The notes below the pieces were generated by a model, which did no database searches, was not told the origin of the DNA, and was given only the letters and a program-made list of their open reading frames with translations. 55,299 bases of DNA, taken from the NCBI GenBank assembly GCA_023129255.1, contig JAGMCH010000046.1, forward strand, positions 1-55,299, written 5' to 3'. Every line of letters starts with the position of its first letter. Position 1 is the first letter of the stretch. The translations under genes were made by a program, and so were the position numbers. This DNA is from Dehalococcoidales bacterium (GTDB lineage Bacteria; Chloroflexota; Dehalococcoidia; Dehalococcoidales; BS750m-G39). Of this stretch, positions 1-55,299 are shown one piece after another.

Positions 1-566
1 CCCCCCAGCTCCACCCCTATGACATCGGTATTGGTATATAGACAGAGGCTGGGAGTATTAAGCAGCTTCTGAGCCTTTCTGGCTACAGCCTCATCCCAGG
101 CAGCCACCACGGCAACCGCCGGTAAGTCGCGGAGAATCTCCGCCGACAAATTGGGGCCGGAAAGAATACAAATATTAGGCCAAAAATCATGGTTTATCTC
201 ACCGGCAATTACCTCGGACATCCGCTTGTTACTATCAACCTCCAGGCCCTTGGCGGCACTCACTATCAACATTGAACCATCAAGGTAGTCAGCCACTGAC
301 TTTATATTCCGCCGCATCGTCTGGGAGGGCACCGCCAAGATTACTGCCTTGGTATCGGCTAAGGCTTCAGCCAATGAGCTGGTAATTGATAGCTGAGGAG
401 GAAAGGTAATACCAGAAAGCACGTCGGAATGATGTCTGGCATTCTTTAGTTCAGAGGACTCTCGTTTTGTCCGTGCCCACAGCCTGACCTCCACCCCATT
501 ACGTGCCAATACCACCCCCAGAGTTACCCCCCAGGTGGTGGTACCAATAATGGCAACCCTGGACAT
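1..566 (-). CDS. gpsA: NAD(P)H-dependent glycerol-3-phosphate dehydrogenase (partial, runs off window start)
   Basis: Reverse-strand translation from CAT at 564-566 gives MSRVAIIGTTTWGVTLGVVLARNGVEVRLWAR...; GpsA-like Rossmann start; adjacent to plsY. Confidence 0.85.
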   Translation of the reverse strand, partial: MSRVAIIGTTTWGVTLGVVLARNGVEVRLWARTKRESSELKNARHHSDVLSGITFPPQLSITSSLAEALADTKAVILAVPSQTMRRNIKSVADYLDGSMLIVSAAKGLEVDSNKRMSEVIAGEINHDFWPNICILSGPNLSAEILRDLPAVAVVAAWDEAVARKAQKLLNTPSLCLYTNTDVIGVELG

Positions 567-569
567 ACC

Positions 570-1289
570 CTATCCCGCCCCCTCTTTGCGGTCGGAGGAA
601 GGCGAGTCTCTCTTCTCCACCTTCTCGCCAAGCTTGCGCTCTTTGCCCGACATCAATCGAACAATGTTATCCCGGTGCATAACAAAAATCATTATTGCCC
701 CCACCAGAGCATAAAACAGGTACTCTACAGGGAAGCCGTTCAAAATGGTAAGCGGGACCAATATGGCATAGGTGCCTACCGCCCCAGCAATGGAGCCTAG
801 AGAGACAAACCTGGTTAAGCCAGCACCTATAATTATAATCTCGCCGCCGAATATTGCTGCTACCGGGCACAAAGCTACTAGCCCGCCGAAGAAGGGGGCG
901 ACGCCTCTACCCCCCCGAAATTTAAGAAATACCGGCCAGATATGCCCAGCTACTGCTGCCAGAGCCGCCAGAACCTGGGCAACCAGCGAGCCTAAACCAA
1001 AGTCACCCACCACCAGGTAGCCTTGACCGACTATCAACCCGGCAAATACCACCGCCAGCACTCCCTTTAACATATCCAAGGCAGCCACCAAAGCGGCTGA
1101 CTTGCGACCAGCGGTTCGGAGCACATTGGTTGCCCCTGTCCTGCCACTCCCATACTGTCTAACATCCACCTTAGCCTGCCGCCGGCCCAAAAGGTAACCA
1201 AAAGGAATAGAGCCCAAAAGGTAACCCAGTATCACTACAGCTGCAAACTTGGCAATTATCACGGCATCTAAGGACCCGGCAACCATCAC
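570..1289 (-). CDS. plsY: Glycerol-3-phosphate acyltransferase PlsY
   Basis: ORF 239 aa; GSIPFGYLLG, GSGRTGATNVLRTAG, GHIWPVFLKFRGGRGVA motifs. Confidence 0.95.
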   Translation of the reverse strand: MMVAGSLDAVIIAKFAAVVILGYLLGSIPFGYLLGRRQAKVDVRQYGSGRTGATNVLRTAGRKSAALVAALDMLKGVLAVVFAGLIVGQGYLVVGDFGLGSLVAQVLAALAAVAGHIWPVFLKFRGGRGVAPFFGGLVALCPVAAIFGGEIIIIGAGLTRFVSLGSIAGAVGTYAILVPLTILNGFPVEYLFYALVGAIMIFVMHRDNIVRLMSGKERKLGEKVEKRDSPSSDRKEGAG

Positions 1290-2599
1290 GCCTCACCTCT
1301 GGTCTTAAAGACTAAACGAAACGGAGTGCCAGCGAAGCCGAATGACTGGCGCAGTTTGTTCTCTAGGTAGTGCTGATAGGAAAAATGTATCAACTTAGCG
1401 TCGTTGACAAAAAAGACGAAGGTTGGTGGGTTAACCTCAGCCTGGGTAGCATACAAAATCTTTAGCTGCTTACTGCCCTTTCGTGGCAGAGTATGAGCCG
1501 CTACCGCCTGCTGAACCACACTGTTAACTTCAGCGGTAGGCAGTCGTTTGAGCCTCTCGTGATATACCTGAAATGCCTGAGGCATCACCTTATCTGTCCC
1601 CTCTCCAAACTTAGCTGAAATATACACCACCGACGCATAAGACATAAACTTAAGCTTGCTCCTTATATACCTATTACATTCAACCATATTCTTATTCACC
1701 GCCAGGTCCCACTTATTGACCACCAATACAACCCCCTTAACCGCCTGCTGAATATAACCAGCAATATGCTCATCCTGAGATGTAAGCAGCTCGGTGGTAT
1801 CAAGGACCAGCAGAACTATATCAGCCTCATCAATAGCCCGCAGGGCTCTAATTACGCTATACCGCTCTACTCCCTTCCCCCACCGGCCCCGTCGCCTGAT
1901 TCCAGCGGTATCAATAAGTATCACACTTTGACCATCAAAGTCAAGTGAGGTATTTATAGCATCGTGAGTAGTCCCCGGCACCTCGTCAACAATAGCCCGC
2001 TCCTCACCCAGGAGGGCATTAAGTAGCGTGGACTTGCCCACGTTAGGTCTGCCGACAATAGCCAGCTTCATAATCTCCGCTTCCGTCCCAACAGCTGAAG
2101 GGGTCGGCAGCAGGGAGATAACCTTATCCAGCAGCTCAGCAGTGCCCCGCCCATGATAGGCTGAAATAGCCAATGGCTCACCAAGCCCCAAATGATAAAA
2201 TTCTACCGCCTCGGTCTCAAGCCTAGCATTATCCGCCTTATTAGCCACTATTACTATGGGCTTGCTTGAACCACGAAGCATCTCGGCTATCTCCAGGTCA
2301 GAGGGCACCACCCCGTCCCCGGTGTCCACCAGGAAAAGAATAACATCGGCTTCAGCGATAGCCACCTCCACCTGTCCCTTGACTCCCTTAGCAATAGCCG
2401 ACCGGGGGCTCACCTCCAGACCGCCGGTATCAACTATGGTAAAGCTAGCCCCCTGCCATGAAACATCAGCAAATATACGGTCTCGGGTTGTGCCGGGCAA
2501 ATCAGCGACAATAGCTATCCGCTTGCCCGCCAGGCGATTTAAGAGCGTGGACTTGCCCACGTTCTGCCGGCCAACAATAGCTACAATGGGTTTGCTCAT
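1286..2599 (-). CDS. der: Ribosome biogenesis GTPase Der (EngA), tandem G domains
   Basis: Two [12 protein letters not shown] P-loops, DTGG/DTAG, NKAD/NKWD motifs, KH-like C-terminus. Confidence 0.97.
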   Translation of the reverse strand: MSKPIVAIVGRQNVGKSTLLNRLAGKRIAIVADLPGTTRDRIFADVSWQGASFTIVDTGGLEVSPRSAIAKGVKGQVEVAIAEADVILFLVDTGDGVVPSDLEIAEMLRGSSKPIVIVANKADNARLETEAVEFYHLGLGEPLAISAYHGRGTAELLDKVISLLPTPSAVGTEAEIMKLAIVGRPNVGKSTLLNALLGEERAIVDEVPGTTHDAINTSLDFDGQSVILIDTAGIRRRGRWGKGVERYSVIRALRAIDEADIVLLVLDTTELLTSQDEHIAGYIQQAVKGVVLVVNKWDLAVNKNMVECNRYIRSKLKFMSYASVVYISAKFGEGTDKVMPQAFQVYHERLKRLPTAEVNSVVQQAVAAHTLPRKGSKQLKILYATQAEVNPPTFVFFVNDAKLIHFSYQHYLENKLRQSFGFAGTPFRLVFKTRGEA

Positions 2600-2608
2600 A
2601 TTTTATTA

Positions 2609-2660
2609 ACCCCATCCCCTTTATCCCCTTCCCCTTATCAAGGGGAAGGGGAAGAATATT
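2609..2660 (-). repeat. 52-bp leader element immediately upstream of der; near-copy lies upstream of mutM
   Basis: 49/52 identity to reverse complement of 8092-8143; contains CCTTCCCCTT..AAGGGGAAGG palindrome. Confidence 0.85.
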
Positions 2661-2772
2661 CTAGAAGAGGGACTTCGTCCCTCATAAAACTCCCTGTAAT
2701 ATACCTCTAAGACTCCCTGTAATATTCGAGGCTTCGCCTCTTTAGACTTTTTCTTATTATCCCCCTCCCTAA

Positions 2773-2794
2773 GGGTGGCGGGTGGGAAAAGATA
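2773..2794 (+). repeat. G-rich intergenic repeat core (degenerate copy)
   Basis: GGGTGGCGGGTGGGAAAAGATA. Confidence 0.6.
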
Positions 2795-2919
2795 TAAAAT
2801 GTATCTGGGACTTCTTACCCCACAAAAACTTTGTTGGGGGAACTCTCCAACTTAAGCGGGTATCTAAGAGGGGCTTTTAAAGCCCCTCTTTCTGCTTGCC
2901 TCTTACCTCCAGAAGCCGG

Positions 2920-3642
2920 TTATACGATATGTCCCCTTTCGTGGGGCGGCTTAGAAGGCTTCTCCTCTTCCTCCTGCTGGGTAGCCTGCCTACCTGGTAA
3001 CTCCTTAGCAAACTTGACGCTGGGGGGCTCAATCTCGGTTCTGGCAACCCGCCTCAGTTCGGCGATATTATCCCTGAAATTTTGAACAAAGGCGTTGTAT
3101 TCCACCGCCAGCCTATTATACTGGTCTATAGTCTCCGGCGGAATTTCAATACTCTGCGCCACCTCGCAAAACTGCTCAATAAATTCTTGATAATGATTGG
3201 TTATCAGCCACAGCTCACTTTGATAGGTGCGCAAATAAATAACAAACCTCCTGGTGCTGATATCACTCTCCACCCTGTCGATGAAACTATTACACCAGGT
3301 ATTGAAAATCCGCTGTCCCACCTCACACTCCCGTGCCCAACCCCAGACTCTGGCATTATCACTGGTTAACAGACTACGGATAACAACAAAGATAGACAGT
3401 GACGAATCACCCATAAATCGGCGATTAAAATATCCGGCTAGTTGCTTGAGCCTCAGCGATGCATGTTCCAGTTCCCTCTCCCCGGCTCTGGCTATGGCCA
3501 CCATTAAGCCGATGATAAGGATAATAACCAGAACCGCAGCCAGGACCCACATTTCCCACCCACATGCATAACCGACGAGAGCCAAGGCGGTGATTAAAAT
3601 CGGGCACCAGCCCCAGTTTACTATGAGCCTTAAGATATACAT
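2920..3642 (-). CDS. Hypothetical protein, N-terminal TM segments plus soluble helical region
   Basis: ORF ends 2920; start reassigned to MYILRLIVNWGW at 3642 to avoid overlap with argF. Confidence 0.7.
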   Translation of the reverse strand: MYILRLIVNWGWCPILITALALVGYACGWEMWVLAAVLVIILIIGLMVAIARAGERELEHASLRLKQLAGYFNRRFMGDSSLSIFVVIRSLLTSDNARVWGWARECEVGQRIFNTWCNSFIDRVESDISTRRFVIYLRTYQSELWLITNHYQEFIEQFCEVAQSIEIPPETIDQYNRLAVEYNAFVQNFRDNIAELRRVARTEIEPPSVKFAKELPGRQATQQEEEEKPSKPPHERGHIV

Positions 3643-3652
3643 AGTAGCCCCC

Positions 3653-4594
3653 CTAACGATAGCCAGCCAGCGGAATCTCCAGACCACCCAGTATTCCCGC
3701 CAGCAAGGCTTTCTGCATATGTAACCTATTTTCAGCCTGGTCAAAGACCACTGACCTGGGAGTATCTAAAATCCCCTCAGCTACCTCCTCACCGTGATGA
3801 GCCGGTAAGGGATGCATCAATATAGCGTCTTCCTTAGCTAAGGACAGTAGTTCACCATCCACCTGATAGCCGGCAAATACCTGGCGCCGGGCTTCAGCCT
3901 CAGTCTCCTGCCCCATACTGGTCCAGACATCAGTATAAACTACATCAGCCCCGCCGACTGCCTGGTGCGGCTCCTCGGTATAGAATATCTCACCACCACT
4001 ACTTGAAGCATTGCTCTGAGCCAGATTAAATATATTGTCCTCAATAGCATAGCCGGGGGGAGTGGCAATCCTGAAATTCATCCCAATAAGCGAAGCCGCC
4101 AGCATAAGACTGCGAGCCACATTGTTACCATCGCCAACAAAGGCTAAGGTCAAACCGTTTAGCTCCCCCTTCTTCTCATAAATGGTAAGCAGGTCAGCCA
4201 GAGCCTGGCAGGGGTGTTCCCGGTCGGAGAGGGCGTTTATCACCGGCACACCGGAATAACCGGCCAGAACCTCCAAGGTCTGGTGAGAAAAGGTGCGGGC
4301 AGCGATGGCATCTACATAGCGACTGAGCACTTGAGCCACATCTGAAATTGACTCGCGCTGCCCCAGACCAACCTCAGCCGGAGACAGATAAATTGTCTCC
4401 CCGCCTAGCTGTCGCATAGCCAGCTCAAAGCTGACCCGTGTCCGCAGCGAGGGCTTCTCAAACATTATCGCCAGCGTCTTGCCGCTGAGCATGGAAAGCC
4501 AGCCCTGGGCTTTCATATCAATGGCATCTGATATCAGCAGGCGAATATCCTCACCGCCGAGGTCAGCCACCGAGAGCAGGTCTTTCCCCTTCAT
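3653..4594 (-). CDS. argF: Ornithine carbamoyltransferase
   Basis: EKPSLRTRVSFE, HPCQALADLLTI, MHPLPAHHGEEV motifs. Confidence 0.95.
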   Translation of the reverse strand: MKGKDLLSVADLGGEDIRLLISDAIDMKAQGWLSMLSGKTLAIMFEKPSLRTRVSFELAMRQLGGETIYLSPAEVGLGQRESISDVAQVLSRYVDAIAARTFSHQTLEVLAGYSGVPVINALSDREHPCQALADLLTIYEKKGELNGLTLAFVGDGNNVARSLMLAASLIGMNFRIATPPGYAIEDNIFNLAQSNASSSGGEIFYTEEPHQAVGGADVVYTDVWTSMGQETEAEARRQVFAGYQVDGELLSLAKEDAILMHPLPAHHGEEVAEGILDTPRSVVFDQAENRLHMQKALLAGILGGLEIPLAGYR

Positions 4595-4683
4595 ACCTTA
4601 AGTATATCACGAAAAGATAATCATTCAACAGGGGCTTGACACCGTGCGCCCGGGTACCTAAGATGCCGTTGGAGGTTAAAAGT

Positions 4684-4938
4684 ATGGCCACTAAGGAAAA
4701 ATTTACCATAGACGGGGATAAAGTAGTTGAGAAGGTCAAGCAGCTCATCCACGAGGGCAACATCAGAAGGGTGCGGATTATTCACGAAGGACGGACGGTG
4801 CTGGAGATTCCACTCTCGGTAGGGGCACCAGCGGCAGCAGTGACTATTCTGGTAGCCCCGCTGCTGGCGGCGCTGGGTGCTTTCGCCGCCCTGGTAACCG
4901 AATGCACTATTGAGGTGGAGAAGATAGAAAAATCATAG
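4684..4938 (+). CDS. DUF4342 domain protein
   Basis: MATKEKFTIDGDKVVEKVKQLIHEGNIRRVRIIHEGRTVLEIPL..., typical DUF4342 pattern. Confidence 0.75.
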   Translation: MATKEKFTIDGDKVVEKVKQLIHEGNIRRVRIIHEGRTVLEIPLSVGAPAAAVTILVAPLLAALGAFAALVTECTIEVEKIEKS

Positions 4939-5019
4939 GCTCAAAGTGGAAGGACTGATTCGGAACTATTGTTATCGGCATTTGATAAGCCTATAATTAC
5001 GGTAAAGAGGAGGTGCAAG

Positions 5020-5265
5020 ATGGTGTTCGTAACGCTGTTATCACCGAAAGGGAAGGGAGAGGAAGCGGTCGATTACCTCAAGAAGCTCAAGGCTCCGGCA
5101 GGCATTACCATTCGTGATGTCTATTTCACCCTTGGTCGCTACGATGGCGTAATTATCTTTGAGGCTCCAGACGCCAACAAGGCGATGAACTTTGTTAAGG
5201 AAACCGGCTTTGCCACCGATTATACCGTGGAGACCCTCGCCGCCATCCCAGCCAAGGAACTGTGA
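5020..5265 (+). CDS. GYD domain-containing protein
   Basis: 81-aa product MVFVTLLSPKGKGEEAVDYLKKLK...YFTLGRYDGVIIFEAPD. Confidence 0.75.
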   Translation: MVFVTLLSPKGKGEEAVDYLKKLKAPAGITIRDVYFTLGRYDGVIIFEAPDANKAMNFVKETGFATDYTVETLAAIPAKEL

Positions 5266-5303
5266 AAGTCCGCTTTTTACCCCCACTCTGCTATAATTAA
5301 AGT

Positions 5304-8018
5304 ATGAAAAAGCCGCTGCTGGTTCTGTTTGATGGTAACGCCCTGATTCACCGAGCCTTCCACGCCATGCCCCCACTCACCGTGCGCCAGACCGGTGAGA
5401 TGGTCAGCGCCGTTTACGGCTTTGCCCTGATGCTGCTCAAGGTGATAAATGAGCTAAAGCCCACCCACTACGCCATCGCCTTTGACATGAAAGGCCCTAC
5501 CTTCAGACATGAGTTGTTTGACCAGTATAAGGCACAGCGACCCCCAACCCCCGATGAGCTGGTAGCTCAATTGGGGCGGGTAAGGCAGCTAGTGGAAGCC
5601 TTTCATATCCCTATCTTTGAGCTTGAGGGTTATGAGGCCGACGACCTCCTGGGTACCCTCAGCCAGCAAGCCAGCGGCCAGGACATTGATACCATCATCA
5701 TTACCGGTGACGCCGATATCATGCAACTGGTGTCGCCACGGGTAAAGGTCCTTTACCCCAAACCGAGGCGAGCCTTCAGCGACACCATGCTCTATGACGA
5801 AGAGGCGGTAAGCCAGAAGTATGGCGTCAAGCCGGAGCAGATTGCCGATTTTAAGGGACTGGTAGGTGATAAAACAGACAATATCTCGGGCGTACCTAAG
5901 ATTGGACCTGTAAATGCAGTCAATTTGTTAAGTAAATTCGGCTCCATTGAGCAAATCTATGACCATATAGATGAGGTGACGCCACCTAAACTTCAGGCAC
6001 TACTAAAGGAAAATGAAGCCATTGCCCGCCAGAGCAAGGAACTGGCGACCATCATTACCCGGACGCCGGTTAGCCTAAACCTTGATGACTGCCAAATCAG
6101 CCAGTATGACCGAAATCAGGTGACCGAGCTCTTCCGCGAGCTTGAGTTTGCCAGCCTGCTGCCCAAACTACCGCAGATAGAAACGGAAAAGACGGCACAG
6201 GTTGAAGCCAAGCCGCCGAAGGAAGACTACCACATCGTGAGTAAAACCGCCGATCTTGATAAGCTGCTAAGCCGCCTGTCAGCGGCTAAAACCTTCGCCT
6301 TTGACACCGAGACCACCAGCCTCGACCCGATGTCAGCCAAGCTAGTGGGCATATCTCTATCGCCAGCCCCGGGTGAAGCCTATTACATCCCGGTGGGGCA
6401 TGTGGGACTGGACCCGATAGGGCAACTACCCCTGGAACAGGTTACAGCACGGCTCAAATCCCTCCTGGAAGACCAGAAATTAGCCAAGCTGGCCCACAAC
6501 GGCAAGTATGATATGGCAGTGCTGGCGGAATATGGAATAACGGTTCAAAATTTGACCTTTGACTCCATGCTGGCTGCCTATCTGCTGGGGGAGAAATCTA
6601 TGGGACTAAAAGCCCTCGCCTTCGGCAAGCTGGCTATTGAGATGACGCCCATTAGCGACCTCATCGGCTCGGGGGCGAAGCAGATTTCCATGTCCCAGGT
6701 GGAAATCTCCCGTGCCGCCGACTACGCCTGCGCTGACGCCGATATGACCCTGAGGCTAGCGGAACTATTCGAGCCAGAGCTTCACCAGCAGGGGCTGTGG
6801 CAACTCTTCTCTGAGGTTGAGCTGCCGCTGGCGCCGGTGTTGGTTGGGATGGAAAGAAACGGAGTCGCCTTAGATGCCGAGCTATTGAGACAGATGTCGC
6901 ACCGCCTGGGTGGGCAGTTACTAAAGCTGGAGGTTGAGGTCTATAACAGTGTCGGGCACCAGTTCAACATAAACTCACCCCAGCAGCTGAGCGCCGTCCT
7001 CTTTGACGAGCTAGGACTAACGCCAGCCCGCAAGACCAAGGGTGGCTACTCCACCGGGGCGGCGATACTGGAAGAACTGCGTGGCGTTCACCCCATAATA
7101 GAATTAATCCTTGATTACCGCCAATTAAGCAAAATCAAGTCAACCTATATTGATGCCCTGCCTAACTTAATCAACCCCAAGACGGGTCGGGTACACACCA
7201 GCTTTAACCAGACGCGGACGGCTACCGGTCGGCTCTCCTCCAGCGAGCCAAATTTGCAGAATATCCCTGTCCGCGGCGAGCTGGGAAAAGAGGTGAGACA
7301 GGCGTTTATTGCCCCGAAGGGGTCTTACCTCTTAGCCGCCGACTACTCGCAGATTGACCTCCGCGCCCTGGCTCATCTGTCCCAGGATAAAAGCCTGCTG
7401 GCTGCCTTCCGCCACGATGAAGATATTCACAGTGCCACCGCGGCTCAGGTCTTCGGCGTAGAACCCTCAGCGGTAACGCCAGATATGCGCCGGGTGGCAA
7501 AAACAGTTAATTTCGGCGTCATCTACGGCATGAGCGAGTACGGCTTGGAGCAGGCGACAGGGCTATCGCGGGAAGAAGCTGCCCAGTTCATCGCCGCTTA
7601 CTTTGAGAAATACCCCGGAGTAAAGCAATACCTTGAATCGACCAAGGAACAGGCAAGGCAAGAGGGCTATGTTCAGACCATCCTCGGCAGAAGGCGCTCT
7701 ATCCCCGAAATCAATTCCTCTAACCGTCAGGTGCGGGAAGCCGCCGAAAGAATGGCGATAAATATGCCGGTGCAGGGCACCTCCGCCGATATCATCAAGG
7801 TTGCCATGATAAACCTGGACCGGGAGATAGCTAAACGCAAATTAAAGAGTAAGATGACACTCCAGGTGCATGATGAGCTTATCTTTGAGGTGCCCAAAAC
7901 CGAGCGGGAAGAAATGCGCCAGCTAGCTTCTGAACTAATGTCCGCTGCTCTGGAGCTCAGCGTCCCGCTAAAGGTGGACATCAAGACCGGCCAAAACTGG
8001 GGTGAGATGAAACCCTAA
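5304..8018 (+). CDS. polA: DNA polymerase I
   Basis: 904 aa; N-terminal 5'-3' exonuclease, FDTETTSLDP exonuclease domain, DYSQIDLRALAHLS and QVHDELIFEVP polymerase motifs. Confidence 0.97.
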   Translation: MKKPLLVLFDGNALIHRAFHAMPPLTVRQTGEMVSAVYGFALMLLKVINELKPTHYAIAFDMKGPTFRHELFDQYKAQRPPTPDELVAQLGRVRQLVEAFHIPIFELEGYEADDLLGTLSQQASGQDIDTIIITGDADIMQLVSPRVKVLYPKPRRAFSDTMLYDEEAVSQKYGVKPEQIADFKGLVGDKTDNISGVPKIGPVNAVNLLSKFGSIEQIYDHIDEVTPPKLQALLKENEAIARQSKELATIITRTPVSLNLDDCQISQYDRNQVTELFRELEFASLLPKLPQIETEKTAQVEAKPPKEDYHIVSKTADLDKLLSRLSAAKTFAFDTETTSLDPMSAKLVGISLSPAPGEAYYIPVGHVGLDPIGQLPLEQVTARLKSLLEDQKLAKLAHNGKYDMAVLAEYGITVQNLTFDSMLAAYLLGEKSMGLKALAFGKLAIEMTPISDLIGSGAKQISMSQVEISRAADYACADADMTLRLAELFEPELHQQGLWQLFSEVELPLAPVLVGMERNGVALDAELLRQMSHRLGGQLLKLEVEVYNSVGHQFNINSPQQLSAVLFDELGLTPARKTKGGYSTGAAILEELRGVHPIIELILDYRQLSKIKSTYIDALPNLINPKTGRVHTSFNQTRTATGRLSSSEPNLQNIPVRGELGKEVRQAFIAPKGSYLLAADYSQIDLRALAHLSQDKSLLAAFRHDEDIHSATAAQVFGVEPSAVTPDMRRVAKTVNFGVIYGMSEYGLEQATGLSREEAAQFIAAYFEKYPGVKQYLESTKEQARQEGYVQTILGRRRSIPEINSSNRQVREAAERMAINMPVQGTSADIIKVAMINLDREIAKRKLKSKMTLQVHDELIFEVPKTEREEMRQLASELMSAALELSVPLKVDIKTGQNWGEMKP

Positions 8019-8063
8019 GGGGAGAAGAGAGCCCAAGGGGTGAAACCTCCCAATTATGGGGAG

Positions 8064-8088
8064 TTTAAGAGGGGCTTCGCCCCTCTTT
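8064..8088 (+). terminator. Putative terminator hairpin downstream of polA
   Basis: AGAGGGGCTTCGCCCCTCTTTC hairpin followed by short T-run. Confidence 0.45.
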
Positions 8089-8091
8089 CAA

Positions 8092-8143
8092 AATATTCTT
8101 CCCCTTCCCTTTGTCAAGGGGAAGGGGATAAAGGGGATGGGGT
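8092..8143 (+). repeat. 52-bp leader element immediately upstream of mutM
   Basis: Reverse complement matches 2609-2660 at 49/52 positions. Confidence 0.85.
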
Positions 8144-8159
8144 CACCCCACAAAAATAG

Positions 8160-8966
8160 ATGCCTGAGCTTCCTGAAGTCGAAACGATAAAGAACGAGCT
8201 AGCCCCCCACATTATCGGTCACACTGTCACTGGCGTCACCCTGTTCTGGCAGGGAATAGTGCGCCAGCCCTCGGTGGAGGAATTTTGCTCCCGCCTCATC
8301 GGGCAGAAAATAACCGGCGTGGAGCGGCGGGGGAAGTACCTAATCTTCGGCTTAACCAGCGGTGAGGCACTAATTAGCCACCTGAAGATGACCGGCTCAT
8401 TATTGCTAAAACCGCCTGATAGATTTATCAGGGCTATAATCCACCTGGACGGTAGAACCGAAATCTACTTCCGTGACCCGCGCAAGCTGGGGGTGATGTG
8501 GCTGGTGACGGACAAAAATACCGTTGTTGATAAACTCGGTCCCGAACCCCTGGAGGCTGGCTTTACCCCCCAAGTTTTGGCTCAGCGCCTGAGTAAGCGC
8601 ACAGCACCGATAAAGGCTCTGCTCTGCGACCAGAGCTTTGTGGCTGGCATCGGCAATATGTACGCCGACGAAGCCCTGTTTTCCGCCGGAATTCACCCAC
8701 TGCGGTCAGGGAAAAGCCTGTCACCGGAAGAAATTGAGCGTCTTCACCGGGCTATCCGTCAGGTTTTATCGGCAGCCATCGGCAATAAGGGAGCCAGCGT
8801 GGATACCTATTTTCGCCCCGGCGGTGAGATAGGCACCGCCCACTTTCAGTTTCGGGTGGCTCATCGGGGTGGGGAACCCTGCCCCGTCTGCGGCACGCAC
8901 CTCCAGCGCATACCCATCCGAAATCGGGGCAGCTACTTCTGCCCCAAATGCCAGCCACTCAAATGA
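8160..8966 (+). CDS. mutM: Formamidopyrimidine-DNA glycosylase
   Basis: MPELPEVETIKNEL start; C-terminal zinc finger CPVCGTHLQRIPIRNRGSYFCPKCQ. Confidence 0.97.
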   Translation: MPELPEVETIKNELAPHIIGHTVTGVTLFWQGIVRQPSVEEFCSRLIGQKITGVERRGKYLIFGLTSGEALISHLKMTGSLLLKPPDRFIRAIIHLDGRTEIYFRDPRKLGVMWLVTDKNTVVDKLGPEPLEAGFTPQVLAQRLSKRTAPIKALLCDQSFVAGIGNMYADEALFSAGIHPLRSGKSLSPEEIERLHRAIRQVLSAAIGNKGASVDTYFRPGGEIGTAHFQFRVAHRGGEPCPVCGTHLQRIPIRNRGSYFCPKCQPLK

Positions 8967-8984
8967 CGCTCTGCGGCCCTCAGT

Positions 8985-9173
8985 CTATCCCCTTTTCCAG
9001 GCAAAGGGAATAAGAAAAACGACACAGCCCAGGAAGAAAACAACGCTGCCGACTAACCCCAAAGGACTGCCAGCAGCTACACTGTCAGCAATGAAAAAGA
9101 AACTACACACCAAGAAGAGCGCCCAGCCGGCGAGTTGAAACCGGCGTTCTCTTTCCTGCTTGCTCATGGGCAT
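8985..9173 (-). CDS. Small membrane protein, two predicted TM helices
   Basis: 62-aa ORF, hydrophobic, clean intergenic location. Confidence 0.5.
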   Translation of the reverse strand: MPMSKQERERRFQLAGWALFLVCSFFFIADSVAAGSPLGLVGSVVFFLGCVVFLIPFAWKRG

Positions 9174-9201
9174 TGAACCCCCTTTCCCATTGACAAATAA
9201 C

Positions 9202-10380
9202 CTATATTATCCCCTGCTTCTTGAGCTCGGTTAGTTCACCCCGGCTTAGTCCTAACAGCTCACCATAGACATATTCATTGTCCTGACCCAAAAGCGGGGC
9301 GGCTCGGCTATATTTTGCCGGGGTTTCAGATAGCCTTATGGGCACAGCATCAGATACGGTCTTGCCCAGCCCTGGGTGGTCAAGCTCAATAAAAAAGCCC
9401 CGCCCGTTTAGCTGGGGGTCTCGGACTAAATCGCTGGCAGCTTGCACCGCCCCGGCGGCTACCCCCTGCTTCTGGAGCAAAGCCATCGCCTCCTCAGCGG
9501 TGTGCTTTTTCGTCCACTCCTCCACCAGCCGGTCCAGCCTGGCTTTATTCTTCAAACGACCGCTAAAAGTAGCAAACCTTTTATCCCCAGCCCAGGGTGG
9601 GTTGCCCAAAGCCCGCTTGAACCCCTGCCATTCGTCGTCGGTGAACACGGCAATAGCACACCAGCGGTCGTCACCTTTGCAGCGATAGACGCCGTGAGGC
9701 GCCGCCTCAGTCGAGCTATTGCCCACCGCCTCCGCCTCCCTCCCCTCAATCTGATAGTCCAGAATGGCATCGCCCAACAGACTTGCCATCGCCTCCACCT
9801 GCGAGACATCAATATACTGCCCCTCGCCCGTCCTCCGCCGGTATTCCACAGCCCCGAGCAGGGCTAAGCAAGCGAACAGACCGGCAATATGGTCGGCGTA
9901 AGCAGTACCCAGGCCCAGCGGCGGCTTGCCGGGGAAAGAGGTGAGAAAGGTTATGCCGGAAAAGGCTTGAATCGTGGGGCCAAAGCCAGTATAGTCCCGC
10001 CACCGTCCGGTGCTACCCATAGTCGACAGGCTGAGCATAATGAGGTCGGGCTTTATTTTTTTCAGGCGGTCATAGTCCAAGCCCCAGTTAGCCATCACCC
10101 GCGGAGTAAAATTCTCCACGACAGCGTCACTAATGTTCACCAGCCCCTTGACCAGAGCCACCCCTTCTGGATTATTCAGGTTCAGGGTTATGCCCAGCTT
10201 ATTGCGGTTCCAGGTGTTATAGTAGCCGCGGCTGAATTTATCCTCGGCTTCAGGCAGAAGCGGCTGAACCTTAATTACCTCAGCGCCAAAATCAGCCAGC
10301 ATCCGGGTGGCATAAGGCCCCGCCAGCACCCAGCTAAAGTCAAGAATGCGGATACCTCTTAAGACAGATTGGTTAGTCAT
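9202..10380 (-). CDS. CaiB/BaiF (family III) CoA-transferase
   Basis: LRGIRILDFSWVLAGPYATRMLADFGAEVIKV...NRNKLGITLNL. Confidence 0.92.
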   Translation of the reverse strand: MTNQSVLRGIRILDFSWVLAGPYATRMLADFGAEVIKVQPLLPEAEDKFSRGYYNTWNRNKLGITLNLNNPEGVALVKGLVNISDAVVENFTPRVMANWGLDYDRLKKIKPDLIMLSLSTMGSTGRWRDYTGFGPTIQAFSGITFLTSFPGKPPLGLGTAYADHIAGLFACLALLGAVEYRRRTGEGQYIDVSQVEAMASLLGDAILDYQIEGREAEAVGNSSTEAAPHGVYRCKGDDRWCAIAVFTDDEWQGFKRALGNPPWAGDKRFATFSGRLKNKARLDRLVEEWTKKHTAEEAMALLQKQGVAAGAVQAASDLVRDPQLNGRGFFIELDHPGLGKTVSDAVPIRLSETPAKYSRAAPLLGQDNEYVYGELLGLSRGELTELKKQGII

Positions 10381-11267
10381 TTATTAAATTCGTCCAAAGT
10401 GCGACCCATCAGAATCCACCAATTCACAATACCACTCCCCTCACTGTCCTTACTCAAAGCCTCCTGTGCCTTCGGGAATAACCCACAATATTCCCGAACC
10501 ATGTTAGCAATTACAGGATTCATAATACCCGTTGTAACAGTTATATCCTCTTCTTGACTTTCACTCTTTCGAGTTTCTACCGATTGCAAAACGCTCAAAA
10601 AACTAGAGTGGGCTCGTCCAGCTAGAAGTCTGTATACATGCGAGGCTAGTACCTCACTTAACTTAGCATGAATAGCAATCTCGCGCCAAGATAAAACCTT
10701 TTTAATATCAGGATCCCATCGCCACAAGTTTAGTTCCTTGCCTTCAAAAAACCGCGTTCTCTGCGCCTCAGTAAGACCCTGAAAAACCGCATTTGACTTC
10801 AGCTTCTCGCGAAGCTGAGCAAGTTCTTCCTCATCTTCTACTCGGGTCTGTTCAAATTCTTCGATCACTGTAGGAAAATCGTGTCTCTCCAAGGCTCCTG
10901 CTGCCTTGTACATCCAATACCTATAATCCGCTTCATCTTTTGTCTGAGGTGAATAGAACACATGGTGGAAGGTTAGAAACGCCTCGAACGATGCTCTTGT
11001 TAGCACATCCATTGACACAAAATCAACAAAGCTAAATCTAAATGATGGAAGGTCCAAATTAGCGCCACGAGAAAGATAAAGTATGGTAACAGCATGATCA
11101 ATAAATTTATTAGAAAGGCCTTGTGCCATCGATAACCGTTCACGGTTCTCAGCATCAGTGGTAGCCAGGGGGCTACTTACGCGCATAGCTTGCGCGAGAA
11201 CGTTAAGTAATTTCTTATATGCTTGCTTGCTTTGTGCACCAAACTGTTCTAATTCTGACTGTGTCAT
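10377..11267 (-). CDS. Hypothetical protein (helical; DUF5677-like)
   Basis: ORF; start set at MTQSELEQ after GGAGGTGGG; stop overlaps CoA-transferase start by 4 bp. Confidence 0.7.
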   Translation of the reverse strand: MTQSELEQFGAQSKQAYKKLLNVLAQAMRVSSPLATTDAENRERLSMAQGLSNKFIDHAVTILYLSRGANLDLPSFRFSFVDFVSMDVLTRASFEAFLTFHHVFYSPQTKDEADYRYWMYKAAGALERHDFPTVIEEFEQTRVEDEEELAQLREKLKSNAVFQGLTEAQRTRFFEGKELNLWRWDPDIKKVLSWREIAIHAKLSEVLASHVYRLLAGRAHSSFLSVLQSVETRKSESQEEDITVTTGIMNPVIANMVREYCGLFPKAQEALSKDSEGSGIVNWWILMGRTLDEFNK

Positions 11268-11280
11268 ACCTCCCACCTCC

Positions 11281-11404
11281 TTTTTATCTATTCCCGCCCA
11301 CCACCCTCTAAGGTGTTGAAAGGGGCACCAGCCCCCGAGGGCGGGCGGGTGGGAAGAAAAACACCCGAAAATGGGGGGCAAAGGGGTGGGTAGATAACAT
11401 CACT
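11281..11404 (+). repeat. MITE/REP-like intergenic element A with G-quadruplex core
   Basis: Ends TATCTATTCCC...GGGTAGATA; core GGGCGGGCGGGTGGGAAGAAAAA at 11339-11361. Confidence 0.6.
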
Positions 11405-11406
11405 AA

Positions 11407-12027
11407 TCATCCTTTATCCCTCAACATAGCCCACATTTGACTACCGCCACCGGGCATTATTGCCTCATGGATTACCTTGAACCCGAAGTGCTGGTATATC
11501 AGGATATACTCTTCGGTTGAGGTTTCCACATAGCAGGGTAACTTTGCCGCATCCAGCCGTTTGAGCATAGGTTTTAGCAGTCGGCTGGCATAGCCCTTGC
11601 CCTGGAATCTGGGGTCGACACCCAAAACCGCCAGATACCAGTGGGGGGAGGGGGCAAGACGCCGACGCAACTTGGATGCGAAAGCCTCATCCTGTTTCAT
11701 CTTCCGCAGAAATTTCCAGCCTACCTTGAATAGAAGCGCCAGTCCGCCACAGCGTATCATCGTCCATAGCTTTCTATCCGACACCCCCGAAGGAAGCCAC
11801 ACGGCAACGCCTTCCATATCAGGGGAGACAGCGTATACCTCACCGTGCCAAATTCCGTGGTTGAGCGACATCCGGAATAAGGGGCGCAACAGCTTCTCCC
11901 TTTTATGCGGCTCCGGAACCAGCTGAACCAGCTCCGCGTCATCAATGAAGGCGCGAGATAAAACCTCGCTGGCTGGTTGAACCTGCCATTTCTGCAACCG
12001 TATCAGACCGCCTAAATCAGACTCCAT
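11407..12027 (-). CDS. GNAT family N-acetyltransferase
   Basis: LGVDPRFQGKGYASRLLKPMLKRLD acetyl-CoA binding motif; start at MESDLGG (12027), outside element B. Confidence 0.85.
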   Translation of the reverse strand: MESDLGGLIRLQKWQVQPASEVLSRAFIDDAELVQLVPEPHKREKLLRPLFRMSLNHGIWHGEVYAVSPDMEGVAVWLPSGVSDRKLWTMIRCGGLALLFKVGWKFLRKMKQDEAFASKLRRRLAPSPHWYLAVLGVDPRFQGKGYASRLLKPMLKRLDAAKLPCYVETSTEEYILIYQHFGFKVIHEAIMPGGGSQMWAMLRDKG

Positions 12028-12039
12028 AATCTTTAACCC

Positions 12040-12167
12040 TTTATCTATTCCCACCCGCCGCCCTTATGGGGTATTCAAGAGGGGCGAAGTCCCTCTTTTT
12101 TTATTCCCTCCCCCTCTCCTTTGAAGGAGAGGGGGATTAAGGGGGTGAAGTAGATAGATACATCACC
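12040..12167 (+). repeat. MITE/REP-like intergenic element B
   Basis: TTTATCTATTCCCACCC ... TAGATAGATACATCAC ends shared with element A; internal AGAGGGGCGAAGTCCCTCTTTTTT hairpin. Confidence 0.55.
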
Positions 12168-12555
12168 GGTTCTCGCTTCTGACCTCTAAGGTCAGACCCT
12201 CAACTCCGACTACCTCCACCTCCTCGCCAGTCTCTATGTCTTCGCCAGAAGATTTTGCCTTCCAGAACTCGTCGCCGACACGGACAACGCCTTTCGGCAT
12301 CAGAGGCTTGATTACCCTCCCTTTCATGCCTATCATGCCCTCAGAGCCGGTAATCTGCTTTTTGTGAAAGGTGGGTATAACCGCCTTGTGTATGACAAAG
12401 ACGAGGGCGCCAAGCGCCAGCGCCGCAACAATGGTAATCGGTAAAGGAATCTCTATTTTCAGCACCCAGAGGATTAAGAAAACCAATGCTACTGCGGCAG
12501 CTTCGTCTAATAGTAATACCAGAACCTTGAGCCAGTCCTTGATGGTGCTCTTCAT
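12163..12555 (-). CDS. NfeD-like membrane protein
   Basis: TM helices, then GMIGMKGRVIKPLMPKGVVRVGDEFWKAKSSGEDIETGEEVEVVGVEGLTLEV. Confidence 0.85.
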   Translation of the reverse strand: MKSTIKDWLKVLVLLLDEAAAVALVFLILWVLKIEIPLPITIVAALALGALVFVIHKAVIPTFHKKQITGSEGMIGMKGRVIKPLMPKGVVRVGDEFWKAKSSGEDIETGEEVEVVGVEGLTLEVRSENR

Positions 12556-12559
12556 GCGC

Positions 12560-13735
12560 TCAGATAACCCCTTTCCTCGCCAGAGTCTCTATCTCCTCCT
12601 CTGATAGCCCCAGCTCTCCGTGATATATATCTCTATTATGCTCACCAGCCTTGGGTAACTTACTTCCCACCTGCCACGGAGAGCGGCTGAGCTTGGCTGG
12701 GGCGGCGGGGAACTTATACTTTTCGCCTGTTTCCGGGTGCCTCACCTCAACCCAGAAGTCTCTCTCCCGCAGTTGGTGGCTAGCCATAAGCCCTGATATT
12801 GAGGCGACCTCCGCCCAGGGGAAGCGCATCAATTGACCTTTTTCCACCAGCCCGGCGACAGTGTGGCTTTTAGTCCACCGCTCCAAGACCTCAATAACAT
12901 GGTCAAGGTGCTGGAGCCGATAACCCCTGTCCAGCCACTTCTCATCGGTCAAGTCCTCAGCCATGCCCTCGGCGGCCAGCCACTCCACCAGCGTCGGCCA
13001 CTGCTGGAACAGAGAGAGCAGAATGTAGCCATCCTTACAAGTAGAGATGCGGAAGGCATTGCTCCAGTAGAGACCGCCCTGGCGTTTAGCCACCACCCCC
13101 TGATAGAAATAGCGCACCAGGACATGGTCAAGGGTGGCGGCGACACACTCCTGCAGCGAAATATCAATATGCTGTCCCCTGCCCGAAGTATGCCGACTCC
13201 ACAGTGCCAGCAGAACACCAATGGCGGCAAAGATAGAGGCAAGGTAATAGCTCTGGTTGCCGAAAAATTTAAGCGGCGGCGATTCAGCCTCGCCACAGAC
13301 ATACATCTGCCCGCCGAGGGCGCTGGCGACTATATCGCACGACTTGTAATCGCGATATGGTCCGCCCTGCCCGAAATCGGTGATAGAAGCCATAACCAGG
13401 CGGGGGTTGATTTGACTTAGACGGTGGTAACCGAGACCAAGCGCTTCAAGGTAGCCCAGAGGGCGGCTCTCCACCAAGACGTCAGCCGTCTCAACCAGCC
13501 GTCGGAATATCTCCTGCCCCGGCTTGAAGTCTATATTGAGGGTTATTGCCCGCTTACCCAAGTTTTCCCAATAAAAATTGCCTCCGGGAAAAACCTCTCC
13601 CGGCTTTTCTACCCGGATAACCTCCGCCCCCATATCGGCCAGATAGCGGGAACAGAGCATGCCCCGCTCATCGGTCAAATCAAGGACACGATAGCCAGAT
13701 AAGGCAGAGCCTCTGTTCACGGCAACACCAATCAC
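12560..13735 (-). CDS. CaiB/BaiF (family III) CoA-transferase
   Basis: LSGYRVLDLTDERGMLCSRYLADMGAEVIRVE...GKRAITLNID. Confidence 0.9.
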   Translation of the reverse strand: MIGVAVNRGSALSGYRVLDLTDERGMLCSRYLADMGAEVIRVEKPGEVFPGGNFYWENLGKRAITLNIDFKPGQEIFRRLVETADVLVESRPLGYLEALGLGYHRLSQINPRLVMASITDFGQGGPYRDYKSCDIVASALGGQMYVCGEAESPPLKFFGNQSYYLASIFAAIGVLLALWSRHTSGRGQHIDISLQECVAATLDHVLVRYFYQGVVAKRQGGLYWSNAFRISTCKDGYILLSLFQQWPTLVEWLAAEGMAEDLTDEKWLDRGYRLQHLDHVIEVLERWTKSHTVAGLVEKGQLMRFPWAEVASISGLMASHQLRERDFWVEVRHPETGEKYKFPAAPAKLSRSPWQVGSKLPKAGEHNRDIYHGELGLSEEEIETLARKGVI

Positions 13736-13738
13736 AGC

Positions 13739-14245
13739 CTAGATTTCAAACTGCCACTCGCACCAATACTGTGGGGGGTGGGCATCGGGGGGACAGATTA
13801 AACAACTAACCTTTATCCTAGGGTCAACTACCTCAGCATAGGCGGTAAAAAGCGCTATACCTACTGCCTTGCACGGAAACTCACCCCTACCATCCCTTAT
13901 TCTAGCTTTCTGAGGCGGGCAGTCAGTGCAGCGAAATACAGCCTTACTATCGGTTAACTCCGCAACTTGCGGCTTAAAAATAAACATAACCGGGTCTGCC
14001 TGCAGCACACTGATAACGGCTTGAATTGGATTATCTTTCTTGATAGCCAAGGTGCTGACTATCCTCTTGGCTTGTATTTGACCAAGCTTCCGCCAAACTT
14101 CCACATCTAGCTCAAGGGCAACATCGAGACCGTATTTCTGCTCAACAGCCGTAAACCATAAGCCATCAACAGTGTAAAGGCTCCGAGAACATAGCTCAAG
14201 CAGCTTCTCCGCGGGAATCTGTAAATGGTTTACTCCAGGCATCAC
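13739..14245 (-). CDS. DUF6125-like hypothetical protein
   Basis: 168 aa; Cys-rich C-terminal half (CTDCPPQKAR, CLICPPDAHPPQYWCEW); start overlaps gltX stop. Confidence 0.7.
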   Translation of the reverse strand: MMPGVNHLQIPAEKLLELCSRSLYTVDGLWFTAVEQKYGLDVALELDVEVWRKLGQIQAKRIVSTLAIKKDNPIQAVISVLQADPVMFIFKPQVAELTDSKAVFRCTDCPPQKARIRDGRGEFPCKAVGIALFTAYAEVVDPRIKVSCLICPPDAHPPQYWCEWQFEI

Positions 14246-15717
14246 GCTAACTCCTTACCAATTTTATCTAACGCCGCTTCAATCCGCTTCAGGCAGCGCT
14301 TTCTCCCCAGCACCGCCATCGTCTGAAAGAGGGGTGGGGCGGCAGTCTCACCTGTAGCTGTTACCCTTAGCGTACCAAAAAGCTGTCCAGTTTTAAGCCC
14401 CAGTTCTGTGGCTAGAGGTCTAAGCAACGCCTCTAAAGAATTCTCATCAAATGGCTCAAGTTTTTCAAGTCTTTCTCTCACTACCTCTAATGCTTTCCGA
14501 GTTGACTGCACGTCCATTCCTGTAACTATTAAAGTTTGCAAGTCAAGATCAAGCTGCAGCTCGAAGAAAAAGCGAGTCAGCGCCGGCACATCAGCTAGCT
14601 TCTTAGCCCTTTCCTGAACAAGAGGCAGGATCTTCCTAACATATTGTTCATCTGATATTAGCGCCTCCCCGGCCGCCATATCCATCATCAGGTAGGGCTG
14701 AACCGCTTCAAAGAACTCATCGGCGGTTAAGCTGCGGATATAGACGCCGTTCATCCAGTCGAGCTTTTCCCGATTAAAGATGGCTCCGGTCTTGCTGATT
14801 CGTTCCAGGGAAAAGTTATCTACAAGCGCCTGCCGTGACATTATCTCGGTCTTATCATCTAAAGACCAGCCAATCAGGGCAAGGAAATTGAACATGGTTT
14901 GCGGCAGGTAGCCCTGCTCACGATAGTCAAGTATAGATACGGCGCCGTGCCGCTTGCTCAGCTTGGCGCGGTCAGGACCCAGTATCATGGGGTGGTGAAC
15001 AAACTGCGGCGGTTCCAAGCCGAGTGCCTGGTACAGGAGCAGGTGGCGGGGGGTGCTTGATATCCACTCCTCGGCTCTGATGACATGGCTAACCTCCATG
15101 GCGTGGTCGTCAACGACATTAGCCAGATGGTAGGTGGGGTAGCCATCTGATTTGAGCAGGATAAAATCGTCAAGGGTATTATTCTCAAAAACGACATCAC
15201 CATATATCAGGTCGTTAAATCTGGTACGTCCTTCCAGGGGGACTTTGAAGCGCACCACTGGCACAATGCCTTCGGCTTCTTTCTTTGCCCGCTCCTCCGG
15301 AGTCAAGTCGCGACAGTGACGGTCGTAGCCCGGCGGCTGTTTACGCCTCACCTGCTCGGCGCGCATCTCCTCCAGGCGCTGGGGGGAGCAGTAGCAATGG
15401 TAGGCATCCCCCTGCGAAATCAGACGCTCGGCTGTCTCTTTATATATCTCCAGGCGCTGTGACTGAAAGTAAGGCCCGCAGTCACCCCCCACCTCCGGCC
15501 CCTCGTCCCAGTCAAGACCCAGCCACCGCAGGGAATCAAGGATAGCCCTCACCGCCCCCTTAACCTTGCGGGTGACATCGGTATCCTCAATGCGGACGAT
15601 AAAGCTGCCGCCGTGATGGCGGGCGAAAAGCCAGTTAAACAAAGCCGTGCGGATATTGCCCACATGGGGGTAGCCGGTGGGGCTGGGGGCATAGCGAACC
15701 CGGACTAAGTTAGTCAT
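14242..15717 (-). CDS. gltX: Glutamyl-tRNA synthetase
   Basis: VRYAPSPTGYPHVGNIRTALFNWLFAR; KLSKRHGAVSI motifs. Confidence 0.97.
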   Translation of the reverse strand: MTNLVRVRYAPSPTGYPHVGNIRTALFNWLFARHHGGSFIVRIEDTDVTRKVKGAVRAILDSLRWLGLDWDEGPEVGGDCGPYFQSQRLEIYKETAERLISQGDAYHCYCSPQRLEEMRAEQVRRKQPPGYDRHCRDLTPEERAKKEAEGIVPVVRFKVPLEGRTRFNDLIYGDVVFENNTLDDFILLKSDGYPTYHLANVVDDHAMEVSHVIRAEEWISSTPRHLLLYQALGLEPPQFVHHPMILGPDRAKLSKRHGAVSILDYREQGYLPQTMFNFLALIGWSLDDKTEIMSRQALVDNFSLERISKTGAIFNREKLDWMNGVYIRSLTADEFFEAVQPYLMMDMAAGEALISDEQYVRKILPLVQERAKKLADVPALTRFFFELQLDLDLQTLIVTGMDVQSTRKALEVVRERLEKLEPFDENSLEALLRPLATELGLKTGQLFGTLRVTATGETAAPPLFQTMAVLGRKRCLKRIEAALDKIGKELA

Positions 15718-15719
15718 CT

Positions 15720-16922
15720 CTACCTTCTCTCAAATCTAGTGCTTTCTAGCCAGATATAAACGGGATACATATCATTTACAAATCTATACGCCCCCACGCC
15801 TCCCTCAATATCAGATTCTATCACCCCCAAGTCCTTCATCCTTCTCAAGAAGTTATTCAACACCCTTTTCTCCTCAGCTGTGAGCTTAACTTCCAACTCT
15901 CTCTTCCTAAAGTACCGAGAAATAAATTGTTTCCTCTTTCCAAACTTCCTCAAAATCGCCATGTACCGTTGGCTACGAATTGCTCTATAAACCTGAGGGG
16001 TAAGATACTTTTGCCCTATATTTTCTGCTGCAGCTAATAAACCTGTTACTGCATCATCTTTATCTATTACCCCATCTGTGTCTGCCCAGAAAGTAGCATC
16101 TCCTATCTCATGCATCATAACGGGGAGTCCACTAGAACTATCAACCATCCATTCCATAGCCTCAGGTTCAACTTTCACGTCAGCCTTGCCGAAAGCTTGA
16201 GACATAAACGTGCGTACTTCCTCATCAGTAAGTTTTTCAATTTCTATAACTCTGAATATCCTCATAAGGGAAGGTTGAATATTTGATAGAATATCCCTCT
16301 TTTCATGGAGACCCACCAACATAATGAATACAGGGAATTTTTCGTAGTGAGTCGCGATATCATCGGCAAAGCTCTTGTACCAATTTGCAAATTCCGCATT
16401 GTCAACTAATGCATCAATATCGTCCAAGGCAATAAATAACCCTGCCCTTTCCTCCTTCAATTTTTGTAGCAAATTATTGAGAGCTGCTGGAAAATCTCTT
16501 ACTAATTCTCTTAAATCTCTCTCAGGTGGAGCAAAGGTAACCGAAATGTCAAAGAGCCCTACCTGTCTAATACGATTACCAAACAACTGGGCAATATTTT
16601 CATACCATGTTTGCGTTTTTGCTTCTTTCAATATTTCGTCAAAAATGTGACGAACCATTTCTTCCATGGTGGATACTCTACCCAAGAAAACATGAATACC
16701 AAGCATATTCTTCTTAGTACTAACATAGTAGCGGAGAAACGATGCCAATGAGCTTTTTCCAATTCCCCTCTCACCTACCAAAAACACATTCTCTTGTTTT
16801 CCAGATGAGGACTGTCCCACATATCTAACAAGTTCATTAATTTTGTCCAGCCTACCTACAAAAAGTTCAATAGGCACTGGATTGCCTGGGGTAAATGGAC
16901 TGGTCTTTTCTTTGTTATTCAT
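15720..16922 (-). CDS. AAA/STAND-type P-loop ATPase (Cdc6/Orc1-like architecture)
   Basis: FLVGERGIGKSSLASFL Walker A; GLFIALDDIDAL Walker B; C-terminal winged-helix-like region; AT-rich coding sequence. Confidence 0.8.
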   Translation of the reverse strand: MNNKEKTSPFTPGNPVPIELFVGRLDKINELVRYVGQSSSGKQENVFLVGERGIGKSSLASFLRYYVSTKKNMLGIHVFLGRVSTMEEMVRHIFDEILKEAKTQTWYENIAQLFGNRIRQVGLFDISVTFAPPERDLRELVRDFPAALNNLLQKLKEERAGLFIALDDIDALVDNAEFANWYKSFADDIATHYEKFPVFIMLVGLHEKRDILSNIQPSLMRIFRVIEIEKLTDEEVRTFMSQAFGKADVKVEPEAMEWMVDSSSGLPVMMHEIGDATFWADTDGVIDKDDAVTGLLAAAENIGQKYLTPQVYRAIRSQRYMAILRKFGKRKQFISRYFRKRELEVKLTAEEKRVLNNFLRRMKDLGVIESDIEGGVGAYRFVNDMYPVYIWLESTRFERR

Positions 16923-17046
16923 GGTCCACCTCATATTGCAATCTTTTGAAATTCTTGCCCTCATTCTACCACCCCACCCATCATTATTCTAGAGTATAAA
17001 AGGAGGAGGGGTGGAAAGAGGGTCTTAAAGGGGTGCTAAACCCTAT

Positions 17047-17070
17047 TGGGTGGGTGGGTGGGAAGAAAGA
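17047..17070 (+). repeat. G-quadruplex-capable intergenic repeat core
   Basis: TGGGTGGGTGGGTGGGAAGAAAGA. Confidence 0.75.
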
Positions 17071-17098
17071 CCTGGGGGGGGTGGGGTTCCCATAAAAG

Positions 17099-17998
17099 CT
17101 AGCCAATATCTTCAAGCGCCTGCTCTAAATCTGGAGGCAATTCAGACTTGAACTCAACATATTCGCCGCTGGAGGGCAGCTTGAAGCCCAGGCGGCAGGC
17201 ATGCATAAACTGCCGTGATAGATATGGAGACTTGACGCCATAAACCTTGTCCCCCACCACCGGAAAGCCAATAGCCGAAAGGTGAACCCTTATCTGGTGG
17301 GTGCGACCGGTCTCGGGCATGACCTCAACCAGGGTGTAGTCGCCGATATATTTAACCACACGATACCCTGTGCGGGCTTCCCTACCCTCAGCCACTACCG
17401 CCATCCGCTTGCGGTTTCTGGGGTCGCGCCCGATATCAGCTTCAATAACGCCGTTCTCCGGGGTGAGCTTCCCTTTAACCAGCACCAGATAGGCTTTGGT
17501 CACCGAATGGGACTTGAACTGCTGGGCAAGGTCAGCCTGAGCCGCACTATTCTTAGCCACCAGCATCACCCCCGAGGTGTCCTTGTCCAGGCGATGGACA
17601 ACTCCCGGGCGCAGTGAGTCGCTAATATCAGCCAGGTGGGGAAAGTGCGACAGAATAGCATTAACCAGGGTATGACTTGGGTGTCCTGGTGCCGGGTGAA
17701 CCGCTAGTCCGGCAGGCTTGTCCACGGCTAAAAGGTCGTCGTCTTCATAAATGATATTTAGGGGCATAGCCTCAGGCACCAAGCGGCTGGGTGGGGTGGG
17801 GGGAATGATGAGCTTGAGCCTGTCGCCTTTACTAAGCCTGAGCCCCGCCTTGCCCCTCTGGCCGTTAACCGTGATATAGCCTTCAGCAATAAGCTTTTGA
17901 ACATGGGTCCGAGACAGCTCTGGATGCTGCTGGCAAACATATTTATCCAGACGCTCGCCCGGCTTATCAACTATAAAACTATATACCTTATCCATCAT
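17099..17998 (-). CDS. rluD: Ribosomal large-subunit pseudouridine synthase, RluD family
   Basis: S4-like N-terminus; VVHRLDKDTSGVMLVAKN; GRTHQIRVHLSAIGFPVVGD. Confidence 0.93.
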   Translation of the reverse strand: MMDKVYSFIVDKPGERLDKYVCQQHPELSRTHVQKLIAEGYITVNGQRGKAGLRLSKGDRLKLIIPPTPPSRLVPEAMPLNIIYEDDDLLAVDKPAGLAVHPAPGHPSHTLVNAILSHFPHLADISDSLRPGVVHRLDKDTSGVMLVAKNSAAQADLAQQFKSHSVTKAYLVLVKGKLTPENGVIEADIGRDPRNRKRMAVVAEGREARTGYRVVKYIGDYTLVEVMPETGRTHQIRVHLSAIGFPVVGDKVYGVKSPYLSRQFMHACRLGFKLPSSGEYVEFKSELPPDLEQALEDIG

Positions 17999-18010
17999 CG
18001 GGCTGATAAA

Positions 18011-18505
18011 TCAGTGTTTCCTGACTAATGAGAGGAGCAGGGAATAAGCAAATAGAATAGCACCGACAACTATAGCCGAATCAGCAATGTTAAATGCTGG
18101 CCACCAGCCGATGCTGATGAAGTCGGTAACACCACCAAAGCGCAGCCGGTCAATCAGATTGCCTATTGTGCCGCCAAGAATTAAGCCCAGGGCTGTCATA
18201 CCTAGCCAATTACCTGAAATGGGGTATCGGCGATAAGCAAAAAGGGCATAGAATAGCAAAAGGGCAATGCCGACGATAGACGCTATGGTCAGGGCGAATG
18301 AGTGGTCTTGAAACAGGCCAAAGGAGGCTCCGGTATTATGTCTACGGACTATCTGAAAGATTCCCACCTCAAATAGCGACTCGCCGATATCAAGATTGGA
18401 CATTATCCAGAGCTTGGTAAGCTGGTCGGCAACCGCCACTAATAACGCAGTAAGGAAAAAGACCACCTGCCACCACATACCCTGGGGATTACTTGCTTTT
18501 CGCAT
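18011..18505 (-). CDS. lspA: Lipoprotein signal peptidase
   Basis: GGTIGNLIDRLRFGGVTDFI and FNIADSAIVVG motifs. Confidence 0.95.
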   Translation of the reverse strand: MRKASNPQGMWWQVVFFLTALLVAVADQLTKLWIMSNLDIGESLFEVGIFQIVRRHNTGASFGLFQDHSFALTIASIVGIALLLFYALFAYRRYPISGNWLGMTALGLILGGTIGNLIDRLRFGGVTDFISIGWWPAFNIADSAIVVGAILFAYSLLLSLVRKH

Positions 18506-18869
18506 CCTTCGCCTGGCGCGTCTTACAGCTCAAGCACAGACTAGCCTGAGGAAGTGCTTCCAGTCGGGCCGGGTCTATTGGCTGGCCACAGCTATCACAT
18601 AAGCCGTAGGTCCCATCTTCAAACTTTTGCAAGGCATGTTCCACCTCGGCTAGCTGGTCTATAATACGCTTCTCTAAGGTCAGCCGCCTCTCCAGCTCAA
18701 AACTCTCGGTAGCCTCCTCCTCCCTCTTGCCAAAGGGGCTACCCTCCCGCCTCTCCTCAGCCGGGCGAACGCTAGATTTCAGTTGTTCTAATTCGTCAGT
18801 TAACCGCTTTCGCTCGCTCTCCAGACGAGAGCGAAGCAGATTAAAGCCTACATTCATCTTCTTCTTCAT
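18489..18869 (-). CDS. DksA/TraR family zinc-finger protein
   Basis: FEDGTYGLCDSCGQPIDPARLEALPQASLCLSCK. Confidence 0.9.
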   Translation of the reverse strand: MKKKMNVGFNLLRSRLESERKRLTDELEQLKSSVRPAEERREGSPFGKREEEATESFELERRLTLEKRIIDQLAEVEHALQKFEDGTYGLCDSCGQPIDPARLEALPQASLCLSCKTRQAKDAKSK

Positions 18870-18957
18870 CTTTCCCTCCCCTCCGCCTACCTATGTGCTG
18901 GCAGGTAAGCACCTATAGTTGACGATTGTTAAGAGAACAATAATCGGGCAGAAAAGG

Positions 18958-19725
18958 TTAATCCAGCATCACTCGCAACTGGCGAATGGTGTTCACTGCC
19001 TGCCCCCGCCAGTGATTGTTAGCAAAGATAAAGGTCTTCTCAGCCATACTACTTAGCTTTTGAATCCTGGGCAGCCACTCGCCGAGTTCCGAGGGGCCAT
19101 AGCTATAATCATACCTCTCATAAGCATGTGCATGCTCCCACCACTTATCGCTGTTGCGCCCGTGAAAGCGGACATAGCCTATACTACTGGTCGCCTCAGC
19201 CAGTGGCGGCAACAGATTGGGCAACCGTGGTTCATCAACACAACAGAAGCCCAAGTCCTGACGGCGAAGCCAATCAAACACCTCGCTCCTCAGCCACCGG
19301 GCATTACGAAATTCAATCACCACCGGTAGCTCACCCAACCGTTCCTTAAATAGCCCAAGGTAGTCCCAGTTACGCTGATTAAAGTGAAAACTATAAGGAA
19401 ACTGGGCCAAAATACAACCCAGCTTTCCAGCAGAGATAACAGGCTCCAATGCCCGACAAAAATCCTTAAAAACGGGGGCATTATCCTCCCGTTGGTGAGT
19501 CATTTCCTGGTTGGCTTTAATAGAGAATAGGAAACCTTCGCCCGTTTTGTCAACCATGGCCTTTAAAGTAGATGGTTTGGGTAAGGCGTAAAAGGTTGAA
19601 TTTACCTCACAGGCATCGAATTCACGGGCATAGTAGACCAGCCATTCTCTCTTAGGCAAGCCCGCCGGGTAGAAGTTTCCTACCCAATCACCATAGCTAA
19701 ACCCTGAAGTGCCAAAGTATACCAT
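18958..19725 (-). CDS. DUF72 domain protein (YecE-like TIM barrel)
   Basis: YFGTSGFSYGDWVGNFYPAG...EVNSTFY...FSIKANQEMTH...YVRFHGRN. Confidence 0.9.
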   Translation of the reverse strand: MVYFGTSGFSYGDWVGNFYPAGLPKREWLVYYAREFDACEVNSTFYALPKPSTLKAMVDKTGEGFLFSIKANQEMTHQREDNAPVFKDFCRALEPVISAGKLGCILAQFPYSFHFNQRNWDYLGLFKERLGELPVVIEFRNARWLRSEVFDWLRRQDLGFCCVDEPRLPNLLPPLAEATSSIGYVRFHGRNSDKWWEHAHAYERYDYSYGPSELGEWLPRIQKLSSMAEKTFIFANNHWRGQAVNTIRQLRVMLD

Positions 19726-19776
19726 ATTTCAAGTGTATCCTATTTACTTTGTTTGGTCAATGTCAAGTTAAAACTA

Positions 19777-19805
19777 TTGACAATCAGGGGTAATTTCGCT
19801 ACTAT
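19777..19805 (+). promoter_or_regulatory. sigma70-like promoter of fur/membrane protein pair
   Basis: TTGACA (19777-19782), 17 bp spacer, TACTAT (19800-19805). Confidence 0.6.
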
Positions 19806-19808
19806 ATA

Positions 19809-19827
19809 AATGATAATCTTTTTCATT
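19809..19827 (+). promoter_or_regulatory. Fur-box-like operator
   Basis: AATGATAATCTTTTTCATT, imperfect dyad resembling the classical GATAATGATAATCATTATC box, between -10 and ATG. Confidence 0.55.
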
Positions 19828-19838
19828 TACAGCTTGAA

Positions 19839-20270
19839 ATGAGACTTACCGAGAGAAAAATAGCGGCTGCTTTGAGGCGTCACGGCTACAAGCTCACCCC
19901 CCAGCGAAGGTCGGTGATAAGAGCCATTGCCTCCAGCCAAGACCACCTCACCCCGGCTGCCATCTACCTGAAGGTGCGTCAAGACCACCCCAGTATTGGG
20001 CTGGTGACCATTTACCGCACCCTGGACATACTTGTCAGGTTAGAACTTATCTGTGAGCTACACGCTGGAGGTAGCTGCCACAGCTATACCACCGGTGCCC
20101 CGGAGCACCACCACCACCTGATTTGCTCCAATTGCGGCGAGGTTATTGACTTTAGCGGCTATTACCTCACTGAACTAGAGCAAAGGCTATCCCGGGAAAC
20201 CGGCTTTAAGATTGAAGGGCACCTGCTTGAGTTCATCGGTCGGTGCCAGAACTGCCAGCAAAATGATTAG
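19839..20270 (+). CDS. Fur family transcriptional regulator
   Basis: YKLTPQRRSVIRAI; HHHHLICSNCGEVIDF; FIGRCQNCQ. Confidence 0.93.
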   Translation: MRLTERKIAAALRRHGYKLTPQRRSVIRAIASSQDHLTPAAIYLKVRQDHPSIGLVTIYRTLDILVRLELICELHAGGSCHSYTTGAPEHHHHLICSNCGEVIDFSGYYLTELEQRLSRETGFKIEGHLLEFIGRCQNCQQND

Positions 20271-20901
20271 ACGAATAGCCAGTGAACTCAAAGACCATGC
20301 CCCTTTCACTGCCATGGGTGCTGTTACCGGGATTATCATCATGGTGATAATAGTCTTTGGCAATGTCCCCTCCCAGATTTCCCAGGCTACTTTTTATACC
20401 TTACACCCCCTGCATGTGGTATTGAGCGCTCTGGTGACCACCGCCATGTATATGAAATATCGTAAGGGTAAGCTCTGGACAGCGATTTTAATTGGTTACG
20501 CCGGCTCTATTGGCATTGCCACCCTGAGCGATGCCGTAATTCCCTATCTGGGAGGAGCCCTGCTCAATATTGAAATCGGTTTCCACATTCCCTTTATTGA
20601 GACGGAAGAAATGCCCTTCCTTGGCATTGCCAAATGGGTGGTGATAAATTCGGCAGCAGTAATTGGCATCGCCCTGGGTTACTGGAAGCATACCACCAAA
20701 ATTCCGCATTCGGGACATGTGTTACTAAGCATCTGGGCTTCACTTTTCTACCTCACTGCCTTCGGCATTGCTTCCTGGATTCCCTTGCTCCCCCTTATCT
20801 TCGTCTTTTTATTCCTGGCGGTCTGGATTCCCTGCTGCTTGAGCGACATCATCTTTCCTCTATTGTTCATAAGAAAAGCGGGTCCCCAGGAAAATCATTG
20901 A
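20263..20901 (+). CDS. Polytopic membrane protein of unknown function
   Basis: Start MIRRIASELKDHAPF at 20263 overlaps fur stop by 8 bp; about six hydrophobic segments. Confidence 0.8.
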   Translation: MIRRIASELKDHAPFTAMGAVTGIIIMVIIVFGNVPSQISQATFYTLHPLHVVLSALVTTAMYMKYRKGKLWTAILIGYAGSIGIATLSDAVIPYLGGALLNIEIGFHIPFIETEEMPFLGIAKWVVINSAAVIGIALGYWKHTTKIPHSGHVLLSIWASLFYLTAFGIASWIPLLPLIFVFLFLAVWIPCCLSDIIFPLLFIRKAGPQENH

Positions 20902-20920
20902 TTTTTCTGGGTGCAAAGGG
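20876..20920 (+). repeat. Palindromic intergenic repeat overlapping a CDS 3' end
   Basis: AAGCGGGTCCCCAGGAAAATCATTGATTTTTCTGGGTGC; inverted near-copy at 26660-26698. Confidence 0.8.
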
Positions 20921-20977
20921 TTGCTACCCCAGAGGATATAGCCTATACTAATCACCACCACGCCAAAGAATAAAAAA

Positions 20978-21811
20978 ATGGGGCTGCAGATTACCACCCT
21001 GAGTGAGAATACCGCCGGCTTAGGTAGCTTTCTGGCGGAGTGGGGACTGAGCATCCTGGTAGAAACCGATGAGGCCAACATCCTGTTTGACACCGGGCAG
21101 AGCATCTCAGCCAGCCACAATGCTGATATCCTGGGCATTGACCTGAGACGGATTGATAAGATTGTCTTAAGCCACGGTCACTTCGACCATACCGGAGGAC
21201 TGCGCCACGTCCTGCGCCGGATAGGGAAAAAGGGAATAGAGATAATCGCTCACCCCGATATCTGGCAAGCCAAATATGCTACTGGCGAAGGTGAGGATAG
21301 ATATATTGGCATACCATTCCACCGCCAGACGCTGGAAAGCCTCGGCGCTCACTTTAACCTGACCACAGAGCCAGTAAGAATAACCGATAACATAATGACC
21401 ACCGGCGAGATTCCCATGGTAACCGATTATGAGGAGATAGAGTCGTATCTCCAGGTAAAAGAAGGAAACCGCTTCAAGCCGGATAAGCTTCTGGATGACC
21501 AGGCGCTAATCATAAACACTGAGACGGGACTGGTGGTCATCTTGGGTTGCGCCCACCGGGGCATCATCAATACCCTGTACCATGCCCAGCAGATTACGGG
21601 AGTGAAGGTAATATATGCCGTGTTCGGTGGCTGCCACCTGATGGATGCTTCCGAGGAACGGATATGGCTGACCATCGCCGCTCTAAAAGAGCTGGGGGTT
21701 CAAAGGTTAGGCGTCTGCCATTGCACCGGTCTGCCAGCATCTGCCATAATGGCTCAGGAGTTCGGCGACAGCTTCTTTTTCAATAACGCCGGCACCAGGA
21801 TTAACCTGTGA
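20978..21811 (+). CDS. MBL-fold metallohydrolase (dihydropterin aminobenzene-phosphate synthase-like)
   Basis: VLSHGHFDHTGGL; GCAHRGIINTL; GGCHLMDAS. Confidence 0.85.
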   Translation: MGLQITTLSENTAGLGSFLAEWGLSILVETDEANILFDTGQSISASHNADILGIDLRRIDKIVLSHGHFDHTGGLRHVLRRIGKKGIEIIAHPDIWQAKYATGEGEDRYIGIPFHRQTLESLGAHFNLTTEPVRITDNIMTTGEIPMVTDYEEIESYLQVKEGNRFKPDKLLDDQALIINTETGLVVILGCAHRGIINTLYHAQQITGVKVIYAVFGGCHLMDASEERIWLTIAALKELGVQRLGVCHCTGLPASAIMAQEFGDSFFFNNAGTRINL

Positions 21812-21824
21812 CGAGGAGCTAATT

Positions 21825-22748
21825 ATGAATCTCTCGGTTCAACTGGCACCGAAAAATAAACACGGCTTATCCCTGGCAAACCCGGTGATGACCGCCTCGG
21901 GCACCTTCGGCTATGGCACCGAGTATAGCCATCTGTTTGATATCCAGAAGCTGGGAGCTATCGTCTGCAAGGGGACTACCCTCAAACCCAGAGAGGGAAA
22001 TCCCCAGCCAAGGCTGGCGGAGACACCCTGCGGTGTGCTCAATTCCATCGGGCTGCAGAATATCGGCATTGAAGCTGTAATCAGGGACAAGGCGCCGGTC
22101 TGGGCGGGGTGGCGGGTGCCGGTCATGGTTAACATAGTGGGGATAAGGGTTGAGGATTACGCCCGGATGGCGGCTAAGCTGGACGGGGTGGCCGGCATCA
22201 GCGGTATTGAGGTGAACATCGGCTGTCCCAATATCAAAGCCGGCGGTGCTGAGTTTGGCGCCAGACCCGACTTAGCCGCCGAGGTGACGGCGGCGGTTAA
22301 GGCAGCTACCTCCCTCCCGCTACTGGTCAAGCTAACCCCCAACACCGCTGACATTGCCGGGGTGGCTAAGGCGGTAATGAGAGCCGGAGCCGATGCTATC
22401 TCTCTAATCAATACGCCGAGGGGCATAGCCATCGACGTTTCACGGCGCCGACCGCTACTGGGTAATGTAACCGGGGGTCTATCCGGACCAGCGATAAAAC
22501 CAATTGCTTTGTATATGGTGTACACCGTGGCTGGTGCCGTGGAGGTGCCGGTGGTTGGCGTCGGCGGCATTGCTACCGCCAGCGACGCTATAGAGTTCAT
22601 CATGGCTGGAGCCAGTGCCGTCCAGATAGGCACCGCCAGCTTCACCAACCCCCGCGCCCCCCTTGATATCCTGGAGGGAATAGAGCAGTTCATGAAAAAA
22701 GAGGGGATAGAGGATATAGCCGAGCTTATCGGGGCGGGGCGGCGGTAG
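21825..22748 (+). CDS. pyrD: Dihydroorotate dehydrogenase, class 1B
   Basis: NPVMTASGTFGYGTEY; NIGCPNIKAGG; GVGGIATASDAIEFIMAGASAVQIGTA. Confidence 0.95.
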   Translation: MNLSVQLAPKNKHGLSLANPVMTASGTFGYGTEYSHLFDIQKLGAIVCKGTTLKPREGNPQPRLAETPCGVLNSIGLQNIGIEAVIRDKAPVWAGWRVPVMVNIVGIRVEDYARMAAKLDGVAGISGIEVNIGCPNIKAGGAEFGARPDLAAEVTAAVKAATSLPLLVKLTPNTADIAGVAKAVMRAGADAISLINTPRGIAIDVSRRRPLLGNVTGGLSGPAIKPIALYMVYTVAGAVEVPVVGVGGIATASDAIEFIMAGASAVQIGTASFTNPRAPLDILEGIEQFMKKEGIEDIAELIGAGRR

Positions 22749-22987
22749 ATGAGCTAAGCTTGCACAATTTGGCTGGTTGTTACACCTACACATCCAAGGT
22801 TTGTCTCTATTTGAGGTATTGACAGGGTTTCGGGACAGGACCACACTGAAGTCCCAGCACGTGAAACAATAGAAATTGGTAGGAAAGATAAACGGTGTAA
22901 ATGGGCACTAGAACCGTGTAATATGGCGGTGGCTGGTGCCCTTTTTGGGTTGGTGAATAAGGTCACAATGGCTGTTAGGAGGGGGCA

Positions 22988-23401
22988 ATGAACGAAGAGA
23001 CTGTGCTACTAATCATTAAGACCACGGGTGCGAAAGCATTGTGCTTCACCACAAACAGGATGATCGTAGCTGAGGTTGGGGAACCTAGTGATGCTTATAG
23101 CGCCGGCTACGCACCCTTCGCGTCGCTTGCGCGAGACCTGTGGCGAGGCCGGAGGATACGGAAGATTATGAAGCTATCACCTGAGGGCATCTTGACGGCT
23201 AACAAGAAGAATTTTGCAGTATCCTATGCGGAAATCGTCAAAGTGGAGCTGTTCGTGGTGAGGCGTGACCGAATGATTCGCATACGAGCTAGCGCTGATA
23301 CATATGAATACTTGCTGGCCAAACCGAAAGAATTTCAGAACTATGCCAATGTCCTACGGCCCGTGTTGGCTGACAAGCTGGCCGGCTGTGCTCGGCTTTA
23401 G
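22988..23401 (+). CDS. Hypothetical protein (PH-like)
   Basis: 137-aa ORF after GGAGGGGG; alternating beta pattern, weak homology signal. Confidence 0.55.
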   Translation: MNEETVLLIIKTTGAKALCFTTNRMIVAEVGEPSDAYSAGYAPFASLARDLWRGRRIRKIMKLSPEGILTANKKNFAVSYAEIVKVELFVVRRDRMIRIRASADTYEYLLAKPKEFQNYANVLRPVLADKLAGCARL

Positions 23402-23442
23402 TAACGGGAACAACTTGACGAAATGTGCAACCTGTATTCAGC

Positions 23443-24015
23443 TTAATCCTCTACCAGCCTCTGCCCGGCAAGGAAAGCCTGCTTCAGGGCACCGGGGTGA
23501 CTTTTTATCGCTCCTTTTTTGTCAATGCCGGGGACCAGCAGCTCTCCGGCATAAGTGATATCAAGGACTTTGAACAGGGCTTTTACCGTCGCCAGCGCCG
23601 GCTCAAATAGATTGGCCAGCTTCATGCCACCCACGGAGACAAATAACCCTTTCCTCTCCCGCTCATCCCCCAGCGGCGGTTGTTTCAGTACATACTTCCT
23701 CACCCACAATGCCTGACAGCGGTCAATCATGGCCTTGGTCTGAGCCGTTACCCCCATAAAATGCACCGGCGAAGCCAAGACTATTCGGTCTGCCCACTCT
23801 AACTCATCATAAACCATCTGCATATCATCCTCCACCCTGCACCTGCCCGTCTCCAGACAGGCATCACAGTGCTGGCAGGGGGCGATGTCGAGCTGGTTAA
23901 GAATAATGGTCTTGACCTCAGCCCCTTTGCTGGCGGCACCCCTCATAACCTCGTTCAGCAATAGGTCGGTGTTGCCATCCCGCCTGGGGCTACCGGCAAT
24001 GCCAAGGACTCTCAA
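23443..24015 (-). CDS. NADPH-dependent FMN reductase / iron-sulfur flavoprotein family
   Basis: GIAGSPRRDGNTDLLL; CQHCDACLETGRC; LASPVHFMGVTAQTKAMIDR. Confidence 0.9.
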   Translation of the reverse strand: MRVLGIAGSPRRDGNTDLLLNEVMRGAASKGAEVKTIILNQLDIAPCQHCDACLETGRCRVEDDMQMVYDELEWADRIVLASPVHFMGVTAQTKAMIDRCQALWVRKYVLKQPPLGDERERKGLFVSVGGMKLANLFEPALATVKALFKVLDITYAGELLVPGIDKKGAIKSHPGALKQAFLAGQRLVED

Positions 24016-24485
24016 TTTAGTCCCCCTTCAATATGGCTCAGGAGTTCTGCCTCTCTAGCTCTCATCTGGCGCTCTAGCTTCGGCTTATCATGCTCATACC
24101 CCAGCAGGTGAAGCACGCCGTGGATGATAAGAATGGCGAGCTCCTTTTTTGCCGAGTGCTGGTGCTCCTCAGCCTGTATCGCTGCTTGAGGGTAAGAGAT
24201 AATCACCTCACCCAGATGGAGAACACCGTCGGGGGGTTGAACGAAGGGGGGGAGGTCTGCCCCGACTTCTTCTCTGGCGGAAAAGGCGAGGACATCGGTA
24301 GGCTCATCCCTTCCCCGATAGTCTCGATTTAGCTGCTTAACCCTTTCTTCGGTGGCAATAACCAAACCCATCTCCACCTCAGCGCCAGCCCCCTGAGCTG
24401 CCAGGACTTGCCGGGCTATGCTCTGCAGCCAGCTCGGCTCAAGGTTTCCTTCAACACCCTCATCGATTAAGACGCTTATCTCCAT
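24012..24485 (-). CDS. ybeY: Endoribonuclease YbeY
   Basis: LNRDYRGRDEPTDVLAFSAREE; LGEVIISYPQA; HGVLHLLGYEHD. Confidence 0.95.
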   Translation of the reverse strand: MEISVLIDEGVEGNLEPSWLQSIARQVLAAQGAGAEVEMGLVIATEERVKQLNRDYRGRDEPTDVLAFSAREEVGADLPPFVQPPDGVLHLGEVIISYPQAAIQAEEHQHSAKKELAILIIHGVLHLLGYEHDKPKLERQMRAREAELLSHIEGGLN

Positions 24486-24579
24486 CCAGTACCAATCATA
24501 ACATAGCCCGATGAAGCCCTCAATGAGGCTTTTTGCCTTTCTATCACCCTTACCCCCTTTAAGTTTTTGATTAAGGTAA

Positions 24580-24785
24580 CCCTCCCCCTTTATCCCCCTC
24601 CCTTAGATAAGGGAGGGGGAATTATTTATGTGAGAGGGACTTCGTCCCTCTAAAACTCCCTATTAAGATATTCAGAGACTGACGCCCCTCTTAAACACCC
24701 CTGAAAGCAGGGGTTTAAGGGCAAAGCCCTAATGGGAGGATGGGAAGAAAAAGATAAGTTAAAAATGGGGGGCTGGGGGGAAAGT
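24580..24785. repeat. Composite intergenic repeat with several hairpins and G-rich tail
   Basis: CCCTCCCTTAGATAAGGGAGGG; GAGGGACTTCGTCCCTC; GACGCCCCTCTTAAACACCCC (also at 26729-26749); GGGAGGATGGGAAGAAAAA. Confidence 0.65.
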
Positions 24786-24850
24786 AAGACTTGCCCAGCA
24801 GGTTTGAGCAAGCTAAAGGGTTATGATACAATTACTATACCTGAAAATGT

Positions 24851-24942
24851 GGAGGGGTCGCATAGTGGTCTAGTGCGGGCGCCTGCTAAGCGCTTACCCT
24901 GGTAACTCGGGGTCGAGGGTTCAAATCCCTCCCCCTCCGCCA
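24851..24942 (+). tRNA. tRNA-Ser (anticodon GCT), CCA encoded
   Basis: Acceptor GGAGGGG/CCCCTCC, loop CCTGCTAAG, long variable arm, T-arm GAGGGTTCAAATCCCTC. Confidence 0.95.
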
Positions 24943-24955
24943 TAGTAGGCTAGTG

Positions 24956-24981
24956 TGCCCCTTAAATTAAGGGGCATTTTT
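24956..24981 (+). terminator. Intrinsic terminator downstream of tRNA-Ser
   Basis: TGCCCCTTAAATTAAGGGGCA followed by TTTTT. Confidence 0.8.
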
Positions 24982-25003
24982 GGCTATCCTTATAGAGAGA
25001 ACC

Positions 25004-26251
25004 ATGCCCAAATATCATATCTGGACCATCGGCTGCCAGATGAACAAGGCGGAATCGGAGCGGCTGGGCAGCTACTTTGAACAGCTGGGTTATGAGCCTA
25101 TAGCCACCGCCGAGGAGGCTGACCTGGTCGTGCTCAATAGCTGCGTGGTGCGCCAGAGCGCCGAGAACCGCGTGGTCAACAAGCTCCATAACCTTAAATC
25201 ACTAAAAAGACTACGCCCAAACTTAACTCTGGCGGTTACCGGCTGTTTGGTCGACGCTGACGTAGCTCAACTCGAGAAACGCTTCCCCCAGGTTGATTAC
25301 TTCTTCAAGCCCGGAGCTTGTCCCCAGTGGCTAAAAAAAGCTGAACCGGGGCAAACATTACCCCGCCGTCCCGCCCCCAGCACCTATGTCCCTATAATTC
25401 AGGGCTGTGATAACTTCTGCACATTCTGCATTGTCCCCTACCGCCGGGGAAGGGAGAAGAGCCGACCGGCTGAAGAAATCGTTGAAGAGGTCAAGGAGCT
25501 GGTAAATCGTGGCACAAAAGAGGTTACCCTGCTGGGGCAAAATGTGGATTCATACGGGCATGACCTACCCACCCAGCCAGACCTGGCTGATTTACTCTGC
25601 GAGCTAAATGGTATAGATGGACTGTTTCGGCTCCGCTTCCTGACCAACCACCCCAAGGACATGAGCCCCAAGCTGATTGAGGCGGTAGCCTCTTTAGACA
25701 AGGTCTGCGAGCAGCTCAACCTTCCTGTTCAGTCGGGCAGCAACGAAATACTGAAGGCAATGAGGCGGGGCTATACCGTAGAGGACTACCGCCAGCTTAT
25801 CACCGAGATACGCCGTAAAATACCAGAGGTAGCTTTAAGCACCGATGTCCTCGTCGGTTTCCCCTCAGAAACCGAGCCGCAGTTCCAGCAAACGGTCGAC
25901 TTGCTATCTGAGCTAAAGTTTGATACAGTCCATGTAGCTGCTTATTCGCCAAGACCGGGGACTATTTCGGCAAGGAAACTGGAGGACAATATCTCGCCCG
26001 CCGAGAAAAGGAGGCGATTAAGCCAGATTGAGCGACTCCAGGAGAGCATCGCTACCGAGATTAATGCCCGGCTCCAAGACAAGACGGTTGAAGTCCTGGT
26101 GGAGGGGGAGAGAAAGGGGAGGTGGCAAGGTCGAACCAGAGGTGGTAAACTGGTATTCTTCGATGACAGCAATGATTGCCTGGGAAAACTGATGAACATC
26201 AGAGTTGAGAAAACAAGTCCGTGGTCACTACAGGGCAGGGTTGAATGCTAA
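25004..26251 (+). CDS. miaB: tRNA-2-methylthio-N6-dimethylallyladenosine synthase
   Basis: Start at MPKYHIWTIGCQMNKAESERLG; IIQGCDNFCTFCIVPYRRGREKSR; C-terminal TRAM domain. Confidence 0.95.
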   Translation: MPKYHIWTIGCQMNKAESERLGSYFEQLGYEPIATAEEADLVVLNSCVVRQSAENRVVNKLHNLKSLKRLRPNLTLAVTGCLVDADVAQLEKRFPQVDYFFKPGACPQWLKKAEPGQTLPRRPAPSTYVPIIQGCDNFCTFCIVPYRRGREKSRPAEEIVEEVKELVNRGTKEVTLLGQNVDSYGHDLPTQPDLADLLCELNGIDGLFRLRFLTNHPKDMSPKLIEAVASLDKVCEQLNLPVQSGSNEILKAMRRGYTVEDYRQLITEIRRKIPEVALSTDVLVGFPSETEPQFQQTVDLLSELKFDTVHVAAYSPRPGTISARKLEDNISPAEKRRRLSQIERLQESIATEINARLQDKTVEVLVEGERKGRWQGRTRGGKLVFFDDSNDCLGKLMNIRVEKTSPWSLQGRVEC

Positions 26252-26265
26252 AATGAGGAGGGAAA

Positions 26266-26631
26266 ATGAACCGGAATAAAATATTAAGCCTGGCGTTAAT
26301 AATTGGGTTGCTTATCACTTCTCTAGTATTTATCGGGGGTTGCTTATTCCCAGCAGAGGGAGAAGGAGGAGGGTTCGACTACACGATAATCATCTTCCTG
26401 GTGCTGATTTTTGCCATGTTCTATTTCCTCATGATTCGACCCCAGCGCAAGAGACAGAAGGAACACCAGCACATGGTGGAAGAGCTGAGGAGGGGAGATA
26501 GGGTAGTTACTGCCGGCGGCATCTACGGCGTGATTGAAACCGTCAGCGAGGATAGTGTAGTCATAAAAGTAGAATCGGGAGCGACGATGAGGGTGGCTTT
26601 AGGTAGCGTCGCCCTCAAGCGAGAGAGATAG
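26266..26631 (+). CDS. yajC: Preprotein translocase subunit YajC
   Basis: FYFLMIRPQRKRQKEHQHMVEELRRGDRVVTAGGIYG. Confidence 0.93.
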   Translation: MNRNKILSLALIIGLLITSLVFIGGCLFPAEGEGGGFDYTIIIFLVLIFAMFYFLMIRPQRKRQKEHQHMVEELRRGDRVVTAGGIYGVIETVSEDSVVIKVESGATMRVALGSVALKRER

Positions 26632-26659
26632 AATTTTTAATCACCCTCACCCCCTTTAA

Positions 26660-26698
26660 GCACCCAGAAAAATCTTCGATTTTCCTGGGAACCCGCTT
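26660..26698 (-). repeat. Palindromic intergenic repeat (inverted copy of 20876-20920)
   Basis: GCACCCAGAAAAATCTTCGATTTTCCTGGGAACCCGCTT. Confidence 0.8.
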
Positions 26699-26820
26699 GT
26701 TCCCTCTCTCCCTCATAGAGAGAGGGGCAGACGCCCCTCTTAAACACCCCATAATTAACTTTGTCTTGCGCCTTAACTATCTCCTTCTATTCAGGAGAGT
26801 TTTATGGGCGAAGCCCTTAT

Positions 26821-26864
26821 AGGGTGGGCTGGGTGGGAAGAAAGACAACTAAAAATAGGGGGGG
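26821..26864 (+). repeat. G-quadruplex-capable intergenic repeat core
   Basis: GGGTGGGCTGGGTGGGAAGAAAGACAACTAAAAATAGGGGGGG. Confidence 0.75.
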
Positions 26865-26983
26865 TTAGTGAGCAATCTCATAAATTTTGGGCCGGAGCCA
26901 GCCCGTGGGCACTGAGTAACCGCTTGTCAGCTAAAATATGGCTGGTGGCACCATCAGCAATTACCACTCCCCGGTCAAGAAAA

Positions 26984-28216
26984 CTATGTTTCACCGTAGC
27001 CGCCTTTAACTTTGTAGGAACTGTATTCATCATAGTTCTCAACACAGCCAGGGTTACCAACAGGAGAGGGCAAGAATTCCACCACGCTTCTGGTTATCTC
27101 ATGGGCTAAGAACCTTCCTTTTCCGGTCAGGCTTTCATGCTTGATGTACCCCGTAAGTTTTAGGAGCCGAATGAAAATCTTTAGGTAAGATGGTAAATTG
27201 GATGTGTCATCAACTTTAAGGTCATAGATCATCTTTGCAAATTTGCGCCAGTCAACACTTGCTTTGTTCGCAGGGGCAATAAACCCCATCCTTTTGCCAT
27301 CTGCAATATTCATAACATAGACATCCAGTTCAGGATTGATAACTTTCCAACCTCCGTATGTTGAATATGCAGTAGGTCCGAAACCGATATAGTCGATGAT
27401 AAGTTCATCCCCTGATGAATCATAAATGTCATTGCCGACTGCAAATGTCCACACACCTGTCCTACGGTATCCATATCCCTTTAGCATTTCATCTGCTTCT
27501 TCGATAAGCCCAAACCGCTCTTTGGAAGAGCAACTTGGGGAGGGGAAAGCCTGCCTTCTTCTCATTATCAGATACGGGTATGTCGTAATCTGGTCAGGTA
27601 GGATAGTTGATATTCTCTTGATATCATCTCTGACTGTGTTCGCATCTTGATTTGGTAGACCCACCATCATATCAACATTCACCCATAGCCCAAGCGATTT
27701 GGCAAATTCTATTAGTCCCCTTACATGTTCATATGTGGTAATTTTTCTTCCTGTTTTCTTGGTTACCTGATCCGAGAAACTCTCTACCCCGATACTTATC
27801 TTGGTGAAACCGATTGCCTTTAGCTCTTTCAGGTATTCATCAGTCAGCAGTGCTGGCAATAGTTCTATGCCCATACTGTTTATTTGAACCTTCTCTCTAA
27901 GCCGTGCCACTATGTCGTATATGTCTCCTACTGCAAGGGTGTTGGGAGTCCCGCCTCCAATATAGAGCCACTTAGCTTCTCCCTGAATATCCATGTCATC
28001 GATTTCCTTCAAAATAGCTTCTAAGTACTCTCTTTTACGCTTTTCCGAAAAGATCACTTTGTAATAAGGGCAGTAGGAACATTTTGAGAGGCAGAAAGGA
28101 ACATGGATGTAAATGCCGAAACACCCATCAAATACAGGCTTTGGTATTTCCATAAACCGAAAGAGCGTTTTTTTAAAGGCTCTTTGCATCATGGTTTTGC
28201 TTATTGCGATAATCAT
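26984..28216 (-). CDS. Radical SAM protein, HemW/coproporphyrinogen-oxidase-like family
   Basis: IYIHVPFCLSKCSYCPYYK (CxxxCxxC); LYIGGGTPNTL; KISIGVESFSDQV; VNVDMMVGLPNQ. Confidence 0.88.
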   Translation of the reverse strand: MIIAISKTMMQRAFKKTLFRFMEIPKPVFDGCFGIYIHVPFCLSKCSYCPYYKVIFSEKRKREYLEAILKEIDDMDIQGEAKWLYIGGGTPNTLAVGDIYDIVARLREKVQINSMGIELLPALLTDEYLKELKAIGFTKISIGVESFSDQVTKKTGRKITTYEHVRGLIEFAKSLGLWVNVDMMVGLPNQDANTVRDDIKRISTILPDQITTYPYLIMRRRQAFPSPSCSSKERFGLIEEADEMLKGYGYRRTGVWTFAVGNDIYDSSGDELIIDYIGFGPTAYSTYGGWKVINPELDVYVMNIADGKRMGFIAPANKASVDWRKFAKMIYDLKVDDTSNLPSYLKIFIRLLKLTGYIKHESLTGKGRFLAHEITRSVVEFLPSPVGNPGCVENYDEYSSYKVKGGYGET

Positions 28217-28248
28217 AGCTTAGCCTCCCCAATTTGCGTTTTAATGCA

Positions 28249-28266
28249 ATTGCAACTAGTTGCAAT
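28249..28266. promoter_or_regulatory. Putative Fur-family operator upstream of radical SAM gene
   Basis: Perfect 18-bp palindrome ATTGCAACTAGTTGCAAT. Confidence 0.65.
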
Positions 28267-28281
28267 CACGGGTTAAAAAAA

Positions 28282-28704
28282 TTACTGGCTACATTTAACA
28301 CAGCGACCAAAGATAGCCAGATGCCTTAAATCAGCACTGAACCCGTATTCCCGGAGCAAAACATTCTTGAGCGGGACCAGCACTGACTCATCAAGGTCAA
28401 CTATGGCTCCACACTCCTGACAGACCAGGTGATGGTGGTGCCCCTTCCCCGCCGGGTGGTATCTAACCCGACCCTCGCCAAAGTCGGTCTCAGTTACCAG
28501 ACCCAGTTTTTTAAGTAATTCCAGGGTACGATAGACGGTTGAGATATTAACCTGGGGGTATTTAGCTATCACCTGGGCGTAGATTTCCTCAGCGCTGATA
28601 TGACCATCGCTATCCTCAATAGCCGATACAATCATCAGCCGCTGCGGCGTCAGCCGATACCCGTGCTCGGTTAGCTTTTTTACTATATCTCTGGGCTGGT
28701 TCAT
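28282..28704 (-). CDS. Fur family transcriptional regulator (second copy)
   Basis: HGYRLTPQRLMIVSAIE; HHHHLVCQECGAIVDLD; CVKC; start at MNQPRDIVKK. Confidence 0.93.
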   Translation of the reverse strand: MNQPRDIVKKLTEHGYRLTPQRLMIVSAIEDSDGHISAEEIYAQVIAKYPQVNISTVYRTLELLKKLGLVTETDFGEGRVRYHPAGKGHHHHLVCQECGAIVDLDESVLVPLKNVLLREYGFSADLRHLAIFGRCVKCSQ

Positions 28705-28716
28705 TTGACAGTGGGT

Positions 28717-28756
28717 ATTATACCAGAATTTTAGGTATATTGCAAGCTTTTGCAAT
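28717..28756 (-). promoter_or_regulatory. Promoter plus putative autoregulatory operator of second fur gene
   Basis: Minus strand: TTGCAA (28740-28745), 17 bp, TATAAT (28717-28722); operator ATTGCAAGCTTTTGCAAT at 28739-28756 covers the -35. Confidence 0.7.
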
Positions 28757-28779
28757 TACAACTATTTGCGACAACAGCC

Positions 28780-29229
28780 CTAGACCTTACCTTTGCTGTC
28801 CAGCATTATGGTTACCGGACCATCGTTATGGATTTCAACCTGCATATACTGCTGAAAGCGGCCGGTTTCCACCTTTAGTCCGCTGGCTCTAACCTCGTCA
28901 ACAAACTGCTGGAATAGCTCCTCAGCCTCAGCCGGCGGCGCGGCATCGGTAAAACTGGGGCGGCGTCCCTTCCTGGTATCAGCCAGCAGGGTGAACTGGC
29001 TCACCAGCAGCAGCTCACCCCCAATATCCAGCGCCGAGAGGTTAAACCTCTCCTCCTGGTCAGAAAAAATGCGCAGATTGACAATCTTTTGTGCCAGATA
29101 GCGGGCATCTTTCTCGGTATCGCCACTGGCGACGCCGATAAAAGCCACCAACCCCCGGCCTATGCTGCCCACCACCTCTCCAGCCACACTCACCGAGGCG
29201 CCGGTGACCCGCTGCAAGAGCACTTTCAC
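28780..29229 (-). CDS. dtd: D-aminoacyl-tRNA deacylase
   Basis: MKVLLQRVTGASVSVAGEVVGSIGRGLVAFIGV; LLVSQFTLLADTRKGRRPSF; MQVEIHNDGPVTIML. Confidence 0.96.
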   Translation of the reverse strand: MKVLLQRVTGASVSVAGEVVGSIGRGLVAFIGVASGDTEKDARYLAQKIVNLRIFSDQEERFNLSALDIGGELLLVSQFTLLADTRKGRRPSFTDAAPPAEAEELFQQFVDEVRASGLKVETGRFQQYMQVEIHNDGPVTIMLDSKGKV

Positions 29230-29465
29230 TTCTTCCCCTTCTTGCCGCCGGGTAATTCTTTTTTACCCTCCCCCGGCTCAGGCACACCTTTACGGCTATC
29301 GGTAGTATAGAAACCGCTCCCCTTAAAAATAACAGGATTAGAGTGAAAAACGCGCTTAGCCTTTCCCCGGCACTTGGGGCATACAGCCACCGGCTTGGCA
29401 TCAAACCTCTGCTTCCTTTCAAAACGGAAATGACATGAACCGCACTCATACTCATAAGTAGGCAT
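29226..29465 (-). CDS. FmdB-family zinc ribbon protein
   Basis: MPTYEYECGSCHFRFERKQRFDAKPVAVCPKCRGKAKRVFH. Confidence 0.93.
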   Translation of the reverse strand: MPTYEYECGSCHFRFERKQRFDAKPVAVCPKCRGKAKRVFHSNPVIFKGSGFYTTDSRKGVPEPGEGKKELPGGKKGKK

Positions 29466-29533
29466 TATCTAACCTCACAAGTTTTTTCCTGAATATTTTA
29501 CCGTAACTGCTCGGCTAAGGCAAAAAACAGCCT

Positions 29534-30862
29534 TCACCTTATTAAGGAAAGCCTGGTTGCCTGCTCCATTGCCTCGGCTACCACAAACAGCGAACCAGCG
29601 ATGCAGATAAGGTCTTTGCCCCCGGCTAGAGCCAGAGCCCGGGATAGCGCCGAGGGGACGTCCTCCACCGCCTGGGCTTTTACTCCGTGGCGGGCAAATT
29701 CAGCCGCCAGAGGCGCCGTCGCCATAGCCCGAGGATGGCGAGAGCGAGTGACAATTACCTTATCAAAAAGGGGAACCAGCTCTGAGACTATGCTGGCTAT
29801 ATCCTTATCCAACGATGCCCCGATAACTAAGATAGCCTGGTTAAAGTCAAAGTATTGCTCAATAGACTGCGCTAGCTGCCGAGCGGCGCCAACATTATGG
29901 GCACCATCAACCACCACCAGCGGGCGACGGCTGAGAATCTGGAGCCTGCCCGGCCAGCTCACCCGCTTCAAGCCCTTAGAAATGCCTTCCCGGGAAATAT
30001 TTAAACCCTTATCAGCTAAAGCTTCCAAAGCAGCCACCGCCGTAGCGGCATTATCCAGCTGGTGCTGACCCAGAAGAGGAACGGAAAGCTCATAAATATC
30101 TCTTCTGCCCTGCACCCGAAGCCGCTGCCGAGATAAGTCAAATCCCAGCCCCTGCCAGGTAACGTCGCTGCCCACCATTATCAACTGTGCCCCATAATTC
30201 CGACAGGTCTCCCTGATTACCTCAGCCGCCTCATCGGGCTGGGGGGAACTAACCACCGTGCTTGCCGGCTTGATAATACCGCACTTCTCGGCAGCAATCT
30301 CAGCCAGAGAATTGCCCAACACATCCATATGGTCAAAGCTGACCGAGGTGATAATGCAGACCACGGGCTTAATCACACTGGTGGCATCAAACTTCCCTCC
30401 CATCCCCACCTCCAGTACCTGAAACTCCACCTCCTTTTGCCCGAAGTAGGCAAAAGCCAGTGCCGTCAGGAACTCAAAGGTAGTCAGCTCACCATAGGTG
30501 GCTTTCCGATTCACTGCCTCAACCTGAGGCTTAAGCCTTGCCACCAGCCGGGCTAACTCTTCCTCAGAGATTAACTCCCCATCAACCCTGATACGCTCTC
30601 TCCAGGTATGTAGATGAGGTGAGGTGTAAAGCCCGGTGGTATAACCTGAGGTGGTGAGGGCTGAAGCCACCATAGCCGCCACACTTCCCTTGCCATTGGT
30701 GCCAGTGATATGGATAGAGCTGGCTTTGCGGTGAGGGTCCCCCAGATAAGCCAGTAGTTCATCCACACGCCTGAGGTCATAGAATGCCGGGTCATGCGGC
30801 ATGCCTACTTTTTCGTAGTCGGTATAGCTATTGATATAATCTATGGCTTCCTGGTATTTCAC
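29534..30862 (-). CDS. folC: Folylpolyglutamate synthase/dihydrofolate synthase
   Basis: IHITGTNGKGSVAAMVASAL; FDHMDVLGNSLAEIAAEKCGIIK; VDGAHN. Confidence 0.95.
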   Translation of the reverse strand: MKYQEAIDYINSYTDYEKVGMPHDPAFYDLRRVDELLAYLGDPHRKASSIHITGTNGKGSVAAMVASALTTSGYTTGLYTSPHLHTWRERIRVDGELISEEELARLVARLKPQVEAVNRKATYGELTTFEFLTALAFAYFGQKEVEFQVLEVGMGGKFDATSVIKPVVCIITSVSFDHMDVLGNSLAEIAAEKCGIIKPASTVVSSPQPDEAAEVIRETCRNYGAQLIMVGSDVTWQGLGFDLSRQRLRVQGRRDIYELSVPLLGQHQLDNAATAVAALEALADKGLNISREGISKGLKRVSWPGRLQILSRRPLVVVDGAHNVGAARQLAQSIEQYFDFNQAILVIGASLDKDIASIVSELVPLFDKVIVTRSRHPRAMATAPLAAEFARHGVKAQAVEDVPSALSRALALAGGKDLICIAGSLFVVAEAMEQATRLSLIR

Positions 30863-30960
30863 ACTCGGCTAATTATATCATTGCCGCTAGCTGTCAACAA
30901 TCTAAGACACTTGACCTAGCCCACAGGGGCTGATATTATCAACCTATCTGGGGGTGCGAG

Positions 30961-31785
30961 GTGAATTTCAACGAAAAGCTGATAAATGCAATGAAAAGGA
31001 ATGAGAGCCTACTCTGCATCGGGCTTGACCCTGACCCGGAGCTGATGCCGAGCGGGATGGGGGTTTTAAAATTCAATAAGGCAATTATTGATGCTACCTC
31101 TGACCTAGTATGCGCCTACAAACTCAACCTCGCCTTTTATGAGGCCCTTGATGATGGGATTGACGACCTGAAGCGCACTATTAAGTACATACCGGATAAT
31201 ATTCCAGCAATTGCCGATGCTAAACGGGGTGATATCGGCAACACCGCCAGAGCCTATGCCAAGGCTATTTTCACCAACCTCGGCTTTGATGCCACTACCG
31301 TGAACCCCTACCTCGGCTTCGATTCAATAGAGCCTTTTATTGAGCAGTGGGATAAGGGAATATTTATCCTGTGCCGGACATCAAACCCCGGTGCCGCTGA
31401 TTTCCAGAGCCTGCCCTTTGTCTTAAAGCGCAAGCAACTCCCCCTATTTGAGATAGTAGCCCTCAGAGCCGCTCAGTGGAATAAACAAAGCAATAACATT
31501 GGGCTGGTGATGGGAGCCACCTATCCTGAGGAACTAAAACTGATAAGGCAAAATCACCCCAATATGCTACTCTTGATACCCGGCATTGGTGCTCAGGGAG
31601 GAGACCTGGCTTCAGCAGTTCGCTATGGGGCCAATGCTCGGGGGCAGAAGGCGATTTTCTCCTCGTCAAGGCAAATCATATACGCCTCAAGGGGAAGGGA
31701 CTTCGCCGAGGCAGCGCGGCAGGTTGCCTCATCACTAAGAGATGAGATTAACTATCATCGCTCTACCCTAACCTCAGCTCGTTGA
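30961..31785 (+). CDS. pyrF: Orotidine 5'-phosphate decarboxylase (type 2)
   Basis: [44 protein letters not shown]; start GTG/near 30961. Confidence 0.93.
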
Positions 31786-31795
31786 GACAAAAAGC

Positions 31796-31987
31796 ATGGT
31801 TATGGAGATAAAGCTGGGCGATGTGGTTCGCCTCAAGAAGAAGCACCCCTGTGGCAGCTATGAGTGGCAGGTGGTCAGGCTGGGGGCTGATATCGGCATT
31901 AAATGCCTCAAGTGCCAGCGCCGCGTGCTCCTGGAGCGGGCGGTCTTCGAGCGCCGGGTCAAAACCTTTATCTCCAGAGGTCAGTAA
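31796..31987 (+). CDS. DUF951 domain protein
   Basis: [42 protein letters not shown]. Confidence 0.88.
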
Positions 31988-33207
31988 TGGCTCGCCGCAT
32001 TATGCATATTGACCTTGATGCCTTCTTTGTCTCGGTAGAGCAGGTAGAAAATCCCCAGCTTAAAGGTAAACCGGTGGTAGTTGGCGGCAGACCCCAGGGG
32101 CGGGGGGTGGTTGCCTCCGCCTCATATGAAGCCCGGACTTTTGGACTGCGTGCTGGTATGCCCCTGACCACCGCCAGCCGCCTTTGCCCCCAGGCTATTT
32201 TTATACAGGGCAGCTTCCCCAAGTACCGTGACGCCTCACAAAGGTTTATGGCTATCCTGGCTGACTTCTCCCCCTATCTTGAGCCAATGGGTCTTGACGA
32301 GGCATATCTGGATGCCACTGGCTTTGAATCCATCCATGGCTCCACCCATCAAATGGCAGCGAAGATAAAGCAGCGGATTAAGGATGAACTGGGGCTTACT
32401 GCCTCGGTGGGCATCGCCGGCGGCAAGATAGTAGCCAAGGTTGCCTCCGAGCTATCCAAGCCCGATGGACTGCTGGAGGTGGCAGCCGGCGAGGAGCGTT
32501 CTTTCCTGGCGCCGTTACCTGTAGCCAGACTGCCGGGAATAGGCAAAAAAACAGAACAGAAATTAAACAGCTTAAGTATTAATACTATAGGCAAACTATC
32601 TACCATGTCGTTGAGTGCCCTTAAAAGCCATTTTGGTGCGTCTGGTGAGGTTCTGCACCGATTTGCCAATGGCATTGATGATAGGGAGGTGAAGCCCCCC
32701 GCCGCCGCCAAGTCCACCAGCCGGGAGACTACCTTCGGCAAGGACACCAGAGACCGCTCCCTGCTAAAATCAACCCTCCGCTACCTCGGGGAGCGGGTTG
32801 GCGCCGACCTGCGCCAGAGGGGCAAGCGGGCGAGATGCATAACCCTAAAGCTGAGATATGCCGATTTCACCACCATCACCCGCCGCCACACCCTGGCTCA
32901 GACCACCGATAGCGACCAGACCATCTTTGACACCGGACTAGGACTGCTAAACAAGGCGCTATCTGAAGAAAGACAAGCGGTGCGCCTTATTGGCATTGGG
33001 GTATCAGAGCTGGTTGAGGCGGGCAAACAGCTGGATATGCTGGATACCTCCGCCCGGAGACAGGAGCAGCTAAATAAAGCTATAGACCGCATCCGCAAAA
33101 AATACGGCTTTACCGCCATCCAGACGGGAAGGACACTGAAGTTAAAAGACATTTTCCCCGAGGACGGGGAAGGCTATACCCTCCAGACGCCGAGTTTGTC
33201 GAGATAG
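31987..33207 (+). CDS. dinB: DNA polymerase IV
   Basis: Start [46 protein letters not shown]. Confidence 0.95.
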   Translation: MARRIMHIDLDAFFVSVEQVENPQLKGKPVVVGGRPQGRGVVASASYEARTFGLRAGMPLTTASRLCPQAIFIQGSFPKYRDASQRFMAILADFSPYLEPMGLDEAYLDATGFESIHGSTHQMAAKIKQRIKDELGLTASVGIAGGKIVAKVASELSKPDGLLEVAAGEERSFLAPLPVARLPGIGKKTEQKLNSLSINTIGKLSTMSLSALKSHFGASGEVLHRFANGIDDREVKPPAAAKSTSRETTFGKDTRDRSLLKSTLRYLGERVGADLRQRGKRARCITLKLRYADFTTITRRHTLAQTTDSDQTIFDTGLGLLNKALSEERQAVRLIGIGVSELVEAGKQLDMLDTSARRQEQLNKAIDRIRKKYGFTAIQTGRTLKLKDIFPEDGEGYTLQTPSLSR

Positions 33208-33232
33208 GGGGTAAACTAGTCGACTTTACCCC

Positions 33233-33625
33233 CTACCCCTCATCCAGCAGCCGCTTTTCACCCTTTATCTTCTGCAGGTCGGTTATGTCCTGGGTAACCT
33301 CCAGCGTGCCGATATAGTTACCAGCCTTGCCCCTGACCGGGAAATACCTGATATATATCCGGCGCCCCTTAAGTTCAATCCAGAATTCGGCGACCTTCCT
33401 CTTGCCCGACTTTAAGTCGCTTACGACCTCGTTTACCTTATGAATGCTTTGCTGCGGATGGCACTGCTGCACCTTCCTGCCGATGACCGCCGGAGTGCGC
33501 CGGAATATCCGGTCATCATGCCGGCTGTAATACCTGACGGTATCAGTCCCGTCAACGAAGGTTATATCTACCGGCAGTGCGTCAAAGATAGCCTCAAGTG
33601 TCTCAGTTGACAGTGTTTCCAGCAT
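33233..33625 (-). CDS. Stand-alone PAS-domain protein (PAS type found in DUF438 proteins)
   Basis: ALPVDITFVDGTDTVRYYSRHDDRIFRRTPAVIGRKVQQCHPQQSIHKV...GTLEVTQDIT. Confidence 0.85.
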   Translation of the reverse strand: MLETLSTETLEAIFDALPVDITFVDGTDTVRYYSRHDDRIFRRTPAVIGRKVQQCHPQQSIHKVNEVVSDLKSGKRKVAEFWIELKGRRIYIRYFPVRGKAGNYIGTLEVTQDITDLQKIKGEKRLLDEG

Positions 33626-33743
33626 AGCTCACCCCCAATCCTTATTACCTAATATATACCACTTAGTCCGACTTGAGTCTAGCCTTTTCATAAAGCTATA
33701 CTGTGGTATAATATATCAAGTTGTTCTGAGGTAGGTGGTCGCT

Positions 33744-34925
33744 ATGTGGGAATGGTTCATGGCTAACGGAATATGGATATTAATTGCCGTGGTGGCCGGG
33801 GTCATTCTGTTCTTTCTGCTCAAGCACTGGGCTCCCCGGGCGATAGAAAAGTTAGTACCCCTGCAATGGCGGGACCAACTGAGAGGCATCCAGAAGGTGG
33901 TAAGCTGGGTAATTATCGGTATCGGCGGGGTGATACTGGCTCTTGCCGTAGCTGCGGTTATCATCTCCCACTACGGCATGGATATCTCTCCGGCTCTGGA
34001 ACCGGTACGCGGCTGGCTACTGGAGCACGGCATTCTTATTTTAGTCATTATTGTACTATCCTATCTGGTTTATAAGATAGCCAAGGTACTAACCCCCAGA
34101 ATAGTTGGCAGGTATGTTAAAACAAGAGGCAAAGGGCGTCGTGCCCGGTCGGAGCATGCCAAGAGGGCAGAGACATTAAGTGGCGGCATCACCCAAATTA
34201 TCGCCATATTTATAATTGTAATTGCCCTTTTTATGATTCTTTCCGAGATAGGGATGGATATTACCCCCCTCCTAGCCAGCGCCGGAGTCGCCGGCATTGC
34301 CCTAGCCTTTGCCGCCCAGAACGCAATAAAAGACCTGATTGCTGGCTTCCTCATCATCTCCGAGAATCAGTTTGATGTCGGCGATGTCGTCCAAATCGCC
34401 GACAAAACCGGCATCGTGGAAGGGATTAATATCAGGCGGACTCTACTCCGAGACCTGGATGGTATTCTCCACATTGTCCCCAACGGTGAAATCAAGGTGG
34501 CCAGTAACTATACCATGATGTGGTCCCGGGTACACCTCAATATCAGTGTCGCCTACAAAGAAGACCTTGACCGGGTAATGGCCGTAATCAGAAGAGTATG
34601 GGAGGAAATGGCTTCAGAGCCAGATTGGGAACCTCATCTAATCTCAAAAACACCCTGGCTACTGCGGGTAAATGAGTTTGGGGACTCAGGAATTGTCATC
34701 AAGGTGGTGGGCGAAACCAAGCCCATGAGCCAATGGAATGTCATGGGGGAGCTGAGGAGAAGAATCAAGCGGGTCTTTGATGAGGAAGGGATAGAAATCC
34801 CCTGGCCCCACGTCAAGCTTTATATGGGTGAAAGTCCAGCAGAGACAGGGTTAACCTGTAAGGCTTGCTCTGGGGTCAACCCCCCGGGGAGTAAATTCTG
34901 CTCCCATTGCGGTGCCAAGCTTTAG
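33744..34925 (+). CDS. MscS-family mechanosensitive channel with C-terminal zinc ribbon
   Basis: ASAGVAGIALAFAAQNAIKDLIAGFLIISENQFDVGDVVQI; C-terminal CKACSGVNPPGSKFCSHCGAKL. Confidence 0.92.
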   Translation: MWEWFMANGIWILIAVVAGVILFFLLKHWAPRAIEKLVPLQWRDQLRGIQKVVSWVIIGIGGVILALAVAAVIISHYGMDISPALEPVRGWLLEHGILILVIIVLSYLVYKIAKVLTPRIVGRYVKTRGKGRRARSEHAKRAETLSGGITQIIAIFIIVIALFMILSEIGMDITPLLASAGVAGIALAFAAQNAIKDLIAGFLIISENQFDVGDVVQIADKTGIVEGINIRRTLLRDLDGILHIVPNGEIKVASNYTMMWSRVHLNISVAYKEDLDRVMAVIRRVWEEMASEPDWEPHLISKTPWLLRVNEFGDSGIVIKVVGETKPMSQWNVMGELRRRIKRVFDEEGIEIPWPHVKLYMGESPAETGLTCKACSGVNPPGSKFCSHCGAKL

Positions 34926-34975
34926 CCCGTCAAAGCAGAGAGAGGGACTGGAGGCGCTGCCACCAAATACGGCTG

Positions 34976-35001
34976 TGGGGCGGGATTGGGTGGGAAGAAA
35001 G
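34976..35001 (+). repeat. G-quadruplex-capable intergenic repeat core
   Basis: GTGGGGCGGGATTGGGTGGGAAGAAAG. Confidence 0.7.
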
Positions 35002-35107
35002 AGGTTGCTTCCAAGTTAGTCTCCTTGTCTTATTTCCAAGTGATGAGTTATAAAGAGGTTGCTTCCAAGTTAGTCTCCTTGTCTTATTTCCAAGTGATGA
35101 GTTATAA
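34998..35107 (+). repeat. Perfect 54-bp tandem duplication upstream of ilvE
   Basis: AAAGAGGTTGCTTCCAAGTTAGTCTCCTTGTCTTATTTCCAAGTGATGAGTTAT x2 plus 2 bp. Confidence 0.97.
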
Positions 35108-35108
35108 T
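35079..35108 (+). promoter_or_regulatory. sigma70-like promoter of ilvE
   Basis: TTGTCT (35079-35084), 18 bp, TATAAT (35103-35108); duplicate 54 bp upstream TTGTCT...TATAAA (35025-35054). Confidence 0.65.
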
Positions 35109-35136
35109 GAACGCTATCTAACAAGGAGAGGATTGA

Positions 35137-36084
35137 ATGCCATCTTATGCCTATTTTCATAAGCAATTTGTCCCCCTATCCCAAGCCAAGATAGGGGTTA
35201 TGACCCAGGCTCTTCACTACGGCACTGCCGTCTTTGAGGGCATCAGGGGCAACTGGAACAGCCAGCAAAAGCAGATTTACCTCTTCCGTCTCAGGGAGCA
35301 TTATGAGCGGATGCATGACGGCTGCCAAGTGTTAAATATTGACCTGCCTTATACCATAGATGAGCTATGCCAGATAACCGGCGAGCTGGTGGAAAGGTGC
35401 CGCTTTCAAGAAGATGTATATGTCCGCCCCCTGGCTTACAAGAGTTCTGAATCCTTGGGCGTCCGCCTCCATGACCTGGATTGTGATTTCTTAGCCTTTG
35501 TTATTCCCTGGGGACCCTACCTGGATATGGACAAAGCCAAGTGCGGCATCTCTTCCTGGCGGCGGCCTGATTATAACGTAATCCCGCCCAACGCCAAGGT
35601 TACCGGGCTCTATGTCAATAACGCCTTTGCCAAATCAGAGGCCATCGGGAAGGGCTTTGACGAAGCCATCATGCTCACCCCAGACGGTCATGTCTCGGAA
35701 GGCAGTGGCGAGAATATCTTCCTGGTTCTGGACGGTAAACTGGTCACCCCGGCCAGCGACAATCATATCCTGATGGGGATTACCCGCGATACGGTGATAA
35801 AACTGGCGCAACAGGAGCTGGGCGTCGAGACCACAGAGAGAAAGGTTGACCCCAGCGAGCTTTTTGCCGCCAGCGAGTGCTTCCTCACCGGCACCGCCGC
35901 CCACATAACCCCCATAGGGGAAATAGACCACCGCCAGATAGCTAGCGGCGAAATTGGTCAAATAACCAAGAAGCTACAACAGCTCTATTCTGAGGTAATA
36001 CGAGGCGATAACCCAAAATACCTTGATTGGTGCACCCCGGTCTATAAGCACCCTGAAAACTCCTGGATTTTTCAGGGTGCTTAA
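35137..36084 (+). CDS. ilvE: Branched-chain amino acid aminotransferase
   Basis: ALHYGTAVFEGIRGNWN; GFDEAIMLTPDGHVSEGSGENIFLV; ATG preceded by AAGGAGAG. Confidence 0.94.
   Translation: MPSYAYFHKQFVPLSQAKIGVMTQALHYGTAVFEGIRGNWNSQQKQIYLFRLREHYERMHDGCQVLNIDLPYTIDELCQITGELVERCRFQEDVYVRPLAYKSSESLGVRLHDLDCDFLAFVIPWGPYLDMDKAKCGISSWRRPDYNVIPPNAKVTGLYVNNAFAKSEAIGKGFDEAIMLTPDGHVSEGSGENIFLVLDGKLVTPASDNHILMGITRDTVIKLAQQELGVETTERKVDPSELFAASECFLTGTAAHITPIGEIDHRQIASGEIGQITKKLQQLYSEVIRGDNPKYLDWCTPVYKHPENSWIFQGA
36046..36082. repeat. Palindrome embedded in the last codons of ilvE
   Basis: AAGCACCCTGAAAA-9 nt-TTTTCAGGGTGCTT, perfect 14-bp stem. Confidence 0.85.
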
Positions 36085-36092
36085 AAGATAAG

Positions 36093-36662
36093 CTATTTTT
36101 TAGGCACACCTACCTGCAACGACTTGAGTAAGCAGATTACCTGGCAGCTTTCCTCCAGAGTGGTGGTGCAATTATGGGCTTCCTCAAGAAGTTGACCAAT
36201 GGCAAAGGTGCCATGACCATGAACCATGACAATCCGGTGCTTTTTTAATGCCTGGGCAATTATATCAGCCAGACCCCCGGATTCCACCTTCATATGCCAG
36301 CCCAGGACAGGTACCCTCCCCACTATAGTCTGACCTTCAGTATCAGTGGGCACAATCTCGGTTTCAGTCAGTGACAGGGCAACAGCATGAGGTGGGTGGG
36401 CATGAACAACGGCTAATGCCGGGGTCTCCCGATAAATAGCACGGTGGACAGCTAATTCTATTGACGCCAGCGGCGTATTGCGGTCATTTTTGTTTATCCC
36501 GGTCTCTATCAGGTCATGCTCCTCTAGACAGCCCAGCCGGCTAGTGCGGCGGGTAATGATGATACGCCCTCCCAGCCTGATACTCAGATTCCCGCTATGG
36601 GAGGAGACCAGCCCCTTGGTAAACAGGTCATGACCCACCGTCTGAAACTGAGATAAAATCAT
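36093..36662 (-). CDS. Class II aldolase/adducin family protein
   Basis: LVSSHSGNLSIRLGGRIIITRR; AVVHAHPPHAVALSL; VHGHGTFAIG. Confidence 0.92.
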   Translation of the reverse strand: MILSQFQTVGHDLFTKGLVSSHSGNLSIRLGGRIIITRRTSRLGCLEEHDLIETGINKNDRNTPLASIELAVHRAIYRETPALAVVHAHPPHAVALSLTETEIVPTDTEGQTIVGRVPVLGWHMKVESGGLADIIAQALKKHRIVMVHGHGTFAIGQLLEEAHNCTTTLEESCQVICLLKSLQVGVPKK

Positions 36663-36702
36663 GGCTCCCCTTTTATGACATCCTTGCGGAGCATAAACCT
36701 CT

Positions 36703-37056
36703 TTACCCTCCTGAGTCAAGTTCTTCCGGGGAGGGTTGTTCCGCCTCCGGCTCGGCTTTAGCCGCTTTCGGCTTGGTTTTAGCCGAAGCCGAGGCCTGGG
36801 CTTCATTTAGCCTCCTCATCAATCGTGACTTGCGGCGGGCGGCATTATTGGGGTGGATAATCCCCTTTTCCGCGGCTTTATCCAGAGAACTGATGGCAAC
36901 CTCCACCGCTTGCCGAGCCGCCTCAAGCTCGCCCAAGAAAATAAGCCTCTCCGCCTTAGTTATATTGGTCTTACACAGACTACGAATAGGCTTATTTCTA
37001 AGTCTCTTTCTTGCCGTTACCCGTACCCGTTTTTGAGCCGATTTAATACCTGGCAA
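36703..37056 (-). CDS. rpsT: 30S ribosomal protein S20 with low-complexity C-terminal extension
   Basis: KSAQKRVRVTARKRLRNKPIRSLCKT...GIIHPNNAARRKSRLMRRLN; tail KTKPKAAKAEPEAEQPSPEELDSGG. Confidence 0.93.
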   Translation of the reverse strand: MPGIKSAQKRVRVTARKRLRNKPIRSLCKTNITKAERLIFLGELEAARQAVEVAISSLDKAAEKGIIHPNNAARRKSRLMRRLNEAQASASAKTKPKAAKAEPEAEQPSPEELDSGG

Positions 37057-37067
37057 TCTCTACCTCC

Positions 37068-39236
37068 TTAGGTTGAGGGTTTTGGTTTTATAGTTGCTTC
37101 GTCTCCAACCCTGGAAACACCTATCACCCCTCGAATACCATCAATTTTTGCCATGAGCCGACTTAGCTGAGCTAGGTCCTTGGTTTGCAAGGTAAAATAT
37201 TCAGCAACAGTATGGTCATCATGGTGAACTGAGCTTACCGAGGCAATGTTAATCCCCTCCTCAGCCACAATAGTGGTAATGTCACGGATGAGCCCCACCC
37301 TGTCCCAGGCTTCAACCTGAATGTTAACCGGATATAGGGAATCGGTCTGCCCCCACTCCACGGCAACGAGTCGCTCTTTCTCATCCTCATGAACCACATT
37401 GTAGCAGTCCTGGCGGTGAATAGTCACCCCCCGACTGCGGGTAACATAGCCAATAATCTTATCCCCAGGCAAAGGGCGGCAACACTGGGCTAAATGGGTG
37501 ACTAAATTCCCCACCCCCAGCACCCGGATAGCTGATTCTGGCGGCTTGGGTGGGGCTGCCTCCGCCTTTACCGGGGGTGGCTCCTCCTGGGCGGATAGCT
37601 TCACCGCAACCTGATGAGTGGAAATGCCGCCATAGCCAATGGCTGCCAGAAAATCATCCAGACTATCATATTTGAACAGCTTAGCTAGCTCCTCCCGCTC
37701 GCTGGATCTTATCCCCAGATGCCTCATCTCCTTTTCCAGAAGCTCCCGACCCCGCTCAATATTTTCTGCCCGTTCCTGCCGCTTAAACCACTGGCGTATC
37801 TTCTCCCTGGCATGAGATGTTTTGATATAGCCCAGGTGGGGGTTCAGCCAATCCCGGCTCGGTCCTTTATCCCCCTTAGCTGAGACAATCTCTACCACAT
37901 CGCCGTTATTTAGCTGATAATTGTGTGGCACCAGCTTGCCATTTACTTTAGCTCCGATGCAGCGGTGCCCCAGCTCAGTGTGAACCCGATAGGCAAAATC
38001 AAGGGGGGTAGAACCCTTGGGCAAATCCTTTATCTCCCCTTTAGGGGTGTAAACAAAAACCTGGTCAATGAATATATCTGTTTTAACCGATTCCAGAAAC
38101 TCTTCAGCCCCGCTGAGCTCCCGGTGCCAATCAATTAATTGGCGCAGCCAGGCTATCCTCTCCTCGAAGTGCATATCCTCCTTCTCACCCTCTTTATAGC
38201 GCCAGTGAGCGGCGACACCATATTCAGCAATATGATGCATATCACGGGTGCGAATCTGAACCTCCAGAGGGATTGTGCCCAGACACATTACGACAGTATG
38301 CAATGATTGATAACCATTTGGTTTGGGATTGGCAATGAAGTCGTCAAACTCCCCGGGCAAAGGGCGCCACAAACTGTGGATAACGCCTAAAACATTATAA
38401 CAATCAGGCACCGACCCGACCAATATCCGAAGGGCGAGAAGGTCATGTATATCATCAAAGTGTTTATCCTGGGCAGCGTACCTCTCCATTTTCTGGTATA
38501 TGCTGTAGATATGCTTGGGTCTGCCTGATATCTCAGCCCTTAAGCCAGCCCGCTCAAACTCCCCTTCTAACATCTTGATTACCTGGGCGATAAACTTCTC
38601 CCGTTGAGCACGGCGGGCGGCAATCAAGTTAGCCACCTGGTGATATTCTTCCGGCTCCAAGTAACGGAAGGATAAATCCTCCAGCTGCCACTTTAGCTCC
38701 CATATCCCCAGACGATGAGCTAAGGGGGCATATATCTCCAGTGTCTCCTGGGCAATGTTGCGCTGCATTTCCGGCGTTAGCGCACTTAGCGTGCGCATAT
38801 TATGCAGCCGGTCAGCCAGCTTGATAAACACCACCCGAAGGTCCTCAGCCATAGCTACCAGCATCTTCCTCAGGCTCTCTGCCTGCGATCCCCTGGTGGC
38901 CGCAGTTGGAGCATGCAGGGAGAGCTTGCCCAACTTAGTGGTGCCATCGACCAGCTTGCTTACCTCAGAGCCAAACTTGGCTTCAAGCTCGGAGACAGGT
39001 ATGCCGCAGTTCTCAGGAACATCATGGAGTAAGGCTGCCGCCAGAGCGCTGGCATCAAGCTGAAGCTCGGCTAAGGTCAAGGCAACCTGTAGCGGGTGCT
39101 CTATGTAGGCATCACCTGACTTGCGCACCTGCCCCTCATGCGCCTTGGCGGCAAATTTGTAGGCATCCTCCACCAAAGCTATTTTCTCTGGCAGTAGATA
39201 CTCTTTAGCCTTGTCTATAAGCTCGGCAAGACTCAT
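37068..39236 (-). CDS. relA: RelA/SpoT bifunctional (p)ppGpp synthetase/hydrolase
   Basis: 722 aa; HD domain (AALLHDVPEN, KLADRLHNMRTL), synthetase, TGS and ACT domains. Confidence 0.95.
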   Translation of the reverse strand: MSLAELIDKAKEYLLPEKIALVEDAYKFAAKAHEGQVRKSGDAYIEHPLQVALTLAELQLDASALAAALLHDVPENCGIPVSELEAKFGSEVSKLVDGTTKLGKLSLHAPTAATRGSQAESLRKMLVAMAEDLRVVFIKLADRLHNMRTLSALTPEMQRNIAQETLEIYAPLAHRLGIWELKWQLEDLSFRYLEPEEYHQVANLIAARRAQREKFIAQVIKMLEGEFERAGLRAEISGRPKHIYSIYQKMERYAAQDKHFDDIHDLLALRILVGSVPDCYNVLGVIHSLWRPLPGEFDDFIANPKPNGYQSLHTVVMCLGTIPLEVQIRTRDMHHIAEYGVAAHWRYKEGEKEDMHFEERIAWLRQLIDWHRELSGAEEFLESVKTDIFIDQVFVYTPKGEIKDLPKGSTPLDFAYRVHTELGHRCIGAKVNGKLVPHNYQLNNGDVVEIVSAKGDKGPSRDWLNPHLGYIKTSHAREKIRQWFKRQERAENIERGRELLEKEMRHLGIRSSEREELAKLFKYDSLDDFLAAIGYGGISTHQVAVKLSAQEEPPPVKAEAAPPKPPESAIRVLGVGNLVTHLAQCCRPLPGDKIIGYVTRSRGVTIHRQDCYNVVHEDEKERLVAVEWGQTDSLYPVNIQVEAWDRVGLIRDITTIVAEEGINIASVSSVHHDDHTVAEYFTLQTKDLAQLSRLMAKIDGIRGVIGVSRVGDEATIKPKPST

Positions 39237-39308
39237 ATTTCAAGTATAACGCAAGCGGACTGGTGGTTGCAAAAAATTAAGAGGGTTAAAGAGAGGCAAA
39301 GCCTCCAT

Positions 39309-39334
39309 AGGGCGGGAGGGCGGGAAGAAAGAGA
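39309..39334 (+). repeat. G-quadruplex-capable intergenic repeat core
   Basis: AGGGCGGGAGGGCGGGAAGAAAGAGA. Confidence 0.75.
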
Positions 39335-39402
39335 TTACTAAAATAACCTCACTTACTTTACAAACCCAGCACTAATACTGTATTCTAGCTCGGAGAGCAA
39401 CT

Positions 39403-40653
39403 ATGTTGTATCGGGCACCACGCGGAACCTCAGATATCCTGCCCCAGGAGCAAGCCTACTGGCGCTATATAGAGCAAAAGGTAGCTGAAATCGCCGAGCT
39501 CTATGGCTATGAGCGCATTGATGCCCCAGCCTTTGAGGACACCAAGCTTTTTGCCCGCAGTGTCGGCGAAGACACCGACATTGTCAAAAAGGAAATGTAT
39601 ACCTTTGAAGACAGAGGGGGAAGCCTGCTCACCCTGAGACCGGAGGGCACAGCGCCAGTATGCCGAGCCTATCTGGAACACGGTATGAAAAACCTGCCTC
39701 AGCCGGTAAAGCTGTACTATATTGCTTCCATCTTCAGATATGAAAGACCCCAGGCGGGAAGATACCGCCAGCACTATCAGTTTGGCTATGAGGCTATCGG
39801 CGATGATGACCCTGCCCTTGACGGCGAAGTCATTGATATGGCATGGCAATTCTTCTTGTCGGTAAACCTTCGCTCATTATCACTCCAGCTAAATAGCATC
39901 GGCTGCCAAAAGTGCCGCCCAAACTATGTGGCTGCCCTTAAGGGTTACTATGCCAGCCACACCCAGGAGCTATGCTCCGACTGCAAGACCAGACTGAAGA
40001 GAAACCCGCTACGCCTGCTTGATTGTAAGAAGCCCTCATGCCAGATGGTAGCCGACTCCGCCCCCAGAAGCATTGATTTCCTCTGCCCTGAATGTGCTGA
40101 CCACTTCAGCCGGCTGAAAAGATACCTCCAGCTACTCGACCTCCCCTTTGTGGTAAACCATCATTTGGTTCGGGGGTTGGGCTACTACACCAGGACGGTT
40201 TTTGAAATTCAGCCCGAGGAAGGCGGCGCCCAGAGCACCCTGGTGGGCGGGGGGCGGTATGATGACCTGATTGAGGAGCTGGGGGGTAAGCCCACCCCGG
40301 CTCTCGGCTTTGCCGCTGGCATTGAGCGAATAATACTCAATCTAAAGAAGCAGAAGGTTGCCATCCCAACACTAGCCAAGCCCCGGGTATTTATTGCCTA
40401 TCTCGGCGATGAAGCTAAGGAGGGGGCGATAAAGCTGGCGTCGGCGCTGAGAGGGGCAGGCATTGGAGTAATAGAAGCTCTGGGCGATAAAAGCCTCAAG
40501 GCTCAATTGAGGCAGGCTAATAACCTTGACGTTCGTTATGCGGTGATTATCGGCGAGCAGGAGATAAAGGCGGGCACTGTAATACTGCGGGACATGACCA
40601 GCGCCCAGCAGAAAAGTGTGCCTGTTAGCCAGCTACAAGGGTTACTGAAGTAG
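39403..40653 (+). CDS. hisS: Histidyl-tRNA synthetase
   Basis: APRGTSDILPQEQAYW; LRPEGTAPVCRAY; GLGYYTRTVFEI; GGGRYDDLIEELGG. Confidence 0.96.
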   Translation: MLYRAPRGTSDILPQEQAYWRYIEQKVAEIAELYGYERIDAPAFEDTKLFARSVGEDTDIVKKEMYTFEDRGGSLLTLRPEGTAPVCRAYLEHGMKNLPQPVKLYYIASIFRYERPQAGRYRQHYQFGYEAIGDDDPALDGEVIDMAWQFFLSVNLRSLSLQLNSIGCQKCRPNYVAALKGYYASHTQELCSDCKTRLKRNPLRLLDCKKPSCQMVADSAPRSIDFLCPECADHFSRLKRYLQLLDLPFVVNHHLVRGLGYYTRTVFEIQPEEGGAQSTLVGGGRYDDLIEELGGKPTPALGFAAGIERIILNLKKQKVAIPTLAKPRVFIAYLGDEAKEGAIKLASALRGAGIGVIEALGDKSLKAQLRQANNLDVRYAVIIGEQEIKAGTVILRDMTSAQQKSVPVSQLQGLLK

Positions 40654-40663
40654 CTTCCCCAGC

Positions 40664-40692
40664 TTCACCTCACCGCCAAATTGTGCTATAAT
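40664..40692 (+). promoter_or_regulatory. Putative gyrB promoter
   Basis: TTCACC, 17 bp, TATAAT at 40687-40692. Confidence 0.5.
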
Positions 40693-40699
40693 GATATAA

Positions 40700-40834
40700 A
40701 TGGCTGCCTTGTTATCAGTTGAAATTGTCCCTAAGTGGGTAGCCTCTTCTACAGTCGGAAGCTACTTTGGTCCCACCATCTCCACAGCAGCCTACTACGT
40801 TTTGTTTCTCTCCTCACAGCCAACAAAGAGGTGA
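40700..40834 (+). CDS. Putative 44-aa leader ORF upstream of gyrB
   Basis: ATG 8 nt after TATAAT; MAALLSVEIVPKWVASSTVGSYFGPTISTAAYYVLFLSSQPTKR*; stop overlaps gyrB ribosome-binding site. Confidence 0.4.
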   Translation: MAALLSVEIVPKWVASSTVGSYFGPTISTAAYYVLFLSSQPTKR

Positions 40835-40843
40835 ACAGCAGTT

Positions 40844-43258
40844 ATGACACAGGATAAGCCCTCAACGCCTGAATCACTAAATAACGAATACAGGGCGGAG
40901 GATATCCAGGTTCTGGAGGGGCGAGAGGCGATACGCCTCCGCCCGGGGATGTACATTGGCAGCACTGACCAGCGAGGATTACATCGTCTGGTATATGAAA
41001 TCACCTACAACAGCATTGATGAGGCTATGGCTGGCTGCTGCGACAAAGTCTGGGTCACCCTTCGCCAGGATAGCAGTGTCAAGGTAGAAGATAACGGGCG
41101 CGGCATTCCAGTGGACATTCACCCCACCACCAACATTTCTGCCTTGGAAACAGTAATGACCACACTGCATGCCGGGGCAAAATTTGGCGGGCATACATAT
41201 ATGGTATCGGGCGGGCTACACGGGGTAGGCGCCTCAGCGGTAAACGCCCTCTCCTCCTGGCTCAAGGTTGATGTCAAGCGTGACGGCAAGCTGTATCAAC
41301 AGGAATACCGGCAGGGCATCCCCTGTGGTGCGGTGGCAGTGGTTGGTGAGTCCAGCGATACCGGCACCACTATCACCTTCCTCCCTGATGAGGAGATATT
41401 CGGTAAAGCCGAATGTGAATTTAATGTCGTATGCGAGCATCTGCGGGAGCTAGCCTACTTAAACAAGGGGCTGGAAATATGCATTACGGACGAAAGGAAG
41501 GACCGGGAAAAGACCTTCTACTTTGAGGGTGGAATTACCGGCTTCGTCCGCCACCTTAATCGAAACCGTGTGGTCCGCCACCGCCGACCTATTTATATCT
41601 CCAAAATGGTGGACAGCACAGTAGTGGAGGCTGCCCTTCAATATAATGACGGTTTTTCTGAGTCCTCCTTCAGCTTTGCCAACTGTGTCAATACCGTGGA
41701 TGGAGGGACTCATCTAACCGGCTTCCGTTCGGCACTAACCCGGGTTCTCAATGACTATGCCCGTAAGAACAAGCTGCTCAAGGAGGATGAGCCCAACTTG
41801 ATAGGGGAGGATGTCAGAGAGGGTCTTACCGCCGTTATTAGCGTCAAACTGGCCGAGCCTCAGTTTGAGGGACAGACTAAAGCCAAGCTGGGCAACCCCG
41901 AGGTAAAAAGTCAGGTGGAGAGTGCCGTGGGCGAGGAACTATCCCTCTACCTTGAAGAGCACCCCGATGAAGCCAAAAGAATTATGGAAAAGTGCCTCCT
42001 TGCTGCCAAGGGCAGAGAAGCCGCCCGCAAGGCTCGGGACCTGATTGTCAAGAGGGGAAGTCTGGATACCGCCACCCTGCCCGGCAAGCTGGCTGACTGC
42101 ACGGAGAAGGAGCCCTCCCTCTGTGAATTGTATATCGTAGAGGGACCTTCAGCCGGCGGTTCAGCCAAGGAGGGAAGGAACCGTCGCTTCCAGGCTATCC
42201 TGCCCCTTAGAGGTAAAATCCTCAATGTGGAAAAGGCGCCGCCGGATAAGATGCTGGCGCACGAAGAAATCCGAGCCATCATCACCGCCCTGGGAGCCGG
42301 CATAGACGACGAATTTGACCTGTCCAAGCTCCGCTATCACCGGGTTATCCTGATGACCGACGCTGATGTCGATGGCTCTCACATCCGCACCCTGCTGCTT
42401 ACCTTCTTCTTCCGGCACATGGCCGAACTCATCAATAACGGCCACCTCTATATTGCCCAGCCCCCTCTCTACCGTGTTAGCAAAGGTAAAACTAGAGATT
42501 GGATATATTCTGAGGAAGGTCTCGGCAAATTCTTCGCCAAGAAAGCTTTCGAAAATGTGGATGTCTATTCAAAAGATGGCTCAGTTAAGTGTACTGGTGA
42601 AGAAATAGTAGAGTTTTTAGATTCTCTAAAAGAGTTGGACAACGGATTGAATTCGCTTGATAAGGAAGGTATACCCAGAGAGTTTGGGGAGTTACTTCTA
42701 ACGAAAGACAAGGAATTTCATCGCCTTGACTATTATAATCAAGAAAGTATGCTAGAGGCTATGCGCTGGTTTGAAGCAGGTGGTTTTCCAACTAGAGCAT
42801 CTTCTAATCCTATTACCGGCGAATACTGGCTAGATGTCGAATTAAAATTTGGTAATATTAAGTTTGACAGGAATTTAATTGAAAATCCAATCCTCAGAAA
42901 ATGTTTTATTGCTTATCCTAAGGTCAAACACTTTGTTGAAGGTAAATCATATAAGATTATTAAGAACAACAAGGAAATTGGTAAAGACGTTCCTTGGTAT
43001 AAAATTTTGGAATTGCTAGAAAAACACGGTGACCGTGCAGGAGTTACAATTCAGCGCTATAAAGGCCTGGGGGAGATGAGCGCCGAGCAGCTGTGGGATA
43101 CCACCATGAACCCCACCACCCGCACCCTGCTGGCAGTAAACGTAGAAGATGCCGCCAAGGCCGACCGCATATTCCACATCCTGATGGGCGATGAGGTCCC
43201 GCCCCGCAAAGCCTTCATCCAGGCTCACGCCAAGAGCGTGAGAAATTTGGATATTTAG
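40844..43258 (+). CDS. gyrB: DNA gyrase subunit B with Toprim insert
   Basis: [60 protein letters not shown]; 804 aa. Confidence 0.96.
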
Positions 43259-43262
43259 AAGT

Positions 43263-43868
43263 TTACTCCCTTACATACAGCTTATGCTGTTTGATATACC
43301 TCTCCACCGGCTCGGGGACAAGCTGGGCAATAGATAGACCCCGGGCCACCCGCCGCCTGATTTCTGAGGCGTTGATATCTATCCGTGGCGCATCAAGCAG
43401 GATAACCTTCCCAGATAAGCCGGGTATAGCCGCTTCCAGAGAGTCGAGGTCGGAGGTGGGAGAGTCTACCCTGGGGACAGCCACCAGGCGGCACATTTTT
43501 ACCAGCCGGGACGGCTCGTGCCACTGGGGGAGCTGATTTAGATTGTCCCAGCCCAAGATGAAGAATAGCTCATCCCCGGCGCCAAGCTGAGCTTGAAGCT
43601 CGGCGATGGTGTCAACAGTATAGGTGGGGCCGGCTCGCTCTATCTCCATGGTGGATAGTTTGAAGTAGGGTCTAGCGGCAATGGCCAGGCGCACCATCTC
43701 CACCCGGTGTTCGGCAGGCGAGATAACGTTATTGAGCTTTAGCCACGGCTGACCGGCGGGCACAAATAAAGTCTCAGTCAGATCTAGCCTGGCTCTTGCC
43801 TCCTCAGCCACCAGGAGGTGCCCCACATGAATGGGGTCGAAGGTCCCCCCCAATACCCCGATATTCAT
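43263..43868 (-). CDS. nadD: Nicotinate-nucleotide adenylyltransferase
   Basis: MNIGVLGGTFDPIHVGHLLVAEEAR; INASEIRRRVARG; start at 43868. Confidence 0.95.
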   Translation of the reverse strand: MNIGVLGGTFDPIHVGHLLVAEEARARLDLTETLFVPAGQPWLKLNNVISPAEHRVEMVRLAIAARPYFKLSTMEIERAGPTYTVDTIAELQAQLGAGDELFFILGWDNLNQLPQWHEPSRLVKMCRLVAVPRVDSPTSDLDSLEAAIPGLSGKVILLDAPRIDINASEIRRRVARGLSIAQLVPEPVERYIKQHKLYVRE

Positions 43869-43869
43869 T

Positions 43870-45330
<1,461 letters not shown>

Positions 45331-45393
45331 GGTGGTGTTTTCAGTCGGGCTGGTTTGTTTATAGATAGTTGATTCTCGGTGGGAATACCGACA

Positions 45394-46716
45394 TTAATAA
45401 CTCCGGGACTTTTGCTTAGGGTATGTTCCTTGTTGGATGTCAAAGATTTTACGTCTCAAATAAGGGTCGTCATCCATATCACTGGCTATTTTTTGACAGG
45501 CGTGGATGACAGTTGAATGGTTTCTGTTTCCCAGCTCTTGCCCAATTTGAGCTAGCGAGCAATTGGTTGTCTGTTTAATAAGATACATTGCCACCTGTCG
45601 GGCTTGGGCAGTTACCTGGTCTCTTTTCCTGCCCTTTAAGTCGGCCGGGGTTAGCTGAAAGCTATTAGCTACTGTTTCTATCATTAGTTTGGGCGTGACA
45701 GGGACGCTCTTGGCACCCTTACTGGCAATATCCTCAAGTGCCTGAGCGGCTAACTCAGGGGTAAGTAGAGCTCTGAACAGCTTGGCATAAGCGATAACTC
45801 GGTGGAGGGAACCTTCCAGTTCCCTGACGTTCTGTTTAATGCGGTGAGCGATAAACTCCAGCGCCTCCAGGGGCACATTTGCCTTTTCCTGCTCAGCCTT
45901 AGCTTGCAGGATAGCCAGGCGGGTGTCAAAATCAGGCGGTTGAATATCGGCAATTAGCCCCCACTCAAAACGGGAGCATAACCGGTCTCCCAGGTGGGGC
46001 ATGGATTTGGGTGGGCGGTCGCTGGTAATAACAATCTGGCGGTTGGTGTTATGCAGCTCATTAAAGGTGTGGAAAAAGCTTTCCTCTGTCTGCTCCTTGC
46101 CGCTGATAAAGTGGATGTCATCTATTAACAACATATCAACGCTTCTGTACTTACTGCGAAACTCATCGGTGCTTTTCTCCCGAATGGCATCTACAAACTC
46201 GTTGGTAAACTGCTCGGCGCTAACATAAAGTGCCCGGATATTGTTAGCTTGAGCCATGTGATAAATGGCATGCAACAGATGAGTCTTACCTAAACCCACT
46301 CCCCCATACATGAATAGAGGATTATAGCTATGTCCCGGATTTTCGGCTACGCTCAGAGCAGCCGCATAGGCTAAGCGGTTACTGTTGCTCACTACAAAGG
46401 AATCAAAGGTATATTTCGAATTGCAGGCGGGGTGAGCTATTTGCGAAGCCGAGGTTTCTCGTTCTGGGCTTACCTGGAAAAGGACTTTGATGTTGGGCTG
46501 GGTAAGACCGATGAGCGTTTTTTCAATCAAAGAGCGCTGGTTCTTGTCCAGGTATTCAGAGACAAAGGTATTGGGAACCCCGACAACAAACTGATTATCC
46601 TGAAAACTTAAGCCGGCAGTTTTTTCCAGCCAGGTGCGGTAGTATGGCTTGGTTACCTGGACTTGCAATTCACCTAAAGCGGCTTCCCAGATTTCTTGAG
46701 CTGACCTGGCTCCCAT
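45394..46716 (-). CDS. dnaA: Chromosomal replication initiator protein DnaA
   Basis: NPLFMYGGVGLGKTHLLHAI; LLIDDIHFISGKEQTEESFFHTFNEL; GNRNHSTVIHACQKI. Confidence 0.97.
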   Translation of the reverse strand: MGARSAQEIWEAALGELQVQVTKPYYRTWLEKTAGLSFQDNQFVVGVPNTFVSEYLDKNQRSLIEKTLIGLTQPNIKVLFQVSPERETSASQIAHPACNSKYTFDSFVVSNSNRLAYAAALSVAENPGHSYNPLFMYGGVGLGKTHLLHAIYHMAQANNIRALYVSAEQFTNEFVDAIREKSTDEFRSKYRSVDMLLIDDIHFISGKEQTEESFFHTFNELHNTNRQIVITSDRPPKSMPHLGDRLCSRFEWGLIADIQPPDFDTRLAILQAKAEQEKANVPLEALEFIAHRIKQNVRELEGSLHRVIAYAKLFRALLTPELAAQALEDIASKGAKSVPVTPKLMIETVANSFQLTPADLKGRKRDQVTAQARQVAMYLIKQTTNCSLAQIGQELGNRNHSTVIHACQKIASDMDDDPYLRRKIFDIQQGTYPKQKSRSY

Positions 46717-47041
46717 AAAATTCCTTTCCTCTTCAACTTCTAAGATTGGCCGGTTTATGTTTATAGATTAAAGAACGTTTGACTCTCGGCAGTTAAAAAG
46801 TGTATCGTTTTAAGTTAGGGGTTTGGGGGTGGAAAACTGAAGGCGTGTTATTAGAATAACATGCCCTGCTTGTTTGATGGCAAACTTTTTGATGCTGATT
46901 GTTGGGGGTTCTTAACCCCACTTTTCCCTTGCTAAGTCCATCGGACTTAATTTTTTGCCCAATATTGAGCTGATAGATATAAAACGTGAACTTGTTGGCA
47001 AAAACTTTTAATGTTAAAATTTTAGTGCCGGGAGGTTTAAA

Positions 47042-47995
47042 TTGCGATTTGTTTTCATGGGCAGTCCTGAGTTTGCCGTTCCCCCTCTTGAGCACCTTAT
47101 TCTCGGTGGGTATCAGGTGGTGGCGGTTTATACCCCGCCGGATAGACCAGCCGGTAGGGGGCGTGCCTTAGTTTCTCCTCCGGTGAAGAGGGCAGCGCTA
47201 GCTCGGGGGCTGCCGGTGGTGCAACCACCCAGTTTAAAGGAGGTGGGGGTGGTGGAGCAGCTCAGGGGCTTTAACCCCGATGCTATAGTGGTGGCTGCCT
47301 TTGGTCAAATTCTACCTCAGTCAGTTTTGGGTCTGCCACGCCTGGGGTGCATTAATATTCACCCTTCACTGCTGCCTAGATTTCGAGGTGCCTCACCGGT
47401 GGCGGCGGCTATCCTGGCTGGCGGCGAGTTTACCGGGGTTAGCATTATGTTAATGGATGAAGGTTTAGATTCCGGTCCTGTGTTAGCCAGGGCGCAGATT
47501 CCCATTTCAGCATCGGATACCACTGGCTCGCTTACCACCAAGCTGTCCTGGCTGGGGGCTGGGTTGCTGGGGGAGGTTTTGGTTGGCTGGATGAGGGGTG
47601 AGTTCACCCCCCATCCTCAGAATGAAGCCGAGGCTAGCCACTGCGGCTCAATCACCAAGGAGGAGGGTGAGATTGACTGGCATCTGCCGGCTATAGATAT
47701 ATGGCGGCGGGTTAGGGCTTTTAATCCCTGGCCAGGGTGTTACACCAGGTGGCGGGGTAAAAAACTGGATATTATCGAGGCGGTGCCTTTGACTGAGGAG
47801 AGAACCTTTAAGGTGGGGCGGGTGGTGGACCTGGCCTCGGTTCCTGAGGGGTCAAAGGCCGCTTTTGGCGTCTATACCGGGGGCGGGGTCTTGGGCATTT
47901 TGAAGGTTCAACTGGAGGGGAAGCAGGCCCTGTATGCCGCCGACTTTTTGAGAGGGCAGAGGGAGTTCATGGGGGCGGTTTTGCCGTTGCCCTGA
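47042..47995 (+). CDS. fmt: Methionyl-tRNA formyltransferase (TTG start)
   Basis: MRFVFMGSPEFAVPPLEHLI; NIHPSLLPRFRGASPVAAAILAGG. Confidence 0.95.
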   Translation: MRFVFMGSPEFAVPPLEHLILGGYQVVAVYTPPDRPAGRGRALVSPPVKRAALARGLPVVQPPSLKEVGVVEQLRGFNPDAIVVAAFGQILPQSVLGLPRLGCINIHPSLLPRFRGASPVAAAILAGGEFTGVSIMLMDEGLDSGPVLARAQIPISASDTTGSLTTKLSWLGAGLLGEVLVGWMRGEFTPHPQNEAEASHCGSITKEEGEIDWHLPAIDIWRRVRAFNPWPGCYTRWRGKKLDIIEAVPLTEERTFKVGRVVDLASVPEGSKAAFGVYTGGGVLGILKVQLEGKQALYAADFLRGQREFMGAVLPLP

Positions 47996-48047
47996 ACTGG
48001 CGCTCATGCTATAATTAATAGTTAATTTTAATCGGTGGTGAGTGCAG

Positions 48048-48740
48048 ATGCTATGGTTTTTACTTTTTTGGATACCCCCGCTAATCTTTATGATTTGGGC
48101 GCAGTCGAGGGTATCATCGGCTTATAATAAGTATTCCAAGGTACGCAATATGAGTGGACTGACCGGGGCGCAGGCAGCACAGACCCTGCTGGAACATAAT
48201 GGTCTGCGCGATGTTAAGATTGAGGGCGCTAAGGGAAAGCTGACTGACCACTATGACCCCAGGCATAAGGTGCTGCGGTTGTCATCCGGTGTAGCCAGGA
48301 CTCCTTCCGTAGCAGCGCTGGGCATTGTCGCCCATGAGATAGGACATGCTCTCCAGGATAAAGCGGGCTATGCCCCGTTGAGGATACGGAGCGCACTGGT
48401 CCCGGCAGCTAATCTGGGCAGTCGCTTCGGCTTTATCTGTGTTTTTCTCGGCCTTATTCTATTTGCCTTTAACGTTGCCTTTGGCGAAACTCTGGCATGG
48501 GTAGGGGTATGGCTGTTTGCGGCGGCGGTAGTTTTCGCCCTGGTTACACTACCGGTGGAGTATAATGCCTCAAATCGTGCCCGCCAGATGCTACAGGCAG
48601 CGGGGCTGGTCTCGACCCAAGAGTATCAGGGAGCCAGTGCCGTTCTGTCAGCGGCTGCCCTGACCTATGTGGCGGCTTTGCTCCAGGCAGTAGCTCAGCT
48701 TTTCTTCTTTTTGTTTCTGGTGCTAGGCATGCGGAGGTAG
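48048..48740 (+). CDS. YugP-family zinc metallopeptidase
   Basis: GIVAHEIGHALQDKAGY; TM helices; TLPVEYNASNRA. Confidence 0.92.
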   Translation: MLWFLLFWIPPLIFMIWAQSRVSSAYNKYSKVRNMSGLTGAQAAQTLLEHNGLRDVKIEGAKGKLTDHYDPRHKVLRLSSGVARTPSVAALGIVAHEIGHALQDKAGYAPLRIRSALVPAANLGSRFGFICVFLGLILFAFNVAFGETLAWVGVWLFAAAVVFALVTLPVEYNASNRARQMLQAAGLVSTQEYQGASAVLSAAALTYVAALLQAVAQLFFFLFLVLGMRR

Positions 48741-48825
48741 TAGCCTTACCTCCACCGAGCTGATATTTCTCTATTGCCTCACTTTAATCCAGCCTGTATA
48801 ATCGGCATAACAGTGCAAGGAGGAT

Positions 48826-49608
48826 ATGTTGTCTTTACCGCAGAACCTGAGCCAGTTTGCCACCCTGGTGGATATTATCGCCAGGCTGCGGGCGCCTGAT
48901 GGCTGTCCCTGGGACAGGAAGCAGACCCATGCCTCGCTGCGGGAAAACCTGCTTGAAGAGTGCTACGAGGTGCTGGAGGCTCTGGACGAGGGGGACGCAG
49001 GGAAGCTTCGTGATGAGCTGGGCGACCTGTTGATGCAGATTGTGCTCCATACTCAGATTGCCACTGAAGCCGGGGAATTTGAGCTGGGGGATGTAATAGA
49101 GGGCATCAACGCCAAGCTAATCCATCGCCACCCCCATGTCTTTGGCTCCAAGAAGGTTAAGGATGCCGAGGAGGTGGCGCATAACTGGGAGGTGCTCAAA
49201 AAGGAGGAAAGAGAAGAAGGCGTTTCCATGCTGGAGAGCGTGCCGAAAAGTATGCCGGCTCTGGGCTACGCTCATGAAATTCAGCGCCGGGCAGCGTGGG
49301 TTGGCTTTGACTGGGAGGATGTTGACGGGGTTATTGACAAGCTGGCCGAGGAAGTCGGCGAGTTTAAGCAGGCGGAGACCGAGGAGCGGAAAGCCGGGGA
49401 GTTCGGCGACCTGTTATTTACCCTGGCTAATATTGCCCGCCGGCTGGGGATAGACTTAGAGGCGGCGCTGAGGCAGGCAAACCAGCGCTTTTACAAGCGT
49501 TTTACCTATATGGAGGAGGTCTGCCGCCAGCGGGGGCTAAACTTTGGCGATTTATCCTTTGACGAGCAAAACGCCCTGTGGGAGGAAGCCAAGAAGAAGG
49601 TAAAATAG
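48826..49608 (+). CDS. mazG: Nucleoside triphosphate pyrophosphohydrolase MazG
   Basis: [37 protein letters not shown]; duplicated MazG domain. Confidence 0.95.
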
Positions 49609-49612
49609 AAAA

Positions 49613-49686
<74 letters not shown>

Positions 49687-49740
49687 GTACAAGTAATTAT
49701 ACGCTTACCTGCCTAAGTGGGCAAGTAAAGGAGGGACAAC

Positions 49741-50700
49741 ATGCACAGGTTATTTAGAAAAGCTTTGGACAATGCAAGTGGTCAATCAAAGTCTATAATT
49801 GCTGTCATCATTGATATCAGGGACTTTTCTGGTTTCAGTCAGCGGTGCGATTCTGTTGATGTGGCAGCATTTATAAGGAAAGTGTATATGAAAATAATTG
49901 ATGACTACTTCACCTCCGTATCTTTTTACAAATCGACAGGTGACGGACTTCTCTTAACTATTCCTTGGGAGGAAGAAAACTTAGAAGAAACGTCACAGAA
50001 AGTTATTGCAAGTTGCATAGCTTGTCATTCTCAATTTGCTGAAATATGTAGTGGTGACCCCGCGATCAACTTTGAAGTTCCCAACAAAATTGGTATAGGG
50101 GTAGCAAGAGGTAGTGCTTGTCGCCTAGTTTCTGGTAAGAGAACAATTGATTACTCGGGAAGACTCCTAAATTTAACTGCCCGATTGACTGACCTTGCCA
50201 GACCTTCAGGTATTGTTATTGATGGAGCCTTTGTTATTGATTTATTAACGGAGGAGCAGCAGAAGATTTTTGAAGAAGATAAAGTGTATTTAAAGGGGAT
50301 TCATGAAGAAGAACCAATAAAAATATATTACACTCCTGAATTTACTATAATTTCAAAATATAATAAACAGCCGATCGTGTCTAAAAGATGGCGAGAGCAA
50401 ACTGATGTCAAACTCTTTAAAGATTTACTAAAGCTAGGCCAGTTTTTTTTCTATTATTTAGATAGTGAGCCCCTTAGCCCAGATGACGTAGTAGTTAACA
50501 TTAAGCATGATAAAATCATTAACGGGGAAGCTCGTCCAGAGTATTATAGAACCTACGATTTTAGCGGATTTAATTATAAATTAGATAGAGGTAGGCCTCG
50601 TGTAGCTGTGGATTTCCCAAAGCTTTGCGAAAAGCTAGAGCAGGAAGGAGTTAAAGAAGATATGGAGATTACTATTACGGTTGCTTATGTTGAAAAATAG
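49741..50700 (+). CDS. Class III adenylate/guanylate cyclase-like protein with unknown C-terminal region
   Basis: IDIRDFSGFSQ, FYKSTGDGLLLTIP, IGIGVARGSACRLV, IDYSGRLLNLTARLTDLARPSGIVI; AT-rich. Confidence 0.8.
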   Translation: MHRLFRKALDNASGQSKSIIAVIIDIRDFSGFSQRCDSVDVAAFIRKVYMKIIDDYFTSVSFYKSTGDGLLLTIPWEEENLEETSQKVIASCIACHSQFAEICSGDPAINFEVPNKIGIGVARGSACRLVSGKRTIDYSGRLLNLTARLTDLARPSGIVIDGAFVIDLLTEEQQKIFEEDKVYLKGIHEEEPIKIYYTPEFTIISKYNKQPIVSKRWREQTDVKLFKDLLKLGQFFFYYLDSEPLSPDDVVVNIKHDKIINGEARPEYYRTYDFSGFNYKLDRGRPRVAVDFPKLCEKLEQEGVKEDMEITITVAYVEK

Positions 50701-50711
50701 GTTACTATTTG

Positions 50712-51908
50712 ATGAAATATGGAATAGTGATAATTGACGGCGCTGCCGGCTCACCGTTACCTGAGCGTGGGGGCAAGACCTGCCTCGAGCTGGCTCAGAC
50801 CCCCAACCTTGATGCCACGGCTGGGGAAGGCGTGGTGGGGCTTGTCCGCACCGTGCCAGCGGGGATGGAGCCCTCCAGCGCCTGCGCCTGTATGTCGGTG
50901 CTGGGCTACGACCCCAAGGTCTATTACCGGGGGCGGAGTGCCATTGAAGCCCGGAGCCTGGACATCCCCATTGGCGAGGGGGAGGTCGTTTTCCGCTGCA
51001 ATCTGGTGGCGGTTCGGGATGGCAAAATGTGGAGCTACAGCGCCGGCTATATCAGCACCGAGGAGGCAAAACAGCTTATTGCTGCTTTAAATGATAGCTT
51101 AAGCGACGATAATGTCCACTTTTACCCCGGCGTCAGCTACCGGCATATCTTAAAGCTCAAGGGGCAGGAAGATACGCTCTCGGCTACCTGCACCCCACCG
51201 CATGATATCCCAGGTAAGCCTGTTGATGAGGTTATGCCCAGGGGTAAGGGAAGTGATATCTTGCGAGAGCTGATGAAGCGCTCGGAGGCGGCGCTCCGGG
51301 ACCATCCGGTGAATGTGGAGCGGAGGTCCCGCGGTGATATCCCGGCGACCATGATTTGGCTTTTCTGGGGCAGTGGCCAGGTGCCTGATATGCCCCAATT
51401 CAGGCAGGTCTATGGTCTTGGTGCTGCCCTCACCTCCGGGGTTGACCTGCTGCGGGGCTTGGCCAAGATGGTGGGGATGAAAGTTCTGAATATACCCGGG
51501 GTGACCGATGGCCTGGATAATGACTATGCGGCTCAAGCCGTCGGCGCCCTAGAAGCGCTTGAAGAGCGTGATTTGGTGGTTATCCACATTGAAGCGCCCG
51601 ATGAGGCAGCCCACGCCGGCTCCATTGATGATAAAATAGAGGCTATCCAAAAGGTGGATGGGGAGGTTATCAGTCGGCTGCGCTCCTGGGGTGGGGGCGA
51701 CCTTCGGCTGCTGGTTATGCCCGACCACCCCACCCCGATTAAGACCCGGACCCACAGTCCGGAGCCGGTGCCCTTTCTATTGTGGGGGGCAGGTTTTAAC
51801 TCAAATGGGGCAAAAAGATTCACCGAGGCTGAAGCTGAGAGCACTGGTCTTTTTATCGACGATGGGTATAAAATAATGGGTAGGCTGATAGGAGAGGTTA
51901 AAAGTTAA
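50712..51908 (+). CDS. apgM: 2,3-bisphosphoglycerate-independent phosphoglycerate mutase, archaeal-type
   Basis: MKYGIVIIDGAAGSPLPERGGKTCLELAQTPNLD; HIEAPDEAAHAGSIDDKIEAI; MPDHPTPIKTRTHSPEPVPFLLWG. Confidence 0.94.
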   Translation: MKYGIVIIDGAAGSPLPERGGKTCLELAQTPNLDATAGEGVVGLVRTVPAGMEPSSACACMSVLGYDPKVYYRGRSAIEARSLDIPIGEGEVVFRCNLVAVRDGKMWSYSAGYISTEEAKQLIAALNDSLSDDNVHFYPGVSYRHILKLKGQEDTLSATCTPPHDIPGKPVDEVMPRGKGSDILRELMKRSEAALRDHPVNVERRSRGDIPATMIWLFWGSGQVPDMPQFRQVYGLGAALTSGVDLLRGLAKMVGMKVLNIPGVTDGLDNDYAAQAVGALEALEERDLVVIHIEAPDEAAHAGSIDDKIEAIQKVDGEVISRLRSWGGGDLRLLVMPDHPTPIKTRTHSPEPVPFLLWGAGFNSNGAKRFTEAEAESTGLFIDDGYKIMGRLIGEVKS

Positions 51909-53128
51909 TGGCTTTAATCGTTCAAAAATATGGCGGCTCGTCGGTGGCTGATGCTGAGAAGATTAAAAATGTCGCCCGGCGCATAGCCCAGGCTAAGGAC
52001 AAGGGCGACCAGGTGGTGGTTGTCGTCTCGGCGATGGGAGATACCACCGATAAGCTAATTGAACTGGCTGGTCAGGTTTCCAACCAGCCCAGTGACCGGG
52101 AGCTTGACCTTTTGCTTTCTACCGGTGAGATTGTTGCCTGCACCCTGCTGGCAATGGCACTGAAGGCTCTGGGCTATGAGGCAATTAGCCTCTCTGGTGC
52201 CCAGGCGGGAATAAGAACCGATGCCGTCTATAGCCGGGCTCGGATTCAGAAGGTTGACCCGGAAAGGGTGATTAGTGAGTTGGACAAGGGGAATATTGTC
52301 ATTGTTGCCGGCTTTCAGGGGATTACCGATGAGATGGACATAACCACCCTGGGGCGAGGTGGCTCCGATACCACTGCCGTGGCTCTGGCTGCCAGCCTGG
52401 GGGCGGAGGCTTGCCAGATATACACCGATGTTGAGGGTGTCTATACCGCCGACCCGCACCTTGCCTCTGAAGCCCAGCGGCTACCGGAGATTGGCTACGA
52501 CGAAATGCTGGAGCTGGCAACCTATGGGGCTAAGGTGGTTCACCCTCGGGCGGTTGAGCTGGGAGAGTTATTCAATATCCCTATTCTGGTAGCCTCCAGT
52601 TTCACCAATAATCCCGGTACATTAATTCATGGAGGGGCATCTATGGAAGTACGAAATAAGGTGAGGGGTGTAGCTTATGACCTTGATGTGGCTAAGATAA
52701 CGGTGGTTGGTGTTCCTGACCGACCGGGCATTGCCGCTTCTATTTTTGAACCCTTAGCCAAGGCCAATATCAGTATCGATACCATTGTTCAGAATGCCAG
52801 TATCAATAATATTACCGATTTATCCTTTACCGTGGCTAAAAGCCAGTTAGACAGGGCAATGGAGGTGGTGAAACCTATAGCCCGGTCAATTGGCGCCAGG
52901 GAATGTGTCAGCGACGCCAGATTGGGTAAGGTCAGTATCATTGGCACCGGGATGCAGAATACGCCGGGCTTTGCCGCCAAGATGTTTGGCACCCTCAGTG
53001 AGCGGGGGATTAACATCCAGCTGATTACCACCTCGGAGATAAGGATAACCTGTATTATTGATGAAGCCAGGGTCAAGGATGCAGTTCATGCCTTACACCG
53101 TGCCTTTGAGCTGGAAATAGAAGAATAA
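51908..53128 (+). CDS. lysC: Aspartate kinase
   Basis: ALIVQKYGGSSVADAEKIKNVA; TLGRGGSDTTAVALAA; tandem ACT domains. Confidence 0.96.
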   Translation: MALIVQKYGGSSVADAEKIKNVARRIAQAKDKGDQVVVVVSAMGDTTDKLIELAGQVSNQPSDRELDLLLSTGEIVACTLLAMALKALGYEAISLSGAQAGIRTDAVYSRARIQKVDPERVISELDKGNIVIVAGFQGITDEMDITTLGRGGSDTTAVALAASLGAEACQIYTDVEGVYTADPHLASEAQRLPEIGYDEMLELATYGAKVVHPRAVELGELFNIPILVASSFTNNPGTLIHGGASMEVRNKVRGVAYDLDVAKITVVGVPDRPGIAASIFEPLAKANISIDTIVQNASINNITDLSFTVAKSQLDRAMEVVKPIARSIGARECVSDARLGKVSIIGTGMQNTPGFAAKMFGTLSERGINIQLITTSEIRITCIIDEARVKDAVHALHRAFELEIEE

Positions 53129-53235
53129 TTTAGCCATACGGCGAGAAAATAGTTTCTTCTTACGCTTGATTTTGCTTGTTTAGCTGCTTTGGCTGGGGTA
53201 AAATACTATGATTCAGATTGGTCGAGGGTAGCAGG

Positions 53236-54006
53236 ATGGCGTATCAGGAAGAGGAACAGGTAAGGCTAAGGCGGCAGCGCAGCAAGCAAGCCATAGCTCT
53301 GGCGATGCAGGGTCAGTGGCGGGAGGCGGTGGCGGCTAACCAGGACATAATCGCCAGCTTCCCCAACGATGTTGATGCCTATAATCGTTTGGGCAGAGCC
53401 TATATTGAGCTGGGGGAGTACTCACAGGCAAAAGAAGCCTACGAGCGAGCTGTGGAGCTTGACCCCTATAATATCATTGCCCAGAAAAACCTTCATCGCT
53501 TGTCCTATTTAGGAGAGGCTGTAGCTGGCTTGGAGGCTGATTCTGATCGGGTTGAGCCCCAGCATTTTATTGAAGAGACGGGTAAGGCGGGCGTGGTCGA
53601 CCTCTATCACCTGGCACCACGAGAGATACTGGCCAAAATGGTGGCTGGAGATAGGGCATATTTGAAGGTAGATGACGAGGCTGGTTTAACCGTGGAAAAT
53701 GGTCATGGTGAGTATCTAGGGCAGGTCGAGCCCAAGCACGCGCAGCGACTTATTAAATTGATGGAGAATGGTAACCGGTATAGCGCCGCTATTGTCAGCT
53801 CAACGGAGGACGGGGTAACTGTCATTATCAAGGAGGTATATCAGGACCCCTCCCAGGTAGGGCAGCTTTCCTTCCCTTCAAGGGGGGGTGAGGGCCTTCG
53901 TCCTTATCTTAGCGATAAAATGCTCAGGCGTGAGTTGGAGTATATGGAGGCATTGGCTGATGAGTCTGCCGATGCTGAGGATAAGACCACTGATAGTCAT
54001 GATTAG
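53236..54006 (+). CDS. Tetratricopeptide repeat protein
   Basis: FPNDVDAYNRLGRAYIELGEYSQAKEAYERAVELDPYNIIAQKNL. Confidence 0.85.
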   Translation: MAYQEEEQVRLRRQRSKQAIALAMQGQWREAVAANQDIIASFPNDVDAYNRLGRAYIELGEYSQAKEAYERAVELDPYNIIAQKNLHRLSYLGEAVAGLEADSDRVEPQHFIEETGKAGVVDLYHLAPREILAKMVAGDRAYLKVDDEAGLTVENGHGEYLGQVEPKHAQRLIKLMENGNRYSAAIVSSTEDGVTVIIKEVYQDPSQVGQLSFPSRGGEGLRPYLSDKMLRRELEYMEALADESADAEDKTTDSHD

Positions 54007-54022
54007 GAGGTTTTAATCAAGC

Positions 54023-55299
54023 ATGGTTTTAGGCAAGACCAAACCGGTAAATATAGAACATGAGATGAGTAGCTCTTACCTTGATTATGCTATGAGCGTC
54101 ATCGTTTCCCGTGCCTTGCCCGATGTGCGTGACGGATTAAAGCCGGTGCAGCGGCGCATTCTCTATGCAATGGATGGGCTGGGGCTAAATCATGCCAGCC
54201 CGCACAAGAAGAGCGCCCGTATTGTCGGCGAGGTGTTGGGCAAGTATCATCCTCATGGCGATGCCCCAGTTTATGAGGCGATGGTGCGTATGGCACAGAA
54301 TTTCTCTATGCGATATGTCCTGGTTGATGGGCAGGGCAATTTTGGCAGCATGGATAATGACCCCCCGGCAGCTATGCGCTATACCGAGGCACGCCTGGCT
54401 TCCATTTCTGAGCAGATGTTGGTTGATATTGATAAGGAGACGGTTGGCTTTATGCCCAACTTTGATGATAGCCTTAAGGAGCCTTTGGTTCTACCCACTC
54501 AACTGCCCAATCTGCTGATAAACGGCAGCGCTGGAATCGCCGTGGGTATGGCTACCAGTATCCCCCCTCATAATCTGGGAGAGGTATGCGATGCCATCTC
54601 TTACCTCATTGATAACCCTGAAGCCACCGTTGATGAACTCACCCAGTTTATTAAAGGGCCTGATTTCCCCACCGCTGGCATTCTCTTGGGGGGAGAAGGG
54701 ATTAAGAATGCCTATGCCACCGGGCATGGCAAGGTGATAGTTCGAGCTAAGGCTCTGGTGGGTGACATGCCGGGGGTGGGGCGGCGTCAGATAGTGGTTA
54801 CTGAGCTTCCGTATCAGACCAATAAGGCTGCCCTCGTGGAGAGGATAGCCGAGCTGGTCAAGGTCAGGAAGATTGACGGCATCAGTGGGCTGCGCGATGA
54901 GTCAGACCGTCAGGGCATGCGCATTGTCATTGAGCTGAAGAGAGAGGCTCAACCGAAGCAGGTGCTCAATAACCTCTATAAATATACCTCAATGCAGTCA
55001 GCCTTCTTCGTTAATATGCTGGCTCTGGTTGATGGTCAGCCCCGGGTAATAAGTCTCAAGGAAGCGCTTCAGTATTACATAGATTTCCGCCATGAGGTTG
55101 TCACTCGGCGCTCTCGGTTTGAGCTGAAACAGGCTAAGGCGAGGGCTCATATTCTGGAGGGACTTAAAATCGCCTTAGACCATATAAGTAGGGTGATTGC
55201 CACCATCAGAAAGTCGGCAACGGCTGAGGCGGCTCGCAAAGAGCTTATGAGCGGCTTCGGCCTGTCCCAGGCTCAGGCGCAGGCTATCCTTGATATGCA
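54023..55299 (+). CDS. gyrA: DNA gyrase subunit A (partial, runs off window end)
   Basis: [73 protein letters not shown]. Confidence 0.96.

Follow-up and report, generated by a model that had tools for sequence, protein, structure and literature searches.

A Nur-like Fur-family regulator and a HemN-fold radical SAM gene behind matching double operators in a Dehalococcoidales genome

The locus and its double operators

The window considered here, a 55,299-nucleotide stretch that makes up one of the 104 contigs in the 1.31-Mb assembly of a Dehalococcoidales bacterium, contains a Fur-family regulator gene and a HemN-fold radical SAM gene, each preceded by a double operator, together with two syntenic neighbors:

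26266-26631, plus strand: YajC-like gene, the convergent downstream edge of a variable slot (from synteny)
26984-28216, minus strand: HemN-fold radical SAM protein of 410 aa with a CX3CX2C motif (P0002; PF04055 and Foldseek)
28234-28265, minus strand: double operator before the radical SAM gene, TTGCAACTAGTTGCAATTGCATTAAAACGCAA, matching the double-box consensus at 21/24
28282-28704, minus strand: Nur-like Fur-family regulator of 140 aa (P0001; PF01475, PDB relative 3EYY, and recognition helix)
28717-28745, minus strand: regulator promoter, with its -35 element (TTGCAA) inside the operator, a 17-bp spacer, TATAAT, and an extended TG
28740-28771, minus strand: double operator before the regulator, TCGCAAATAGTTGTAATTGCAAAAGCTTGCAA, two abutting boxes matching the double-box consensus at 22/24
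28780-29229, minus strand: DTD-type gene, the upstream syntenic neighbor of the regulator, present close to the fur orthologue at 51 of 61 loci

Pfam and NCBIfam agree with the preliminary description in placing a Fur-family gene beside a HemN-like radical SAM gene. The two 18-bp dyads that it had proposed as operators, with matching arms and N4 spacing, occur exactly at 28249-28266 (ATTGCAACTAGTTGCAAT) and 28739-28756 (ATTGCAAGCTTTTGCAAT); the exact pattern did not arise once when the window was shuffled 100 times with dinucleotides preserved, and the genome scan that had been recommended found no perfect TTGCAA-N4-TTGCAA site in the assembly besides these two dyads. Side-by-side comparison of orthologous loci showed these dyads to be real but incomplete, each being only half of a 32-bp operator composed of two abutting 16-bp TTGCAA-N4-TTGCAA boxes with TGCA centers spaced 10-6-10 bp. 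By comparison, the best unrelated place in the window reaches 16/24 in the double-box score, and the maxima of 12 simulated windows lie at 15-17. R1, a sequence-only operator model built from 51 fur-adjacent sites, matches the regulator operator at 28740-28769 (E 3.7e-6) and the radical SAM operator (E 2.6e-6), both of which belong to its training set, and, even with E relaxed to 10, reports no other place in the genome. A third dyad-like site with one mismatch (16935-16952) sits at the beginning of an ATPase open reading frame and is missed by the double-operator model, and it was therefore taken as a chance occurrence.

Whether the motif is kept at orthologous loci, the point on which the preliminary description had staked its reading, was assessed across 60 loci from relatives, counting double boxes that scored at least 17/24. 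Orthologous fur has such a box upstream in approximately 50 of the 58 loci for which the region was available, and 42 of 61 loci have one in the gap downstream of fur, at a matching position and in the same phase; among 310-bp segments drawn at random from these contigs, 7.5% reach the threshold, a figure that includes draws containing true operators. R1 sites are present in 61 of 101 genomes, and since the model was trained on fur-adjacent sites, the independent evidence consists of the additional sites elsewhere. The 32-bp operator is thus kept before and just after orthologous fur across Dehalococcoidales-like genomes. The minus-strand promoter described earlier (28745 to 28717) was likewise found, and over 44 orthologous upstream sites the coincidence of the -35 element with the operator's last TTGCAA, the 17-bp spacing, and TGnTATAAT are all conserved, an overlap that supports autorepression of the regulator. 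Conservation across dozens of genomes backs the earlier proposals that the regulator controls itself, that the radical SAM gene falls under the same control, and that the motif differs from the classical Fur box. Separately, a T-run directly follows the fur stop codon (window positions 28267-28281), as it does in each of the 40 gaps with an operator that were compared, and could represent either the tail of a terminator or part of a promoter.

The regulator and the genes behind its operator in relatives

The regulator scores 110 bits against PF01475 (curated cut-off 23.1), placing it within the Fur superfamily, and its best solved relative is Streptomyces coelicolor Nur (PDB 3EYY; 119 bits, with the next relative at 94). 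It shares its recognition helix, NISTVYRTLELL, residue for residue with Streptomyces Nur, and the N, S, Y, and R residues of this helix are invariant in 60 orthologues, as are the metal-site residues His35, His83, His90, His92, and His128. The nickel site of Nur, formed by His70, His72, and His126 of the Streptomyces protein, is retained only at the equivalent of His126; the other two positions are occupied by Glu72 and Asp74, with Glu/Asp in nearly all orthologues. The Nur box in Streptomyces has the form tTGCaa-N5-ttGCAA (PMC3919588), and the shared helix fits the finding that TTGCAA half-sites, equal to those of Nur, occur in all operators examined. Unlike Nur, the present system has N4 spacing, two abutting boxes per operator, a strong autoregulatory site, and a radical SAM gene as a target. 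From these sequence features, the protein is predicted to act like Nur at DNA, while falling outside Nur proper in its box spacing and nickel-site residues.

The genes that follow fur in relatives encode CbiM with PDGLE, CbiQ, and an ATPase; NicO; CooT with a small helical protein; and FmdE. Operator sites away from fur precede NikM-like genes and, in three genomes whose orthologue of the regulator shows about 52% identity (G018, G054, and G090), a methyltransferase and a NikA-like SBP, with a further such site in G090 before genes for FmdE and an iron-complex-type SBP. Nickel/cobalt-type families thus form the majority of operator targets in relatives and zinc-family transporters a minority, in contrast to the radical SAM target of the genome studied here. 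The presence of nickel-type transporters among these targets recalls Streptomyces coelicolor Nur, which represses nikABCDE (PMC7055735; PMC3919588).

The zinc-family minority consists of a ZnuA-family SBP, an ABC ATPase, and a permease behind fur in 9 of the 42 operator-bearing loci, and it raises the alternative of a Zur-like zinc sensor whose operator would drive zinc acquisition or zinc-sparing genes. A predicted Desulfovibrio Zur motif, ATGCAACnnnGTTGCAT, also attributed to a Fur-family regulator, offers similar TGCA-centered half-sites, although these are centered 11 bp apart in a single box before zinc transporter genes (PMC545781). Against zinc sensing stand the CbiM, NicO, CooT, and NikA-like families that dominate the operator targets, as well as a score of 46 bits with the Zur model PRK11639 (cut-off 167). 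Zur proteins carry a Cys in the regulatory site, and this residue is replaced in the present orthologues by the invariant His83. Zinc sensing is consequently considered quite unlikely, and the protein, judged by its sequence and regulon, is most likely a repressor of nickel/cobalt uptake rather than a haem or iron sensor.

Several further observations concern the operator loci of relatives. FmdE-domain proteins, often accompanied by iron-complex-type SBPs, lie behind the operator at L180, L176, L183, and L185 (G006, G090, G044, and G064), an arrangement suggesting that FmdE proteins of this group have a nickel/cobalt role. Downstream of fur, at L060, L064, L075, L089, and others, CooT regularly has as its partner a small conserved protein (LRTLLNYWIEHNKEH...), for which a family search returned no match over the cut-off. 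Operator-like sites are also found at or near transport and FmdE genes beside Fur paralogues of approximately 42% identity (L190, L189, and L191, in G010, G045, and G073), so that reading of the operator may not be limited to a single Fur protein. Lastly, a short membrane protein starting MACFLVP or MGCFLVP, which has no Pfam match, follows fur without an operator in G003 (L050) and G014 (L099).

The radical SAM gene in the importer slot

The order FolC-DTD-fur-X-YajC defines a variable slot, X, whose YajC boundary is shared by G001, G002, G004, G006, G007, G009, and others. The slot holds CbiMNQO in G004, G006, G007, and G009, is empty in G002, and is filled by the radical SAM gene in the present genome (G000) and in G001 (Dehalococcoidia bacterium CSMAG_2305). 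CbiM is absent from G000, G001, G002, and G003, the importer search in G000 having been confined to CbiM; even so, a [NiFe]-hydrogenase bearing the nickel-ligand motifs CGVC and DPCHAC is encoded in G000.

A structure model of the radical SAM protein (pLDDT 79, built from six sequences) aligns by Foldseek with HemN (1OLT) at TM 0.69 over 395 columns, the fold agreeing over the whole length. This fold and the CX3CX2C motif are shared with HemN, HemW, ChuW, and HutW, yet the protein falls below the cut-offs of all NCBIfam models shown, scoring 119 bits with HemN (TIGR00538; cut-off 325), 114 with ChuW/HutW (TIGR04107; cut-off 400), and 112 with HemW (TIGR00539; cut-off 205), and a Pfam search reported no HemN C-terminal domain.

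The preliminary description had thought a haem- or metal-responsive regulon plausible, a reading in which an iron- or haem-responsive Fur would govern a haem-degrading enzyme of the ChuW/HutW type. The HemN fold and the sub-threshold ChuW/HutW match lend this idea some support, as do HutW and HmuW themselves, which are reported to be haem-degrading radical SAM methyltransferases (PMC10035031; PMC10404700). The HemN and PRK08629 models, however, score the protein slightly above ChuW/HutW, no haem gene was seen behind any of the relatives' operators examined, and those operators instead precede nickel/cobalt-type transport genes, the protein being linked to nickel/cobalt regulators rather than to haem genes. 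A better iron candidate is the window's other Fur-family gene, which had been described as apparently using a classical Fur box and does have a dyad resembling that box upstream. Haem or iron control of the ChuW/HutW type is set aside as very improbable on the family scores and the genes behind the operator. The upstream element of that second gene (19839-20270) is the dyad TAAATGATAA / TTTTCATTTA, 90% complementary, at window positions 19807-19829; the gene's product lacks the Nur-type helix and is probably the genome's own iron regulator.

The radical SAM gene is compositionally and phylogenetically unusual. Its GC content is 42% (GC3 0.44), compared with 52% for the window and a GC3 of 0.52-0.65 for other genes, and within Chloroflexota it was found only in this genome and G001, with 74% protein identity between them; a survey of 400 evenly drawn Chloroflexota genomes returned G000 alone. 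The gene was probably acquired horizontally. Outside this phylum, an Endomicrobia homologue (47% identity) sits between nikR and DUF4198-CbiM-CbiQ-CbiO genes, and a perfect TAGCAC-N13-GTGCTA dyad that ends a few bases before its start matches NikR sites (GTGTTAC-N13/14-GTAACAC) in size (PMC545781). Its cluster resembles NikR/nikMQO regulons, in which importer operons are placed under a nickel-responsive repressor (PMC545781), although NikR is a ribbon-helix-helix protein unrelated to Fur. In the phylum of the Endomicrobia genome, a search of 341 genomes for further homologues returned the query genome alone; in that of the TA06 genome, a search of 147 genomes gave one additional homologue, without nickel neighbors. 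Of the five non-Dehalococcoidia neighborhoods seen, four have no nickel genes beside the radical SAM gene, so that the nickel link depends on three loci from two phyla.

These data also bear on the possibility that the regulator senses nickel/cobalt while the radical SAM gene has no such role, being an acquired gene behind a leftover operator. The low GC, the rare and sporadic distribution, and the four neighborhoods lacking nickel genes speak for it; the retention of operator and gene together in two genera and the independent placement of the Endomicrobia homologue among nikR and CbiM/Q/O genes, downstream of a NikR-like dyad, speak against it. On balance it is regarded as unlikely.

Proposed regulation and significance

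The overall explanation considered probable pairs a Nur-like regulator that represses nickel/cobalt acquisition with a radical SAM gene of the HemN fold in the importer's place. The regulator would be a metal-activated Fur-family repressor, dimers of which, when Ni(II) (or Co(II)) is sufficient, are expected to occupy the two abutting 16-bp boxes, covering the -35 element at the regulator promoter and, in the gap between fur and the radical SAM gene, the region just upstream of the latter. Metal shortage would then derepress both genes. In most relatives, the second operator would drive CbiMNQO, NicO, or another metal importer; in the present lineage and one sister genus, it would drive the horizontally acquired radical SAM enzyme that replaces the importer, and this enzyme may help to obtain or spare nickel/cobalt, a role in nickel/cobalt economy being the best guess. 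Several points count against this explanation: the radical SAM operator might be a mere leftover of a lost importer; the residues replacing His70 and His72, together with the N4 rather than N5 spacing, are departures from Nur at the sequence level; the ZnuA-family operons could point to zinc; and four of the five neighborhoods seen outside Dehalococcoidia lack nickel genes near the radical SAM gene.

What sets this system apart is the radical SAM target occupying the importer's slot. A more specific suggestion, offered by analogy and thought rather improbable, is that the enzyme frees nickel or cobalt from an organic complex or makes a metallophore, thereby replacing CbiMNQO, under a Nur-like Fur in one phylum and NikR in the other; opening of a corrinoid or nickel tetrapyrrole, comparable to the action of HutW on haem, would be one example of such metal release.

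Searches of the literature collection consulted found no description of a Fur-family nickel/cobalt regulator in Dehalococcoidia, and nothing relevant on Fur or nickel regulation in Dehalococcoides or on radical SAM genes with NikR. Dehalococcoidia possess nickel hydrogenases and many corrinoid (cobalt) dehalogenases. The ungapped, conserved 32-bp double operator provides a direct handle for reading the regulon in many genomes, and the tie between a rare HemN-fold radical SAM family and nickel/cobalt economy makes its chemistry testable. Finally, the presence of a radical SAM gene in the importer's place suggests a previously unrecognized way of coping with nickel/cobalt shortage.
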